Assembly: GCF_007860075.1 (NCBI RefSeq)
Contig: NZ_SJPP01000001.1
Span: forward strand, 2,887,490 to 2,951,489
Origin: Symmachiella macrocystis
GTDB lineage: Bacteria > Planctomycetota > Planctomycetia > Planctomycetales > Planctomycetaceae
Direction: 5' to 3'
DNA: 64,000 nucleotides
The notes under the pieces are model-generated. The model saw only the letters and a program-made list of their open reading frames with translations, made no database searches and had not been told where the DNA came from. The position numbers were made by a program, and so were the translations under genes. This document shows positions 1-64,000 of this stretch, piece after piece; within the stretch, counting starts at the first letter, position 1, and every line of letters starts with the position of its first letter.

Positions 1-126
1 CCCCGCCTTTTTCTGCGGGCAAACCGCATGCACTTCCAACCCGACCATCCAGAGCGCCTGAAACGGCACCATCACCTCGTAGTCCTCAACGAAATCGCCG
101 ACGAGCATTAAAATTTGTTTCGCCAT
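1..126 (-). CDS. DJ-1/PfpI family protein (N-terminal 42 codons only)
   Basis: The minus strand from an ATG at 126 reads [18 protein letters not shown] and continues in frame to the window edge, so only the first 42 codons are seen. The hydrophobic first strand (QILMLVGDF), the acidic Glu-Asp-Tyr-Glu turn and the following helix ([10 protein letters not shown]) and strand (VHAVCP) match the start of the DJ-1/PfpI (ThiJ) glutamine-amidotransferase-like fold. In that family the early Glu lies next to the reactive Cys, which would be beyond the window. A GAGGA ribosome-binding site lies 7 bases before the ATG. The exact activity (glyoxalase/deglycase, protease or chaperone types are known) cannot be told from this part. 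Confidence 0.8.
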
Positions 127-262
127 GATGTAGTCCTCAACAGTTCTCTGAAAATGTGTTCCGGCAGAGCGACGGTTCCGGGCAGCCGCGCTATGTTAGA
201 ACGACAGTCGGTCATTCCGCAACTCTTGGGCTGTCCCTGTTGCCAACCGGCGCAGCCAGCAA

Positions 263-290
263 TGTAGGGTGAGTCGTGACGCACCTTTCT
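263..290. repeat. Palindromic repeat, GTGCGTC/GACGCAC family
   Basis: The copy starts TGTAGGGTGAGTCGTGACGC and continues with ACCTTTCT. It matches copies at 2908-2937, 15463-15493 and 34076-34100, in either orientation. The core folds as a hairpin. All copies are between genes. Confidence 0.7.
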
Positions 291-317
291 GCATAGGACG
301 AGAGAACTTCGCAAGAT

Positions 318-487
318 AAAACCTCGCGCAGAGACGCCGAGGCGCAAAGAAGCAAAGAGAAGCGAGGGTTGCAATCCCGAATTAGCGAAAACCTGAAAAC
401 GCAAGACTCCGGCAGCGAGTCACGCACAGGTCCATCCGTCTCGCACAACACTCTTTACGCCTTCGCGACTCCGTGCGAGGCTTTTTA
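318..487. repeat. Small inverted-repeat (MITE-like) element, imperfect
   Basis: The left end reads AAAACCTCGCGCAGAGACGC and is followed by CGAGGCGCAAAGA. The reverse complement of the right end reads AAGCCTCGCACGGAGTCGCG followed by AAGGCGTAAAGA. The two ends are therefore related inverted repeats of about 35 bases around a 100-base core. The ends resemble the perfect 31-base arms at 36446-36640. There is no coding capacity, and no transposase is nearby. Confidence 0.55.
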
Positions 488-560
488 GGTATTGCAGGGT
501 GCGACTATATTGTCGCGCGAAGTTGCATGGCATCGAGAAGCCGCGCAACGAACGGACGTT

Positions 561-2708
561 CTACGGCGTCAAATCCATATCGGCGATGAAGTAGCTCTTC
601 AAATCCTTAAATACGCCGGCAGCGCGGTGTTGGAAGACGTCCTTTTTGCGGATCCAGCCCACGGGACTGATTGTGACCAGGATCTCCACCCGTTTGGCCC
701 GTGCTCGTGCTTTGCCGGGCTCGGGGACTTCTTCCTTGCCGATGACGACTTCGATCGTCACCGGTCGTCGGCCGTCATGGTTCCCCCATCCTGGAATGAC
801 GCCGCGATTGCCGAGACGCATGACAACGCGTTCGGGTGTGACTTCCATAATTTTCGATTGATAATCGTCGACAAAGCCCGCCAGTTTATAGACCAGCATG
901 TCCGACGCGATCACTGCATGGAAAGTACCTTTGTACATAAATGCCTCCGCCTCTTTGGCCTCTTTTTGGGCGTTCTCGACTTGACACTTGATGTCCAACT
1001 CTTTGTTTGCGTACGCCCGCGTCGTATTGCGGCCGGCCCCTTTGGCTTCGTACAGCGCCTTGTCCGCGCGGCTGAGAAGATCGGTGACGGTATCGCCTGG
1101 TTCGTTCACCGCAATACCCAACGATGCGGTCAGTTTGCGACCTTTCAGATCGGCGATCTTGAGTTTACTCACGGCGATGCGGAGTCGCTCGGCCCGCTTG
1201 TAACCTTGGTCGAGGTCCGTTGCGGGACAAATGACAACAAATTCCTCGCCGCCGTAGCGCGCCACCAATTCGCCGGAATAGGTTTCATTCTGTAAGAGTT
1301 TGGCGAATTCCACTAACACGTCGTCTCCGACCGTATGGCCGAAATCATCGTTGATGCTCTTGAAGTGATCGGCATCAATAAAAATGACGCAGAACGTCTC
1401 GGCTGTCTGGCTATTTGTCGCCTCGGCCAATGTCTGTTCGAGTTGCCGTTCCATCTCGCCGCGATTAGCCGTTTGCGTCAGCGAGTCGCGACTGGCTGCT
1501 TCTTTGAGTTCGCGATACTGCTTGGTTTTGCCCCCTTGCCGGGAGGTATTGCGGAAGATCTCCGCGACGCCCTTCAGGACACCATCGCTGTCGATCAACG
1601 GTACGGTCTGGACTTCGACTTCAACCAGTTCGCCACTGCGATGCCGCACTGGCAGCGTGGTTGTGACCGGCTTTCGTTCGGCCAATGCTTGGAAGAGCGG
1701 ACATTTCTTGTCGGCAAGCGGTTTGCCTTTGTCGTTGCAGTAGCCCAAGGTCTTGTTCGACCAGACGTTGTTCAACATATGGTGTGGGCGATGCCCCAGC
1801 AGATCTTCGGCGCGGCGGTTCCAAACGACGAAACGTTGATCGGAATTCATTAAATAGAATCCGTCGTACAGATTCTCCAATAAGTGCAGATAAGCAAAAA
1901 TATGGCACAGCGCGCCAGCATTTTCGGAGTCGCCGCGAAATTCACGGTCCGAGACTTCAGAGGGCAGCAAACCCTTGCTGTTCAGATGCATTCCCGTCGG
2001 CACCCGGCCATCTTCCACCCAGCGCGACAACGAACAAATGATATTTCCGTCGAATTGTGTTCCTGCGCCGAGCATCAAGATCTGCATGATCTCATCGTGC
2101 GGCTTGGCTTTGCGGTACACCTGTTCGGTCGCCAAGGAATCGTAGGCGTCGGCCACCGCTAAAATCCGTGCGCCCATGTGGACGTCACTGCCCACACGTT
2201 GGGAATCATAACCAACACGGTCGTAGTGTTCGTGGCATTGGCTGACGATTTCTAGGACTTCAGGATCAACGTGGTAGGCCTGCAGCACGTCGTTGGCAAT
2301 GTAATAATGCAGCGACATGAGTTCCGCTTCTTCGGGACTCAAGGAGCTTGGCTTAAACAGGATGCTGTCCGGAACGCCGATTTTGCCGATGTCATGCAGC
2401 AGAGCGGCCACTTCCAGGATCTTCAGTTCCCGGTCTTCCCAGCCAATTTGCGATGCCATACCCAATGACAACATCGCCACCCGCCGCGCATGTTCGACAG
2501 TCGCCACGTCGCGATAATGGAGCGCCGAAAGCAAGCTGGTCAACGCCGGCCGCGCAATCACGTCGCCGGTATCGTCATCAGTCGTGCGGGGATGCGCTAC
2601 GCAATTGTCGGACAACGTCAACAAACCCAACAAGACTTGCGAGGAGTCGGTGAGATACTGTTGGCTGTTCGAGTTGGAGGGGGCCGGTACTTCAGTGACA
2701 TTTGTCAT
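561..2708 (-). CDS. HD-GYP-like / PAS / GGDEF signalling protein
   Basis: This is a 715-residue cytoplasmic protein likely to control cyclic-di-GMP. An HD-type phosphohydrolase domain spans about residues 60-240, with the HD pair at 105-106 in LLHDIGKIGVPDS. The usual HHExxDGxGYP segment appears as CHEHYDRVGYD near 158-168, so the GYP motif is altered. A PAS-like sensor region follows (about 275-400), then a GGDEF diguanylate cyclase domain (about 405-565) with an intact GGEEF at 486-490 and FIDADHFKSIND upstream. No RxxD inhibitory site is seen just before GGEEF. About 140 residues of unassigned C-terminal domain end the protein. There is no signal peptide or membrane helix. The family is sure. 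Net activity (cyclase, hydrolase or both) is not. Confidence 0.93.
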   Translation of the reverse strand: MTNVTEVPAPSNSNSQQYLTDSSQVLLGLLTLSDNCVAHPRTTDDDTGDVIARPALTSLLSALHYRDVATVEHARRVAMLSLGMASQIGWEDRELKILEVAALLHDIGKIGVPDSILFKPSSLSPEEAELMSLHYYIANDVLQAYHVDPEVLEIVSQCHEHYDRVGYDSQRVGSDVHMGARILAVADAYDSLATEQVYRKAKPHDEIMQILMLGAGTQFDGNIICSLSRWVEDGRVPTGMHLNSKGLLPSEVSDREFRGDSENAGALCHIFAYLHLLENLYDGFYLMNSDQRFVVWNRRAEDLLGHRPHHMLNNVWSNKTLGYCNDKGKPLADKKCPLFQALAERKPVTTTLPVRHRSGELVEVEVQTVPLIDSDGVLKGVAEIFRNTSRQGGKTKQYRELKEAASRDSLTQTANRGEMERQLEQTLAEATNSQTAETFCVIFIDADHFKSINDDFGHTVGDDVLVEFAKLLQNETYSGELVARYGGEEFVVICPATDLDQGYKRAERLRIAVSKLKIADLKGRKLTASLGIAVNEPGDTVTDLLSRADKALYEAKGAGRNTTRAYANKELDIKCQVENAQKEAKEAEAFMYKGTFHAVIASDMLVYKLAGFVDDYQSKIMEVTPERVVMRLGNRGVIPGWGNHDGRRPVTIEVVIGKEEVPEPGKARARAKRVEILVTISPVGWIRKKDVFQHRAAGVFKDLKSYFIADMDLTP

Positions 2709-3072
2709 GGGGGGAATTCTCCGAGGTCATCTTGGCACCGCGCACGGTCCGCAATCGCCAGAAAAGACTATCTCACGGATAGGCGGAGTCAAACACATCT
2801 CCGCAACTTCCGTCCCCACAACCAATTAAGATCCGCCGCAGACAACAATCTCTCGCCAACGGGACGCGATTATTTCGATTATACCAATAAGGCTGGCCTA
2901 CTCATTCTTGTAGGGTGCGTCGCGACGCACCTTTCTAAATAGTACGGGAAATTAACCTTTTTAAGAAAACCTCGCACAGAGCGACGGTCTCCTTTTACTC
3001 GCGGCTCAGCAGGAGCTTCGCCCTCTCGGTTCGCTGGTTTGTATTTGCGATGCAGGTTTTGAAACGCGATGT
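2709..3072. other. Intergenic region with repeats, no gene
   Basis: This is upstream of the HD-GYP/GGDEF gene and downstream of the MlrC-like gene. It holds a hairpin repeat at 2908-2937 and, at 2963-2998, a single arm (AAGAAAACCTCGCACAGAGC) that resembles one end of the 318-487 element. No gene was recognised. Confidence 0.6.
2908..2937. repeat. Palindromic repeat, GTGCGTC/GACGCAC family
   Basis: The core is GGTGCGTCGCGACGCACC, a perfect 18-base palindrome, preceded by TTGTAG and followed by TTTCTA. It is the most symmetrical copy of the family in this window. Confidence 0.75.
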
Positions 3073-4536
3073 TTATCGCTCGAAGGGAAACAGTGGGTGG
3101 CGGCGGTTTTTGAAATCGAGCCGCTGCATGTCGGCCGTCGTTACCCCCAGTGTGTTCACGCGCAACAACGTCGGGCAAACCGGAGCATAGGCGGCTGTCG
3201 GTGCGTGGACTCCTTTTGCCACCAGAATCTTGTACTCTGCCGGTTGAATAGCGCAACTTGTTAATTGCGCCAAACTAAACGGCACCATCCGCCGTGTGGT
3301 TAACATCACTGTTGGACCCACTGCGGTTCGTACGACAGCGGTCCGGCCCATATCGTAATGTGTCCGTCCTCCATGTCGCGGTTGGTCCTCGCGAAATTTG
3401 CCTTCATGCAGGCTGACGACCGTAGCGGTCGTTTGGTAGGGGGCGCCGTGGCGATCATCCGTTTTGCCACCGATGTTCAATTCCACCGTGCTTCCCGGTC
3501 CGGCTGCGTCGGCGAGCTGCACTGACTCGGGGTCGTAAATGCAAACAAACGCCTCCTCCACACCCGCCTCACAAAGCGCGTGTAATAAAAACGTGCTATC
3601 GCCCGGCGAACCGCCCCCGACATTGTCTCCCATGTCCAATAGGCAGGCCGGCGCAGTCGCGGCGAGTGCGCGGGGCACGGCTTCGTCGATTTCCACCATT
3701 TGCGGCAAAAAATCGTCGCGATGCTGGATGAGATAGTCGCCCAATTCATCAACGGTCCGTTGCGCCAACGCCCGGTCGCCATCGGTAATGACAAGAAACG
3801 CCGATCCCATCTCCGCAACATCGGCGTAGGGAAATCCTAAGAGGAGGCTATTTGCAATCACACCCTCGCGTGTTAACAATTCATCCGCGAAAGCGTACAT
3901 CTCCCGGCAGGGAGAGTCGGATGTCAATTGTCGTTCGATGTTGATCGATACCGCTGGCAGCGCGGCCGCTTGCACGGGGCGAATCTCGCCGCGCAATGTA
4001 CGAATCATCAATTCCCCCGCTTGCTGTCCCCGCTGACGTTGATCGAGATGAGGATTCGTCCGGTAGGCTATCAAGGCATCACAAGCGTCGGCCATCTGTT
4101 GCGATAGATTGGCGTGCAGGTCCAATGTTCCAATAATCGGCACATCGGCGCTGACGTGTACACGCAATTGCGACAACCAATGCCCATCGAAATCGGCAAA
4201 CGGCTCGCTGACCGCCGCTCCGTGTGGCGCAACAAGCAGACCGTCCAATTCTCCAGCGGCATCTACGGCCTCCTTGAGTTGTCTGCACAAAAACTCCACC
4301 GCCGCGCTGGTGATTGTTCCACTGGGTAATGCCCAAGCAAAGAAGAGCGGCACCGCTTGGATGTCACTCTCATCGAGCGCCGCGAAGAACCCGCCTAGTT
4401 CATGGTGCGAATCGGCATACTCCTCGCGGATGGCATCACCGCTCAGCAAGGCACCGTTGCAAAAATGCTCCTCCGTGGTGGGGACCGGCAAAAATGTATT
4501 CGACTCATGCTGAATCCCCAATATCCCAACCCGCAT
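3073..4536 (-). CDS. M81 family (MlrC-like) metallopeptidase
   Basis: This is a 487-residue protein of the MlrC/M81 family, named for the microcystinase-pathway protein MlrC, a probable zinc enzyme acting on small peptides or amides. The start MRVGILGIQHESNTF, the DLHANL motif and DMGDNVGGGSPGD are typical of the family and include its Asp/His metal ligands. An ATG at 4536 with a GGAG/GGGG purine stretch upstream is preferred over the TTG one codon earlier. No signal peptide is seen. It follows the RraA-like gene on the same strand after a gap of about 110 bases, so the two may be co-transcribed and serve one catabolic route. The substrate cannot be inferred. Confidence 0.9.
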   Translation of the reverse strand: MRVGILGIQHESNTFLPVPTTEEHFCNGALLSGDAIREEYADSHHELGGFFAALDESDIQAVPLFFAWALPSGTITSAAVEFLCRQLKEAVDAAGELDGLLVAPHGAAVSEPFADFDGHWLSQLRVHVSADVPIIGTLDLHANLSQQMADACDALIAYRTNPHLDQRQRGQQAGELMIRTLRGEIRPVQAAALPAVSINIERQLTSDSPCREMYAFADELLTREGVIANSLLLGFPYADVAEMGSAFLVITDGDRALAQRTVDELGDYLIQHRDDFLPQMVEIDEAVPRALAATAPACLLDMGDNVGGGSPGDSTFLLHALCEAGVEEAFVCIYDPESVQLADAAGPGSTVELNIGGKTDDRHGAPYQTTATVVSLHEGKFREDQPRHGGRTHYDMGRTAVVRTAVGPTVMLTTRRMVPFSLAQLTSCAIQPAEYKILVAKGVHAPTAAYAPVCPTLLRVNTLGVTTADMQRLDFKNRRHPLFPFER

Positions 4537-4646
4537 CAATCCCCACTCCCTCGTAAAAGTCTAGACGCCGTAAATGGTCAAAGTCTTATTAGCCACAGAT
4601 CAAACTTTTTTCTCTGTGTACATCCGTGGTGAATTGAACGCCCCGC

Positions 4647-5384
4647 TCAAAGCACGCCATACTTGGCATAAGCATCGACCGCTTTCATACCGTTTTTGAT
4701 CGCGTCGCGTGTGATGTTTTCGGCATGCACTTTATTCCATGCTGCCTGGATGGCTTCCTGTTCCACGGCTTGGGGTACGACGACTACGCCGTCTTCGTCG
4801 GCGAAGATTAAATCGCCGGGGCAGATCGTCACGCGGTCGATTTGTACCGGCACGTCGATGTCGATCACACGTTGACGGTGCATGCTGTCGTAGACGCAAG
4901 TTCCGCGGGCAAACACGGGGAATTGCATCGCTCGCATTTTTACAACATCGCGGACGGCACCGTCGATGATTGCTCCCACGCATCCGCTGTTGCTTGCCGC
5001 GGTCGATAACAATTCGCCCCACACCCCGGACCGCCACGACCCACCGGCGGCTGCGACGAAGACGTCGTGCGGTTGGCAACTGTCGACCGCCTGCAATTCC
5101 AATTCGTACGGCTGCGGATCTTCATGTGCCATATCCGCCCACAACGTCGTTTTGGCGCGGCCAACGAGCGTGGTGTCGACCGTGATGGGAGGCAAGGGAA
5201 CGCGCGGCGATTGATTGGAATATCCCAGTCCATCCAATGCGTCGCTAACGACCGCGCTGTAAAGTTGTTCCCGCATCTGCGGGAGTGTGATTGTTGCCGG
5301 ATCTTCAACGGCCATGGTCAGTGCCTTCTGTAGAATTCGTAATGCGTCGCACGTGATTGTGAAGTCGGTTCGAGTATCTGACAT
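4647..5384 (-). CDS. RraA/HMG-aldolase family protein
   Basis: The 245-residue product starts MSDTRTDFTITCDALRIL. The ATG at 5384 is chosen because the longer frame adds residues unlike the family. RraA-like proteins include 4-hydroxy-4-methyl-2-oxoglutarate aldolases and oxaloacetate decarboxylases, and a regulator of RNase E. The segments GGSWRSGVWGELLSTAA, GCVGAIIDGAVRD and DLIFADEDGVVVVP are the typical metal/pyruvate-binding and GD-rich motifs. At 245 residues it is longer than stand-alone RraA (about 160), which fits the enzymatic branch. The divergent 2-hydroxyacid dehydrogenase and the downstream MlrC-like gene suggest a small-acid catabolic cluster. This is inference. Confidence 0.88.
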   Translation of the reverse strand: MSDTRTDFTITCDALRILQKALTMAVEDPATITLPQMREQLYSAVVSDALDGLGYSNQSPRVPLPPITVDTTLVGRAKTTLWADMAHEDPQPYELELQAVDSCQPHDVFVAAAGGSWRSGVWGELLSTAASNSGCVGAIIDGAVRDVVKMRAMQFPVFARGTCVYDSMHRQRVIDIDVPVQIDRVTICPGDLIFADEDGVVVVPQAVEQEAIQAAWNKVHAENITRDAIKNGMKAVDAYAKYGVL

Positions 5385-5504
5385 ATTCCCGTCGACAGCT
5401 GCAACACGCAACGCCTGTTGACGACTTCGCTGCCTGTTTTGTTAAATTGTGGACTGGCCGGAAGCGCGCCCCAACCACTGCCAATTTTCACACGAGTCAC
5501 CACC

Positions 5505-6476
5505 ATGTCGAAATTTAAAGTCTTGTTAACTGACCGGCCTTGGTCGGATTGGGAAATTGAACGAAAAATTCTCACTGCCTCCGATGCCGAAATCATCGAA
5601 GCCCCGGACGGAGATGAAGCTACGCTGGTCGATTTGGCCCAGGATTGTGACGCCATTGGTACCTGTTGGTCGCAGGTCACCGAAGCTGTGATCAAAGCGG
5701 CACCACGTTGCCGGGCAATTGCGCGATTCGGAATCGGCTTGGACAACATTGCTGTCGACACGGCGACGCAATTAAAAATTCCAGTCACCTATGTGCCCGA
5801 CTACTGCGTCAGCGAGGTCGCCGACCATACGCTGGCGTTGATATTGGCCTGTGCCCGGAACGTGGCCTTTTTTCACGCGCGGACCAAGTCGGGGGAATAC
5901 GACCTGGGGGCCGCCTCGATCATGCGACGTCTCAGTGAATGCGTGCTCGGTTTGGTCGGTTTGGGCCGCATCGGAAGCGAAGTCGCAGCACGGGCCCGTT
6001 CCTTCGGGATGCAGACGCTCGCATATACCCCTTCGGGCAATCCGCGCAACAGTGGTTGCGAGATGGTTGGTTTTGACGAATTGTTGGATCGTAGTGATTT
6101 TCTATCATTGCATTGCCCATTGACTCCACAGTCGCGGGGAATGTTCGGGCTGCCGCAATTCCAGCGGATGCAGCCATCCGCCTATTTGGTCAATACCTCG
6201 CGAGGTGGGGTGATCGTTACGGATGATTTGTGGTACGCATTAAAGAACAATGAAATCGCCGGCGCAGCACTGGATGTTTTCGACCCCGAACCTCCTGATT
6301 TGTCACAACCGTTGTATCTAGACCCACGGGTGATCGTCACACCGCATGCGGCGTTCGTCTCGCAGCAATCTTTGGCGGAATTACGCATCCGCGTCGCGCG
6401 TCAAATCGCCGACATGTTGCATGCCCGCCAACCGGAACATCTGGTCAATCCGCAGATTTGGCCGAATCCCAACTGA
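5505..6476 (+). CDS. D-2-hydroxyacid dehydrogenase (C-terminal-binding-protein type)
   Basis: This is a 323-residue NAD(P)-dependent dehydrogenase of the D-isomer-specific 2-hydroxyacid family. The start MSKFKVLLTDRPWSDWEI at 5505 fits the family, and the longer frame from 5418 adds an unlikely leader. The Rossmann motif GLVGLGRIGSEVA, the catalytic Arg in NTSRGGVIV, the Glu in DVFDPEPPD and the His in VTPHAAFVS are all present. It reads divergently from the RraA-like gene with about 120 bases between the starts, so a shared control region is likely. Phosphoglycerate, hydroxypyruvate and other 2-ketoacids are possible substrates. The sequence does not decide. Confidence 0.92.
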   Translation: MSKFKVLLTDRPWSDWEIERKILTASDAEIIEAPDGDEATLVDLAQDCDAIGTCWSQVTEAVIKAAPRCRAIARFGIGLDNIAVDTATQLKIPVTYVPDYCVSEVADHTLALILACARNVAFFHARTKSGEYDLGAASIMRRLSECVLGLVGLGRIGSEVAARARSFGMQTLAYTPSGNPRNSGCEMVGFDELLDRSDFLSLHCPLTPQSRGMFGLPQFQRMQPSAYLVNTSRGGVIVTDDLWYALKNNEIAGAALDVFDPEPPDLSQPLYLDPRVIVTPHAAFVSQQSLAELRIRVARQIADMLHARQPEHLVNPQIWPNPN

Positions 6477-6656
6477 TTGATCGCCGCCTCAGGGGCCATG
6501 ATGCTCGTCTTCAACGAGGACAATTTGACGCTACAAGATGTGTGACCTATATCTTTTGTAGCCTGTGACCTCTGTCGAAGTGCTGTTTTGGAAACGGCAT
6601 TTCTTCTGTCACAAATCACAGGTGTGGCACGACACCCCTCGGAGATTGCCTCAACG

Positions 6657-7757
6657 ATGTCCTCAAATACAGACAACAACGCCGACCTGGAAGGCATTGA
6701 TTTCGATTCTTTGCCTGCACCTGAAGAAACCCTGGAGAATGGCGCCTCTATGACTGAACCAGGGCAAGGTCCGCAACAACAAATCGAACTCTTGGAGTCG
6801 CAACTTCAAGAGAAGGAAGATTTGGTCTTTGCACTCACCGAGCGTCTGGAACAAGCGGCCGAACAGTTAGATCGTTACCGCAGAGCCGGCGCCAGGCAGA
6901 GCCGCTCCGGTGGCGGAATGCCTAAAGAAATCGTCGAGGAGCAAAAGTCGCTCTTTGACGAAATGCGGCAAATGATCGCCCAATGGGAGGCAACCCAACC
7001 AGGTGTCACCTTGGGGCGAATTGAACTGCAGGTAACCGAACTGCGCGATCTGGTTGCCGGGAACGTCCTGGGTGATGGAAATGGCGGCGGTGGAATCGGC
7101 AGCGCGTTGTCAGCGCTTACCAAATCCGAACCCGCTCCTGCCGCTGAGGAGCCCCAAGAAGCAGCAGCAGCTCCTTCCAACGACTTCAAACCGGGCAGCT
7201 GGGAAGCGCAACGCGCCGCTTTAATGGCGGGCGAACCGGTTCCGGAGTCCAAACCCGAACCCGTCGCTGAAGTGGAAGTACCCGCCACCGAAACAGACGA
7301 CGTGGTTGAGGAAGCCGCTGAGGATCTCACCAATACGCCGACACCTATCGATCTCCACAGTGCCGACATCGAACAATTGCGGCAAGCTGTTCAGGAACGC
7401 GATCGGATTATTGCCTCGCTCAAACAGCAGATCGAGGAACAAGAAGGCTCGGGCGAAGTCGTCAAGTTTGACACGATGGATAGCATGCCGGACGAATTTC
7501 GTGAGAAACTGGATGCTCTTGAAGAAGAGTGGAAGGACAAAATTCGCGAAACCGAAGTCGAGCTTTCGTTGGAACGCGCCAAAATTGCCCGCGAAAAAGC
7601 GGAATTGCAGCAGCAACAACACCAAATGCAAAAGCATCGCGAAAAAATGGGCGTCACTGGCCAGCCGGGGCCGGCCAATAGTGGCTCGCAATCTGGCGAA
7701 GATGCCAACAGCGGGCGCTGGCTTCGTTTCCTCAAACGGGGCAACGACGACGAGTAA
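6657..7757 (+). CDS. Coiled-coil protein of unknown function
   Basis: The 366-residue product starts MSSNTDNNADLEG at 6657. I do not recognise a family. Residues about 30-80 (QQQIELLESQLQEKEDLVF) and about 240-340 are strongly heptad-like and rich in Glu, Lys and Gln. Between them is an Ala/Pro/Glu-rich linker (about 135-230). There is no signal peptide or membrane segment, so it is probably cytoplasmic. The C-terminus ends in a basic patch (RWLRFLKRG). A structural or scaffold role is possible but not shown. Confidence 0.75.
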   Translation: MSSNTDNNADLEGIDFDSLPAPEETLENGASMTEPGQGPQQQIELLESQLQEKEDLVFALTERLEQAAEQLDRYRRAGARQSRSGGGMPKEIVEEQKSLFDEMRQMIAQWEATQPGVTLGRIELQVTELRDLVAGNVLGDGNGGGGIGSALSALTKSEPAPAAEEPQEAAAAPSNDFKPGSWEAQRAALMAGEPVPESKPEPVAEVEVPATETDDVVEEAAEDLTNTPTPIDLHSADIEQLRQAVQERDRIIASLKQQIEEQEGSGEVVKFDTMDSMPDEFREKLDALEEEWKDKIRETEVELSLERAKIAREKAELQQQQHQMQKHREKMGVTGQPGPANSGSQSGEDANSGRWLRFLKRGNDDE

Positions 7758-7816
7758 GCAGAAATTCATGCGGACAACTGCAGATCAATGCCGCAACCCT
7801 TTGCTCGCATGATGAG

Positions 7817-8926
7817 TCAGCGGAGGCGCGATTCTTTCTCCATACCCGCATAGGGAAGCGGCACGCGGAGATCATCGGATTCCGGAACCGCCGTCAATTG
7901 CGAGATCGTTTGTTTGGTCTGCGGAATTGATTCACCGCCGGGTAGATGCACGACCATCTGCATCACTTGTTCGATGCGGCTATTCTGCGGCAATCCCGTG
8001 TGACGGTCAATCGAACAACGACCCGAAATCCGGCCGCCGACAATTTGTAGTTGCACAGACCCGAGTTCCTGCGCCGCCTGCGGCGTCACGGTTCCCCCGA
8101 CTGCCAATTCCACCATCGAGTCCTGCACCTCTTCGATGGTATACGTCAATTGCAGGTTCACCGGCAGCGGTTGGTGAATCTTTCGTTCTTGTTGCCAAGT
8201 CTTGCCGCGCACAATCGTGTCCAGCGGCAATAGGCCCATGCCGTCGTCAATAAAATTCGCCAGATAGTCTTCCTCGGTCATCCCGGCCAGTGATTTCCAA
8301 ACAAAGGTTCGCTGTTCAGGCGACGCATTTTGCAGGCAGGATTGCAAGAAGTCTTGAAACCCAACGAGATTCCGTAATCGATTATGTTTGTCCAGCCAAA
8401 ATGAAAAACCGTGGCCTGGCAATCCTTGATAAGCTTCGGCTTGAGGCGGCACGGGACCGTGGGGTTGGTCCGAGTCGTAATTGATTTCTTGTCCCGGAAT
8501 ATCTTGCACCAATTTGACATTTTGATACCGCACGTTGAACAGCGTGTCTCCGGTCTTTTGTTGCGAACTGGCGACCAGCAACTCATCGTTGCCGACCGTA
8601 TCCTCGACTTCCAAGGTCAAGCCAATCGTCAACCGCGAACTGCCGCTGGTTGCACCCACGGCTTGATCTTGTGTGATGCGTTGCTCCACGGTCTTTAAGT
8701 ACGCATAGCGGTTGCCAATCCGCAGACTGCTTTCACCCGGCGCAACCACCGCTGCGGGTGGCTCGACGTCATCAAGAAACGAAGCAGGCAGCGCGGCTGT
8801 CTGTTCAGATTCGGCCTCTGTCTTGTCGTCGCTGTCAGCCGACTTGCCAAACCAACCGGAACTCGTAACCAAAAGCGCTATACCCAGGCATAAGGTGGCG
8901 ATTGGCAGGATTCGTGATTTTAACAT
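7817..8926 (-). CDS. Exported protein of unknown function (DUF6263-like)
   Basis: The 369-residue product starts MLKSRILPIATLCLGIAL with a basic N-terminus and one hydrophobic helix (about 6-24), probably a signal peptide or anchor. An acidic linker follows (SADSDDKTEAESE). The rest is a beta-rich region beginning SLRIGNRYAYLKTVEQRITQ and ending with SIPQTKQTISQLTAVPESD. It resembles the DUF6263 type of secreted protein, seen from general pattern only. An earlier in-frame start at 9016 was not used because it would bury the signal sequence. Confidence 0.75.
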   Translation of the reverse strand: MLKSRILPIATLCLGIALLVTSSGWFGKSADSDDKTEAESEQTAALPASFLDDVEPPAAVVAPGESSLRIGNRYAYLKTVEQRITQDQAVGATSGSSRLTIGLTLEVEDTVGNDELLVASSQQKTGDTLFNVRYQNVKLVQDIPGQEINYDSDQPHGPVPPQAEAYQGLPGHGFSFWLDKHNRLRNLVGFQDFLQSCLQNASPEQRTFVWKSLAGMTEEDYLANFIDDGMGLLPLDTIVRGKTWQQERKIHQPLPVNLQLTYTIEEVQDSMVELAVGGTVTPQAAQELGSVQLQIVGGRISGRCSIDRHTGLPQNSRIEQVMQMVVHLPGGESIPQTKQTISQLTAVPESDDLRVPLPYAGMEKESRLR

Positions 8927-9267
8927 GAGGATTTCAACAGCCAATAAAAAAGTCGTCGAAGTCGTAGAGACCTCGCCGCGATGGACCGCTGTTTTGAGAT
9001 ACACGGCATTCCGCATTCAGCGAGGGAGGCGGAACATACCAATCAATCCACATCTTGGAAACCCGGAACCGCCGCCTCTCAACAATTTCTGATTCCGATT
9101 GAGGAGAATTCCCAATCCGATAAATCGCCATCTCAAAAGAGGAGGCCGCTGACGACACGTCCACTAGTACGGTCTTAGAGCACGTAACCCAACCATGTGG
9201 CGTGCATTTCGAGAGCGGCCAAGCAACGCGCGTCTTGTCCCAGACTAAAAAATAAGGTGCCACTGGC
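8927..9267. other. Intergenic region, no gene seen
   Basis: This lies upstream of the exported DUF6263-like protein. No coding signature was found. Near the end (9252-9264) it contains GTGCCACTGGCTC, a degenerate piece of the CACTGGC/GCCAGTG palindrome family found at 9795-9811 and 35811-35875. Confidence 0.5.
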
Positions 9268-9726
9268 TCATTGAGCCGATTCGTCTGGCAAATCCGCGAC
9301 GCGAAAATCAACCGTCTTTCGCGATGTGATGTCCTGCGGACGCTGCTTGACCAAGTGGACACGCAATATCTCATAAGGGGACAGATCTTGGTGTTGCTGC
9401 GCCAATTCAACGATCCTCTTCGTGGCTGCCTCCGCGAGCGCCGCGTTGTCTTCCTCGCCGGGGTGAAAATCGACTTTCATCACGATCCGCAATGTCATCG
9501 GCGAGCCTTTATGCTGGCCCCCCTCGATTTGCGGGACCGACTTAGGAAATTCCGCTGCCAAGGCCTGCTTCAGTTCAATGAACGGCGCGTTGTGCCAAAT
9601 CGCATAGGTCACACAAATCGTTCCACCGATGATACCCAGAATAAACATCGATATGACCACCGAGCGACCCGATACTGTGCGGGGGGCGGCGTCCGATTGC
9701 GGCTCGTCGGTATCAGCGGAAGACAT
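9268..9726 (-). CDS. Single-pass membrane protein, unknown function
   Basis: The 152-residue product starts MSSADTDEPQSDAAP. The ATG at 9726 gives an acidic cytoplasmic N-terminus followed by one membrane helix (SVVISMFILGIIGGTICVT, about 21-42). The outer part holds two beta-rich stretches: RIVMKVDFHPGEEDNAAL and YEILRVHLVKQRPQDITSR. No known domain was recognised. It is flanked by another membrane-anchored protein (9861-10469) on the same strand, separated by a palindromic repeat. Confidence 0.7.
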   Translation of the reverse strand: MSSADTDEPQSDAAPRTVSGRSVVISMFILGIIGGTICVTYAIWHNAPFIELKQALAAEFPKSVPQIEGGQHKGSPMTLRIVMKVDFHPGEEDNAALAEAATKRIVELAQQHQDLSPYEILRVHLVKQRPQDITSRKTVDFRVADLPDESAQ

Positions 9727-9794
9727 ATTTCGATTGGTCACAATTTTGCGTGGCAGTGCCACTAGTGTTTTGTCACACCTAGAAATTAGGGTGC

Positions 9795-9811
9795 CACTGG
9801 CTCGGCCAGTG
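9795..9811. repeat. CACTGGC/GCCAGTG palindrome
   Basis: CACTGGC TCG GCCAGTG is a 7-base stem with a 3-base loop between two minus-strand genes. Sister copies are at 35811-35827 and 35859-35875. The family is known to me only from this window. Confidence 0.7.
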
Positions 9812-9860
9812 AATTGTAAATAACCCCAGCATCTCGACTTCGACTTGCACTGGCAAAGCC

Positions 9861-10469
9861 CTACTGAAGTCGCGCGAGTTGATCGAGAAGCTTGGGCAAG
9901 TCGAGGGGCGAATCGGGTGGATCAAACTCTAGCGAATCGCGGATTACGCCGCTGATATCGACCAGAAACATGACCGGTACGAGCGGTCCCGTTTCGGGAA
10001 CCGAAACACCCCACTGCTTGTGTACAGCATAGTCGACATCGGCCAGTATGGGAAAGGGGATCGAGCCGCCGCCCCATTGCGCTATCGTTTCCGACGGTGC
10101 CCCGCTGACTGCCACAATCTCAGTGTTGGCAGCCCGGATTTGCGGATAGGCGTCGCGGAGCAAGGCCAATTGACGGACATCCTCCGGTTGCTGCTGACCG
10201 TCAAAAAACAGCACGATCAGCGACCGCCGGCCAAGATACCGCGCCGTGCGATGCCGCTCTTTGCGTTGATCGAGCAACACGATTTCTGGGGCAGGGCGGG
10301 ACTGAAATCCCCCCGACCCGTCCTTTTGCCAAAGCGGCCCGTACGTCGTCCGGATCACAATTGCGGCCACAATCAACACAGCTGCCGCCGGAATCACCCA
10401 CACAATTTTCGGCAGGCCGCAAAGCGACGGTCGGTATTCCTTGGCAAGTTGGTCATGGGTCTCGGTCAT
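9861..10469 (-). CDS. Membrane-anchored thioredoxin-fold (redoxin-like) protein lacking active-site cysteines
   Basis: This 202-residue protein has a membrane helix at about 22-44 (PKIVWVIPAAAVLIVAAIV) and an external AhpC/TSA-like domain: RRSLIVLFFDGQQQPEDVRQ, VAVSGAPSETIAQWG, FPILADVDYAVHKQWGV, and VPVMFLVDISGVIRDSL. The strand order fits a thioredoxin fold. The place where peroxiredoxins carry a Pro-x-Cys motif is GQQQPEDV, so it has no peroxidatic or resolving Cys. The only Cys is at 17, before the helix. A catalytic redox role is therefore doubtful. Confidence 0.8.
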   Translation of the reverse strand: MTETHDQLAKEYRPSLCGLPKIVWVIPAAAVLIVAAIVIRTTYGPLWQKDGSGGFQSRPAPEIVLLDQRKERHRTARYLGRRSLIVLFFDGQQQPEDVRQLALLRDAYPQIRAANTEIVAVSGAPSETIAQWGGGSIPFPILADVDYAVHKQWGVSVPETGPLVPVMFLVDISGVIRDSLEFDPPDSPLDLPKLLDQLARLQ

Positions 10470-10705
10470 GGCGGACTGCAGCGAAAAATCACATTTTCAG
10501 CGGAATTGAAAAGCACATCTTGCAGCGTAACGACTAACTTACAGCATTGCCACGTAGCCTGAAGTCTCTTCGTGCGTTGTAGAGGGATTGCCGTCGGAAT
10601 CAACTGCCCTAGCCTACAAAAAGTTGAATCGCCAAACCCAGTCCGCCCTGCTATCATGCGATGATTGTCAGGTCGTCGCCGATAAAGAGGGGAAATTCGC
10701 GGTCG

Positions 10706-12661
10706 ATGTCGAGATTTGGACCCGCTTGGTGGAATGCGATTAGAGCCCGTATCGGAGGCCGCGCTGCACGTGCCTTTGCGCAATCGGCGCTCAACGTTCG
10801 CCGTGTGAATGCCCTGGAAACTGAGATAAAAGCGCTCACCGATTCCGAACTGCGCAAGGCCAGTTTAGACCTCCGTTGGCGGATCAAAGGGGGCGAAACC
10901 CTTGAGAAAGTCATGCCCCGCGCGTTCGCCATCGTCCGCGAGGCCGCGCAACGCACCGTCGGACTGAGACACCACGACGTGCAACTGCTGGGCGGTACCG
11001 CCATGACCCGCCGTGCCCTCATCGAAATGGAACCGGGTGAAGGCAAGACCCTGGTTGCCACGCTCCCGGTCTACCTCTATGCCCTGGCCGGACAGGGCGT
11101 GCATGTGATGACCGTCAACGACTATCTGGCCCAGCGCGATGCCGAGCTGATGTCGCCCGTCTATAACCTGTTGGGTATGCGGGTCGGGGTGACCAATCCC
11201 GATTTCGACAAAAACACCCGCCGCGCAGCCTATCAATGCGACATCACCTACGGAACGGCGACGCAGTTTGGCTTCGACTTTCTGCAAGACCGGTTGGCGA
11301 TGGGGGGCGAGGCAACCGCGTCTGGTGCGGCGGATTTGTTGTTCGGCGAGAAGGGCAAAACCGAAACCACCATGCAGCGCGGGCATTATTGCGCCATTAT
11401 TGACGAAGCCGATAGCGTACTGATCGACGATGCCCGCACACCATTGATCATCAGTGCCCCGAGTTCCGAGCCGGAACAACAGGTTGTCGATACCTACGAA
11501 TGGGCGGCGCGGCATGCCGGCGAGTTTCAGGACCGCGAAGACTTTGCCCGCGATCCGGAAAAGAAAACGATCGAATTAAAACGCGAGGGACGTTGGAAGG
11601 TCCGCGCGCTACCAATGTCCAATCTCGTCCGGCAGATGCCGCTGGAGGAACTGTACGAATACATCGAGCGGGCGATCAAAGTCCTGCTCGAATTTCAGTG
11701 TGATCAGCAGTACGTCGTGATGGATGGCGAGGTTCAACTTGTCGACGAAGGCACGGGGCGGATCATGCATGGCCGAAAACTCCGCGGCGGACTGCATCAA
11801 GCCATCGAGGCCAAGGAACGCGTTGCTGTGACGGTCGGCACTAGCCAAGCGGCACGCACAACGATTCAAAACTATTTTTTAAGGTACAAAAATCTCTTGG
11901 GCATGACGGGAACAATTTGGAGTTCGCGCTGGGAAGTCCGACGGATCTACAACCTAACCGCCCTGAAAATCCCTACGCACTATCCCTCAAAACGCAAACG
12001 CTTGCCGGACCAAATGTTCACCCAAGCCGAGGCGCGTTGGCAAGCGGTCGTCGGCGAAGCGCGACAATTGCATGAGCAAAAACGACCGGTCTTGATCGGG
12101 ACCCGCTCCATCGATGCGTCAGAGCACATCAGCAAGCTGCTCAAAGAAAACGGCGTCCCCCACACAATTCTCAATGCCAAGGAACACGCTAAGGAAGCGG
12201 AGATCGTTTCTAAAGCCGGAGAACTCGGCGCCGTGACTATCGCTACCAACATGGCCGGCCGCGGGACCGACATCAAAGTGTCCAAAGAGGTTGATGCCAT
12301 GGGGGGCTTGCACGTCATCGGCACCGAACGGCACGACTCGGAACGTGTCGACAACCAACTGATCGGTCGTTCCGGCCGCCACGGTGCACCCGGTTCCAGC
12401 CAGTTTTTCCTCTCACTGGACGACCAATTGCTTGAAGGCTACGGCACCGCCAAAGCGCGTCGCATTCGCGAAAGTTACCGCTCCGCAGCTTCCAATGGCG
12501 GCGTACAAAAGGACCGCCTCGTCAAATTGCTCCGCAAAGCGCAACGCAGGATCGAACGCAAACATTCCCGCGGACGCACACAAATGATGAAATTCGAAAA
12601 GCGCCGTACCGAGATGCAAGAAAACATGGGCCTCGACCCCTTCCTCAACACCGCAGAATAA
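10706..12661 (+). CDS. secA: Short SecA-type preprotein translocase ATPase paralogue
   Basis: This SecA-family DEAD-box motor has 651 residues from an ATG at 10706 (666 from 10661; neither has an ideal ribosome-binding site). Visible motifs are Walker A EMEPGEGKT (Lys114), TVNDYLAQRDAE, DEADSVLIDDARTPLIIS (Asp233), GLHQAIEAKE, MTGTIWSS, NMAGRGTDIKV and QLIGRSGRHGAPGSS. Both nucleotide-binding folds and the preprotein-crosslinking region are intact. The sequence stops soon after DDQLLEGYG and a basic helix, where canonical SecA (about 850-900 residues) continues into the helical scaffold, two-helix finger, helical wing and zinc tail. It is thus an accessory or SecA2-like form. It precedes an export-like gene pair at 13.3-17.8 kb. 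Confidence 0.9.
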   Translation: MSRFGPAWWNAIRARIGGRAARAFAQSALNVRRVNALETEIKALTDSELRKASLDLRWRIKGGETLEKVMPRAFAIVREAAQRTVGLRHHDVQLLGGTAMTRRALIEMEPGEGKTLVATLPVYLYALAGQGVHVMTVNDYLAQRDAELMSPVYNLLGMRVGVTNPDFDKNTRRAAYQCDITYGTATQFGFDFLQDRLAMGGEATASGAADLLFGEKGKTETTMQRGHYCAIIDEADSVLIDDARTPLIISAPSSEPEQQVVDTYEWAARHAGEFQDREDFARDPEKKTIELKREGRWKVRALPMSNLVRQMPLEELYEYIERAIKVLLEFQCDQQYVVMDGEVQLVDEGTGRIMHGRKLRGGLHQAIEAKERVAVTVGTSQAARTTIQNYFLRYKNLLGMTGTIWSSRWEVRRIYNLTALKIPTHYPSKRKRLPDQMFTQAEARWQAVVGEARQLHEQKRPVLIGTRSIDASEHISKLLKENGVPHTILNAKEHAKEAEIVSKAGELGAVTIATNMAGRGTDIKVSKEVDAMGGLHVIGTERHDSERVDNQLIGRSGRHGAPGSSQFFLSLDDQLLEGYGTAKARRIRESYRSAASNGGVQKDRLVKLLRKAQRRIERKHSRGRTQMMKFEKRRTEMQENMGLDPFLNTAE

Positions 12662-13316
12662 CCCCACAACAATAGGATGCGTCGCGATGCCACAACTCAG
12701 CGTGGCCGTTATTTTCTAGCCATAGAAGAAACACCAACGAAACACAGTTTTTCCGGCATGAAAGCAAAACTCCCAAACCGACCGCTTGCGGTCGCAGTGT
12801 GCGATCCGTGCCGGATGACACCCCGGTGTCATTTCAGGTACGAAACCAATTCGATTTTGGCGAGAGGATGATTTGCCGGGGTATCTGACTTCCGTGGTCT
12901 GTAACGGAAGTCTCGGCACGAATTTCTCACGCAGTGCCTACTTTGGCGATTTTTTAGCGTAACGATTACATTTCCAGCACGCATTCGCCTGCAGTCTGCG
13001 GCGTGAGGCTTGATTCACCGGTGAATTACCCAACCATTATAAAAGGAAATACCGTTCACCGTGACGGACACTGCCGAATGAGCCGTTCGTACATTTCGCC
13101 TTATTCTAGGCTAGGCAGCAATTCCCGTTGGACGGATTGCCATGCATCTGGCAGAATACAACAACCGAAGGCCTGCTCACACTCGGACGATGCTGTCGTT
13201 TATTCGCGACAACCTAAATTATCGTAGCGATCAGGACACGAAGCCCGTTGGGGGTTCGTGCGGAATCGGCAAATTGCCGCATGACAAATTGAAGTGGTCA
13301 TTCCACCAGGACTTTC
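12662..13316. other. Long intergenic region with two palindromes, no gene
   Basis: These 655 bases separate the SecA paralogue from the GAF-HlyD gene. Short frames in it show no family resemblance. It holds CGACCGC TT GCGGTCG (12779-12794) and ATGACACC CC GGTGTCAT (12815-12832). A promoter for the following two genes is expected here, but I could not pick one with confidence. Confidence 0.55.
12815..12832. promoter_or_regulatory. 8-base inverted repeat, possible operator
   Basis: ATGACACC CC GGTGTCAT is a perfect inverted repeat with a 2-base spacer, about 480 bases before the GAF-HlyD gene. The dyad is typical of a dimeric regulator site, but no regulator gene is adjacent. It could equally be a small dispersed palindrome. 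Confidence 0.3.
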
Positions 13317-15341
13317 ATGTCTACGACCGAAACCGCCGGCGCCAGCCAAATTGAAAAAACCAAACAGCAGATCCGCCGTCTGGTGGGCGAGATTGCGCGG
13401 CTGTCGGAGACCGACGTCTCGGACGAGGAGTATTTCCCCAATTACCTGGGGCGAATCCTGGCCGCTTTAGCGGCGCCCGCCGGAGCGGTATGGCTCCGCA
13501 ACGATGCCGGCGCCTTGGAACTTGTTTATCAAATCAATCTGCAAGAAGTTGGTTTTGATCAACTTGGCGAAGCTGGACAACAAACACACGGTCGCTTGCT
13601 AGGGCAAATTCTTACCAACAATCGCGGAGCTGCTATCCCGGCCAAGAGCGGGGGAAGCGAACCCGGCAGCCCCGGTAATCCGACCGACTATCTTATCGTC
13701 GCCAGTCCCTTAACCGTCGATGGCACAGCTGAAGGCCTCGTGGAAGTTTTTCACAACGCCTCGGCGGCGCCCGTTGTGCAACAAGGCTACGAACGCTTTT
13801 TGAATCAAGTCTGCGAACTCGGTGCAGGTTTCCTTAAAAACCGCCGCCTGCGGGGACTTGTCGATCGCCAACATCTTTGGTCGCGATTGGAGTCCTTCAC
13901 ACGGCAAGTGCATACCTCGCTAAAAACTAACGCCGTTGCTTACACCGTTGCCAACGACGGACGTCGACTCATCGGTTGCGACCGCGTCAGTGTCGCGCTG
14001 CGGTACGGAAAAAAAATGCGGATTGAGGCCATCAGCGGGCAGGACGTCGTCGACCGCCGCGCAAACCTCACACAACTGATGTCGGCGCTGGTCGATTCGG
14101 TTGTCTTCGCCGGCGAACCGTTGGTTTATACCGGTTCAACCGACGATCTCCCTCCTCGAATCGAAGAGGCCCTGCGGGACTATGTCGACGAAGGAAGTTC
14201 CAAAGCGGTGTTTGTCATGCCGCTCAAAGAAACTCAAGACGATCCCGAAGCAGAGAGCCGCTATTTTGGTGCGTTGGTCGTGGAGCAGATCGAGGACAAT
14301 CAGCCCGAACCGCAATTGCGGGAACTGGCCGAGATCGTCGTACGGCACAGCGAAACCGCCTTGTTTAACTCGCAGCGCTACCAGCGCGTCTTTCTACTTC
14401 CCGTTTGGCAATGGATGGGAAGCCAGGTCTCCAAACTCAAAGGCCGCGGACTGGCGAAATTTCTAGCCGTGCTCATGTTGCTGGCCGGTATCATCGGTGT
14501 GCTCACGCTGGTACCGGGTGAGTTCCGTCTGGAAGGTGACGGGAAATTGCAGCCCAGGACCCGCCGCGACCTATTTGCCAGCGAAGCAGGGACCGTCCGC
14601 AATATCCGCGTGGATCATGGCGATCGAGTTCATCCGGGCGACATCTTGGTCGAGATGGAAGATCTCAATCTCGAAAGCCAACTTCAAAAAGCCCAGATCG
14701 AGCTGCATCGCGCCGAAAGCGAATACAACATCAAACGCAATCAGCGTAACGCTGAGGAAATTTCCGAACAAGAAAAAATCCAAATCACGGGCGATTTAAT
14801 GTCGCTAAATGCTAACCGTGAAAGCTTAGAAGCGGATGTGGAAGCGCTCAAGCAACGCAAACGAAATCTCAACATCACATCCCCCATCGAAGGAGTGGTC
14901 ACGACCTGGGGTATCGAAGAACGCATCGCCAACCGCCCCGTTCAACCCGGGACATTGCTAGTCAGCGTTGCCGATGACCAGAAATCCTGGGTGTTGGAAG
15001 TCAAAGTCCCCGAGGACCGCGTCGGCCACATCCTCCGCGCGCAACAGGAATTGAAAGAGGGAGAACAACTCGACGTCACGTACGTCCTGGCCACCAATCC
15101 CGAGCGGCGTTATCACGGCAAAGTCGAAAAAACCGCCATGATCACCGAGGTTGTCGAAGAAGAAGGAAACGTCGTCCTATTGACGATTACCCCCGACCCC
15201 GAAGACATGCCCGAAAAACTCCGCCCCGGTGCTGAAGTCAAAGCGGGCATCATTTGCGGCGAACGCCCCCTAGGCTACGTCTACTTCCACCCCGCCATCG
15301 ATGCGTTTTATTACAACGTCAAGTTCTGGCTAGGCTACTAA
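13317..15341 (+). CDS. GAF-domain HlyD-family membrane adaptor
   Basis: In this 674-residue protein the N-terminal half (about 30-375) looks like two GAF-type sensory modules: LAALAAPAGAVWLRNDAG, then VANDGRRLIGCDRVSVALRYG. One membrane helix follows (FLAVLMLLAGIIGVLTLV, about 380-400). The outer C-terminal half is HlyD/membrane-fusion like: a lipoyl half-motif (GTVRNIRVDHGDRVHPGDIL), a coiled-coil hairpin (about 450-520), the second lipoyl half (NLNITSPIEGVVTTWGIEER) and a beta-barrel (SWVLEVKVPEDRVG). The start is supported by AGGA upstream. It sits about 180 bases before the M50-HlyD gene on the same strand. Two HlyD-like partners side by side suggest one envelope complex. Confidence 0.88.
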   Translation: MSTTETAGASQIEKTKQQIRRLVGEIARLSETDVSDEEYFPNYLGRILAALAAPAGAVWLRNDAGALELVYQINLQEVGFDQLGEAGQQTHGRLLGQILTNNRGAAIPAKSGGSEPGSPGNPTDYLIVASPLTVDGTAEGLVEVFHNASAAPVVQQGYERFLNQVCELGAGFLKNRRLRGLVDRQHLWSRLESFTRQVHTSLKTNAVAYTVANDGRRLIGCDRVSVALRYGKKMRIEAISGQDVVDRRANLTQLMSALVDSVVFAGEPLVYTGSTDDLPPRIEEALRDYVDEGSSKAVFVMPLKETQDDPEAESRYFGALVVEQIEDNQPEPQLRELAEIVVRHSETALFNSQRYQRVFLLPVWQWMGSQVSKLKGRGLAKFLAVLMLLAGIIGVLTLVPGEFRLEGDGKLQPRTRRDLFASEAGTVRNIRVDHGDRVHPGDILVEMEDLNLESQLQKAQIELHRAESEYNIKRNQRNAEEISEQEKIQITGDLMSLNANRESLEADVEALKQRKRNLNITSPIEGVVTTWGIEERIANRPVQPGTLLVSVADDQKSWVLEVKVPEDRVGHILRAQQELKEGEQLDVTYVLATNPERRYHGKVEKTAMITEVVEEEGNVVLLTITPDPEDMPEKLRPGAEVKAGIICGERPLGYVYFHPAIDAFYYNVKFWLGY

Positions 15342-15462
15342 CAAGGTCCGGTGCATCACAACGCACCCAACAACATACCCCCTCTCCCTTTAGGAGAGGG
15401 CCGGGGTGAGGGTTTTCGCTCCACAAACGATTGCCCCTACTCTTGGGCAACCAATCGTCCTA

Positions 15463-15493
15463 TGTAGAAAGGTGCGTCGTGACGCACCCTACA
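15463..15493. repeat. Palindromic repeat, GTGCGTC/GACGCAC family
   Basis: TGTAGAAAGGTGCGTCGTGA, then CGCACCCTACA, has TGTAG/CTACA ends around the GGTGCGTC/GACGCACC hairpin. It lies in the gap between the GAF-HlyD and M50-HlyD genes, so it would be in their common transcript if they are co-transcribed. Confidence 0.75.
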
Positions 15494-15523
15494 AATCAAC
15501 CACCGTTTTACACGACGTGAACT

Positions 15524-17776
15524 ATGGCTCCCCCCAACCCCTCGATGGCTGCCTCGATCGAACGGCCAGTGATTTTGCGCCGCCGTCCCGATTTGGTCGT
15601 CAGCGAGCAACGCTACGAGGGGCGGACCTACTACCTGATTAAGGATCCGGTCGGGCTGAAGTACTACCGGTTTCAAGAAGAAGAATACAAAATCCTCGCG
15701 TCGCTCGATGGCGTGCGGAGCCTCAAGGAAATCAAAGACGACTTCGAGGCGGAATTCATTCCGCAAAAAATCACGCTCGAGGAATTGCAGCAATTCATCG
15801 GCCGGCTGCATGAATCGGGTATGGTCATCAGTGAAGCGGCAGGGCAGGGGGCGAAGCTACTTAAACGGCGTGAAGACCGCGCTAAAAAACAATTGAAGTC
15901 CACGCTGTCGAACGTGCTTTACATCAAACTCCCAGGTTTTGACCCCGCGCGGGCGCTCAATTGGCTGTATCCCCGCTTTGAATGGATTTACACCCCGTGG
16001 GCGCTGGCCTGTGTCGTCCTGCTGGCGCTCTCCGCTTTGACGTTGGTGTTGGTGAACTTCCATGAGTTCCGCGGCCGCCCGGAAATGGAGAGCTTTCACT
16101 CCTTTTTTAACATGAAAAACATCGTCTGGCTGTGGATCGCCATGGGGATGACAAAAATCGTTCACGAGTTCGGACACGGTCTGACTTGCCATCATTTCGG
16201 CGGAGAATGTCATGAAATGGGGATGCTGTTTCTCGTGCTCTCTCCGGCGCTGTATTGCAACGTCTCGGACTCCTGGACGATGCCCAACAAATGGCATCGC
16301 ATCGCCATCAGTCTGGCTGGAATTTACGTCGAAGTGGTGCTGGCTTCGATCTCTACGTTCATCTGGTGGTATTCCGCACCCGGCTTGATACACAACATCG
16401 CCTTTAGCACGATGTTTGTCTGTTCGGTGAACACCATCCTGCTCAATGCCAACCCGCTGATGCGGTTCGATGGCTACTACGTCATGAGCGACTGGTTGGA
16501 AATTCCCAACCTGCGAACCAAGGCAAACCAACTGCTGCAACGGACCGCCGCGCAGGTCTGCCTCGGCCTAGAGATGCCCGCCGATCCCTTCATGCCCAAA
16601 GCCCGCAAAGGGTGGTTCATCACCTATGCCATTGCCAGTTGGTGTTATCGCTGGATGGTCACGTTTGGAATTCTGCTGTTCTTGTACACGTTTCTCAAAC
16701 CATACAAGTTAGGCGCCATCAGCGCTATGATGGCCACCGGTATAGTCATCATGATGTTTGTCATGCCGGTCGTCAAAATGGTGAAGTTCATCTTTACTCC
16801 GGGAAGGTTGGAAATGATCAAAAAATTCCGGGCCACAGTCAGTGGAGTAGTCGCTGTCGCATTGCTGGTCGGCTTTTTAATGATCCCGGTCCCCAAGCGA
16901 GTCAATACGGTCTTTACCGTCCGGCCTCGCGACGCCGAAGCGGTGTTCGTCAAAGGCGGGGGACGCATCAAAAAGGTGCTCGTGCAACCGGGCGATCAGG
17001 TCAAAAAAGGGGACGTGCTCGTCGAATTAGAAAACGAGGACTTCAACTTCGAACTGCGCGCACAGGAACGCATTGCCACCGACCAAAAATACGCGGAAGT
17101 CGTTTATCGCAATCTAGGCAGCAAATTTGGCGGAGAAAGAGCCCAATCCGAGGAGCTGCATCGTGACGCCCTGAAACAAGTCGAAATCCGCCAGGAGCAG
17201 ATCGACGACCTCCACGTCACAGCACCGGTCGACGGGACCGTGTTTCCTCCCGAAATTGTCTCCGAACCACCCCACCACGATATTTACGAAACGCTCCCCC
17301 GCTGGCATGGGAGTCCGCTCGACAAACGCAACCTCGGTACTTTCTTAGAACCGGGCACGTCCGTTTGCACAATCGGAGATCCTCACCAAAAAGAAGCCAT
17401 TCTGATCATCGATCAATCCGAGATCGAGTTTGTCCAAGAAGGTTTTCCGGTCTACATCAAATTCGATGCGTTTCCCGACAAAACCTTTCAATGCAAAATC
17501 GAACAGCTTTCGCGACGCGTGATGGAAGACTCCCCCAGCCAGCTTTCCAACTCCTTGGGCGGTGAACTCGCCACCACCCAGGATTCCTCCGGCCGCATGA
17601 AGCCGCTCAACACTTCCTATCAAGCACTCGTATTCATCCAAGATCCAGAGGGCCATTTTCCCATGGATCTGTTGGTGTCCGGCTTAAAAGGCCGCGCCAA
17701 AATCGAATGCCAACGCCGTACCCTCGCACAAGTCGCTTGGCGATATCTCGCTGAGACATTTCACTTCAGGTTGTGA
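15524..17776 (+). CDS. PqqD-like / M50 site-2-type zinc protease / HlyD fusion protein
   Basis: This 750-residue multi-pass membrane protein resembles the putative peptide zinc metalloproteases. The N-terminal ~100 residues look like a PqqD-type peptide-binding winged helix (GLKYYRFQEEEYKILASLDG). The M50 core has HEFGH at 214-218 and the second metal motif in NANPLMRFDGYY (about 307-318), with flanking membrane helices near 160-180, 195-215, 260-300 and 370-450. The C-terminal third carries HlyD features: GGGRIKKVLVQPGDQVKKGD, a short coiled coil, DLHVTAPVDGTVFPPE, and a beta-barrel. Its partner is the GAF-HlyD gene upstream. Family functions include processing or export of small peptides. 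The substrate here is unknown, and no precursor peptide was recognised. Confidence 0.9.
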   Translation: MAPPNPSMAASIERPVILRRRPDLVVSEQRYEGRTYYLIKDPVGLKYYRFQEEEYKILASLDGVRSLKEIKDDFEAEFIPQKITLEELQQFIGRLHESGMVISEAAGQGAKLLKRREDRAKKQLKSTLSNVLYIKLPGFDPARALNWLYPRFEWIYTPWALACVVLLALSALTLVLVNFHEFRGRPEMESFHSFFNMKNIVWLWIAMGMTKIVHEFGHGLTCHHFGGECHEMGMLFLVLSPALYCNVSDSWTMPNKWHRIAISLAGIYVEVVLASISTFIWWYSAPGLIHNIAFSTMFVCSVNTILLNANPLMRFDGYYVMSDWLEIPNLRTKANQLLQRTAAQVCLGLEMPADPFMPKARKGWFITYAIASWCYRWMVTFGILLFLYTFLKPYKLGAISAMMATGIVIMMFVMPVVKMVKFIFTPGRLEMIKKFRATVSGVVAVALLVGFLMIPVPKRVNTVFTVRPRDAEAVFVKGGGRIKKVLVQPGDQVKKGDVLVELENEDFNFELRAQERIATDQKYAEVVYRNLGSKFGGERAQSEELHRDALKQVEIRQEQIDDLHVTAPVDGTVFPPEIVSEPPHHDIYETLPRWHGSPLDKRNLGTFLEPGTSVCTIGDPHQKEAILIIDQSEIEFVQEGFPVYIKFDAFPDKTFQCKIEQLSRRVMEDSPSQLSNSLGGELATTQDSSGRMKPLNTSYQALVFIQDPEGHFPMDLLVSGLKGRAKIECQRRTLAQVAWRYLAETFHFRL

Positions 17777-17894
17777 AACGGATGGCGAAAGCGGCAAATC
17801 TCAGTGTGCCCCTTACGTCCCGAAGCAACGACCATTACCGTCACGTTTGTTCGCCATCCACCACGAATCCCTGAATTAAGATGTCTCACCACTC

Positions 17895-18818
17895 ATGCCG
17901 CCATCGGCCATCATTGTGCTCGGTTCGGTGAACACCGATTTAGTCATTCGTTCACCACGGATTCCTGCTCCTGGAGAAACGGTTCTGGGGGGCGAATACT
18001 TTCAAGCGCCGGGCGGCAAGGGGGCCAACCAAGCCGTCGCCGCTGCCCGCGCCGCGCGCGATCCGGTCACCTTTATCGCCGCTGTCGGGGATGACGAATT
18101 CGGACGCGGTGCGCTCGATAATTTCTCTCGCGAAAACCTCGTCAGTCAGTACATCACGACCGTGCCCAACCAACCTTCAGGCGTGGCGCTGATTTTCGTT
18201 GACGAGCAGGGCGAAAACGCGATCAGCGTTGCCTCCGGCGCTAACCTGCATCTCACTCCCCAGCACGTCGACGCCCTCCCCGAGAACCTGTTCGCCGCTG
18301 CAGGGGTGTTTCTGTGCTGTTTGGAATCCCCCGTAGAAACTGTCGTCCGGGGTCTACAGCGCGCGCGAGCCGCCGGGCTGATCACCATCCTCAACCCCGC
18401 ACCGGCGCTCTCTGAAATTGCGACTCCTGAGATCCTGAAGTTGGTCGACGTGCTGACCCCCAATGCCGGCGAGGCTGCGTTGCTGACCGGGATGCAGGGT
18501 GTCGAGGAGGCAGCGCAACAGTTGCGCAATCTCGGATGTGGCTGCGTCATCACCACCTTAGGTCCCGACGGCTGCCAGATCACTGGCGAAGCGAATGTGC
18601 GCATCCCCAGTCGGAAGGTCACAGCCGTCGACACCACCGCTGCGGGAGACGCTTTCAACGGCGCACTCGCCGTAGCAGTCTCCGAAGGCCTGGCGCTGGA
18701 ACAGGCCGCACACTGGGCAACCGTCGCCGCGGCCATGGCCGTCACCCGCTCTGGGGCGCAACCTTCGCTGGCAAGCCGCAAAGAAATTGAGGCAGCCTTC
18801 TCGGAAATGGGCGAATAA
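17895..18818 (+). CDS. rbsK: Ribokinase (PfkB family)
   Basis: This 307-residue sugar kinase phosphorylates ribose with ATP in the cytoplasm. PfkB signatures are present: the start IIVLGSVNTDLVIRSPRIP, the first signature GGKGANQAVAAARA, ASGANLHLTP, and the second signature DTTAAGDAFNGALAVA with the catalytic base Asp252. The usual GAGD is AAGD here, which is a minor change. The length matches ribokinases (about 300-310). There is no ribose transporter or RbsD next to it, so it may serve nucleoside salvage. A related sugar specificity cannot be excluded. Confidence 0.92.
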   Translation: MPPSAIIVLGSVNTDLVIRSPRIPAPGETVLGGEYFQAPGGKGANQAVAAARAARDPVTFIAAVGDDEFGRGALDNFSRENLVSQYITTVPNQPSGVALIFVDEQGENAISVASGANLHLTPQHVDALPENLFAAAGVFLCCLESPVETVVRGLQRARAAGLITILNPAPALSEIATPEILKLVDVLTPNAGEAALLTGMQGVEEAAQQLRNLGCGCVITTLGPDGCQITGEANVRIPSRKVTAVDTTAAGDAFNGALAVAVSEGLALEQAAHWATVAAAMAVTRSGAQPSLASRKEIEAAFSEMGE

Positions 18819-19002
18819 CACCGCATGGAAATCAGCAATGTGAAATCAACGATTGTGCTGCAGTTCACAGTCGCCACGCACCTTAAGTCTCATAATTCTG
18901 CCGTGAGCGTAGAGAAGGCCGTTTCCTATGCAGCGAACCGGCCGATGATCAAGACGCCTTTCCCCAACCCAGCGGCACGGCATTTTCCAGAAAGAAAATA
19001 CC

Positions 19003-19578
19003 ATGAATCGAATACACATTCCGTTGACACTGCTAGCCATCGCCTGTGGACTATTTTGGATAGACGGCGAACTTCGCAGCGCAGAAAAGGAAACCAAACC
19101 GCCAGCCGTTGGTAAAAAGGCACCCAATTTTGAACTCGCGACATTGGACGGGAAAAAACACAAACTGAGCAAGCTGGTCGAAGACGGACCGGTCGTGGTC
19201 GTCATGCTCCGCGGCTTTCCCACCTACCAATGCCCGCTCTGTTCCCGCCAAATGACCGAATTTCTCAACGCCTCCAAGGGGTTCAAAGAGCAGGAATCGA
19301 CGGTTGTGTTTGTGTATCCCGACAAAAAAGACGGGGTGGCCAAGCATGCCCAACAATTCATTAAGGGAAAGAAGTTCCCCCCGAATTTCCTGTTCCTGCT
19401 CGATCCTGACTTTGAGTTCACCAATGCCTACGGATTGCGCTGGGAAGGCGAGAAAGAAACCTCGTACCCCTCGACGTTCATCATCGATGGGGATCAGAAA
19501 GTCACGTTCGCCAAAATCAGCCGTACGCATGGCGGGCGGACAAAAGCCAAGGAAATTATCGCCGAACTCGACAAATGA
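19003..19578 (+). CDS. Exported peroxiredoxin/redoxin-family protein
   Basis: This 191-residue AhpC/TSA-type thioredoxin-fold protein has an N-terminal signal (MNRIHIPLTLLAIACGLFW). The redoxin domain begins VGKKAPNFELATLDGKKHKL. The active-site strand is VVVMLRGFPTYQCPLCSRQ with Cys77 and Cys80, and TSYPSTFIIDGDQKVTFAKI supplies the cis-Pro strand. It likely acts outside the cytoplasmic membrane as a peroxide reductase or thiol oxidoreductase. It converges on the DUF1573 gene, with a hairpin terminator between them. Confidence 0.88.
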   Translation: MNRIHIPLTLLAIACGLFWIDGELRSAEKETKPPAVGKKAPNFELATLDGKKHKLSKLVEDGPVVVVMLRGFPTYQCPLCSRQMTEFLNASKGFKEQESTVVFVYPDKKDGVAKHAQQFIKGKKFPPNFLFLLDPDFEFTNAYGLRWEGEKETSYPSTFIIDGDQKVTFAKISRTHGGRTKAKEIIAELDK

Positions 19579-19615
19579 GTGAGGCTGGGACGGCCCGTAA
19601 GTGCAGCCGCCAGAG

Positions 19616-19660
19616 AAAAAAACGCTCGGCCCCCCGGTATCGTTACCTGGAGGCCGAGCG
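19616..19660 (-). terminator. Rho-independent terminator of the DUF1573 gene
   Basis: CGCTCGGCC (19623-19631) pairs with GGCCGAGCG (19652-19660), with further partial pairing inside. On the minus strand it is followed by a run of seven T (A-run 19616-19622). It sits 32 bases past the DUF1573 stop. The stem could also slow the converging peroxiredoxin transcript. Confidence 0.8.
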
Positions 19661-19691
19661 CTATTCTCGTGTTCCCAAACTGCGGAGAATA

Positions 19692-20729
19692 TTATTCCGC
19701 CGTGGCAATCTCACCATACACCTTGAAACGTACCGGTTCGGAACGACCTGCGATGCGGACGTCGAATTCCTCCACGAACTTGCCCATGGGCGAGTCCCCT
19801 TTGAGGTGAATCGGAATCACGTGCACGCTCTTTTCATCCGTCGGCGATTGCCAAGCAAATGCTGATTCATCTGCGCCTGAGGTGATCTTCTCGATCATGA
19901 TCGCCTTTTTCCCGCGGACCACGAACTGCACTGTTTTTTTGTCGCCCGGGTGCAGCTTGCCCACCGAAGCGGTTTGAGGTGAGACGATCACGTCAGGGGC
20001 GATTTTTCCTTCAACCAAAACCGTCACTTGCGATGATTCTCCGCCCACGGTGTCTAGCACGACTTGATCACGAAAGTCTCCCACCGGTGCCGTCGGTTTC
20101 AACAGAACCGAAACTTCATAACCCGGTTTTCCGTTTGCGTTCGGCGTGACAGTCACGTCCAAGTGTTCGTTGTCCGTATGTGCGCTGCGGACTTTCCAAT
20201 TGGGCGAACGAGCGTGGGAAACCTGCACCTTTTGCCGCCATCCCGTTCCATAATCGACCGTCCCAAACTTCACACTCCCCGGCGCTAAAATGATGTCCGG
20301 TTGAATGAATGCCGTGATCGGAATCCGCACTTCAGCCCGCTGAGGTTTGTCGAAGGTCACGATCACATTCGAGTTCTTGCGGTGCGAAAACTTGTGCGTA
20401 TTCATCGTGATTTCGATGTACGTCGATTCATTGCTTTTGAGCGTCGTCTTCTCCGGCTCGGCAGCCGAGCAACCGCAGGTCGTGCGGACATCGGCAATGT
20501 GCGTGTCATCCCGCCAATGACTGGTGATCTTAATCCGAGCCTTGGCCACCGAACCTTTGGGAACCGTGCCGAAATCTTGATTCAGCCGGTCGAACATCTT
20601 TTCTGCCCACGTCAACTCTGCGGCCTGTGCCGAAACTGCCGAGCACAGCATCAAGCAACAGACCGCGACTGCCGCCGGTCTCCCTTTCTGCAAAAGTGTG
20701 GCAGGGGTAATCGTGCTTAATTTGAACAT
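19692..20729 (-). CDS. Exported DUF1573-domain protein
   Basis: The 345-residue product starts MFKLSTITPATLLQKG. The second of two adjacent ATGs is chosen, because a GAGGAGG site then lies about 6 bases away. A signal peptide spans about 1-36, ending near VSAQAAE. Three Ig-like (ASH/DUF1573) repeats follow: FDRLNQDFGTVPKGSVAKA with TTCGCSAAEPEKTTL, then ILAPGSVKFGTVDYGTG, then VIVSPQTASVGKLHPGDKK. DUF1573 proteins are periplasmic or surface beta-sandwich proteins of unsettled function. This one is monocistronic, with a strong terminator. Confidence 0.88.
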   Translation of the reverse strand: MFKLSTITPATLLQKGRPAAVAVCCLMLCSAVSAQAAELTWAEKMFDRLNQDFGTVPKGSVAKARIKITSHWRDDTHIADVRTTCGCSAAEPEKTTLKSNESTYIEITMNTHKFSHRKNSNVIVTFDKPQRAEVRIPITAFIQPDIILAPGSVKFGTVDYGTGWRQKVQVSHARSPNWKVRSAHTDNEHLDVTVTPNANGKPGYEVSVLLKPTAPVGDFRDQVVLDTVGGESSQVTVLVEGKIAPDVIVSPQTASVGKLHPGDKKTVQFVVRGKKAIMIEKITSGADESAFAWQSPTDEKSVHVIPIHLKGDSPMGKFVEEFDVRIAGRSEPVRFKVYGEIATAE

Positions 20730-21268
20730 CATGGTCCTCCTCGTCGGATGAATCGGCCATTCCGTTGTCAGTCTTCCTGCCCACCCTGGCACGTTAAGTC
20801 GTAACTATCTCGTCAGCCGGACCGACCGCGCAGCAGACACCGCGAAAGCAAGAAATATAGAAATCGCCCGCGATGAAAGAAGTCGCCGCCGGTCGTCACT
20901 GCCCAGTTATGATTCGTCGAACGGTTAGCGCGTCTGACCCAGAAACGCGAGACCCGTTCGTAAATGTTTTCGAATCTGCTAACTTCAACATACCCGACTC
21001 TTAGGGGCTGTGAAGATGAATTTCCGGGATTTCACGAAATCAAAGCGCCGTAAAAGCGAGTTTCGGCCGAATTGGTGGCCTGGGAAAACTTTGCCTCCCC
21101 ACACAGCAGCGGAACAAACCCAACGACGCGCCAGGTTTGTTCAAACGCCAGACCCACCGCCACGCCGGTAAACCTATCGACCTAGACAACCTGTCACCGA
21201 ATACCGCTCCTTTTTACGGTGCCACCGCTAGTGACTAATTACCAATAACAGCGAAGGCCGTATTCTGT
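20730..21268. other. Intergenic region, nothing recognised
   Basis: These are 539 bases between the starts of the DUF1573 gene and the 3' end of the DUF4349 gene. No coding frame, RNA gene or strong repeat was seen. The DUF1573 promoter should lie in its first part. Confidence 0.45.
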
Positions 21269-22105
21269 TTACATCGAAATCGGTTTACGTCGATTCCACT
21301 TTAGAAATACAACAATTGCCACCAACGGAATAACCATTACGCAAACCCAGGGAGCAACGAAGACGCCGGCCAGCACTATCGATTGCGCCAATTCACTAAA
21401 CGATTCTATCGACGATGACCATGTGCGTTCGATGCGTGTCGTAAACGATGCCGATTGCACAGGTGCGTAATTGCTGATCTCTTCGAATCGAAGTGTGACC
21501 GTCGAATAGGCTGTTAGATCCGATAGAACGCGGAGTTGACCTTGCAGTTGTTCCACTTCCCCTCGGACCCGCGAGATCTCGCGTTCCACGGCCAAGATTT
21601 CCTCCAATTTGCCGCTGTGCTGATCGAGCAATTCCTTGAGCCGCTGCTCTTCTTGTTGTTGATTAGCCAGCCGCGCCTGCAGGTCATAAAAATTATCGCT
21701 GACTTCCTGAGTGGTTTGGCTTTCGCTACGAACTTCTCCCAATAGTCGACTGGCAACGAGAAACTCCTCGAACTTCTCCGCCGGAATGCGGATTGTCCAA
21801 TACGCGTGCCGCGGCACGTTAGCGGTGCCGGATACTTGAGCATCTGCAACAAATGCATCAAAGCGGCTGATGATTGCCTGCACCTGGGCGGGTACACCGG
21901 AGAAATCTTCAACAACGATATCCATGTCAGCACGATAGATGATCTTGCGCCTCAGTTTCCCCGCCCGAGCCAAGTCCCCTTCGCCGGCCACCGCATTGTC
22001 GCCGCGCTCAGGGGCAGCGGCGACGACTGGTTTCTTATCGATTCCCTCTGCTGCACCACAACCGGTCAACAAAAGCAGACACCACATCGCACAAGGTCTT
22101 ACCAT
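21269..22105 (-). CDS. DUF4349 lipoprotein
   Basis: The 278-residue product starts MVRPCAMWCLLLLTGC at 22105, with AAAGGG 8 bases upstream. The lipobox LLTGC puts the lipidated Cys at 16. The DUF4349 body follows: RRKIIYRADMDIVVEDFSGV, VPRHAYWTIRIPAEKFEEFL, and a long coiled coil (LQARLANQQQEEQRLKELLD) with AVEREISRVRGEVEQLQGQL. A C-terminal membrane helix (about 245-268) ends in a basic tail. It is probably an envelope-anchored protein of unknown role. The GTG at 22153 is a less likely start. Confidence 0.88.
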   Translation of the reverse strand: MVRPCAMWCLLLLTGCGAAEGIDKKPVVAAAPERGDNAVAGEGDLARAGKLRRKIIYRADMDIVVEDFSGVPAQVQAIISRFDAFVADAQVSGTANVPRHAYWTIRIPAEKFEEFLVASRLLGEVRSESQTTQEVSDNFYDLQARLANQQQEEQRLKELLDQHSGKLEEILAVEREISRVRGEVEQLQGQLRVLSDLTAYSTVTLRFEEISNYAPVQSASFTTRIERTWSSSIESFSELAQSIVLAGVFVAPWVCVMVIPLVAIVVFLKWNRRKPISM

Positions 22106-22339
22106 GGAGAGCGCCCTTTCAAAACCTCGATGAAAGAATTCGTGAGATCGCACAAGGGTAAGATCCCCAATACATGTCGTTTATTCCCCACCGCCACGCT
22201 ATTGATCCAAGCAATCCAGGTTTATACTGTTAACCAATGACCAACCCCAAACCGCACCACCCGTCACCCTGCTAAACTCTCTCACACTGGGAGTGGGCCG
22301 GGGTGAAGGTTTTTACAGCAAAATCAGGCGCCCACCAGC

Positions 22340-23857
22340 ATGTACAACACAAACACAAAACGCTCGACACATTTTCTGCCCATACTCGTATTCCTCTGTG
22401 CGTTTTCGCCGACCCTGACCAAGGCCGCCGATTCTGCTCCCGCGCGGCCGAACATCCTTTGGATTGTTGTCGACGACATGTCGGCCAATTTTTCCTGTTA
22501 CGGTGAAACGCTGATCGAAACGCCACATGTCGATCAACTCGCCCGCGAGGGTGTGCAGTTCAATCAGGCGTTCGTGACCGCTCCGGTTTGTTCTACGTGT
22601 CGTTCGGCCTTCATCACCGGCATGTATCAAACTGCTATTGGAGCGCACCATCATCGCAGTGGACGCGGTGAAGAAAAAATTCACCTCCCGCCCGGCGTCG
22701 AACCGATTCCGCTGTTGTTCCAACGTGCCGGGTATTACACGTCCATCAGCGGTTGGCCGATTCACCCCAAACGACTCGGCAAAACCGACTACAATTTCGA
22801 GTGGGATCCAGCAATGTACGACGGGTCCAATTGGGCCAAGCGTAAACCGGGACAGCCCTTTTTTGCTCAAATCCAACTCCCCGGAGGAAAACTCCGCGGC
22901 GGCACACGGCAATCGGCGCAAAAATTTGCTCAAAAGGCAAAGCGAAAGTTTGGAAGCAAAACCGATTCCGCCGACGTAATGCTTCCTCCCTATTACCCCG
23001 ACACACCGGTGCAGCGCGAAGACTGGGCCGCCTATTTGGATTCCGTCCGTGAAACTGATCGCGTTGTCGGGGAGATCATCGCTCGGCTCAAGGACGAAGG
23101 CGTTCTTGACCAAACACTGGTGCTGTTAATAACCGACCACGGCATCAGCCACGCTCGCGGCAAACAGTTTTTGTACGAAGAGGGAATTCATGTCCCCTTC
23201 ATCCTCCGCGGCCCAGGCATTGCAGCGGGAACCATCCGGGAGGACTTGATCGAACATATCGACATGGCGGCCATTTCCCTCGCGGTCGCTGGAATTCCGC
23301 TCCCCGAAACCATGCAGGCGCAGGACGTACTCGCCGAGGACTATCAACCCCGTGAAGCCATCTTTGCCGCTCGTGACCGCTGCGACGAAACGGTCGAACA
23401 TCTGCGTTGCGTGCGGACGGATCGTTTCAAGTACATCCGCAATTATTTGCCACAACGACCGCACCTCCAGCCGTGCGCCTACAAAGATCACAAATCGATC
23501 CTCATCGATCTACGTCGCGCCTTTGCTGCTGGTGAGTTGAACGACATCCAGAAACAACTCTTCGCTCCCACCCGCCCACCGGAAGAATTGTACGACCTAG
23601 AAAATGACCCGCACGAAATCCACAATCTTGCCGGCGACGCCAAATTCGCCTCGCAATTGACCGACATGCGAAACCGCCTCGATGATTGGATCGTCCGCAC
23701 CAACGACCATGGCCGGAATCCCGAATCCGCAGCCATGTACGACAGCGATATGGCCCTGTACCTCAATTCCCGCCGCCGCCGCGGATCGGCTGAAGAGCTC
23801 CAAGAATTGCAGGAAAACATCAACCAAATGAAACGTTGGGCCGCCGAAGGCAAATAA
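22340..23857 (+). CDS. Exported sulfatase with CSTCR active-site motif
   Basis: This 505-residue type I sulfatase has a signal peptide (about 1-30) and starts its alkaline-phosphatase-like fold with RPNILWIVVDDMSANFSCYG (metal Asp pair). The formylglycine segment is VCSTCRSAFITGMYQ, with Cys84 and Arg88. The common CxPxR is CxTxR here. The other metal motif is LVLLITDHGISHARGKQFLY. Such enzymes hydrolyse sulfate esters, often on algal polysaccharides. A maturase (FGE or anSME) would be needed and is not in this window. The QueC-like gene follows after 63 bases on the same strand. Confidence 0.92.
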   Translation: MYNTNTKRSTHFLPILVFLCAFSPTLTKAADSAPARPNILWIVVDDMSANFSCYGETLIETPHVDQLAREGVQFNQAFVTAPVCSTCRSAFITGMYQTAIGAHHHRSGRGEEKIHLPPGVEPIPLLFQRAGYYTSISGWPIHPKRLGKTDYNFEWDPAMYDGSNWAKRKPGQPFFAQIQLPGGKLRGGTRQSAQKFAQKAKRKFGSKTDSADVMLPPYYPDTPVQREDWAAYLDSVRETDRVVGEIIARLKDEGVLDQTLVLLITDHGISHARGKQFLYEEGIHVPFILRGPGIAAGTIREDLIEHIDMAAISLAVAGIPLPETMQAQDVLAEDYQPREAIFAARDRCDETVEHLRCVRTDRFKYIRNYLPQRPHLQPCAYKDHKSILIDLRRAFAAGELNDIQKQLFAPTRPPEELYDLENDPHEIHNLAGDAKFASQLTDMRNRLDDWIVRTNDHGRNPESAAMYDSDMALYLNSRRRRGSAEELQELQENINQMKRWAAEGK

Positions 23858-23920
23858 CATCCTGCTGTGCCAACGCCGGTTTCGCCCTTTTCCCATTGTG
23901 CACACCACCACAAACCCGCG

Positions 23921-24589
23921 ATGACAAACACTCTGGAATGTCCGATCGTTGTACTGCTTGGCGGCGGTGTCGAAAGCACGTCGTTGGTCAGCCGGTTTCT
24001 CGACCAACAGCGACGCGTCGTCCCCGTGCACGTGCATTGCGGCTTGATTTGGGATGACGTCGAGACGCTCTTCGTTCAACAATTTTGCCAGGCGCGTGCT
24101 TCAGACAACTTGGATCCGCTCATTCAATTTCAGATTCCCCTTGCCGGTTGGCTCGACGATCACTGGGCCGTCACGGGCAACAACATCCCCCGTGCGGGAG
24201 CTAGTGGCCACGATTTGGAAATCCCCCTGCGCAATCTCACCCTGTTGAGTTTTGCGCTCCCCAAAGTCGCGCATCTGCCGGACTTTCAATGCGCCCTCGG
24301 CACCACTGCCGACAATTCCTTTCGCGATGGCAGCCGCGAATACTTTGATCGTTCGCAGGAACTACTCAGCCTCGAAGCAGGCCGACCGATTGAAATTCTC
24401 ACTCCCTATCTCCAAATGACCAAAACCGACGTCATTCGCGTGACCGATCACGACACCTTGGCGTACAGCTTCTCCTGTATCGATCCTCGCGACAACCAAC
24501 ATTGCGGGCAATGCCTCAAATGCGGCAGCCGCCAACAGGCGTTCATTGCGGCAGGTGTTGACGATCCAACGGTGTACGCCAATGCCTGA
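23921..24589 (+). CDS. QueC-like PP-loop enzyme (7-cyano-7-deazaguanine synthase family)
   Basis: The 222-residue product starts MTNTLECPIVVLLGGGVEST. The fold follows QueC. It has a PP-loop at 14-19, VPVHVHCGLIWDDVETLF, IPLRNLTLLSFAL (the place of PGRN in QueC), GTTADNSFRDGSREYFD and a zinc site of Cys186, Cys195, Cys198 and Cys201 in the CGQC-x2-C pattern. The PP-loop reads GGGVES rather than SGGxDS, so a conserved Asp is Glu. Canonical QueC converts 7-carboxy-7-deazaguanine to preQ0 with ATP and ammonia. No queD, queE or folE is nearby. It overlaps the next ATP-grasp gene by 8 bases, so the two are probably coupled. It may act outside queuosine synthesis. Confidence 0.85.
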   Translation: MTNTLECPIVVLLGGGVESTSLVSRFLDQQRRVVPVHVHCGLIWDDVETLFVQQFCQARASDNLDPLIQFQIPLAGWLDDHWAVTGNNIPRAGASGHDLEIPLRNLTLLSFALPKVAHLPDFQCALGTTADNSFRDGSREYFDRSQELLSLEAGRPIEILTPYLQMTKTDVIRVTDHDTLAYSFSCIDPRDNQHCGQCLKCGSRQQAFIAAGVDDPTVYANA

Positions 24590-25547
24590 ATTTGCTTCTG
24601 TCGCCGTGCAGCATTACCAGTGGGCCGGGTTGGACTTCATGTTCGATGCCGACGGGACGCCGGTCTTGTTGGAGGCCAATCGTTGTTCGCACATGCTGTG
24701 GGAATACCTGTTGCTCTACAACGACGATACTCCGTTTCGACTCATCGCTGAGGTCTTAAGCGCAGCCGACGGTCCCACCTGTCTGATGTGGCGCCAAGAT
24801 GATCCTTTGCCCGACGCCGATGAAGACGCCTGTTGGATTGCCGGGCACCTGCGTTTGCACCTCGACCGAGAGGTATTCATCTGCCACGTGGAGGACAACC
24901 AGCAAGACTCTGATCAGTTGTTGACCCGCGATGGGAATCGCATTCGCCCCGGGAGTATTTTTCGTTGGTGGTATGATCTGCCTTGGTCGTATGAGCGTAG
25001 CGGCGTCTGCGTGATCAATCCCAATGCCGCCTGGGTCGCAGTCCGCGACAAGCTTGCCTGTTATTCCTCGCTGGCAGCGGCAAAAAGCTTCCGTGTCCCT
25101 CGCAGTTTTGCAGTTGAAACTCCCGATGAGGCATCCGCAATCCTCAGTGCACATCCCGATCTGTTTGAACGCGGGTATGTGATCAAACCCCGCGTCGGTT
25201 TTGGCGGGCATGGCGTGCAAATTGCCGATCCGCACGATTCGCCCCAGCTGTTTTCGGGGAATCATCTGCTGTCCGAGCGGATCATCCCGCAACTTCGCGA
25301 CGGCAACTTTTGGGATGTGCGGCTGTTCGTGATGGCCGGCCGGTATCTGGGCGGTGTGCTGCGCAGCAGTCCCGGTGCTGTGACCAACGTCTTCCAAGGC
25401 GGCACGCCGCTAAGACTCGACGACGATACCGCCGCCGCTCTTCAAGCCCCCGCCCTCGAAGCTGTCCAGTTGCTCGATGCGGCCGCTGAAGCAGTGCACG
25501 GCTTACCCCATCCCCCCGACACAGATCTCACCAACGTCGAGTATTGA
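24582..25547 (+). CDS. ATP-grasp ligase-like protein with permuted terminal motif
   Basis: The 321-residue product starts MPEFASVAVQHYQWAGLDFM. ATG 24582 overlaps the QueC-like stop (shared ATGCCTGA). Residues about 65-300 look RimK/glutathione-synthetase-like: a pre-ATP-grasp domain, VRDKLACYSSLAAAKSFRVP, the ATP-binding YVIKPRVGFGGHGVQI with Lys202, then FWDVRLFVMAGRYLGGVLR with Arg247. The end of the family, a D-x-DG-x-P-LLE-x-N strand carrying the metal-binding Glu and Asn, is absent at the C-terminus (…PDTDLTNVEY stop). A near-perfect version, DFMFDADGTPVLLEANR with Glu31 and Asn33, is at the N-terminus. This suggests a circular permutation or a remnant of a tandem ATP-grasp. It probably forms a carboxylate-amine bond using ATP. 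Confidence 0.8.
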   Translation: MPEFASVAVQHYQWAGLDFMFDADGTPVLLEANRCSHMLWEYLLLYNDDTPFRLIAEVLSAADGPTCLMWRQDDPLPDADEDACWIAGHLRLHLDREVFICHVEDNQQDSDQLLTRDGNRIRPGSIFRWWYDLPWSYERSGVCVINPNAAWVAVRDKLACYSSLAAAKSFRVPRSFAVETPDEASAILSAHPDLFERGYVIKPRVGFGGHGVQIADPHDSPQLFSGNHLLSERIIPQLRDGNFWDVRLFVMAGRYLGGVLRSSPGAVTNVFQGGTPLRLDDDTAAALQAPALEAVQLLDAAAEAVHGLPHPPDTDLTNVEY

Positions 25548-25630
25548 TTTCCGCCGCCGTCCCGTCTAACGTTTGGAAAATACCCCCAAGAATTGACATT
25601 GGCAGTCGTGCTTTCGTGGAGAATTCCCTC

Positions 25631-26059
25631 ATGGTCGAGACCTATCAGTCACACGGTGTTAGTTTTGAATATCCCGACGATTGGGAAATCATTGAACAAC
25701 AAGACGCCCAGGAAGTCGCCATCACGGTGCAAAGCCCGGAAACTTCATTTTGGTTGTTGACCGTATTTTTCGACCGGCCCGATCCTGAAAAAATCGCCGA
25801 AGCCGCCCTGGATGCCTTCCGGCAGGAATACGACGACCTCGACATCTATGAAGGTGACGACAACATCTGCGACGAGAATGCAGTCGCCTGGGACCTCGAA
25901 TTCCGCGCGATGGAGGTCTACAACAGCGCTTGGGTCCGCACCTTCCAAACCGACCTATTCTCCGCCCTGGTGCTCTACCAAGCCAACGACTTAGAATTCG
26001 AAGAGACCGCCGACACAATGCGCGGAATGACCCGCAGCCTGGGTTACTATTACGAGTAA
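25631..26059 (+). CDS. Small PsbP-like/unknown protein
   Basis: The 142-residue product starts MVETYQSHGVSFEYPDDWEI, with GTGGAG upstream of the ATG at 25631. The opening YPDDWEI followed by alternating strands (VAITVQSPETSFWLLTVFFD) and a helix (PEKIAEAALDAFRQEY) resembles the PsbP-like or DUF1795 type of small alpha-beta protein. No signal peptide is seen. It lies 83 bases after the ATP-grasp gene on the same strand and could be the last gene of that unit. Function unknown. Confidence 0.75.
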   Translation: MVETYQSHGVSFEYPDDWEIIEQQDAQEVAITVQSPETSFWLLTVFFDRPDPEKIAEAALDAFRQEYDDLDIYEGDDNICDENAVAWDLEFRAMEVYNSAWVRTFQTDLFSALVLYQANDLEFEETADTMRGMTRSLGYYYE

Positions 26060-26509
26060 CCGGCGAGAACCATCCAGAGGGTGGCCGCGATTGCTTCGCA
26101 ATCGGGTCGGGCAAAGCCCGCAAGAAGCCGCAATTTCCACGCTACATATTAGAGAAGCGTGCAAGTCGACCAAAGCATTCCGCAGCGCCTCCCAGCATCG
26201 ACGCGATCAACCAGCACCACCCCAACCGCACACCACGAGCACAATACGAGCACACCACGAGCGCCCCACACAAGATTGGCCAACGGCCAATCCCCACCCT
26301 AGCCAGGGGCAACGCCCCTGGAATTATTATGGCAACGAAGATTTGTTGGCCGAAGGCCAAATTCACATGCTTTGCGCACGCGACGAAAACGTGAAATTGG
26401 CCGTTGGCCAATGATAAAATTGTTGCCAACGCAAATACCTAGGGCGAATGCCCTAGGCTAAGATGTCATTTGGCCGTTGGCCAAACATCTCCCGATCACT
26501 GCTAACCGG
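26060..26509. other. Intergenic region packed with short palindromes
   Basis: This is a 450-base gap between convergent genes. No gene was recognised. The second half carries six hairpin-forming palindromes in about 212 bases (listed as one repeat feature). Confidence 0.6.
26274..26485. repeat. Cluster of six REP-like palindromes
   Basis: Visible copies are GATTGGCC AAC GGCCAATC (26274-26292), CCAGGGGC AAC GCCCCTGG (26303-26321), TTGGCC GAA GGCCAA (26346-26360), ATTGGCC GTT GGCCAAT (26396-26412), CCTAGGGC GAAT GCCCTAGG (26438-26457) and TTTGGCC GTT GGCCAAA (26469-26485). They share 3- or 4-base loops (AAC, GAA, GTT, GAAT) and GC-rich stems. Four of the six use the TTGGCC/GGCCAA stem. They lie between convergent genes, where they may act as transcript ends. 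Confidence 0.75.
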
Positions 26510-27280
26510 CTATGACGACGAATCTCGCGTCGGTTCAGGCGCCGGTTGTTGTGCCGTATTGTCGGATTCGGTGCCATCGGGGGGCGGGGCGTCTTCCGCG
26601 GTCGTTTGTTCTTCGGGCGGTGCAACCTGCGTGTCTGACTCGCCTAGGTCAAACTCTTCAATCAACTCCCGCCGCCGGTTCGTAACCTGTTTATCAAACT
26701 CACTGAGCACGCTCATTGCGTGATCGCGGGATGTGACCAAGCCCATAATTAGGTATTGTATGATCGCGATCACGTAAAACACCCAACCCGCCGGACCGTG
26801 GAAAATGGTCGAGAGGATTGCGAATACGGGCGATGAGCGGTTGACGTGCTGGCAGAGCAGGCCCTTCACGTAGGGCCGCCAATTCTCCTTGAGGGTACTG
26901 AGAACTTCCCCGCGACGAAATTTCAATTTCGGCGGTCCGGGGTAGATGATGGAAAACAGCTCTTGGTCCGGCATCGTCTCGATCACACCGACAGCCAAGA
27001 GGATGCGTCCACCTAGCACCAGCCAGTCCAGATTGAAACTTAAGTGGTCGCCGGTCGCCCAGAAAAACAGTAGGTCTTCCATATTGGCGGTGGCCGCCAT
27101 CAACACCAGCGATGCCCGAAACCACTGCTCCAGGTCTTTCTCAAGTTCCTCGTCCATTTCCTGCAGACGCACAACTTTGCGCAGAAAGACGCGGAATGTT
27201 GGGATCGCGACCATTCCCAGCAGCAGCCGGATGAACGACCGCATCACCGGCAGTTTCATGATTATAGTAAACCAATTCAC
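26510..27280 (-). CDS. Membrane protein of unknown function
   Basis: This 256-residue protein starts from a GTG at 27280 with AAGGA 9 bases upstream. An ATG at 27259 is the alternative. Hydrophobic segments are near 12-30 ([19 protein letters not shown]), about 55-110 ([19 protein letters not shown]) and about 160-185 ([18 protein letters not shown]). The N-terminal part has an amphipathic acidic stretch ([15 protein letters not shown]). The C-terminal 50 residues are Pro/Glu/Thr-rich and disordered-looking. I do not recognise a family. Confidence 0.75.
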
Positions 27281-27610
27281 AACAAACGTCCTTGCGAGGC
27301 GATTGCTTCAACTCAAAAATAGCTCGAAAACAGCCCATTCGGGCCGCTATTACGGTAACGCATCCGACGGCCCACCGGTTCACGCCCCCGCAGTGTACCA
27401 ACTTCAGCCAAGACTGCGGAGACAACCGCCCCAACCCCACAAAATTCCCCCGCCACCATTCGCAGTCGCCGCCGTTTTACGCTATCCTGGCAACTTTTCG
27501 GAACCCCGTTTTTCCACCAACTTTTTTCTCTGCGCCTCAGCGTCTCTGCGCGAGACTTTATTTTATAACACCTCTCATCAACGATCGACAAATCTCAGCG
27601 GAGCCACCTC
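27281..27610. other. Intergenic region with one repeat arm
   Basis: This is 330 bases between divergent genes, expected to hold the promoters of the membrane protein gene and araB. At about 27522-27560 is CTGCGCCTCAGCGTCTCTGC followed by GCGAGAC, the reverse-complement match of one arm of the 318-487 element. No gene was seen. Confidence 0.5.
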
Positions 27611-29239
27611 ATGAATCAACCGGCACATGTTGCACTCGGACTCGACTTTGGCACCGAATCGGTCCGGGCCTTGTTGGCCGATCTGAACGGCAACGAACTC
27701 GCCTCTGCTGTCGGGCCCTATGAGCACGGTCAAATTACCGAGACCTTGCCCGGCACGGGTGAAAAACTCCCCGCCGATTTTGCCTTTCAGCATCCCAGCG
27801 ACTGGATCGAAGCCTCCGCTCAGGCGGTCCGCGACGCAGTGGCCGCTGCTGGATTGACCGGCGACGAGATCATCGGCATCGGTGTCGATTTCACGAGTTG
27901 CACCATGCTCCCCGCGCTGAGCGATGGCACGCCGCTGTGCCTGGTGCCGCAGTGGGCTACTGAAAAATTTGCTTGGCCCAAACTGTGGAAACATCACGGC
28001 GCGAAAACACAAACCGAGAAAATCAACGAACTGGCCCGCGCGCGCAACGAACCTTGGCTGGCCCGCTACGGCGGCATCATCGGTCTGGAATGGTTCTTTC
28101 CCAAAATGCTGGAAACCCTCGAAGAGGCACCCGCCGTTTACGATGCGACGGAAGTCTGGCTCGAAGCAGGGGACTGGTACGTCTGGCAACTGGTTGATAG
28201 CCCCGCCGACAAACTGCCCCGTTCCACCTGTCAAGCGGGTTATAAAGGCATGTGGCACAGCCACGATGGTTTCCCCTCCCACGAATTCTTAGCCGCTCTG
28301 CATCCCAAACTAGAAAACGTTGTCGCCGAGAAAATGCCGGGAAAATTCCTCGCGCCGGGCGAAGCGGCCGGCACCCTCTGTGCCTCTATCGCAGAGAAAT
28401 TCGGACTTCCCGCCGGAATCCCCGTCAGTGCAGCCACGATCGACGCGCACGCTGGTGTCCCCGGAGCCGGTGCCGCTGGAGCAGGCACGTTGGTGATGGT
28501 CATGGGAACCAGTAGTTGCCACATGCTCAATGCCGACGCCGAACAAAACGTCCCCGGTGTCGCCGGAATCGTCGAAGGGGGGATCCTCCCCGGATTCTAT
28601 GGTTACGAAACCGGCCAAGCCGCTGTGGGAGACGCCTTTGATTGGTTGCGGCGTACGACTGGCCACGACAACTTCGATCAACTCACCGCACAAGCCGCAC
28701 AATTGTCCCCGGGGGCTGACGGCGTGCTCTGCATGGATTGGTTCAACGGTTGTCGCACGCCGCTGATGGATGGTGGGCTGCGCGGCGCGTTTGTTGGGCT
28801 CACCATGAACCACGGGGCAGGGCACATGTACCGCGCTTTGATGGAAGGCTCCGCCTTTGGAGTGCGTTGGATCGTTGACCTGCTGCGAGAAAACGGCGTG
28901 CCGGTCACCGGCATCGTTGCCACAGGCGGACTCCCGCACCACAATCCGCTGTTGGTACAAATCTACGCCGACGTCCTGGGGTTGCCGATCACCGTGCATC
29001 CCTCAAAACAAGGCCCCGCACTCGGGGCGGCGATACTCGGCGTTCTGGCCGCCGACACCGATCGAAAACACTTTGCCACCACCGCCGACGCTATCGCCGC
29101 CATGGCCGGCCCGCGTGCGGATGATCCCAGTCGTGCGGCGAAAATCGTCGAGCCAGAAGCAGATGCACAAGCGGCCTATGAAAACATCTATCAACGTTAC
29201 CGCAAACTGGCCGATGTGCTCGTCGCTGAAGAATTCTAG
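27611..29239 (+). CDS. araB: Ribulokinase (FGGY family)
   Basis: This 542-residue kinase phosphorylates L-ribulose to L-ribulose-5-phosphate. FGGY features seen: the N-terminal phosphate loop ALGLDFGTESVRALLADL, GIGVDFTSCTMLPAL, WFFPKMLETLEEAP, CQAGYKGMWH, the adenosine-loop region GTLVMVMGTSSCHML, and VTGIVATGGLPHHNPLLVQI near the end. The ribulokinase-type GVDFTSCT and the length support AraB over xylulokinase or glycerol kinase. GGAG precedes the ATG by 7 bases. An isomerase gene follows after 84 bases, consistent with an L-arabinose or related pentose operon. No epimerase (AraD) is in the window. Confidence 0.93.
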   Translation: MNQPAHVALGLDFGTESVRALLADLNGNELASAVGPYEHGQITETLPGTGEKLPADFAFQHPSDWIEASAQAVRDAVAAAGLTGDEIIGIGVDFTSCTMLPALSDGTPLCLVPQWATEKFAWPKLWKHHGAKTQTEKINELARARNEPWLARYGGIIGLEWFFPKMLETLEEAPAVYDATEVWLEAGDWYVWQLVDSPADKLPRSTCQAGYKGMWHSHDGFPSHEFLAALHPKLENVVAEKMPGKFLAPGEAAGTLCASIAEKFGLPAGIPVSAATIDAHAGVPGAGAAGAGTLVMVMGTSSCHMLNADAEQNVPGVAGIVEGGILPGFYGYETGQAAVGDAFDWLRRTTGHDNFDQLTAQAAQLSPGADGVLCMDWFNGCRTPLMDGGLRGAFVGLTMNHGAGHMYRALMEGSAFGVRWIVDLLRENGVPVTGIVATGGLPHHNPLLVQIYADVLGLPITVHPSKQGPALGAAILGVLAADTDRKHFATTADAIAAMAGPRADDPSRAAKIVEPEADAQAAYENIYQRYRKLADVLVAEEF

Positions 29240-29323
29240 AATGCAATGACCATTGACGGTCTCTATCAAATTTCACTACTTAATCGAAAACACCCGTAAA
29301 CTACCAATTAGGACACACGCACG

Positions 29324-30988
29324 ATGTCTGCCTATTCAATTTCTAAACCGACCAAAAAACCAAAACTCAAAAAGAACCAAGTTCAATTGATCGCCAGTGG
29401 CGACTTGCGGCTTTCCGCGAACCAAAACTGCTGGGAAGCGCAAGAGCAAATGGAAGCTGCGCTGACCCAAGCGGTCGAAGCGGCCGGTTATGAAATCGTT
29501 CGCGCGCATCCTTATGACGAAACCGAAAAGCACGGCTTCATCGGCTCGCAAAAACAGGGCATGCAGGTTTTTGAAAACATCGATCCGCACGCGCCGTTGA
29601 TCGTGGCCGAAGCGGTTTGGCAGTACTCGCATCATGTTCTCTCGGGATTGGCTACGCATCAAGGCCCGATTCTGACCGTCGCCAACTGGTCGGGGACTTG
29701 GCCCGGTTTGGTCGGCATGCTGAATCTCAACGGTTCGCTCACCAAGGCGGGTGTTGAGTATTCCACGCTCTGGAGCGAGGACTTCACCGACAAGTATTTC
29801 ACGACTCGGCTCAAGAAATGGCTGACGACCGGCACGTGCAAGCACGCGACCAAACATGTCAAACCGCTCAAGAAGGTCAAGGTCTCAGCCAAGGAACGCA
29901 AACTCGGCGAGTCGTTGGCCGCCCAAATGCAATCCGAAAAAGCCATCATGGGTGTCTTCGACGAAGGCTGCATGGGCATGTTCAACGCCATCATTCCCGA
30001 CCATCTCCTCAACCCGACCGGCCTCTACAAAGAACGTCTCAGTCAGTCGGCGCTGTACCATGAGTCGACACAAGTCAAAAATGCTGAAGCCAAAGCGGTC
30101 CGCAAGTGGATGGAAGACAAAGGCATGACCTTCCACACCGGACGCACCCACGAAACCGATCTCACCGACGATCAAATCCACAAGCAATGCCAAATGTACA
30201 TCGCTGCGGTGCGGATTGCCGATGATTTCGGCTGCGACTGCATCGGGATTCAATACCAACAAGGACTCAAAGACCTGCTTCCCGCTAGTGATTTGGTCGA
30301 AGGCACCCTCAACAACCAGGCCCGCCCGCCCGTGACCAGTCGCGATGGACAACGCGAATTGTACGCCGGCGAAGCGATCCCGCACTTCAACGAAGTCGAC
30401 GAGTGCGCCGGTCTCGACAGCTTGATTACCTATCGCGTCCACAAAGCAATGGGACAGCCGGTCGAAAACACGTTGCACGATATTCGTTGGGGCGATCACG
30501 ATGCCACGGGTAAGGTCGATGACTACATCTGGGTGCTGCTCATCAGCGGCGCCGCCCCGCCGGCGCATTTCATCGGTGGATGGAAAGGGGCCGACGGCCT
30601 ACGGCAAGTCCCCATGTATTTCCCCGCCGGCGGCAGCACGCTGCGGGGAATTTCCAAACCGGGTGAAATCGTCTGGTCGCGGATTTATGTCGAAGACGAT
30701 CGCCTGAAAATGGACCTCGGCCGCGGCGGCGTGGTGAAGCTCTCCAAAAAAGAAACCGAGCGACGCTGGAACGAAACCACCCCGCAATGGCCGATCATGC
30801 ACGCCGTTACCTACGGTACGTCGCGCGACCAAATGATGGCCCGTCACAAATCGAATCACATCCAAGTCGCCTACGCCAAGTCAGCCGCCGATGCCGACAA
30901 AGCGTTACTCGCCAAAGCCTCAATGGCCGCCGAACTGGGAATCGAAGTCGCCCTCTGCGGCACCCGCGCCGATGGTAAGGCGTGGTAA
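29324..30988 (+). CDS. L-arabinose/L-fucose isomerase-family protein
   Basis: This 554-residue protein is related to the FucI/AraA sugar isomerases, which convert aldoses to ketoses with Mn2+. Segments [77 protein letters not shown] and [19 protein letters not shown] are typical of the fucose-isomerase fold, with candidate metal ligands Glu and Asp in these stretches. The poly-Lys N-terminus ([10 protein letters not shown]) is an addition. Pairing with ribulokinase suggests it makes L-ribulose, or another ketose used by that kinase. This is inferred from position. Confidence 0.88.
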
Positions 30989-31042
30989 TTCACCGACATT
31001 TGTCCCAGTTTCCGTCAGCCCCCGGCTATGCCTTGGGGCGGA

Positions 31043-31192
31043 CTATTGATGCCGTTCGTCATCCCGCGGTGTCCTCATGCTTTCCACGAGATAATCCACA
31101 AGCATGAAAATGATTACGCAGGCACCCACGTTACACCCAAATTTCACAACGAGCAGAATTATTTCAGTCGGACTAGGAATTGGGGAAAACAT
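31043..31192 (-). CDS. 49-residue single-helix membrane protein (copy A)
   Basis: The minus strand from ATG 31192 gives MFSPIPSPTEIILLVVKFGC, then a hydrophobic helix (NVGACVIIFMLVDYLV) and a charged tail ending PRDDERHQ. It aligns end to end with the 47-residue protein at 31507-31650: the MF-x-P start, the pre-helix Glu, one membrane helix, the Ser/Thr-x-x-x-Pro tail and a DD/DDRH ending. Two related small frames on one strand argue that both are real. A weak TGGA site precedes the start. Function unknown. Confidence 0.6.
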   Translation of the reverse strand: MFSPIPSPTEIILLVVKFGCNVGACVIIFMLVDYLVESMRTPRDDERHQ

Positions 31193-31506
31193 TGGCAAGT
31201 CCACTGGATGGGGTGAAAGTCGAGGCAGCAAGACCGAGAGGCGGAAGTATTTTCCGCTGCAATCGATCAATGCAGTAGCAAATCTAAACCGTCAATAGAC
31301 TGGAGCTGATAGAACGTGTGCCGGTACGACCGGATGACTGTGGCCAAATTGAGATAAACCCGCGGATCTTCTCGCTAAACAGGCCATTCAATAACCGTAA
31401 AGAATCCCTTTAGATAACCACTGATTTTGGACCCGTTCCATCGGCAGTTACCAATTGGATATCAAAACACCGCGGTTCCGTCCGGCACAGCCGGGCCAAT
31501 ACGTTA
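31193..31506. other. Intergenic region, nothing recognised
   Basis: This is a 314-base gap between the two small membrane-protein genes. No repeat or RNA was seen. A promoter for copy A is expected here. Confidence 0.4.
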
Positions 31507-31650
31507 CTAATCGTGCCGATCGTCGCCTTCCGGCGACTTCGTGCTTTTGACCAGATAAATCACCAGCACAGCGATGAGCAACGGCACGCCGATGAGCATC
31601 AAAAAAATCGCGGCGATGATCAGCAGTTCCATCGGACCAGGTAGAAACAT
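31507..31650 (-). CDS. 47-residue single-helix membrane protein (copy B)
   Basis: From ATG 31650 the product reads MFLPGPMELLIIAAIFLMLI, continues through a hydrophobic stretch (GVPLLIAVLVIYLV) and ends KSTKSPEGDDRHD. A GGAG site lies about 8 bases upstream, which supports this start over the longer frame. The layout (short outer N-terminus with Pro and Glu, one helix, charged tail) superficially recalls the start of TatA-like proteins, but it lacks the amphipathic helix. It is a paralogue of 31043-31192. Confidence 0.65.
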   Translation of the reverse strand: MFLPGPMELLIIAAIFLMLIGVPLLIAVLVIYLVKSTKSPEGDDRHD

Positions 31651-31960
31651 CGGAAACTCCAGATAGCTGAGCGTGTTCTGATAAATATCGCTGGAATAGC
31701 AGGCTGCATCGTCTGGTGGCATCAATCACTGTACCGACGGCCATGTAGATTCGACAGTCCGAATCGAATCCGACCCTCACCGTATTGAGATAAATCGCAG
31801 CGGAATTCTTCTCGGTTTTCAACCAGCAATTTCGGCTAGCCAACCTGTCTCATATCCGCTAAAAGACTCGCTCCATTGTGGATCGGGCCCGCGGCAGTTG
31901 CGCCGTAGATGCCGCCGCACCTCAAAAAAATGCTTGCAACTTCTCATGGAGGAGAACTCA
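31651..31960. other. Divergent intergenic region
   Basis: This is 310 bases between the small membrane-protein gene B and the thioredoxin-fold gene. Nothing was recognised apart from the two ribosome-binding sites at its ends. Promoters for both directions are expected. Confidence 0.4.
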
Positions 31961-33943
31961 ATGCCCGTCGGGAAATTGCGCCCTTACGGCCGTTCGCTCA
32001 GCGCCCTGTTCGCCGTTCTTTGCGGTTTCACCGTTGTGGTTGGGGGATTCAACGCCCACGCCGCTGACCCGCCCGCTGCTAAAAAACAAACCGCTCCTCA
32101 GCGCAAGCCGGCAACAGCCTCTCAAGGCAAACCGACATCCGCTACGCGCAAACGGACTGCCTCAACCGGCAAACGCCCGGCTGCGCCTCGCAAACGGGCG
32201 ACTGCATCGCGCAAGACCGCAAAATTACCTTCCGTCAAAGCCATCCAAGCGGCCTATCACAAGAACTTCACCAAGTTCATGCCGCTGGGTGTTGAATACC
32301 GCATGACGATCACCGATACGGAAGCCGCGATTGAAACCGAACGGCAGCGTCTCAAGGAAAAACAAGACTTCACCAAGGCAAATCCGGGATCTATTGTAGT
32401 CAACGGGAAAGCGTTGGATGAGGCGCAATTCAAAGAGACCATGCGACATGTCGGCGAGGAAATTCAATACCTGACGCAGACCCTTTCCGACGAATCGGTC
32501 AAAAATCGCCTCAAGGGGTGGGTGATTCAGCGGCCGTATGTCTGGACCGATGGCCAATCACTTCATCTTCGCCGGTCAAACAATCCCTCCGCATCCGATG
32601 ACACGTTGTTTCCCGGCGCACTGACTCCTCCGGAGAAATTATCGGAGCTGTATAACTCGATCGTGTTGGCATCGTGGTCGAAAGACAACGACCCGCCGCT
32701 GCGGTGTTGGTTCGGCGGAAATGCCCCCGGCCAGGGCCGTGTGGCAAATGTCCTCAACGACTGCATCGCCATTTCGCTCCCGCCGATGGGTTTTGTCAAA
32801 GAGGACTGGACCCACAAAAGGGATTGGCATGAATGGGATCTGTTTATGACCGCCGATCCGAGTCGTTTTAAAGTCGTCAAGCGGACTGAGGTCAAAGGCC
32901 GCGTTATGTATGTCATGGATGAAGTTGTTGAAAAAGGGGAGCGGGCGCGTGTCTGGATCGATCCCCGGCAAGGCGCTCTGCCGCTACGCATGGAATGGAG
33001 TTACGTCAGCACGGCCGATAAAGTCGTCACCCCGTTTCATCGCGACTTGCAGATCCTGGCGGTCAAAAAAGTCGCCAATGGCTTCTATCCGGCGAAAATA
33101 AGACGCCGCGATCTCATTCCCGACGCAAAAATTGCTCAAAAACAACGCGAGGAATTCGCTGCCGGCACCTTGGCCAAAGACGCGCCCCGCCCACCGTTGG
33201 TCACGGGACGTATCACTGCCTGGGAAGCCACAAAATTTGAACCGAAAAAAGCGATCGAACCGGCTGCTTTGGCACTCGCGTTCCCCAAGGGAGCTCTCTA
33301 TATCAACGCGGTCGACGAACGGACCTACCGCACCGGCGATTCTCAGCCATTGCCCCCGGCACCTCAGCCTATTCAGCCCTCTCAAGTCGCGCCGCCGCTG
33401 AAAATTGCTGAATGGATCGACGGCAAATCACGAAATCTCGACAGCTTCAAGGGTAAGGTCGTGGTGCTCGTTTTCTCACAAAAAATGGGTGACACTCAAG
33501 ACGATCAAAGCAACGACGACGCTGTCGCCTTCATGAAGACTCTCCAAGGAAAATTCGGCTCCAAGGGAGTCATCTTCTTAGAGGTTTTTGGTGCCAAGTC
33601 GAACATGCAGCGTGTCCGTGATTTCCAAAAAGCTCGCGGCTGGAAATCTTTGGTTGGCATTGATGCAACCACGAGATCTAACGTAGGGGCTTCGGCTGAG
33701 AAGTATCTCGCAGGCAACGATTCGGGGTTCGTCGTCATCGGTCGCAACGGCCGCGTTGCTTTCAACGCCGATGCACTCGAAGAAGAAACGGCCATGCAAA
33801 TGTTCTACCAGGCAGCCCAGACGCTATCGATCCCCTGGCCGCTCGACAAAAATGGCCCAGAAGATCAAATCGATCAACAGCAGGTGCAAATCTTCGAACA
33901 CATCGTCAGCAAACAAATCGAACAGGCGCTGGCACAGCCCTAG
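31961..33943 (+). CDS. Exported protein with C-terminal redoxin-like domain without cysteines
   Basis: This 660-residue protein starts MPVGKLRPYGRSLSALFA, preceded by GGAGGAG about 6 bases upstream. A signal peptide ends near AHAAD (about 34). Residues 35-90 are a Lys/Arg/Pro/Ala/Thr-rich linker (KRTASTGKRPAAPRKRATAS). A large middle region (about 90-470) has no recognised family. The C-terminal 170 residues look like a TlpA/redoxin domain: KSRNLDSFKGKVVVLVFSQK, GVIFLEVFGAKSNMQRVRDF and SGFVVIGRNGRVAFNADALE. The CxxC position reads SQKMGDTQ, so the thioredoxin centre is missing. It is probably a periplasmic or surface protein with a binding rather than redox role. Confidence 0.8.
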   Translation: MPVGKLRPYGRSLSALFAVLCGFTVVVGGFNAHAADPPAAKKQTAPQRKPATASQGKPTSATRKRTASTGKRPAAPRKRATASRKTAKLPSVKAIQAAYHKNFTKFMPLGVEYRMTITDTEAAIETERQRLKEKQDFTKANPGSIVVNGKALDEAQFKETMRHVGEEIQYLTQTLSDESVKNRLKGWVIQRPYVWTDGQSLHLRRSNNPSASDDTLFPGALTPPEKLSELYNSIVLASWSKDNDPPLRCWFGGNAPGQGRVANVLNDCIAISLPPMGFVKEDWTHKRDWHEWDLFMTADPSRFKVVKRTEVKGRVMYVMDEVVEKGERARVWIDPRQGALPLRMEWSYVSTADKVVTPFHRDLQILAVKKVANGFYPAKIRRRDLIPDAKIAQKQREEFAAGTLAKDAPRPPLVTGRITAWEATKFEPKKAIEPAALALAFPKGALYINAVDERTYRTGDSQPLPPAPQPIQPSQVAPPLKIAEWIDGKSRNLDSFKGKVVVLVFSQKMGDTQDDQSNDDAVAFMKTLQGKFGSKGVIFLEVFGAKSNMQRVRDFQKARGWKSLVGIDATTRSNVGASAEKYLAGNDSGFVVIGRNGRVAFNADALEEETAMQMFYQAAQTLSIPWPLDKNGPEDQIDQQQVQIFEHIVSKQIEQALAQP

Positions 33944-34453
33944 TGTAAAGCGATTTTCCGACAAGTCGTTTCAAAACCCTCTGACGCATCTCGCTGACAC
34001 TAATATGTAGGTGTCCGGAACAAGCGCAAGCGGGTTTTGAAACTGGTTCTAGTCAAATTGCAGCAACTCAGCAAATGCAGGGTGCGTTGCGACGCACACC
34101 GTTACCTGCAGGACGAAACGCAATCCCAACGCAATCAGTGATGCACTGAATCGACTCAAGTAAACATGAGGAGGTTCAGACCCGTGCAAGGTCTGTAATG
34201 CATCACTTCGTCTCCAAGCGTTGTTTTAACGTGACGGAAGATATACGTGCTCCATCTCAAAACAGTCCTGAAATTCCGACCATAAAACACCACACGCTGT
34301 TTTAAGACAGCTCCATCCGGCCTCCACCGCAAATTGCACTTTCTTTTTTCCCCCCCGCGCAGTAATACGGCGCGACAGATTTCCTGAAAATACGCGGTTT
34401 CTTTCGGGCCAAAGGACGGCGCGACCTCTTCCATGGACAAAGGAAGTGTGCGG
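33944..34453. other. Intergenic region with two repeats, no gene
   Basis: This is a 510-base gap before exbB. It has a 12-base inverted repeat, GTTTCAAAACCC (33968-33979) and GGGTTTTGAAAC (34032-34043), and a copy of the GTGCGTC/GACGCAC palindrome at 34076-34100. The frames in it show no family resemblance. Confidence 0.5.
34076..34100. repeat. Palindromic repeat, GTGCGTC/GACGCAC family
   Basis: TGCAGGGTGCGTTGCGACGC followed by ACACC is a diverged copy of the family seen at 263, 2908 and 15463. It is intergenic, upstream of exbB. Confidence 0.6.
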
Positions 34454-35329
34454 ATGCATACGCGACGACTCGTGACAATCGTCTTGCTCGGCGGCTGTCT
34501 CTGGCTGGTGGTGGCTCAGACCGGTTTTGCGCAAGCTCCGACATTTGCTCAGGATCAACCTGAGGCGACGAAGCTGGACATTAAAGAAATGATCCAGGCC
34601 GGCGGGTACGTCGGCTACATCATCCTCGCACTCAGTGTGGCAATGATCGCGCTGATCTTTGAGCACCTGATCTCCATCCGCCATGCAACGCTGATGCCGC
34701 ACGGACTGGCCGAAGAAGCCCATCGCCTTGTCGGCCTGCAGCAATACGCCCAAGCCGAACAGCAATGCAAACTGCAGCCCAGCTTTTTAGGCTACGTGAT
34801 TTCCGCCGGTTTGGCCGAGGTCGAAATGGGCTACTCCGCCGTCGAAAAAGCGGTCGAGGATGCCAGTATGGAACAAGCTGCGCGGCTGTTTCGAAAAATC
34901 GAATACCTCTCCGTCATCGGCACACTCGCCCCCATGCTGGGACTGCTCGGCACGGTCTGGGGCATGATCTTGGCCTTCATGGAATTCGAAACCAAAGCCA
35001 ATCCCCAAGTCTCGGAACTGGCTCCCGGAATATACCGCGCGCTCGTGACCACACTGCTGGGACTAAGCGTCGCCGTCCCCGCGCTGGCGGCCTTCGCAAT
35101 CTTCCGCAACCGCGTCGACGAACTAGTCGCCGAATCGACGCTGATGGCCGAGCATGTCTTTACAAAATACAAACGCACCGTCGCGCAGCGTCGCCAGCAA
35201 AAAAAGAAGGCTGTCGAACCTGCCTCACAAACCGCCACTTCGCAACCTGCTGTGACGCAACCGTCAGCCAAAGCTCCCACACCGTCTCCGCCAACGACCG
35301 GTAGTAGCGAGGAGCCGACTTCGTCATGA
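34454..35329 (+). CDS. exbB: MotA/TolQ/ExbB proton-channel protein
   Basis: This 291-residue inner-membrane protein starts [18 protein letters not shown] (GGAAG upstream of ATG 34454 favours it over 34433). A signal-like helix is followed by a periplasmic stretch. The ExbB helices are [20 protein letters not shown], the conserved [20 protein letters not shown], and [22 protein letters not shown]-terminal Ala/Pro/Thr/Ser tail ends the protein. With ExbD it would use the proton gradient to power an outer-membrane process. Its stop overlaps the first exbD start (ATGA). Confidence 0.93.
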
Positions 35330-35745
35330 AAGTCCCCTTGCGCCGCCGCGAACGCGGGCTGCATTTCAATATCACGCCGTTGATCGACATCGTGTTCCTG
35401 TTGATCATTTTCTTCCTGGCCGCCAGTCACCTCGCCCGCTCCGAAACCGCCCAAGCGGTCGAACTTCCCGAAGCGACGCGACAAACCGACGAAGCCGAAC
35501 TGGCCCAACGGGTGGTGGTCACCATCACTGCCGAGGAGCGGTTTTTTGTCGGTGGCAATGAAATGTTGTTGCCGCAACTCGAATTTTTGATTCAACAAGC
35601 CAAGATCGATGCCGGCGAAGAACCGCTGGAGGTCCAAATCCGCGCCGATCGCACCGTCCCCTACGGCACCGTCGAACCACTGATGCTCTCTTGCGTTAAA
35701 GTGGGTATCACAAAACTAAACTGGGCGGTCTTGCCTACGCGGTGA
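35326..35745 (+). CDS. exbD: ExbD/TolR biopolymer transport protein (first copy)
   Basis: The 139-residue product starts [20 protein letters not shown]. It has one membrane helix with the proton-relay Asp21 ([16 protein letters not shown]) and a periplasmic domain (VEIQ-type strand [20 protein letters not shown]). The ATGA overlap with exbB shows translational coupling. It is typical in length for ExbD/TolR. Confidence 0.92.
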
Positions 35746-35965
35746 GTGGCCAGTGGCCAGAGACAGAGAGGTTTAAACAACACCAACTTTTCTAAGCACT
35801 TGGTGGGTGCCACTGGCTCTGCCAGTGTTTTTATAAGTTGCACATACTTTGGACGTGGCACTGGCGAAGCCAGTGGCACCCCATCGAAACATTCGATCGT
35901 GATGAATCAATTGTTACTGGCCACCGGCCACTGACCACTCGCCACTGATTTGCACAGCAAATCCC
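35746..35965. repeat. Spacer with CACTGGC/GCCAGTG palindromes between the two exbD genes
   Basis: Two perfect 7-base stems with 3-base loops are seen: CACTGGC TCT GCCAGTG (35811-35827) and CACTGGC GAA GCCAGTG (35859-35875). GTGGCCAGTGGCCAGAGACA starts at 35747, and ACTGGCCACCGGCCACTGAC is near the end. The elements sit inside what is otherwise a tight operon. Confidence 0.65.
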
Positions 35966-36421
35966 ATGAAACGCCCCCCTTATCCCCCCATCGATGAACT
36001 CTCGGCGACCGGCGCGATGACGCCGATGATCGACGTTGTGTTTCTATTGCTGATATTCTTTGTCTGTGCCGCCAGCGGACAAACCATCGAGGATCTATTG
36101 CCCACCGATATGCCCCCCTCCGGCAGCATCGAGGCGCCGGTCGTTCCGCCTGAAGAAATCGTCCCCAAGGTCAAACTGTGGATCTATCTCAGCCGCAGCG
36201 CAGAACAGCAGACCTTAATCGAGCTGGCTGACCGCGAATACGACAGCTTCGACCAGTTAGCGCCTGTTCTCCAAGAAGTCGCCAGACTCGATGCCGAAAG
36301 CCCGGTGATCCTGGACATCGACGATGATGTCCCCGTGGGCGACATGATCCACGTCTACGACCTCTGCCGCGCCGCCGGTTATCAATCCATCAGCTTCGCC
36401 GCCGAAGCGGCACGGCCTTAG
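35966..36421 (+). CDS. exbD: ExbD/TolR biopolymer transport protein (second copy)
   Basis: The 151-residue product starts MKRPPYPPIDELSATGAMTP. The membrane helix MIDVVFLLLIFFVCAAS carries the conserved Asp23. The periplasmic part ends VPVGDMIHVYDLCRAAGYQ, as in other ExbD proteins. It is about 25-30% like the first copy by eye. Planctomycetes often carry ExbB with two ExbD. The 220-base repeat-bearing spacer separates it from the first copy. Confidence 0.9.
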   Translation: MKRPPYPPIDELSATGAMTPMIDVVFLLLIFFVCAASGQTIEDLLPTDMPPSGSIEAPVVPPEEIVPKVKLWIYLSRSAEQQTLIELADREYDSFDQLAPVLQEVARLDAESPVILDIDDDVPVGDMIHVYDLCRAAGYQSISFAAEAARP

Positions 36422-36445
36422 TAGGCAGTATGCCGATTTTCAAAT

Positions 36446-36640
36446 AAGCCTCACGCAAAGTCGCCAAGGCCGCTAATAGATTTGCAACGTTGATTCGGTT
36501 GGGAATGGTTTGCGTAGATCGCGTCGAATCTATCAAAGCAAATTTCTTTCAAAATCGATATCTCAACCACGCAGTTGCCACTCGTGAATTGGACTCTCCC
36601 GAGAACTCCTTAGCGGCCTTGGCGACTTTGCGTGAGGCTT
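36446..36640. repeat. 195-base element with perfect 31-base inverted repeats
   Basis: The left arm (36446-36476) begins AAGCCTCACGCAAAGTCGCC and ends GGCCGCTAA. The right arm (36610-36640) is its exact reverse complement. The 133-base core has no credible gene. The arms are similar in pattern to the imperfect ends of the 318-487 element. This is a MITE-like structure; target-site duplications were not evident. Confidence 0.75.
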
Positions 36641-36689
36641 TTTTCTGCGCATGGCATTGTGCGCGAGCCACTCGACCGCGTCCAGCGGA

Positions 36690-37226
36690 TTACGAAATCA
36701 GTTGCTCCGCTTGCCATTCGCTGCGGGTGATTGAGAATACGCAATGTTCTGAATGGGCGTGTTGCACTCGTCGGCGGTTCCAGGACATGCCGATGTTCGT
36801 CGCCACCCCTTGCGAGGGGACGTTGACCGGACGGATCAGTGAGATGAGTTCCTCTTTGCCCAATTCCTGAAACGCAAAATCACGACAGCCTTGCGCTGCT
36901 TCCGTACCCAGTCCTCGCCTCCAAAACGGACGGTGGATTAGGTATCCCACTTCGGTTTCGGCGGTCGCCTCAATTAGCTGCTGAACCAACCCGACTTGCC
37001 CCACCGGTTCGCCGGTAGTTTTTTCGGTCACTAACCATAAGCCGTGCCCGTGCTGTTCGTATCGCAGAAGCTGCCGTTCGATCCACGCTTGAGCTTCGCT
37101 GCGTGTGTAGCATTTGGGGTAATACCGCATCACCTCGGGGTCGGACAGCATGTCTGCGACGAAATCTAGATCGTCCAACGACATTTCCCGCAGAGAGAGC
37201 CGCTGGGTTTGCAGAATGACGTTCAT
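36690..37226 (-). CDS. GNAT-family acetyltransferase (RimJ/RimL type)
   Basis: The 178-residue product starts MNVILQTQRLSLREMSLDDL. Acetyl-CoA-binding motif A is seen in ETEVGYLIHRPFWRRGLGTE followed by AAQGCRDFAF. The early block TQRLSLREMSLDDLDFVADM and the GLWLVTEKTTGEPVGQVGLV strands are typical of RimJ/RimL-like N-acetyltransferases acting on protein N-termini or small amines. The real substrate is unknown. It lies 77 bases after the OleA-like gene on the same strand. Confidence 0.9.
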   Translation of the reverse strand: MNVILQTQRLSLREMSLDDLDFVADMLSDPEVMRYYPKCYTRSEAQAWIERQLLRYEQHGHGLWLVTEKTTGEPVGQVGLVQQLIEATAETEVGYLIHRPFWRRGLGTEAAQGCRDFAFQELGKEELISLIRPVNVPSQGVATNIGMSWNRRRVQHAHSEHCVFSITRSEWQAEQLIS

Positions 37227-37303
37227 GCCTCACCCCCAAGCAGTTCTTCAGGTGTGGGTTTGGGAGACTCTCGCATATCCCTTTGGGATCGCCCGCCGGC
37301 AAT

Positions 37304-38362
37304 CTAAGGATGGCCCAACCATTGCATGCCGAGCATGATGGCGTTCAGTCCGCTGCCGATACCCAGCAGCGCCACATGATCTCCTGCTTGAACATGCTTC
37401 CGTTCAATACCGACAGCAGTGGCGGTCGGCAGAGCGGCGGCTCCGGTGTTTCCTAAGAATTCCAGCGTCGAAAAATCAATTTCGGGATTCAGGTCCAGAC
37501 GTTCGTAGAGCAGCTTTTTATGGGCTTTGCCGACTTGGTGTGTAAACGCTTTGTCGACCGACGCGTTGGTCCAATTCAGAGCTAGTTTAGTTCGCTCCCA
37601 AGTCACGGCAGCTAGGTCGATGCCGGCATGCAGCAGAGCTTCGGCATCGGTCAGCATGCGGGGGCGACCGTCGCCGTGGGTTTCGATCTCGCTGTCCCCC
37701 ATGCACAGGTGATGGCTTTCGGAATCAGCGCGGAATTCGCCTCCGAGCAGGCGGTTCCCAGTCTTGCTCAACTTGCGATCACACAACACGATGGCCGCCG
37801 ATCCCGATCCGATCGTCAATGAGGCAAATGCCAGTTTGACATCCTTGCGGGTCACGTCCGGATTGCGGAGTAGGGAGTCGATCGTGCCTTCGACCAAATC
37901 GCGACCGGTTTCGGTTCCCACCACGACCCCGGCGCGAATCTGCCCCAGTTCGATCATGTTGGCCAGAATCATCACGCCATTTAATATGCCCAGGCAGGCG
38001 TTGCTGACATCCAGTACCAGCGCATCGCCCGGCATGCCGGCTTCGTAATGCACACCGCAAGCGGTCGCCGGTTCCATTTGGTCGCGGCAAACGGAACCAT
38101 GAATCAAGCAACCGAAATGGCGGCGGTCGATCCGCGAGGCTTCAATGGCGTCGTTGGCGGTTGTGGCACTGACGTGACCGGGCGAGGTTCCTGGCGGAAA
38201 AAATCGCCGTTCGCGGATTCCGGTCATCAGTTCCAAGCGGCCGACGGACATACCCAGCCCGTCATAGACTGGGGCAAGTTGCTCCTCGATATCCACGGAG
38301 CTCACGACATGCGGAGGCAGTGTGAAAGTCAGTGCCTCAACGCACACGTTCTGATAACGCAT
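37304..38362 (-). CDS. OleA/FabH-like thiolase-superfamily condensing enzyme
   Basis: This 352-residue protein of the FabH/OleA thiolase group has Cys123 in VSNACLGILNGV, His275 in FTHQVGKAH and Asn305 in LGNTGAAALP, a complete Cys-His-Asn set. The opening MRYQNVCVEALTFTLPPHVV and LMTGIRERRFFPPG, and the C-terminal GDHVALLGIGSGLNAIML, recall OleA, which condenses two acyl-CoAs head-to-head to a beta-ketoacid, more than housekeeping FabH. The spacing His275 to Asn305 (30 residues) fits. No OleB, OleC or OleD is in the window, so hydrocarbon synthesis is not shown. 3-oxoacyl-ACP synthase III is the alternative. Confidence 0.85.
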   Translation of the reverse strand: MRYQNVCVEALTFTLPPHVVSSVDIEEQLAPVYDGLGMSVGRLELMTGIRERRFFPPGTSPGHVSATTANDAIEASRIDRRHFGCLIHGSVCRDQMEPATACGVHYEAGMPGDALVLDVSNACLGILNGVMILANMIELGQIRAGVVVGTETGRDLVEGTIDSLLRNPDVTRKDVKLAFASLTIGSGSAAIVLCDRKLSKTGNRLLGGEFRADSESHHLCMGDSEIETHGDGRPRMLTDAEALLHAGIDLAAVTWERTKLALNWTNASVDKAFTHQVGKAHKKLLYERLDLNPEIDFSTLEFLGNTGAAALPTATAVGIERKHVQAGDHVALLGIGSGLNAIMLGMQWLGHP

Positions 38363-38485
38363 TCCGGGACATCCGCAGCAAGCGGCCTTCGTTTCGAGGG
38401 TTTTCTCATCCGACAGACTTGGCTATCTGATCGTTCCGGGTGAGGAACAATCAATGCCGGCGTCGCCGGTCCTGTGAAAACGCGT

Positions 38486-38689
38486 TCATGCATTGACGGT
38501 CGAGGTCGGCCCTTTTTCGAGCAAGCCCACCAATTCGTCGACTTCGGACAATTCCGCTTTACGCGTAGGATCATCCCCCGGTTGTGGATCACGGACGTCT
38601 AAGGCCCGTGCGCTCCGGACAAATCGCAGCCCGTCGAGTAACAGCTCACGCTGTTCTTTTGTCAGTTCTAAATTCAAATATTCACTCAT
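38486..38689 (-). CDS. Small conserved-looking protein of unknown function
   Basis: The 67-residue product starts MSEYLNLELTKEQRELLLDG with GGAA 8 bases before the ATG. The sequence is helix-forming and charged (RFVRSARALDVRDPQPGDD, then ELSEVDELVGLLEKG). There is no signal or membrane segment. The fit of start signal, helix periodicity and lack of rare residues supports it as real. It is upstream of the OleA-like gene on the same strand (124-base gap). Confidence 0.7.
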   Translation of the reverse strand: MSEYLNLELTKEQRELLLDGLRFVRSARALDVRDPQPGDDPTRKAELSEVDELVGLLEKGPTSTVNA

Positions 38690-39085
38690 TCGAAAAGTTC
38701 CGCCTTGTTACGGAGGACATGATTGTTCTGACCGACCACCGCTGGCGTGTCTTCCTATTTAAGAATACACCCCTATCGTAACGGTCGAACCGAGGCATCT
38801 CAAGTATGACACTGGTCTCGGTTGGCGAGTTTTTCGCAGTGGCGACTGGGGCAGCAGCCATATTATCCGCGATCCGCCCGGTTCTGAGATGCCGCGATCC
38901 CTCTCCAACATCGAACGTTGAGACAATTGTTCTTTGATGACATTTTCAGCGAGGTCAGTTCTGCTAAAGTCGGAATGACGTGCATCGATCCGCCAACCCC
39001 GCTTTGCGGTGACGTCCGACGATGCCGAAAGCCCGACCGACAATCACTAACCCGCACAGCTGTGCAGATCGACCGGCCTGATATC
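38690..39085. other. Intergenic region, nothing recognised
   Basis: These are 396 bases with several overlapping short frames but none with a recognisable sequence. No strong repeat or RNA structure was seen. Confidence 0.45.
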
Positions 39086-39574
39086 TTACGTCATTGGCGC
39101 CAACGGTTCGAACTGATTTTCCAACCGGATCAGCGCTTCGTCGGGATTGAGGTTAAATAGGGCCCGCCCGCCGGTTCCCCAGCGTCCATTTTGGTAGTGG
39201 AATAGCGCCGCCGCATCGCGAATTGTGTCGACAGCCGCCACGTCTTCCATATCGCCCCCTTCGATCGCTTCGAAGCGGATATTGACCGCTACAAACGCAG
39301 TGAGGAGCCCAGTTTGCTTATCCCGGGCAAACGTGACATTGTCCTCCCAACGGCAATCGATCCAGCGCAACCCACGGGGTTTTCCCAAGGTGACGGCAAT
39401 GTCGAAGAACTTGGCTTCGAGCATTTCCCGCTGAAAACGAAACGCCTGACAGGCGCGACGGCCTTCATTGGATTTTAACCGCCGGCGCAATGGCACGACT
39501 GCTCCCAACATTCCCGCGACAATCAACACGCCCCCCACGAGAGAAGCAACTATGGTTAAAGCATTCCATTCCAT
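39086..39574 (-). CDS. Membrane-anchored protein of unknown function
   Basis: The 162-residue product starts MEWNALTIVASLVGGVLIVA; the ATG at 39574 puts one membrane helix at about 6-28. A basic stop (PLRRRLKSNEGRR) and a compact alpha-beta domain follow (LRWIDCRWEDNVTFARDKQT, LLTAFVAVNIRFEAIEGGD). Near its end is VAAVDTIRDAAALFHYQNGRW. I know no family for it. The next gene is divergent endonuclease IV. Confidence 0.72.
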   Translation of the reverse strand: MEWNALTIVASLVGGVLIVAGMLGAVVPLRRRLKSNEGRRACQAFRFQREMLEAKFFDIAVTLGKPRGLRWIDCRWEDNVTFARDKQTGLLTAFVAVNIRFEAIEGGDMEDVAAVDTIRDAAALFHYQNGRWGTGGRALFNLNPDEALIRLENQFEPLAPMT

Positions 39575-39841
39575 GGCGAATTCCCCTAGATATTCGGAGC
39601 CATGACGAAATCTTAGACGCGACGACTGCCTCCTGGCAAGAACATCTTGCAAATTCGGCAGTCAGTTTCCCGAACCAGTGCTGGGCGAAGGGGTTAGGCA
39701 ATGGCAGCAGAATTGCGTTTTCCAGCGAATGAGGTGGACAATTTCGACAGAGGCGGTTGACCGTAAGTGTCTGATATGTCTATGGTTATTGAACGTAAAT
39801 TGCTTGGAAGTTTCACCGTTTTTTCAAGATTGAGTTCGACC

Positions 39842-40720
39842 ATGCCCCTTCTTGGCGCCCATATGTCCATTGCCGGCGGTTACTACAAAGCGGTTCGCGC
39901 CGCAGCGGAATTCGACATGGACTGTGTGCAAATCTTTACGAAGAACAACAATCAGTGGCGTGCCAAGCCGCTCACCGAAGAGGATATCCGGCTGTTTCGC
40001 GAGGCTCTTGAAGAGACCGGTATCACGCACCCGGTCGCGCACGACAGTTATCTGATCAACCTGGCCAGTCCTGACGACGCGCTGTGGAAGAAGTCACTCG
40101 ATGCCTTTGTCATCGAATTACAGCGTGCTGAGGCGTTGGGTTTGATCGGTGTGGTCATGCACCCGGGGAGCTTTGTGAAATCGAGCGAGGAGGAAGGGCT
40201 TGAAAAAATTGTGCAGGCGCTTGACGAAGCCCACCAACAAACCGAGGGCTTTCAAACACAGATTCTGTTGGAGACGACGGCCGGACAAGGGACGAATCTG
40301 GGTCACCGCTTTGAGCAGTTGGCCTATATTTTTGACCATGTCGAGCAAAGCGAGCGGCTGGGGGTGTGCGTCGACACCTGCCATATCTTTGCCGCCGGTT
40401 ATGCGATCACTGAGCCGAAAGACTACAAAAAAACGATGAAGGAATTTGACCGCTTGATCGGCACGGACCGCATTCGGGCGTTTCATCTGAATGACAGTAA
40501 AAAGGAGTTCGGCAGCCGCGTTGATCGGCACGAAAAAATCGGCGATGGCTTTTTGGGTTTAGAACCATTTCGCAATCTGCTGAACGACCGTCGATTCGCC
40601 AAGGTACCGATGTATATGGAGACCCCCAAAGGCGACGAGGACGGAACCCCGTTGGATGAAATCAACCTCGCGACGCTGCGAAGTCTCGTCAAAAAACGCA
40701 AACGGACCAAACGCAGCTGA
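39842..40720 (+). CDS. nfo: Endonuclease IV
   Basis: This 292-residue AP endonuclease cuts 5' of abasic sites in base-excision repair and is a zinc TIM-barrel enzyme. The start MPLLGAHMSIAGGYYKAVRA at 39842 matches the family exactly. Later motifs are LGLIGVVMHPGSFVKSS, LLETTAGQGTNLGHRFEQL, GVCVDTCHIFAAGYAI, FHLNDSKKEFGSRVDRHEKI and MYMETPKGDEDGTPLDEIN, which carry the three-zinc His, Glu and Asp ligands. The length is normal (about 285). The longer upstream frame from 39767 is not supported. Confidence 0.96.
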   Translation: MPLLGAHMSIAGGYYKAVRAAAEFDMDCVQIFTKNNNQWRAKPLTEEDIRLFREALEETGITHPVAHDSYLINLASPDDALWKKSLDAFVIELQRAEALGLIGVVMHPGSFVKSSEEEGLEKIVQALDEAHQQTEGFQTQILLETTAGQGTNLGHRFEQLAYIFDHVEQSERLGVCVDTCHIFAAGYAITEPKDYKKTMKEFDRLIGTDRIRAFHLNDSKKEFGSRVDRHEKIGDGFLGLEPFRNLLNDRRFAKVPMYMETPKGDEDGTPLDEINLATLRSLVKKRKRTKRS

Positions 40721-40895
40721 CCGCTGGCGCCGAACGACCGGCAGGAGAGTGGTAGCGGTCGTGTCGATTGTGCGCCCTCACAAGCGAAGCAAGACATTCT
40801 GATATGTCACGCTTTTGATGGGGGTTGTAGCGGTGGTATTTGATGGGTGAGGTGGCAACTCGAAAAGCGATGGGCGGCGGCTTGCCCCCGTCGGT

Positions 40896-40930
40896 GGGCA
40901 AGCTATGTTTTTGACACACACTTTGTGTCA
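40896..40930. promoter_or_regulatory. Inverted repeat upstream of the HDOD gene
   Basis: TGACACA (40912-40918) and TGTGTCA (40924-40930) form a perfect 7-base inverted repeat with a 5-base spacer, 35 bases before the ATG of the HDOD gene. Just upstream GCTTGCCC (40880-40887) pairs with GGGCAAGC (40896-40903). The closer dyad overlaps the expected promoter or 5' leader and could be an operator. Confidence 0.35.
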
Positions 40931-40965
40931 TTTTCTTAAAATACGCCAACACAACGAGTCTTGCG

Positions 40966-41934
40966 ATGATCGCCCCCACACCGAATCGTGCCATCGATGG
41001 CTTTTTGGACCGCATGGATCAGTTGCACTCTGCCCCTCAAGTGGCGCAGAAGATCCTGCTGCTCACCCGCGACTCCGACTTTGACGTCCGCACCGTCGCC
41101 CAGTGCATCGAAAGCGACCCGGCTTTGTCGGCGAAGATTCTGCGCGTGGCTAATTCCTCACGGTATGGATTGCGGCACAAAGTCACCAGCGTCCGCCAAG
41201 CGGTTGCATTCATCGGGCAGCGGTCGTTGCGGTTGATTGCCTTAACCTTTGGGCTGGTGGAGAGCATGACCCGCGGCGCGCGGGGCAAGCAATATTCGGA
41301 ATTCTGGCGCCGCTCGCTCACGATCGCGACGGTGGCGGCCGAATTGGCAAAACTGAAAAAAGACCTCAACGCCGACGAAGCCTATTCCGCCGGGCTGCTG
41401 GCCGACATGGGCGAATTGATCTTCGCACAACTGGAACCGGAACGGTTTTTTGGAATTGTCGACCAACACCCACATGGTCTTGATCTACTAGAAGCCGAAC
41501 GCGAGGAGTTTGGGTTTGCGCATCCTGAGTTGGGCGCACGCTTGCTGCAACGTTGGGAGTTGCCGGAAGAATTGATCGAAGCAGTCGCCTTGCATCACGT
41601 CGAGGGTGAAGAGACGGAGCTGTTGACCGTTGCCGTGCACGCCGGCGACTTGATGGCGCATGCCTTATGGACGCCGGATAACAAATACGTCGCCGCTTCG
41701 CAGGAGTTGCTGGCAGCTGAGTTCGGAATCGATCTCGATGGGTACATCGCGCTGGCTGTGACCTGCCAACGCGAGATTGATGAGAACGCCAAGATGTTCG
41801 GCATTTCCTTGGAAGGAACCATCGACTGCGAATTGTTGTTGGAAGAAGCCCGCCGCACCCACAACGAAGCCTCACTCGAAGCCGCTCTGGACCTCGATAG
41901 CATTACGTCTGCGATCGAAGACACATCGGTGTAG
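40966..41934 (+). CDS. HDOD-domain protein
   Basis: In this 322-residue cytoplasmic protein the HDOD domain (metal-independent HD relative) spans about 15-215: LPSAPQVAQKILLLTRDSDF-like start, VESDPALSAKILRVANSSRYG-type segment, VTSVRQAVAFIGQRSLRLIA, AYSAGLLADMGELIFAQL and LPEELIEAVALHHVEGEETE. HDOD proteins often sit in signalling circuits with GGDEF or chemotaxis proteins. Here there is no partner domain. The last ~90 residues include LEGTIDCELLLEEARRTHNE. The role is regulatory by family, not shown here. Confidence 0.9.
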   Translation: MIAPTPNRAIDGFLDRMDQLHSAPQVAQKILLLTRDSDFDVRTVAQCIESDPALSAKILRVANSSRYGLRHKVTSVRQAVAFIGQRSLRLIALTFGLVESMTRGARGKQYSEFWRRSLTIATVAAELAKLKKDLNADEAYSAGLLADMGELIFAQLEPERFFGIVDQHPHGLDLLEAEREEFGFAHPELGARLLQRWELPEELIEAVALHHVEGEETELLTVAVHAGDLMAHALWTPDNKYVAASQELLAAEFGIDLDGYIALAVTCQREIDENAKMFGISLEGTIDCELLLEEARRTHNEASLEAALDLDSITSAIEDTSV

Positions 41935-41969
41935 GTAAGAGGCGTGAGGAGACAGGCTTGAGGTGACAT

Positions 41970-42023
41970 GTTGTGCGCGGGTCTCCCGACCCCGCACTCC
42001 CCCGACCGCAGGTCTCCCAACAT
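41970..42023. repeat. GGTCTCCC/GGGAGACC repeat, copy 1
   Basis: The reverse complement begins ATGTTGGGAGACCTGCGGTC and ends with GGTCGGGAGACCCGCGCACA AC. It matches the copies at 62073-62125 and 62248-62301. It is intergenic, between the HDOD gene and the 3' end of the aldehyde dehydrogenase gene. Confidence 0.65.
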
Positions 42024-42121
42024 CGGTATGAGACTTGAGTGAGGCTAGCGGGCCTCATCTCTCTACTTGGGAATGCCGGTGACATCCCCCTGACTCAAGC
42101 CTCAACGTTGTCTGCTCATCC

Positions 42122-43537
42122 CTATTTCAGATGCATCACGACCATCTTCTCCTCGGTCATTTCGCGGACAGCGTACTTGGGGCCTTCTTTACCGGTGCCG
42201 CTGTGCTTGAGGCCGCCGTAGGGCATTAAATCGGCGCGCCATTGTGAACCCCAGTTGATATGCAGATTGCCGCTGTCGACTTCTTGGGCAAAGCGCATGG
42301 CGCGGTCGATGTCTTGTGTGAAGATCCCCGCTGAGAGACCGAATTCAGTTTGATTGGCCAGCGAAATCGCTTCGTTGATATCGTCGAAAACGGTCAAGGC
42401 GACTGCTGGGCCAAACAACTCTTCGCAACTGATTCGCATATCCGGAGCGACGTCCGCCAGAATTGCCGGTTCACAGACGGATCCGTTTCTCTCGCCGCCG
42501 GTCACAAGTCGCGCACCGCTCTCGACAGCTTGCCGGATCCATTTCTCGACCCGCTCCGCATCCGCCTCACGCACCAAGGGGCCGACATTAGTCTCTGCTT
42601 GGAGTTGATCGCCGGCCGAGAGCGCTTCGACGCTCGGCTGCAGTGCATCGAGAAAGTCGCCATGGATTTTGCTGGACGTCAGAATTCGCTGCGCGGAAAT
42701 ACAGGTCTGGCCGGCGTTGGCGTAGCCGTTGGAAGTGATGGCTTTGACGGCGGTTTCGATGTCGGCATCGTCCATGATGATCACCGGCGAGTTACTGCCC
42801 AGTTCCATGGTGACTTTTTTCATGCCTGCCATGCGGCAAATGTTTTCTCCGACCGGAAAGCTGCCGGTGAAGCTGATCTTGCGCACGCGCGAATCTTCGC
42901 AGATCGCCTGGCCCAATTCGCTACCGGGCCCGGTGATGCAGGCGATCGCTTCGGGAGGCAGACCCGCTTCGAGCATGATCTCGGTCAGTTTCAGTGCCGA
43001 CAACGGTGTGTCGGAAGCAGGTTTGATCAACACAGCATTGCCGCCGGCGATGGCAGGTCCAATTTTGTGGCAGACGAGATTGGAAGGAAAATTGAACGGC
43101 GTAATAGCGGCGACGATTCCGCAAGGAACCCGCAATGTGAAACCGAGTTTTCCGGCGGCACCCGGCGCGGCATCGAGCGGCACCATTTCGCCGGTAATGC
43201 GGCGGGCTTCCTCGGCGGAAACTTCGATGACTTCCCGCGCCCGCGAGGCTTCGAGGTTTCCTTCGGCTAGAATTTTCCCCTCTTCGGTACTAATCAGTCG
43301 GCCCAATTCTTCTTCGCGACGTTCCATGATCGCCGCGGCCTTGCGGAGGATCTGGCAGCGGTCCCAAGCGGACATTTTCTTCATAATCCGCGCCCCTTCG
43401 GCCAACGTGGCCAATGCCGCATCGACATCGGCAGCTGTGCCGCGGGGAACCGTATCGATCACCTCACCGTTGAATGGGTTGACGACATCGATCGTGTCGG
43501 ATTTGTCTTGCCATTGCCCGCTATAAAACATCTGCAT
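42122..43537 (-). CDS. NAD(P)-dependent aldehyde dehydrogenase
   Basis: This 471-residue ALDH-superfamily enzyme oxidises an aldehyde to the acid. The NAD-binding fold starts RVPCGIVAAITPFNFPSNLV. The Glu-containing VTMELGSNSPVIIMDDADIE and the catalytic Cys279 in YANAGQTCISAQRI are intact. The C-terminal block is LHINWGSQWRADLMPYGGLK. A GGGGAGA site lies 7 bases before the ATG. The active-site loop resembles the GapN/lactaldehyde group more than the betaine aldehyde group by eye, so glyceraldehyde-3-phosphate or a hydroxyaldehyde is possible. The substrate is open. Confidence 0.94.
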   Translation of the reverse strand: MQMFYSGQWQDKSDTIDVVNPFNGEVIDTVPRGTAADVDAALATLAEGARIMKKMSAWDRCQILRKAAAIMERREEELGRLISTEEGKILAEGNLEASRAREVIEVSAEEARRITGEMVPLDAAPGAAGKLGFTLRVPCGIVAAITPFNFPSNLVCHKIGPAIAGGNAVLIKPASDTPLSALKLTEIMLEAGLPPEAIACITGPGSELGQAICEDSRVRKISFTGSFPVGENICRMAGMKKVTMELGSNSPVIIMDDADIETAVKAITSNGYANAGQTCISAQRILTSSKIHGDFLDALQPSVEALSAGDQLQAETNVGPLVREADAERVEKWIRQAVESGARLVTGGERNGSVCEPAILADVAPDMRISCEELFGPAVALTVFDDINEAISLANQTEFGLSAGIFTQDIDRAMRFAQEVDSGNLHINWGSQWRADLMPYGGLKHSGTGKEGPKYAVREMTEEKMVVMHLK

Positions 43538-43776
43538 GGGAGCGTCTCCCCGTATGAGGTTTGTTGGGTTTGCTGATAGATTGCACAGGCTGTTAGCTTA
43601 TCGCTGTGGTGATGTGGGGGAAAGTCGAGGGGGGAATTCTGGCATGTCCCCTGACCAAGTGGAGAGTTGCGGGGCTGTCGCGTTCGCATCGATTGACCTG
43701 CGCCGTTCCAGTCGCCAAACTGGAAGGCAGCCACAAACCTATTTCACTCCAGGCGTTGATTGAAGGTGTCATCGGT

Positions 43777-45069
43777 ATGCGTATTTTTTCTCTGATTTCT
43801 ACCGCGACCATTTGCTGGGCCCTTTCCGTAGCACTCCCAAGTGCCCAAGCTGAGAATTGGCCCCAATGGCGCGGTCCCAAACTGGACAATATCTCCCACG
43901 AAACCGATTTGCCCATCTCGTGGAGCAGTACAGAAAACGTCGCCTGGAAAATTCCAATGCCTGGACCGGGCGGGGCGTCGCCGATTGTGTGGGATGACCG
44001 AATTTTTGTCACGGCAGCCGCCGGCGATGATTTGTTACTGATGTGCATCAACACCGATGGCAAAGAGTTGTGGCGCAAAACAGTCGGCCAAGGGAACAAG
44101 ACGGCCCGTACCGACGAAGGGAACTCCGCATCACCCTCGCCGTGCACCGATGGCAAACACGTCTGGTCCTATATGGGCAACGGCGCGATTGGCTGCTACG
44201 ACTTCGACGGCAATGAGATTTGGAATTTCAACATGCAGGACCGCTACGGTCGCTTTGATATTCAATTCGGCATGACATCGACGCCGGTGTTGGATGGCGA
44301 TCGGTTGTATTTTCAATTGATTCATGGTGACGGCGACGCGGCGACTCAGGAAGCGCTCGTGGTCTGTTTGGATAAGCTCACCGGCAAAGAAATCTGGAAG
44401 CAGCCCCGCCCCAGTGAAGCGGTTGCGGAAAACGAACATGCCTATGCCTCGCCAACGATTTATCGCGACGACGAGCGGGAATTCTTGCTGACGCATGGAG
44501 CGGACTTGATCGTGGCTCACGATTTGGACACGGGCAAGGAGATTTGGCGCAGCGGCGGCTTGAATCCGCCGGACCGTTACGACCGCACGTTGCGGCTGGT
44601 GGCTTCACCAACGACAGCAGAGGGAATCATCGTTGCCCCGTCCGCCAAGCGCAGCCCGCTACTGGCCCTGCGTCCGGATGGCACGGGAGACATCACCGAT
44701 TCCAAGACCTATCGATTGTGGCAGCACAAGAAGACGCCCGATGTGCCGACGCCGGTGATTTATGACGGGATTGTTTATTTGTGCATGGAAAACGGAAACC
44801 TGACGACGCTGGATGCCAAGACGGGCGAGACGTTTTACAAGGAGAAGCGGACACACCGGCAACGCCACCGCGCCTCGCCGATCTACGCCGACGGTCACAT
44901 CTATCTGACCGCCCGCGACGGCCGCATTACGGTCGTCAAAGCGGGCCCGGAATTTGAAGTGGTGTCCGTAAACGAAATGAAAGATTCGCTAGCCGCCTCC
45001 CCGGCGATTTCCAACGGCACGATTTATTTGCGCACGTTTGATAATCTGTGGGCGATTCGGAAGGAATAG
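43777..45069 (+). CDS. Exported PQQ-type beta-propeller protein
   Basis: The 430-residue product starts MRIFSLISTATICWALSVAL with a signal peptide (about 1-25, PSAQAEN). Then comes WPQWRGPKLDNISHETDLPI, typical of planctomycete PQQ-propeller proteins. Several tryptophan-docking blades follow: VAWKIPMPGPGGASPIVWDD, ITNTDGKELWRKTVG-like, CLDKLTGKEIWKQP, HDLDTGKEIWRSGG, LTTLDAKTGETFYKEK. It resembles BamB-like or alcohol-dehydrogenase-like propellers but shows no PQQ-dehydrogenase catalytic site. It likely acts in the periplasm. The start is taken at the first ATG before the signal; the longer frame adds a non-homologous leader. Confidence 0.92.
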   Translation: MRIFSLISTATICWALSVALPSAQAENWPQWRGPKLDNISHETDLPISWSSTENVAWKIPMPGPGGASPIVWDDRIFVTAAAGDDLLLMCINTDGKELWRKTVGQGNKTARTDEGNSASPSPCTDGKHVWSYMGNGAIGCYDFDGNEIWNFNMQDRYGRFDIQFGMTSTPVLDGDRLYFQLIHGDGDAATQEALVVCLDKLTGKEIWKQPRPSEAVAENEHAYASPTIYRDDEREFLLTHGADLIVAHDLDTGKEIWRSGGLNPPDRYDRTLRLVASPTTAEGIIVAPSAKRSPLLALRPDGTGDITDSKTYRLWQHKKTPDVPTPVIYDGIVYLCMENGNLTTLDAKTGETFYKEKRTHRQRHRASPIYADGHIYLTARDGRITVVKAGPEFEVVSVNEMKDSLAASPAISNGTIYLRTFDNLWAIRKE

Positions 45070-45174
45070 CTGTGTGGGATGCTGCCTGTTCGAGAGATGT
45101 TTCATTCGCGGGCCAAATAAGTTGTCGTATGCGATTCATAAATCAAACTCTCTAGTGCTTACGGAGTCGATTTA

Positions 45175-45846
45175 ATGGCTGATCCTACGGATTTTCGCGA
45201 CACGTCGACATTGTCCCTGGTGCTCAAATCCTTTCTCGGTTTGTACTGCGCCTTCTCGCTGGTTGGCCTCTGGTCTGATTGGCTAGAAGTCCGGATGTTG
45301 CAAAGAATGGTTGACGGTGCATTCGTTGCTGAAGGCGAAGCCGATGCAAACGATAATCGCCAATTGGTAATTTTTGGCGCAGCGATTGTCGTGTACTTGA
45401 TGACGGCAGTCTTATTTCTGCGCTGGACTTATCTTGCCAGTCGAAACGCGCGGTCGTTGGTAGCCGAAAAACTCGAATACTCTCCCGGTTGGGCGGTCGG
45501 TTGGTTTTTTGTGCCGATAGTCAATTTTTGGAAGCCGTATCAAGTGATGATCGAAATCTTCAAGGCATCGAATCCCAACATGGATGACGACTGGCAGGAG
45601 TCTTCCTCACCACCGGCCACATCGCGATGGTGGACGATGTGGGTGATCGCAATCATTATCGGGCGAGTATCATCGCGTATGTCGATGCGGGCAAAAACGC
45701 TTGATGATTTCCTGGCATCAAGCCAAGTCTCGCTTGTCGTCGATGTCGTATGCGTGGCCTTGGGGATCGCCGCAATTTCCCTCGTATCGTCGTTACAGAC
45801 ATGGCAAACTGAGAAATATGATCGTATTTCGACAGCCACAGTCTAG
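45175..45846 (+). CDS. DUF4328 membrane protein
   Basis: This 223-residue protein has four hydrophobic segments, near 15-35, 65-85 (LVIFGAAIVVYLMTAVLFLR), 155-170 and 190-212. The motif EYSPGWAVGWFFVPIVNFWK followed by PYQVMIEIFKAS is the DUF4328 signature. The function of the family is unknown. It stands alone between the PQQ protein and the Rieske gene. Confidence 0.88.
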   Translation: MADPTDFRDTSTLSLVLKSFLGLYCAFSLVGLWSDWLEVRMLQRMVDGAFVAEGEADANDNRQLVIFGAAIVVYLMTAVLFLRWTYLASRNARSLVAEKLEYSPGWAVGWFFVPIVNFWKPYQVMIEIFKASNPNMDDDWQESSSPPATSRWWTMWVIAIIIGRVSSRMSMRAKTLDDFLASSQVSLVVDVVCVALGIAAISLVSSLQTWQTEKYDRISTATV

Positions 45847-45911
45847 GGACCAGTCATTCACCGATTCTCGATGAAAATCGAATTGGAAATGACCTTGGGG
45901 CTGTCCCGTTC

Positions 45912-46232
45912 CTACTCCACCGGCACCGCCACCTGAATCTCCTCGCCGACGACCCGTACCTCGAAGCATTTTTGTCCGATGGCTGATTTGGGGTTGTCCA
46001 GCCAGGTCCCTTCTTTGACGCAGAATCGCCAGGCGTGCCAGGGGCAATAGACGGCGCCGTTTTCGACGTTGCCGGCTGCTAGGGAGGCTCCCATGTGGGA
46101 ACAAATGTCGTCGATGGCTGAGTATTCGCCGTCCAGCAAAAAGACGGCCACCATGCGGCCTTCGATGGGAAATGACCGGCCTTCTCCCTCGAGGATCTCT
46201 CCCACGCGTGCGACCGTGTAAAACTCCGCCAT
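45912..46232 (-). CDS. Rieske [2Fe-2S] ferredoxin-like protein
   Basis: This 106-residue protein has Cys44 and His46 in DDICSHMGASL, and Cys63 and His66 in AVYCPWHAWRF, which gives the complete Rieske ligand set. The opening FYTVARVGEILEGEGRSFPI is like the NirD/ferredoxin components of dioxygenases. It carries a 2Fe-2S cluster and would pass electrons to a partner not seen in this window. GGAAA precedes the ATG. Confidence 0.93.
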   Translation of the reverse strand: MAEFYTVARVGEILEGEGRSFPIEGRMVAVFLLDGEYSAIDDICSHMGASLAAGNVENGAVYCPWHAWRFCVKEGTWLDNPKSAIGQKCFEVRVVGEEIQVAVPVE

Positions 46233-46363
46233 GAAAACCGTTTCCCAATTTCAGGTTTGAATCCAACGGATTCCATCATAACGGCTGGCGGCGATTCGCC
46301 AAGTCGACCAAACATCGGCCTGCGGGAAACGGCTCTCCGCCGAGGCTTGTTGAGTGAGCGCAT

Positions 46364-46400
46364 AAAAAAACCGCCGGTGGTCGTTGAGGACCACCGGCGG
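46364..46400 (-). terminator. Strong Rho-independent terminator of the secretin gene
   Basis: A perfect 12-base stem CCGCCGGTGGTC (46371-46382) and GACCACCGGCGG (46389-46400) with loop GTTGAG is followed on the minus strand by seven T (A-run 46364-46370). It is 37 bases past the secretin stop. It would also insulate the Rieske gene downstream from read-through. Confidence 0.9.
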
Positions 46401-46437
46401 CGTCAATTTTTAGAGGGTTACTGGGAAGTACCGTTGA

Positions 46438-49400
46438 TTAAAGCGGCACGCCGAGCAACTCTTCTTCTTCTTCCTGAATAATGATCCGCGGTGTGACCAT
46501 CAGCATCAGGCTTTCGGTTTCACGTCCGACACCACTGTTCTTGAACAAGCGACTGATATAAGGAATCTTGTTCAAGATCGGGACACCGGCCATGTTCCGT
46601 CCTTCCCGGAGCCGCTTAATGCCGCCCAGGAGAACAGTACCACCGTCCGGCACACTCACAGTCGTGACGACCTGGACGATTTCGACGACCGGTTGTTGAA
46701 CCGTAATCGATCCACCCGCCGCCGCACCAGATGTTCCTGCAGTACCCGTCGTACCGGCTGTTCCACCGGAACCACCAATACCACCGGTTCCACCACCGAC
46801 GCCACCGGCACCGCCGAGTCCGCCAGCAGCTCCACCGCCACCGAGGCCACCGGCACCGCCGAGACCACCGCCGACACCACCACCGGCACCACCGACGCCA
46901 CCGCCACCGATACCACCGCCGCCAACTCCACCGGCTGCACCACCACCGGCACCGCCAGCACCACCGGCAACACCACCTCCACCAGAGACGAATGAGAAGG
47001 TGAAGACGTCGGTCACATTCGAGAACTGAGGAATCACTGTGAGTCGCACATAGCGACGGTCGGCGGAAATGACCGCTTGGACCTGCATCTGCACACCGTC
47101 AGCGATCGTCTGAATGACCGGCTGGAAGCCGACCGAGAAGAATCCGACGACCGGAATCAAACTCGTGACGAACGGACGTTGCACTTGGCTAGTCACAGTA
47201 GCCGTTTGGCCGTTGAATAAAGTGACTTTCGGGGCAAACATAATATTGCTCCGCTCGTCACCCGTTGCGGCATTGATGAAGAAGAACGTTTCAATGTCGC
47301 TGAGGATCGCGATACCCATGTTGATACCGGCTTCAGCTTGGAAGTTTCCAAAGTCCGGAACACCGATGTCAAACGAACCTTGACGGAAGGGAACGTCTAA
47401 GTCAGGTGAGAATGCACCACCATTGGCGTTACTGTAACCAACGATCGAGCCGTACTTCGGATAGTTGTCCAAGTCGGGCAACTGTCGCAGCGGTGGATCA
47501 CTAAAGAATCCCGTGCTGCCTGCCGTGCCACCGGTTGTACCCGCTGTACCACCCGCAGTACCCGCAGTACCCGCAGTACCCGCAGTACCCGCAGTACCCG
47601 CAGTACCCGTGGTACCCGTAGTTCCGGTCGTACCCGTCGTGCCACCTGCCGCGCCACTTTGCAGTGTCACGTTGGGATAGGTGCCGTTCGGAGGAGTCGT
47701 TGTACCCCAGCCACCAATAGGTGGGTTCGGTCCACCGACGTTGTCCTGCACGTCGAAGTCGAAGTCGATACCGATCCGTTCGAAGAACCGGTCCGATACA
47801 GCGACAAACCGGACTTCAATCGTGACTTGCAAGTCTTGCAGACGACGCAACTGGTCCAGCAACTCGGCAATTTCTTCGTGAACCTGTTGGGTTTGGCGAA
47901 TGACCAAACTCAGGGTCGTTTCGAATTCGCTAATCGTTCCCGGGCCGCCGACTTCTTCCCAAGTGTCGGGAGAAACCGTCGTCGTAATCAAGTCGATTAA
48001 AGAGTCAAAGTCCGCACCCGAACCACCACCGAGCTGGGGGGTACGTGCGCCAGGCAATCCAGGAATCCCGCCGAAGGGCGTTTGTCCACCGGCTGCAGGT
48101 ACATCGAAGAATTTCTGACCGCCGCTCACATTCATTTGGCTTGAGCCATCGTAGTCTAACCCGGCGTTGAAGGCGGGATTACTCGTGCTGGCTGCAGGGC
48201 CCATCATTGTGGAGGGAGTTCCGAAATTCGGAATCGGTACAACCAAGTCCGCTACGCTGTAGGTGACCGCCATCACTTCGCCTTGGCGGCGAATATCGCT
48301 GGTGATCTGCAGCACTTCGTTCTTGATCATGTAACCCAAGTGGCGGTGTTCCAGCAACAAATTCAAGGCACTCTTGAGTTGGATGCCGTCGACGTTGATC
48401 GTCACCGGGGTGTTTGTCGTCACGCCTTCGTCTTCCAGACCCTCGTCATCGATCCACAAGTTCACGTCGGCCAAGCTGCCGAGGTGGTTGAGGACGTTGG
48501 CGAGAGGCTCGTTGTCGAAGTGTAGCGAGACGGGACGTTCCAGATTGCGTTCGATCCGCTCTTCCGCTTCGGTCCGTCGACGATTGTCACCGGCGAATTT
48601 TTTGCGACGTGCGGTCATTTCCAACCATTCCTTAGGTGCCGGCATTGCATAGTCAGCGGTAAAGGGAATGGAAGCTTCGTCAACGTCTTGCAATGCATTC
48701 AAAAATTCATCTTGCTTGCGAGTACGAATGTCCTCGCTGCGTGAGATGTTTCGCAAGAATTTCGACTTTAAGATCATCACCTCAGCTTCGGGCGACTCAG
48801 GGCTGAGTTCTTTAGCTTGTTTGGCGATGACTTCCGCTTCGGCGTAACGTTGTTCCTTAACCAACTGATTGAACTCGTCCACCTTATCGGCGAAGTCTTG
48901 TTCGATGCGGATGGCAATTTCTACGTCACGCTTAATGTCGTTGCGGACTTCCGCATTGTGGTTTTGTTGGGCGATCACGGGAGCGTGTTGCACCTGATAC
49001 GATTTGATGCTTTCACGTTTCCGATTGATTCGGCGAATCATCGGCTGCAGCATATCACGCGGCAGATCCGAATTCTCAACCTTCGTTAGGGTTTCACCCA
49101 ACAGTTGCAACGCTTTTTCGGGTTCGGACGTTTTCAGGCGTTCGGCCCGGAAGTCAGCGTTCATCACATCATTGCGAAGTTTTGAATAGGCGACTTTTCG
49201 TTCATTGTCGACCGTAGGCAGCAACGAACCACCGTTGTCACCACTTTGCGGGGTGGCCAACTCGCCCTCATCGGCGAGGTATTGGACTTGCCGCAATTTG
49301 TTGTCGCGTCGCGGACGCAATTCCTGCAGGTAGTCCTGCAGTTGTTGTGCACGCCGCGGGCTCAGGCGGTCACCGGTATGGTGAGCCTGCAGAAAGTACT

Positions 49401-51543
49401 GATAAGCCTGACTACGGTTACCGCTGCGCAGTTCGCTTTCACCGGCATTGAACAAGTCCAATCCCGATTTATCCGACTGCGTGAACGATTGGTTGTTGTC
49501 GTTCTCTTCGTCGAAGCTCACGGCTGCCGGCGTACTGATTGCAGCTTCAGCTTTGGCAATCCATTTCAGAACCTGTGAGGGATCATCATCAAACGGATCG
49601 TAAGCGACGTCCAGCTTTTGGGCTTCCATTGCTTTGGCGCGGGCCGCGTCATACCGACCTTTGTCGGCGTAGTTGCGGGCCTCGTTCAGCAATTGGGTGG
49701 CCAATGCCTTGTCGTCCGTAGTGCTTTCGTCGACTTGAAACGCAATTTCTGCGTCGTCGGCGTTCTCCACTTGACCCTTGTCCCGGTCGCCACTGGCGGC
49801 TTGGATTTCGGTATCGCGTTGAGCAAAGCGTTGGGCTTGTTTGCCGGAGTTGTTGAAATAGTCGATGTCCGCCAAGACTTTCTCGGGGCTATCGTCCATC
49901 ACACCGAACTTAACACCCAGTTGAGCGGCCATTTTCGCCTTCTCATGGGCACTGTCGACGTCTTTCGCCTTCAGGTCCAAGCGGGCTTGGTTCAGCAATT
50001 TCAAAGCTTGCCGCTTATCGGCGTTCAGATCGGTTTTCACCGGAGCAGCGGCCGGTTCGGCAAAGGGATTGACCGGTTCTTCTTCGAAGAGGTTATCGTT
50101 CGCCGCGATGTTGGACATCCGTTCTTGCCGGGCGATGTCCGCGAGGACCAGCCGGGGTTGATCGTCGAACACGTCATAAGCGACGGGAATCTCTCGTGCT
50201 TGCACCGCCTTTTGTCGGGCGGCTTCAATATCGCCGGCTGCCAGATCCTTGCGGGCCTGTTTGATCAAGCTTACGGCTTGAGCTTTGGGCGAATTGGCTT
50301 CTTGAGTCGTTTCGAACGGGGTTGCTGATTTCTCAGCGGCCGAAGGAAATTGGTTGCCGGTCGAACGTTGGTAACGTCCACCTTGGACGAATTTGTTGGC
50401 TTCCGCGTTTTCAGCTTCAGCAATGTTCATACGAACCGACTTGGGCCGTTTTTCCAACAGATCGTAAGCGACGTCCATGCTTTCGGCTTGGTCGACCTTC
50501 TTATAGGCCGCTTCAAAGTTTCCGGAGGCGATGTCCCGTTCGGCAGCAGCCAGCAGGCGTTGTGCCTGAATTTTAATGGCATCCGGCTTTCCGGTGGCGA
50601 CCAACGCTTTTTCTTCCATGCTGTTGAGCACTTCGATAAAGGCGGTGGGTGACATTTCGCCGTCACCGTATTGAACTTTGCCTTTGCGTTCGAGTTGTTG
50701 TGCGCTTAAGGCGTGGCGATACGCTTCGTTGAGGCGTTTCGATTCGGCCGCTTCACGCGCTTTTTGCATTAACGAATCGGCTTTGACGCGCCATTCGTCA
50801 TGCGGAGCTTCAGCCGGTTGGCTGCCGGCGACTTGGACGATGTCCCCGGGAACTCCGGTGGGGAATCGACGCGTCGCAGGTTGTGTTCCGCCAGCTTGAC
50901 GGATTTCAAAATCATTCGTGCTTTGTGCGCGGGTCACCGTATTGGTGTCGTCGAACACACTTTCGTTGGCTTTGCGTTTGTAGGCCGCAATGTCTTCCAA
51001 CAGCCGTTGTGGGCTGTCTTCCAACAGTCCAAAGCGGACTTTGATGTTCGCGGCTTGCAGTGCCGTCTTTTCGGCGGCGGCGACATTACCGCGTTCGAAT
51101 TCATGGCGGGCATTGGCCAACCATTTTTTGACGGCCGCCTTGCGATCAGCCGATCCAAGACCTTGCGCCGCGACGGCGAACGGATTGGATGGTTCGGGCG
51201 ATTGGCCACGAGCCGTGATCCCACGAGGCAGTGCTTTCAGTTTGCGTTCGGCGCGTGACAAATATTGTTCGAGTTGCGCCCGTTCTTCCTTGGCGAGATT
51301 TCCGGGAGCATATGTCGCAGCTCGGAATGACCGAACCGCGTCCTCGTAACGTCCCTTGGCGTACAATTCCTTGCCGAGTCTTAACAAAGCTCGTGACGAC
51401 CGCTCGCGTGATGCGGCAGTCGTATCGTTCTTCTGTGATGCAGAACGCTTCGAGTTTGTCTCAGCGGCGAAACCTTGATGCCCACACCACAACGATGCAG
51501 TGATGAGGCTACCACAGGCGAATAATCCTAGTGCCTTACCCAA
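46438..51543 (-). CDS. Very large GspD/PilQ-type secretin with repeats and low-complexity inserts
   Basis: The 1701-residue product starts at TTG 51543: an AAGGAGGT site (51551-51558) lies 7 bases upstream, and the protein then opens with a proper signal peptide (GKALGLFACGSLITASLWCG). Residues about 140-700 hold five to six copies of a module with the pattern LL-x2-AR-x4-G-x4-A-x2-KA-x3-A-x10-DD-x-P-x2-VL-x2-I. The STN/N0-like domain is near 1020-1110. The secretin core runs from about 1180 (VGGPGTISEFETTLSLVIRQ) to the end (VSVPDGGTVLLGGIKRLREG, LKNIPYISRLFKNS-like, LMLMVTPRIIIQ). Two low-complexity runs interrupt the core. No other type II secretion gene is nearby. The family is certain; the exported substrate is not. 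Confidence 0.9.
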   Translation of the reverse strand: MGKALGLFACGSLITASLWCGHQGFAAETNSKRSASQKNDTTAASRERSSRALLRLGKELYAKGRYEDAVRSFRAATYAPGNLAKEERAQLEQYLSRAERKLKALPRGITARGQSPEPSNPFAVAAQGLGSADRKAAVKKWLANARHEFERGNVAAAEKTALQAANIKVRFGLLEDSPQRLLEDIAAYKRKANESVFDDTNTVTRAQSTNDFEIRQAGGTQPATRRFPTGVPGDIVQVAGSQPAEAPHDEWRVKADSLMQKAREAAESKRLNEAYRHALSAQQLERKGKVQYGDGEMSPTAFIEVLNSMEEKALVATGKPDAIKIQAQRLLAAAERDIASGNFEAAYKKVDQAESMDVAYDLLEKRPKSVRMNIAEAENAEANKFVQGGRYQRSTGNQFPSAAEKSATPFETTQEANSPKAQAVSLIKQARKDLAAGDIEAARQKAVQAREIPVAYDVFDDQPRLVLADIARQERMSNIAANDNLFEEEPVNPFAEPAAAPVKTDLNADKRQALKLLNQARLDLKAKDVDSAHEKAKMAAQLGVKFGVMDDSPEKVLADIDYFNNSGKQAQRFAQRDTEIQAASGDRDKGQVENADDAEIAFQVDESTTDDKALATQLLNEARNYADKGRYDAARAKAMEAQKLDVAYDPFDDDPSQVLKWIAKAEAAISTPAAVSFDEENDNNQSFTQSDKSGLDLFNAGESELRSGNRSQAYQYFLQAHHTGDRLSPRRAQQLQDYLQELRPRRDNKLRQVQYLADEGELATPQSGDNGGSLLPTVDNERKVAYSKLRNDVMNADFRAERLKTSEPEKALQLLGETLTKVENSDLPRDMLQPMIRRINRKRESIKSYQVQHAPVIAQQNHNAEVRNDIKRDVEIAIRIEQDFADKVDEFNQLVKEQRYAEAEVIAKQAKELSPESPEAEVMILKSKFLRNISRSEDIRTRKQDEFLNALQDVDEASIPFTADYAMPAPKEWLEMTARRKKFAGDNRRRTEAEERIERNLERPVSLHFDNEPLANVLNHLGSLADVNLWIDDEGLEDEGVTTNTPVTINVDGIQLKSALNLLLEHRHLGYMIKNEVLQITSDIRRQGEVMAVTYSVADLVVPIPNFGTPSTMMGPAASTSNPAFNAGLDYDGSSQMNVSGGQKFFDVPAAGGQTPFGGIPGLPGARTPQLGGGSGADFDSLIDLITTTVSPDTWEEVGGPGTISEFETTLSLVIRQTQQVHEEIAELLDQLRRLQDLQVTIEVRFVAVSDRFFERIGIDFDFDVQDNVGGPNPPIGGWGTTTPPNGTYPNVTLQSGAAGGTTGTTGTTGTTGTAGTAGTAGTAGTAGTAGGTAGTTGGTAGSTGFFSDPPLRQLPDLDNYPKYGSIVGYSNANGGAFSPDLDVPFRQGSFDIGVPDFGNFQAEAGINMGIAILSDIETFFFINAATGDERSNIMFAPKVTLFNGQTATVTSQVQRPFVTSLIPVVGFFSVGFQPVIQTIADGVQMQVQAVISADRRYVRLTVIPQFSNVTDVFTFSFVSGGGGVAGGAGGAGGGAAGGVGGGGIGGGGVGGAGGGVGGGLGGAGGLGGGGAAGGLGGAGGVGGGTGGIGGSGGTAGTTGTAGTSGAAAGGSITVQQPVVEIVQVVTTVSVPDGGTVLLGGIKRLREGRNMAGVPILNKIPYISRLFKNSGVGRETESLMLMVTPRIIIQEEEEELLGVPL
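46700..46990 (-). repeat. GGT/GGN-rich coding repeat (poly-Gly insert) in the secretin gene
   Basis: The reading frame encodes a run of about 85-95 residues almost only of Gly, Ala and Val (GGGGVAGGAGGAGGGAAGGV and similar), at about residues 1517-1610. It lies between VFTFSFVSGG and GSITVQQPVVEIVQVV, in the secretin core. The DNA is an imperfect array of CCACCG/GCCACC units. Confidence 0.85.
47543..47641 (-). repeat. 9-base minisatellite within the secretin gene
   Basis: CCCGCAGTA is repeated six times exactly (47552-47605) with degenerate units on both sides. On the coding strand it encodes repeats of Gly-Thr-Ala and Gly-Thr-Thr (about residues 1300-1333). All units are multiples of three, so slippage would keep the frame. 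Confidence 0.9.
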
Positions 51544-51949
51544 CGTACCTACCTCCTTAAAGGTCCTAACAGCTTCCATGACCTAAATTAACCAAACGTG
51601 GGAGTGAACTCGCCGCCTGAGCCCGACATCATTGCAATGTCGCGCGCCGTGCGGCGAAATCACTCGAATGCGATAGTTCTCTAGCCAGACGTTGATCCCG
51701 GGCAGGGAGTGGATCCGGAGACGAACGTATCGCCGCCGGGGCCGCAGCCCGATCACGCCTGTGCTAACAAACGAGTGTGTGAATTGTGGAGAGAGTGTAG
51801 AAGTGCGGGCTAAATACCGGAAACCCGACATACCGGTCAAGACCGGTCAGATAAAATTTGAAGTGTTTCTCGTGGTTTTCAAAAGACCGGCTCAAGTTGA
51901 AATCAACTCCGGCAATTTCTGCCGAACCGACCGTTCCTGGCTACAGTTG
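51544..51949. other. Intergenic leader of the secretin gene
   Basis: This is about 400 bases between the PPIase lipoprotein gene and the secretin on the same strand. It holds the secretin ribosome-binding site at 51551-51558. No coding or repeat signature was found. The size suggests a separate secretin promoter rather than a tight operon. Confidence 0.5.
51551..51558 (-). promoter_or_regulatory. Strong ribosome-binding site that fixes the secretin start at TTG
   Basis: AAGGAGGT on the minus strand, with 7 bases (AGGTACG) to TTG at 51543. An in-frame ATG at 51579 lies before this site and has no comparable signal. Confidence 0.8.
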
Positions 51950-53215
51950 TTATTGCAATAATGCCGTGTCGCCGAAGTCGTATTTCGGTTCGATCACGGC
52001 TGTCTTTTTGAGTTCGTCAACAAGCTTGGCCGCCGCTTCTTGGTATTGGCTTTGGCGCAATTCCAATTTGATTTTTTCATGCACATCCTCGAACGGCACA
52101 TAACCCGGATCGATCCGTTCAACGACTTGTACGATATGATAGCTGTCACCCGATTTGATCACGTCACTGACCGTGCTGGGGCGGATTTGAAACAGAATGG
52201 ATTCCAGGTTTTCATCCACGAGACTGCCCTTCTCGGTCCAGTCCCACATGCCGCCGTTGAGCGCCGTCGGTCCGTCGGAGTGCTCTTCGGCCAGTTCTGA
52301 AAAATTGGCACCGTTGATGAGCAACTGTTCAATCTTGGCGATATCCTGGCGCGCGACCGTTTCTCCACCGCGTTCCTTAAAGCCGATTTTGATCTGCCGC
52401 CATTTGACTTTACCTTCGACTGCGTATTCCTCTTGGTGTTCTTGATAGTAGTCAAACAGTTCGCGACGGCTGAACTTCGGTGGCGTGCCGGCATTTTGCG
52501 AGACGTATAACTGCGCCATTTGGTTTTCGTAAAAAGCCTGTTGCATCCGCTGCATCGTCACACCTTCTTGGGCCATGGCCACTTCCAATTCACCACGACT
52601 GCTGATTCCCAATTCCTTTTTCTTCTTTTCCAAGCTGTCTTCGAAGGCCTGTTTCAAGCCTTGATCCAAAAGCCCTTTTTGTTCCTCAGTCAGGCCCTTC
52701 AACAAAGCCGACGACAACAGCTTGCTCTGAACGTGCATGGGAAGACTGCGACGGAGAAATTCAGCGCGAGCGGCGCGAAGTTCAGGTTGTGCTTCTTCAA
52801 TTTGAGCAGCTGTCATACGTTGTTTAGTTTTCGCGACGCGTCTCTCGAATTCCAGCAGGACGTCCTCGGCAAAGATCGGTTCGCCGTTGACCAGCACCAC
52901 GGTTCCGGTAGCGTTGCCGAGTTCGCGGTCTGCATTCGTCGATGCGGGGCCACTTTGTGAATTGGTGACGCGCGTCACACCCTCTTCATTGAGTAGTAAG
53001 TCTTCGTACGCGGGAATCTCATCCGCCACATGGGCCAACGGCATTTCATCGCGCGCTGCCAACTGCGGGGCCGGTTTGGAGGTCCTCCTCGCTGGCCGGT
53101 TATCGAAAGACATGCGGGGCGGCGGCTCGGGGGCAACTGGATTGTCGACCTTGGCAATCTTGTTGCAACCCGTGGTGATGACCAACGCAACCACGAGGGT
53201 GAGTGTTTGTTTCAT
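51950..53215 (-). CDS. SurA/parvulin-type peptidylprolyl isomerase lipoprotein
   Basis: The 421-residue product starts MKQTLTLVVALVITTGC, with a lipobox (Cys17). A Pro-rich linker follows. The N-terminal SurA-like helical region starts near VLVNGEPIFAEDVLLEFE (about 105) and runs to about 270. The parvulin domain (about 275-390) has VKWRQIKIGFKERGG, INGANFSELAEEHSDGPTAL, and GSLVDENLESILFQIRPSTV. It probably assists folding of outer-membrane proteins, and the co-directional secretin downstream is a likely client. This is inference from position. Confidence 0.9.
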   Translation of the reverse strand: MKQTLTLVVALVITTGCNKIAKVDNPVAPEPPPRMSFDNRPARRTSKPAPQLAARDEMPLAHVADEIPAYEDLLLNEEGVTRVTNSQSGPASTNADRELGNATGTVVLVNGEPIFAEDVLLEFERRVAKTKQRMTAAQIEEAQPELRAARAEFLRRSLPMHVQSKLLSSALLKGLTEEQKGLLDQGLKQAFEDSLEKKKKELGISSRGELEVAMAQEGVTMQRMQQAFYENQMAQLYVSQNAGTPPKFSRRELFDYYQEHQEEYAVEGKVKWRQIKIGFKERGGETVARQDIAKIEQLLINGANFSELAEEHSDGPTALNGGMWDWTEKGSLVDENLESILFQIRPSTVSDVIKSGDSYHIVQVVERIDPGYVPFEDVHEKIKLELRQSQYQEAAAKLVDELKKTAVIEPKYDFGDTALLQ

Positions 53216-53608
53216 TATCGCGCAACCAGTGCTGGGACTAGCCGAAACATCGGCGCAGCCGCAAATGGGAAATGTCAGTGAGAAATGGTGTGAACGCGCA
53301 TCGTTATTGAGATAACCCGATGCGATTCGGACGTGAGGGGAGGATGGAAAATCAGCGGCGGATTATAGAGGCGAGTCTCCGAAACGGTCAATTCGGATAT
53401 CGCTCTCTGCAGCTGATAATGCGCTGCGATCGAAAAAAGATCGAATCTCAAAAAGGATCGGACCGTTGGTGACCGCCATCTTAAGTGACGACGATCATCT
53501 TATTTTCAATGCAGACGGTTCTTCATTGCTGACCGTCGGGTTTAACATACGGACTGAACTGGATAGGTATCGCGCAACACGAACAGGGGCCGCGTAGAGA
53601 CGCGGTGA
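53216..53608. other. Intergenic region with a weak hairpin, no gene
   Basis: This is 393 bases between the PPIase start and the rfbA stop. CCGCGT/ACGCGG (53590-53605) forms a small hairpin after the rfbA stop codon without a clear T-run. The PPIase promoter is expected here. Confidence 0.45.
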
Positions 53609-54535
53609 TTAATCATTCTCGCGGCGGACACGACTATCGCGGTCTTCGATCAACGGTGACGATTCTCCGTCGGCGATTTCCAGTAGATATTCTCCGTACG
53701 TATTCTTTTTAAGAGGCTCGGCCAATGCGCGGAGTTGCGCAGCATCAATAAATCCCATACGATACGCGATCTCTTCCGGGCAAGAGATCTTTAAGCCTTG
53801 TCGTTGCTCAACCGCTTCGATGAATGAGGCCGCTTGCAGCAGCGATGCGGGGGTTCCCGTATCCAACCAGGCGCTGCCGCGTCCTAATAGCTCAATCCGC
53901 AACTCTCCATCGTTCAAATAGCGGCGATTCACATCCGTGATTTCCAGCTCACCACGAGCAGAGGGCTTCAGGTTTTTGGCGATTTCGATCACACGATTGT
54001 CGTAGAAGTACAGCCCCGTAACCGCGTAATTCGATTTGGGATGGGTTGGTTTTTCTTCGATGTCGATCGCCCGGCCGTCGGCGTCGAAATTGACGACACC
54101 GTATCGCTGTGGGTCACGGACATAATAGGCGAACACGGTCGCACCGGCTGTGGATTTCCCCGCATTCTCCAATGCGAACTGTAGGTCGTGTCCGTAAAAG
54201 ATATTGTCACCCAAAATCAGGCAAACCGGGTCGTCGCCAATGAATTCCTCACCGAGAACAAATGCCTGTGCCAGGCCTGCCGGAGTCGGTTGTACGATAA
54301 AACTCAACCGCATGCCCCATTGCGAGCCATCCCCCAACAGCGTTTGAAAGAGCGGCAAATCCTCGGGCGTGCTGATGATCAAAACATCGCGAATTCCCGC
54401 CAGCATGAGGGTGCTGAGCGGATAATAGACCATCGGTTTGTCGTAGACCGGCAACAGTTGTTTATTGATGACACGTGTGACCGGGTGTAACCGGGTTCCC
54501 GCGCCACCGGCGAGAACGATTCCTTTTAAAGGCAT
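53609..54535 (-). CDS. rfbA: Glucose-1-phosphate thymidylyltransferase
   Basis: This 308-residue enzyme makes dTDP-glucose from glucose-1-phosphate and dTTP, the first step to dTDP-rhamnose and other cell-surface sugars. The nucleotide-binding start [20 protein letters not shown], the signature [20 protein letters not shown], and [16 protein letters not shown] are diagnostic. AAAGGAAT precedes the ATG. It is slightly longer than usual (about 290) at the C-terminus. Other dTDP-sugar genes are not adjacent; a glycosyltransferase is divergent. Confidence 0.96.
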
Positions 54536-54858
54536 GGCCCATTCCTTTTGAGATGAATTACGGAGTTTCCGCGTTGTTTGGCAGGTAGGTTCTTAACCGC
54601 TGAGGACGGAACGTCATCCGAGTGCTCGACGGCCAACTCTATCAACCGTGATTTGACGTGTAAACCAGCGCGATTATTGTGAATAAGAGATGAACCCCGC
54701 CCGTTCAAGCGGTTGTTGCCAAGACCGCTGTGGTTTTGAGACGCCGTTTTTACGTAACAACTGAGCAGCAAAGTCGTATTGCTCAATTTCGCGGGGATGA
54801 GTACCCTTCGCCACGCAATGACGGGATGGCAATGTTCGTGCAGTCAGCACAGAGCGAA
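54536..54858. other. Divergent region between rfbA and the glycosyltransferase
   Basis: About 320 bases. The glycosyltransferase frame is open back to a GTG at 54730, but that leader is not family-like. Promoters for both genes are expected here. No strong element was seen. Confidence 0.4.
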
Positions 54859-55986
54859 ATGCCTCGCGCCATTGACAAAAAAACCGAGACCCCCAATCCA
54901 CGCCGCCGAGGCGGTATTGATACGGGAAAGCATGCGATAGTGTTAGACACCCAGAGCTGCCACGAAATCGAGCCATGTTCGCAAACGTCCCTGGTCTGCG
55001 CCGGGCCGCCGGTGACGATCGTCCTGGCCGCTTACAACGGCCAAGAATACATTCGCGAACAAATCGAAAGCCTGCAACAACAAACCTATGCCAATTGGAC
55101 CTTGCTGGTTCGGGACGATAGTTCCAGCGACCGCACGGTCGATATTGTGCGGGAGTTAGCGAACCACGACGATCGCATTACGCTGCTCAACGATGCGCAA
55201 GGCTGGTTGGGGACCACGCAAAATTTCGGCACATTGCTCAAAGCGGCCTATGACGCCGATGCCCCCTATGTCCTCTTCGCCGATCAGGATGATGTTTGGC
55301 ATCCCGAAAAAATCGCACGGCAGATGGAGCTGATTCTCTGTGCGGAAGACGAAGATGGTCGCAATGTCCCGCAACTGGTGCATTCCGACTTGGCGGTCGT
55401 GGATGAAGAACTGCGGTTGATTCACGACTCCTTTATGGGCTACGAAGGCTTGGCTCATTCGCCCCATCAACCACTCAAGACGTTGCTGGTTCAAAATTTT
55501 GTCACCGGGTGTACAGCCCTGGTCAATCGCGCATTGTTGGAATTGGCTGTGCCGATTCCTACCGATGCGGCGCTGCACGACTGGTGGTTGGCCTTGTGCG
55601 CAGCGACGACCGGCCGGATTCATTATTTGCCGGCTGCCACAGTTCGCTATCGGCAGCATAGCAAAAATTGCGTCGGGGCACGGAGCACGCATGTGCATAT
55701 CGGCCGACTGTTATCGAATTTGCCTGCCTATGTGGGACGGCATACCGCAAACCTGACCGCTGGAATCGGCCAAGCGCGCACGTTGTTGCGACGGTTGGAG
55801 TCGACCACGAACGCCGACGACGATCGGGCGCAACTTGTGCGGCTGTTTTGTCAGAAATTTGAAAGCCAGCAAGGGAAGTTCCAAAGGATTTCCCGCGTCA
55901 TGAAACTCGGGATCCGCCGCCAATCACGGTTGAAGCAACTCTCCTTGTTGCTGCAATTGCCGCTGGTCCCCGTCTTGCCGCAATGA
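54859..55986 (+). CDS. Family 2 glycosyltransferase
   Basis: The GT2 catalytic region begins VTIVLAAYNGQEYIREQIES and continues ANWTLLVRDDSSSDRTVDIV and VLFADQDDVWHPEKIARQ (the DxD-like motif). LVNRALLELAVPIPTDAALH and IHYLPAATVRYRQHSKNCV are typical of rhamnosyltransferase-like GT2 proteins, which fits the neighbouring rfbA. No membrane helix is clear. The start is uncertain: ATG at 54859 was chosen, and 54826 or a non-ATG start nearer the domain are possible. It transfers a nucleotide-sugar residue to a surface polymer, by inference. Confidence 0.86.
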   Translation: MPRAIDKKTETPNPRRRGGIDTGKHAIVLDTQSCHEIEPCSQTSLVCAGPPVTIVLAAYNGQEYIREQIESLQQQTYANWTLLVRDDSSSDRTVDIVRELANHDDRITLLNDAQGWLGTTQNFGTLLKAAYDADAPYVLFADQDDVWHPEKIARQMELILCAEDEDGRNVPQLVHSDLAVVDEELRLIHDSFMGYEGLAHSPHQPLKTLLVQNFVTGCTALVNRALLELAVPIPTDAALHDWWLALCAATTGRIHYLPAATVRYRQHSKNCVGARSTHVHIGRLLSNLPAYVGRHTANLTAGIGQARTLLRRLESTTNADDDRAQLVRLFCQKFESQQGKFQRISRVMKLGIRRQSRLKQLSLLLQLPLVPVLPQ

Positions 55987-56029
55987 CCGCTGCTCTGTAA
56001 CGCTCTTTAGTGGCGCTCTTTAGTGGCGC

Positions 56030-58540
56030 TTACGGTAAGCCGTTTAGTTTGCGAACCACCCATTCGGTCGTCACCAACGCGCAGAACAGTAGCAATAGCA
56101 CCGGGTGTTGCCAGAGTGCAACTTCATCCCGGTCGCCGTGCGCGACCTCAGCAGCGTTAAGCAATTGCGGTAATTCGGACAAGGCATCGGGACCGATCAA
56201 CCGTCCGCCGCTGACAGTGGCAATTTGTGATAACAAGTCCGCGTTGGCGCTCAAGTCGGTCAATTCCTGCGCCGGCGGTTGCGAGACAAACAACGTCGCC
56301 ACGAATTTGGCCGCATCCAAATCTGCCCCGTCGAGTTTCAAGCGGGCTGTGTATTCTCCCGGCGGCAAGTCGATCGCCTGTCCTTCATACGCCAAGGGCC
56401 GACTGGGCGCGGGTGTTAAGGGAAGTGTTTGCAAGATGCGCGATTCCCCCGCGGCGACCAGTTCGGCCGTCGCCGTCAATTGCGGATAGCGTTCGAGAAA
56501 TACGCGATTGAATCGCGCACGCAATACGGCCGTTTTTCCTTGGGTAATATCACTTCGCTCAAAACCGAATTTCACGCTGTCCGTTCCACCCAGGCTTTGC
56601 TGACGCGCGCCCCAGCGTGCCAACTGGCCCCAAAAACGGTGGTGATACCGGTCCCCTGCGCGGTGCCGCCAGCGCCAGGTGCTGTCGATCCCCAGCCACA
56701 AAACCTGTCCCAGGCCGTAAGTTTGGCGCGCCAGAATAGCGCGATCTGCGGAGGTTCCCTGTGGAGCGTCGGCGGGGGAATCCATGGTCGCCAGAACGCT
56801 TGCGCCTGGTTTTGCGGTACCGGTCATGCCCCAAACATGTCCGGGAAAATCGCGCCAGATTTCACGATTGGCTTGGGGGTCGGCGGCGAACTGCAGCATC
56901 GGTTCGCGTTCGCCTTCGGGGGTAAGCGAGAGATGAAAGCCGCGTTCGTTGGGCGACGACTTGGCGGATCGTTTGGTGAATTGTTCGATCCGCAAATCGG
57001 AAACCGGCAATAGGCGCTGCAAGGCGGGAGGAAGTTCGCCATCCGTCGAAAAGTTTTTCCCAGCGAGGAGCACGAGCGTGCCGCGGCCGGCGTCGACATA
57101 ACGTTCCAGGCTTTCCCAGTCAGCGGGTGTCAGATGAGTTTGCGAGACATCGCCGACAATCACCACATCGGTGTCGGCCAAGGCGGATTTGTCCCAGCCA
57201 GCGGGATCGTTCGGCCAGTCCAATTGACGGGGGAAGAACGATGCATCCAAGACATCGAGAAAAGGCTGTTCAAAGATAACCTGCGCGACATCAACGCGGC
57301 TGTCGCGCAGAAAGGCATTATCGATAAACCGAAATTCCCAGCGGGCTTCCTCCTCGATCAACAGCACGCGGATCGTGTCGTCGACCACCGTGAGCGCGAA
57401 TTCAGCCGAGTTATTGTCGTCGCGAAGTTCTTCCGGTTGTGCTGCGACGGCGATGCGGAACGAAGACCGCCCCGCTGAATCGGCCGGCCAGTCAAATGCG
57501 ACGGTTGTCGTGTCCGCTTCGACGTTGATTGTCTTCCGCAAAGCAGCGCCGGTTGCCGGTTGCAAGACCACCTCGATGGCGCGTCCTGCAAAACCGGTCG
57601 TAGCGAGGGTTGCCGTCAGCCGCGGGGTGTCGCCTAAAAAGACGGACGTGGGGAAATCGAGATCGGTGACGGTGATGTCGACCGGTTTGCGGGGGCTGCC
57701 GATAAGCACCGGGAATATCGGAATGTTTTCGCGGCCGAGCGCACGGGCCGTGGCGATGGAATCATGCGTTGAGGTATCGCGACCATCAGAAAAGAGGACG
57801 ATTCCCGCGAGCGAGGTTTCCTCGCTTGAGGAGGTTCCGGATTCAATTCCCGCTCGTAGATTGGTTACACCGACGTTCAGACCTAACTCCTGTTCGTTGA
57901 GATCCAAGAGCGACAACGTATCCGCGTCGGCGGCCACAGACTGATCGGCGAACAATTGAATTTGCACATCACCAATCCGTTGCAACTCGGCGAGCAAGGG
58001 TGTGGTCGTTGACGTCAGAATCCGCTGGACAATTTCGCGGCGTTGCAGAGCGCCAATTTCATCCAGCAGTTGATGCAGGCTATCACGGCGCGTCTGTGCG
58101 AGCTGCACCGCTGCTTCGCCGTTGCTGGATTCGACCCATTTCGGTTCTTGATCATTTTCCAACGCCTGCAGCCATTGGTCCAAGCGGTCGCGACTGCCGT
58201 CATTGCCGATGGTTCCCAAAGCCCGCGCCCAGCGCAGTTTTTCGGCGTCGCTCGCTTGAGGATCGGGTGTCTGCATGCTTTGCGAGACATCAACGGCAAT
58301 CAAGATCCGCCGCTCAGCCGCGCGCTCGCGCACGACGGCCAGTACCGGTTGCAACAGTGCGAAGAACAGCAAGGCGATGGCGGACAGCCGTAAGGCCAAC
58401 AGCGAATTCCCGATCCGCGCCGCCACCAAACGGCGTTCGTAGCGGTATAGCATGATTACGCCGATGGCCGCGAGTGCGGCAAGGCTCAACCACAGCCACC
58501 ACAGGCCCCGGCCCTGAAAAATGATGTTCGACGCTTCCAC
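56030..58540 (-). CDS. VWA-domain membrane protein (BatA-like)
   Basis: This 836-residue protein starts from GTG 58540. Two N-terminal membrane helices (about 13-31 and 45-67) precede a von Willebrand A domain: RILIAVDVSQSMQTPDP (MIDAS Asp-x-Ser-x-Ser) to GIVLFSDGRDTSTHD. Ig-like and glutamine-amidotransferase-like parts follow (DTIRVLLIEEEARWEFRF; ADTDVVIVGDVSQTHLTPAD; RGTLVLLAGKNF). A final membrane helix is VLLLLFCALVTTEWVVRK (about 813-831). Such proteins occur near MoxR/Bat clusters. No MoxR gene is in the window. Confidence 0.88.
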   Translation of the reverse strand: MEASNIIFQGRGLWWLWLSLAALAAIGVIMLYRYERRLVAARIGNSLLALRLSAIALLFFALLQPVLAVVRERAAERRILIAVDVSQSMQTPDPQASDAEKLRWARALGTIGNDGSRDRLDQWLQALENDQEPKWVESSNGEAAVQLAQTRRDSLHQLLDEIGALQRREIVQRILTSTTTPLLAELQRIGDVQIQLFADQSVAADADTLSLLDLNEQELGLNVGVTNLRAGIESGTSSSEETSLAGIVLFSDGRDTSTHDSIATARALGRENIPIFPVLIGSPRKPVDITVTDLDFPTSVFLGDTPRLTATLATTGFAGRAIEVVLQPATGAALRKTINVEADTTTVAFDWPADSAGRSSFRIAVAAQPEELRDDNNSAEFALTVVDDTIRVLLIEEEARWEFRFIDNAFLRDSRVDVAQVIFEQPFLDVLDASFFPRQLDWPNDPAGWDKSALADTDVVIVGDVSQTHLTPADWESLERYVDAGRGTLVLLAGKNFSTDGELPPALQRLLPVSDLRIEQFTKRSAKSSPNERGFHLSLTPEGEREPMLQFAADPQANREIWRDFPGHVWGMTGTAKPGASVLATMDSPADAPQGTSADRAILARQTYGLGQVLWLGIDSTWRWRHRAGDRYHHRFWGQLARWGARQQSLGGTDSVKFGFERSDITQGKTAVLRARFNRVFLERYPQLTATAELVAAGESRILQTLPLTPAPSRPLAYEGQAIDLPPGEYTARLKLDGADLDAAKFVATLFVSQPPAQELTDLSANADLLSQIATVSGGRLIGPDALSELPQLLNAAEVAHGDRDEVALWQHPVLLLLFCALVTTEWVVRKLNGLP

Positions 58541-58607
58541 GCGTGACCTGTCGAGAACAAAGAGGATCGTTGGGCAAAACGCGTACAGTGACTCGGTGAA
58601 TGCAAAT

Positions 58608-58637
58608 CCCCCGGCTTGGTCGCTACCAAACCGGGGG
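58608..58637 (-). terminator. Hairpin after the Gfo/Idh/MocA gene
   Basis: CCCCCGGCTTGGT (58608-58620) pairs with ACCAAACCGGGGG (58625-58637) around CGCT, with one mismatch. It is 36 bases past the stop on the minus strand. The following bases are not a long T-run, so strength is uncertain. Confidence 0.5.
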
Positions 58638-58673
58638 CATACGGGTTCGTCAGTTGTTGCTTTTCACGGCGGC

Positions 58674-60161
58674 TTAGAGGCTCGCTAACAGCGGGATTTC
58701 GAAGCCGGTTGTGTTGGCGTCTTTCAGCAAGGAATTGGCCGCTTCGGCATGATCACCGGTGTGACGTTCCTTGGCACCGTCGAAGGTCAACCAGGGACCA
58801 ACGGTGTATTTGTTGTCCTCGGCGGACAGACCCACGTCTTTGCTCATGATGTCGTGCAAGGCCGTAAAGTGCTCGTAGGCATCGGTGTTTTCACCGAACT
58901 TACCCGCTTTGCTGTTGAACGGAACGTCAACACCCAAGCGATACGAGTTGTTCATGATGTGGCCCAGCACGCAGCCGTAATGGGCATCCAGGGCGTTGCC
59001 GTTGGCCATGTCCGGGTTCCCTTCGCGGACAGCTGCAATAAAGGCGCCCCAGTTGCCGCCGGGGGTGACGTCACCATCCTCGACGGTCAGCACGACCCCC
59101 TCATTGTCCCCTTTGGCGAAATATCTCCAGTAGTCGCCCCCTTCACGGTGCTTTGCTTGAGCGTTGGGGAGAATCTTTCCACCATCCTCGAAGTAGTACT
59201 CGTTGAGGACCTGCTTTTTGTAATTTTTATAGTTCACGTTACGGACGTTGAAGTAGACGTACTGTCCGTTGGGATATTCGGCGACGGCGAACATCGTATT
59301 GGGGGTTTCGCCTTGGTCGTTCCATTGGAACCGACCGCCCATGCCCATTACGCGAACCGGGTGCGTTTGATCTTCGTCGAGTGCCCAGCGGGCGACGTCC
59401 AATTGGTGCGTCCCCTGGTTGTTCATGTCGCCGTTGCCGGTTTCCCAAAACCAGTGCCAGTTGTAGTGCACGAAATTGGGATGATATTGGTCGATCTGTG
59501 CCGGGCCTTTCCACAGGTCCCAATTCAAGTTCGACGGCGGTGTGGTCGGACTCTTGTGTCCGATGCCACCCCGTGGCTTACAGCAATAACCGTAGGAGAT
59601 TTTCAGTTTGCCGAATTTCCCGTCCTGGATTTCTTTTACCAGCCCGGCAAGCTGTGCGTTGCTGCGACGCTGCGTACCGTGTTGCACGACGACGCCATAT
59701 TTTTTCTGGGCTTCGACAGCGATGCGGCCTTCGGCAATGTCGTGGCTCATCGGTTTTTCAACGTAGACATGTTTGCCGTGTTGGGCTGCCCAAATCGTGA
59801 TCAGCGAGTGCCAATGGTTGGGGGTGGCAACGGAGATGGCATCGACGTTTTTATCTTCCAAGGCTTCCCGGACATCAGCGGCGCCTTTGACGTTGGTGAC
59901 ACCTTTTTCGGCGAGCGCTTTCAGCGTGCGGTCCAAGACATCTTGATCGGGGTCGATGACGTAAGCGACTTCGACGTTCTTTTGTCCCAACCAACCTTGC
60001 AGGTGGCTTTTGCCGCGACCATTCAAACCGGCGACGGCGATTCGCACTCGATCATTGGCTCCATTGACCTTACCGGATGCTTGTGTGCCGGTCAGCAACA
60101 GCGAAGCGCCCGCTGCGGCGGTCGAGGTCTGTAAAAAACGGCGGCGAGTGATGATCGACAT
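58674..60161 (-). CDS. Tat-exported Gfo/Idh/MocA-family oxidoreductase
   Basis: The 495-residue product starts MSIITRRRFLQTSTAAAGAS, with a twin-arginine signal (RRRFLQ). The NAD(P) fold is RVRIAVAGLNGRGKSHLQGW. The catalytic region includes HVYVEKPMSHDIAEGRIAVE (the EKP motif) and NWHWFWETGNGDMNNQGTHQ. The Tat signal implies export of a folded protein with bound nucleotide. The substrate is unknown; sugar or cyclitol derivatives are usual for the family. AGAGGA precedes the ATG at 60161. Confidence 0.93.
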   Translation of the reverse strand: MSIITRRRFLQTSTAAAGASLLLTGTQASGKVNGANDRVRIAVAGLNGRGKSHLQGWLGQKNVEVAYVIDPDQDVLDRTLKALAEKGVTNVKGAADVREALEDKNVDAISVATPNHWHSLITIWAAQHGKHVYVEKPMSHDIAEGRIAVEAQKKYGVVVQHGTQRRSNAQLAGLVKEIQDGKFGKLKISYGYCCKPRGGIGHKSPTTPPSNLNWDLWKGPAQIDQYHPNFVHYNWHWFWETGNGDMNNQGTHQLDVARWALDEDQTHPVRVMGMGGRFQWNDQGETPNTMFAVAEYPNGQYVYFNVRNVNYKNYKKQVLNEYYFEDGGKILPNAQAKHREGGDYWRYFAKGDNEGVVLTVEDGDVTPGGNWGAFIAAVREGNPDMANGNALDAHYGCVLGHIMNNSYRLGVDVPFNSKAGKFGENTDAYEHFTALHDIMSKDVGLSAEDNKYTVGPWLTFDGAKERHTGDHAEAANSLLKDANTTGFEIPLLASL

Positions 60162-60555
60162 CGGAAATCCTCTGTGATTCAAAAAGAAGAATATGCGGGA
60201 GGGAGCTCACGCTATTTGGTGGACTTCATTGTAAACCGACCGAATAGGTTCTCGCAAGTTGAGCCCGTTTTTCCGGCCATTGTGCAACGAGCGGTTGACT
60301 CAGCGTAGGGCAACGTCGTCGCGAAGAGACTCCACTACAATTGTCACAAACCAACCCTCTGCGGTCGTATTCGACACTACGATCACGATTTGAAAAACGA
60401 TTGCTCATTCGCTGTGGAAACCAATGTTTTTTACCTGAAATCTGCAAGGTCTGAATTCTATGACCTTGACCGATTGCCATACGAAAACCGTATGATGCAG
60501 TTTTGTTCCATTTCTCAACGCTATTGTTCTCAATGCGATAGGCCGGGAGCTCTTC
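60162..60555. other. Divergent intergenic region with one inverted repeat
   Basis: About 394 bases between the oxidoreductase and the second sulfatase. CATACG AAAAC CGTATG at 60478-60494 is the only notable structure. The open frame on the minus strand here overlaps the start of the sulfatase and is not convincing. Confidence 0.5.
60478..60494. promoter_or_regulatory. Inverted repeat upstream of the second sulfatase
   Basis: CATACG AAAAC CGTATG is a perfect 6-base dyad with a 5-base spacer, about 60 bases before the sulfatase ATG. It overlaps a TTGACC/TATGAT pair whose spacing (19 bases) is rather long for a sigma-70 promoter. A regulator binding here would control the sulfatase. Confidence 0.35.
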
Positions 60556-61995
<1,440 letters not shown>

Positions 61996-62072
61996 AAGTC
62001 ATACGGAAAGGTTGGTGGCGAGTTGGCGTGGAAGAATGCCGCCGGTTTAGCGGTCTCTCGAATTTTACGGTG

Positions 62073-62125
62073 GTAGGAGACCTTCGGTCATGAGGGTAGC
62101 GGGGGCGGGAGACCCGCGCACAACA
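62073..62125. repeat. GGTCTCCC/GGGAGACC repeat, copy 2
   Basis: It begins TAGGAGACCTTCGGTCATGA and ends GGGCGGGAGACCCGCGCACA AC. It is related to the copies at 41970-42023 (opposite strand) and 62248-62301. Confidence 0.65.
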
Positions 62126-62247
62126 AGTGGGGGGAGTGGCCGGTGGCTAGTGGCGAGTGGCCAGTAAAGAGAAGGTGAAGAATAGGGTTGGAGGCTCGTT
62201 TGATTTTGAGTGCGAGCCTCACGCCTGTTCCCTCACACCTCATGCCT

Positions 62248-62301
62248 ATGTTGGGAGACCTTCGGTCGCGACGGTGCGGGGTCGGGAGACCCGCGCACAA
62301 C
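62248..62301. repeat. GGTCTCCC/GGGAGACC repeat, copy 3
   Basis: It begins ATGTTGGGAGACCTTCGGTC and ends GGTCGGGAGACCCGCGCACA AC. It is the best match to the reverse complement of copy 1. Confidence 0.7.
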
Positions 62302-62440
62302 GAGTGATGCGGAGCGGTGAAGGGAGTTGCCTGAGTAGGGCGGGTGAAACGATTGGCGTGCCTAACACATTTGACATACAATCCAACCGCCGCAAGCCTG
62401 TCCCCTCAAGCCCCAAGCCGACTTTGCCAAAGGAAGCGCC

Positions 62441-63529
62441 ATGGCAGACCCAGCACCTCAATTGCCGAAGACGAAGCGCCGTGCGCGCTGGCCGTATCTA
62501 TTGGCCGCTGCGGCCGTGTTGGCCGTGATCAGCATCAAGTGGCTGGTGCCGATTGCGATGGAGCAACGGGCGCTGGCGGTGATTCGTGCGGAGTGTCCGG
62601 ATGTGGGGATCGAAAATTCATCGGCACCGCCTCCCGCCCCACCGACAGTTATCACGGGGTTTCGCAGTTTGCGAGCGACTTTAGCAATGTCGATTTGGAA
62701 ACCGACAAATTTACATGCCGAATACGTCGGTCCGGATTTTCTTCGGGAGTGGACTGGGCATGAGTTCCTGCGGGTGCGAACGATCGAGGGGTCGGCTAAC
62801 GATTTGCGTCCCGCAGCCGATCAGTTGCGATGGCTGCAAGACGTTGTCGATGTCGAATTGTATAGCGTATATGATGACGATATTGAATATGTCAGGCATT
62901 ACACCAATCTAGAGTCGTTGACACTAAACACCGAAATTACGGATACCGGGCAACCCTGCATCACGGATGCTGGCATATCGAGGCTTAACAGTTTATTTGA
63001 ATTAAGAAGTTTAAATTTACGCGACGCCCATATCAGCGGTCGCGGATTCGCCACCTTGTCGGAACTGGATCAGCTGGAAGAATTGGATCTCACGCACACG
63101 CAGTTGACCGATGACGGACTAGACCACGTCTGCGAATTGAGCGGACTCAAATCGTTGCAATTTGCGGGCACACGCGTGACGGATGACGGTTTAGTCCACT
63201 TGAAGAATCTGCCGCGACTTGAATCGCTCATGCTCTTGGGGTTGCCCATTACAGATAACGGCTTAAAACATCTGTCGGATCTGAAGCAACTCAAGACGTT
63301 GAGCTTGTTGGAGACCAAGGTCACTGACGCCGGACTGCCCTATCTACTCACTCTCGACAACTTGGAAGACCTCGACCTGTCCGAAACAAAGGTGACGCTC
63401 GATGGCGTGCGGCAGCTACACGTCCTCCACAACCTGCGCCGCCTACGACTGGGAGGCTTTGGGATGACCGATGCCCAACGCGGCGAATTCCAACAAGCCT
63501 TGCCGGGCTGCAAAGTGACGCGTTATTGA
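62441..63529 (+). CDS. Membrane-anchored leucine-rich-repeat protein
   Basis: The 362-residue product starts MADPAPQLPKTKRRARWPYL with AAAGGAAG upstream. A membrane helix follows the basic start (LLAAAAVLAVISIKWLVPI, about 20-40). The outer part is mostly leucine-rich repeats of the planctomycete type from about residue 150: LNSLFELRSLNLRDAHISGR, LSELDQLEELDLTHTQLTDD, LSDLKQLKTLSLLETKVTDA and so on. Such proteins bind proteins or peptides. A near-copy of its first ~55 residues begins the next gene. Confidence 0.88.
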   Translation: MADPAPQLPKTKRRARWPYLLAAAAVLAVISIKWLVPIAMEQRALAVIRAECPDVGIENSSAPPPAPPTVITGFRSLRATLAMSIWKPTNLHAEYVGPDFLREWTGHEFLRVRTIEGSANDLRPAADQLRWLQDVVDVELYSVYDDDIEYVRHYTNLESLTLNTEITDTGQPCITDAGISRLNSLFELRSLNLRDAHISGRGFATLSELDQLEELDLTHTQLTDDGLDHVCELSGLKSLQFAGTRVTDDGLVHLKNLPRLESLMLLGLPITDNGLKHLSDLKQLKTLSLLETKVTDAGLPYLLTLDNLEDLDLSETKVTLDGVRQLHVLHNLRRLRLGGFGMTDAQRGEFQQALPGCKVTRY

Positions 63530-63566
63530 TTGGCGCCACACAGTGAATTCTTGCCAAGGACAAAAC

Positions 63567-64000
63567 ATGGCAGACGCAGCGACTCAACTGCCAAAGACGA
63601 AACGCCGTGCGCGCTGGCCGTATTTGCTAGCTGTTGTCGCACTGTTGGCGGTGATCAGCGTGAAGTGGCTAGTGCCGATTGCGCTGGAGCAGCGGGCGAT
63701 TGCGGTGATTCGTGCGGAGTGTCCGGATGTGGATGTCGACGTCCCAGAATTCATGCCGGACGGAAGGAAGGGCCCCTCACGGGTTGGTTGGATGCATCTG
63801 ATCCATACCCGCCGCCGACAAAGGACATTAGTCAAAACGGATTTTCTCGGGCCAACAGAACTGCAACGACGGATGGAACATGGTCTTTTGTGGGTGGTGT
63901 CTATCGACGGTCCGGCGGAGTATTTGCGCCCTGCTGCGAGTCAATTGCATCGGTTGCAAAGCGTAGAACGAATCAAACTCGACGATGCTACTGATGAGGA
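63567..64000 (+). CDS. Paralogous membrane protein, cut by the window end
   Basis: The reading frame from ATG 63567 gives MADAATQLPKTKRRARWPYL and stays open to the window end (about 144 codons). The first ~55 residues, including the membrane helix and EQRAIAVIRAECPDV, are almost the same as those of the gene before it. The sequence then diverges (DVDVPEFMPDGRKGPSR). The leucine-rich part, if any, would be outside the window, though SQLHRLQSVERIKLDD near the edge suggests it. A tandem duplication is clear; the function follows the upstream gene. Confidence 0.85.
   Translation, partial: MADAATQLPKTKRRARWPYLLAVVALLAVISVKWLVPIALEQRAIAVIRAECPDVDVDVPEFMPDGRKGPSRVGWMHLIHTRRRQRTLVKTDFLGPTELQRRMEHGLLWVVSIDGPAEYLRPAASQLHRLQSVERIKLDDATDE

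Follow-up and report, generated by a model that had tools for sequence, protein, structure and literature searches.

A conserved pair of a divergent QueC-family gene and a gene for an ATP-grasp ligase of permuted sequence order in a planctomycete, with a possible link to pterin carboxylates

The gene pair and its neighbours

The stretch of DNA analysed here, referred to as the window, is 64,000 nucleotides long and comes from the 7,574,949 base genome of Symmachiella macrocystis (genome G000). It contains two overlapping genes on the same strand, the first encoding a divergent QueC-family protein that we call QueC' and the second an ATP-grasp ligase (Table 1). Both ORFs begin with ATG and end with TGA. 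QueC' matches the Pfam QueC model (PF06508) with 66.9 bits against a cut-off of 22, and the ligase matches ATPgrasp_ST with 38.4 bits against a cut-off of 31.4. A previous reading of this DNA, made from the sequence only, had reported an overlap of eight bases between the genes, and the letters read the same here (ATGCCTGA). The two proteins are 89–91 % identical to those of the nearest relative, G431, and dN/dS values of 0.12 (QueC') and 0.13 (ligase) in that comparison correspond to purifying selection on both genes.

Table 1. Features of the gene pair, numbered from the first base of the window
Feature	Position	Strand	Basis
QueC', divergent QueC-family PP-loop protein, 222 aa, clade 1	23921..24589	+	Pfam match, tree, residue counts
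Changed P-loop of QueC', GGGVEST replacing canonical SGGxDS	23960..23980	+	G[GA]G[VI]EST in 10/10 clade-1 proteins
Stretch with zinc-site cysteines C186, C195, C198, C201 of QueC'	24476..24523	+	All four in 47/47 rows compared
8-base overlap of the QueC' and ligase genes	24582..24589	+	Sequence
RimK-type ATP-grasp ligase, 321 aa, circularly permuted in sequence	24582..25547	+	Profile comparison
Relocated C-terminal segment at ligase N-terminus, H11–Y42, with metal-ligand pattern D18, E31, N33	24612..24707	+	Profile comparison
Pre-ATP-grasp and ATP-binding part of ligase, G64–Y321, with R122, D156–K157, K202, R247, N269	24771..25544	+	Profile comparison

The pair is followed by a gene for a small protein (25631–26059) that matches PsbP_2 with 17.9 bits, below the cut-off of 27. 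This PsbP-like protein had been put forward as a third member of the group, a suggestion we abandon since, among the other pair loci, G431 alone has it next to the two genes, and it evolves at another rate: it is 98.6 % identical to its G431 copy (dN/dS 0.025), against 89–91 % for the pair. Farther behind the pair, at 26276–26484, four copies of a palindrome-like unit, TTGGCCNNNGGCCAA, lie within 210 bases and look like a repeat element; by shuffling, 0.27 copies would be expected in the whole window with one mismatch allowed. A 554 residue ORF (29324–30988) next to the ribulokinase gene (27611–29239) looks isomerase-like by eye and has no NCBIfam match at 1e-5.

Nor do we retain the defence setting considered in the sequence-only reading, as nine neighbouring window proteins (17895–33943) were compared with the PADLOC models and none gave a match at 1e-5. 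Within the pair, PADLOC recognizes the general QueC model (1.8e-15) and, weakly, QatC, and on the QatC equivalog model QueC' reaches 23.7 of 280 bits, below the cut-off. QueC' resembles Cap9 of type IV CBASS and QatC of the qatABCD system as a QueC-family protein apparently recruited to a new reaction, and the QueC' family profile has Cap9 as its best match in the PDB, but it differs from them in the respects just given.

Occurrence of the pair

Proteins of the clade to which the window QueC' belongs (clade 1, defined below; 57–91 % identity) occur in 10 of 170 genomes of the family, and the ligase likewise in 10 of 170. Nine genomes have both genes, one has QueC' with no ligase detected (G343), one has the ligase and no QueC' (G359, where the ligase is split across two contigs) and 159 have neither, a co-occurrence with a Fisher p of 4e-13 when kinship among the 170 genomes is ignored. 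With nine genomes holding both genes against one and one holding a single gene, the coupled pair that had been proposed is a conserved unit. The genes are adjacent in seven of the nine genomes that have both (G000, G431, G432, G383, G341, G382 and G342); in G358 each is on a contig of its own, and the 1.1 kb that follow QueC' are other sequence, and in G356 the contig with QueC' stops 0.26 kb past the gene. The overlap of eight bases is found in G000 and G431 and a probable one of 14 bases in G432, and in the other four adjacent pairs the genes stand 12, 251, 490 and 621 bases apart (start codons were assigned by eye throughout). Because these lengths vary, it is the adjacency that is conserved and not the overlap.

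The surroundings of the pair change from genome to genome. A sulfatase gene precedes it and a ribulokinase gene follows it in G000 and G431, and the setting in G432 is a different one. In G383, G382 and G342 (loci L060, L063 and L065) the gene order is mdh, QueC', ligase, bioA, the bioA assignment being above its cut-off in all three and that of mdh coming from a scan in G383 and by eye elsewhere. This order might be taken to place the pair beside biotin synthesis; with other neighbours in the window genus, and with mdh next to QueC' lacking an adjoining ligase in G343 and G358, we regard that role as improbable. We note that in G382 the stop codon of the ligase gene and the likely start codon of bioA overlap by four bases.

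The profile searches covered genomes of Planctomycetota. Among 392 genomes of the phylum, with about five candidates scored in each, the ligase was found at E 1e-12 in the window genome only, and a peptide-pattern scan of genome contigs for the ligase returned a single locus. Pattern-based scans of viral contigs found no relatives, and the corresponding scan of plasmids gave one partial ligase match (Azospirillum) and nothing else.

Relationship of QueC' to canonical QueC

A second QueC is encoded at C1:3079745 of the same genome; it matches the Pfam model with 239.7 bits and TIGR00364 with 198.3 bits (cut-off 150.3), and the product of the gene directly after it has four NCBIfam matches, all to QueE models and all below the cut-offs. 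The window QueC' scores 39.6 bits on TIGR00364, under that same cut-off. When 48 proteins were placed in a tree, the 24 that we took as canonical (23 planctomycete and one from Escherichia coli) separated from 24 QueC' sequences at 100/100. Ten QueC' proteins, including that of the window, form clade 1 (100/100) and the other 14 form one group at 93/88; the tree program warned of long branches, including those of E. coli, L138, L139 and L135 and those that connect the three groups. The sequence-only reading had raised the question of a separate canonical queC and had suggested a role other than in tRNA, a suggestion that a lone QueC grouping with the queuosine enzymes would contradict. Since a canonical queC lies beside queE elsewhere in this genome and QueC' groups apart from canonical QueC, the non-tRNA role is the better reading.

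Residue counts were made on 24 canonical and 23 QueC' rows, L138 being omitted for its low coverage of the tree columns (31 %). Y35, Q37, C134 and Y189 are present in 24/24 canonical rows and in 0/23 QueC' rows, and these losses are distributed over otherwise recognizable motifs. The motif YxQxHxxE has lost Y35 and Q37 and kept its glutamate; VPxRN reads IPLRN in the window protein, with R99 present in all 23 QueC' rows, the asparagine in 22 and the valine replaced by I, L or M; and YPDC reads FRDG, with C134 lost, an aromatic residue at 131 in 22/23 and D133 in 22/23. The counterparts of E. coli positions 131 and 133 in the window protein are F134 (F or Y in 22/23) and D136 (22/23). All four zinc cysteines are kept in each of the 23 QueC' rows. 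The Y35A, R99A, Y131A and Y189A substitutions each inactivate E. coli QueC, and Y131F leaves it partly active (PMC13329287).

These observations bear directly on whether QueC' might serve queuosine synthesis like any other QueC and have the ligase gene next to it by chance, as its Pfam match could suggest. We reject this reading as very improbable, given a separate canonical queC beside queE (198.3 against 39.6 bits on TIGR00364), the 100/100 split, the conservation of the pair and the absence from QueC' of Y35 and Y189, both essential in E. coli (PMC13329287). QueC' remains like canonical QueC in its fold family, as judged by sequence, and in its zinc cysteines, PxRN motif, aromatic-x-Asp motif and conserved lysine; it differs in its GGGxES loop, in lacking the four residues named above, in forming a separate clade, and in having a ligase partner and no adjoining queE.

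Clade 1 has an additional change in that the phosphate-loop motif SGGxDS has become GxGxES in 10/10 proteins (GGGVES in the window), so that the first serine and the aspartate are replaced and the second serine is kept. Such a change could mean that the clade 1 proteins are not enzymes, but a scaffold or regulator of a ligase acting on an unrelated carboxylate. RimK, MptN and MyfB act on carboxylates of this kind, for instance on side chains of peptides or coenzymes, and the best NCBIfam models of the window ligase are MptN, RimK and LysX. The function of QatC, moreover, is abolished when both loop serines are changed (PMC13279940), of which clade 1 retains the second. Against this stand the strong purifying selection on QueC' and the invariance within clade 1 of the zinc cysteines, R104, N105, D136, K168 and E48, and we consider a purely non-enzymic QueC' unlikely. 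An AlphaFold model of QueC' built from a two-sequence input has a mean pLDDT of 33.5. The most divergent QueC' of the set (L139, 8114–8779; 131 bits) has its SGGxDS motif altered in a different way and still lies beside SDR and QueD-like genes.

The ligase and its circular permutation

The ATP-grasp ligase family to which the second gene had been assigned is correct; an addition, unseen in the earlier reading, is that the ligase is of the RimK type with its segments in circularly permuted order along the sequence, the metal-binding D/ExN hairpin having moved to the N-terminus. Its scores on the MptN, RimK and LysX models are all far below the cut-offs (rimK_fam, 35.4 of 143.4 bits). We compared a profile of nine ligases, from which the second ligase fragment of G356 and the split ligase of G359 were left out, with one of 36 planctomycete RimK-like proteins of canonical order; adding 5 to the profile columns gives window residues. 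In native order two out-of-order alignments were obtained, of columns 115–305 with reference columns 97–285 and of columns 6–30 with 274–298, the latter with an E-value of 3.9e-5 for that single comparison. When the ligase sequence was rotated at cuts from 40 to 130, the two alignments fused and the score rose from 122 to 145–147; they stayed unfused with cuts at 20, 160, 200, 240, 280 and 300.

The residues expected of an ATP-grasp active site (two lysines, an arginine, an asparagine and D/E/N metal ligands) are present in 9/9 ligases, in which R122, N146, D156, K157, K202, R247, N269, D18, E31 and N33 are invariant. We take D156–K157, K202, R247, N269, D18, E31 and N33 to have the active-site roles of their counterparts in ATP-grasp enzymes. 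The D, E and N are also found in 36/36 of the reference set, a figure that is partly by construction because the set was picked by its C-terminal motif.

Further matches give weaker hints of the permutation. The ligase N-terminus matches the C-terminal part of D-Ala-D-Ala ligase weakly (E 1) and that of YheCD with E-values of 0.21 (window) and 0.0036 (L060). The Pfam YheCD match of the L060 ligase covers 11–31 in native order and 200–288 after rotation, and rotation brought no gain in the YheCD match of the window ligase. In a PDB profile search the rotated and native alignments scored 23.7 and 23.6 bits, and the alignments shown there miss the relocated segment; this search is neutral with regard to the permutation. 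The mean pLDDT of an AlphaFold model of the ligase, again from a two-sequence input, is 44.1.

The window ligase is thus like RimK, LysX and MptN in that its residues 102–309 align to their main part and the catalytic residues are kept, and it differs from them in the permuted order of its segments and in model scores far below the cut-offs. The CP_ATPgrasp families of Pfam likewise have a permuted ATP-grasp fold; the window ligase, a permuted RimK-type sequence, has none of the CP_ATPgrasp models among its matches at E-values up to 1.

Pterin genes around the sister loci

The 14 QueC' proteins outside clade 1 come from five loci in the family (170 genomes) and nine in a sample of the phylum, recovered at 128 bits or more. 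Pterin genes are present in 13 of these 14 sister stretches, namely genes for QueD-like proteins in 10, for SDRs in eight, for pterin-4a-carbinolamine dehydratase (PCD) in three and for FolE in two. The stretch of L135 has no pterin gene, and in L138 a QueD-like gene lies 2.2 kb away. By comparison, 12 canonical queC loci of the same phylum, taken with flanks of 4 to 19 kb, have QueD, FolE or PCD in 0/12 and QueE in 4/12, and a weak SDR match lies 7.6 kb from one of them. No queE was found with phmmer (E 1e-6) beside any of the 24 QueC' loci (10 of clade 1 and 14 sister loci).

Five of the sister-locus SDRs were scanned; the pteridine reductase model of NCBIfam ranks first for four of them and second for the other, with scores below its cut-off. 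In 8/8 of the sister-locus SDRs (L070 and L139 by eye) the glycine motif, which usually ends in GxG, has an arginine in place of the first of these two glycines, and such an arginine is a mark of pteridine reductases (PMC13259868). The strict TGxxxRxG occurs in the SDRs of L136, L137 and L139, and in the remaining ones the motif has another length or no threonine. The QueD-like proteins of the sister loci carry CxxxHGH in 10/10 cases.

No pterin gene was found near the 10 clade 1 loci, including that of the window, several of which are on short contigs, and the pterin link for clade 1 is for this reason borrowed from the sister loci. Furthermore, across bacteria queD neighbours canonical QueC in 32.6 % of neighbourhoods (PMC13329287). 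Since queD adjoins canonical queC too and QueD also feeds deazaguanine synthesis, the weight of the argument falls on the SDR, the PCD and the missing queE. The pathway imagined in the sequence-only reading, for a modified deazaguanine or another carboxylate-derived group, is accordingly shifted by the sister loci towards pterin metabolism.

Genes for a QueD-like protein, a pteridine reductase-like SDR and a PCD are present in the window genome itself, each at a distance from the pair. A QueD-like protein is found at E 1e-10 in 118/170 genomes of the family and in 14 of the 15 genomes with QueC' (G382 being the exception), and we rejected the presence of this gene as specific evidence because it is so common. 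An SDR gene is followed after 25 bases by a PCD gene in one place (L151, 7534–8797; C1:2086533–2087796); we rejected this SDR, at C1:2086695, as the pteridine reductase since it has GIG instead of RxG and its likeness to the linked SDRs is 31 %. A better candidate is encoded at C1:4656587, with GGRRVG and 37–38 % likeness to them. None of 31 SDR matches in the genome reaches the pteridine reductase cut-off, and the same is true in control genomes.

Proposed function

QueC enzymes activate the carboxylate of a guanine-like base, and the Watson–Crick edge of such a base is common to pterins. In Cap9, the aromatic residue and the aspartate stack on the substrate base and read that edge (PMC13279940). 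As QueC' keeps this means of guanine-edge reading and its relatives travel with a QueD-like gene in the absence of queE, a pterin carboxylate may be its substrate. We therefore propose, with a probability of about 0.35, that the pair is a two-part ATP-dependent carboxylate–amine ligase whose substrate class is most likely 6-carboxy-(tetrahydro)pterin. QueC' would supply a pocket for a carboxylate on a 2-amino-4-oxo-pyrimidine ring, and the QueD product 6-carboxy-(tetrahydro)pterin would be favoured over 7-carboxy-7-deazaguanine (CDG). With part of the phosphate loop lost in the GGGxES of clade 1, activation may have been taken over from QueC' by the ATP-grasp enzyme, which would both activate and join. 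In most ATP-grasp enzymes an acyl phosphate is the intermediate by which a carboxylate is coupled with an amine or thiol (PMC8141765); the permuted ligase would likewise form the acyl phosphate and might then couple the carboxylate with an amine or an amino acid to give an amide. We infer that QueC' and the ligase are physical partners.

CDG is made by QueD and QueE. The reading closest to ours keeps it as the ligand of QueC', the pair then attaching CDG to a protein or an amino acid, much as Cap9 does in deazaguanylation. The retained aromatic-x-Asp, PxRN, zinc site and lysine would all suit this, as would the rank of Cap9 as best PDB match of the QueC' family profile (1.6e-15, with canonical QueC at 1.4e-13), the QueE-like protein beside canonical queC in the same genome and the frequency of queD as a neighbour of canonical QueC at large (PMC13329287). 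It is at odds, however, with the lack of queE beside the 24 QueC' loci and of PADLOC matches among the nine window neighbours, and it leaves the pteridine reductase-like SDR and PCD of the sister loci unexplained; moreover, Y35, Q37, C134 and Y189 are missing from 23/23 QueC' rows, whereas Cap9 is reported to keep variants of the first three motifs (PMC13329287). We judge conjugation of CDG to be rather unlikely, and prefer a pterin carboxylate.

More broadly, we tentatively suggest that a planctomycete branch of QueC has left deazaguanine chemistry for pterin carboxylates, and that one clade of it joined with a newly permuted RimK-type ligase to make an undescribed pterin conjugate, perhaps a cofactor or a signal. 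The earlier interpretation is partly carried over into this proposal, through its conserved pair, separate queC and non-tRNA role and without its PsbP-like third member and defence setting. A survey of the QueC family from 2026 describes queuosine, defence, LarE, purine-salvage, sugar-amidotransferase and GMP-synthase branches (PMC13329287). Its main text mentions neither planctomycetes nor ATP-grasp, and pterins appear there only as intermediates of the route to deazaguanine, in one abbreviation and in one reference (PMC13329287); because the 10 largest clusters were analysed there, a small branch could have been missed (PMC13329287). Among the matches listed in searches of the open-access literature we found no QueC-like/ATP-grasp pairing, permuted RimK-type ligase or pterin-linked QueC branch. 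A QueC branch tied to pterins would, if true, give the family a further class of substrates and raise the question of which pterin these bacteria make, and the permuted ligase would be a natural case of the ATP-grasp fold tolerating rearrangement.

We note finally that the window genome has a gene that looks CitG-like by eye (L096, 6344–7755; C1:3055343–3056754), with no NCBIfam match at 1e-20. It overlaps a second gene of the QueD/PTPS family by four bases and is perhaps part of a methanopterin-type cluster.
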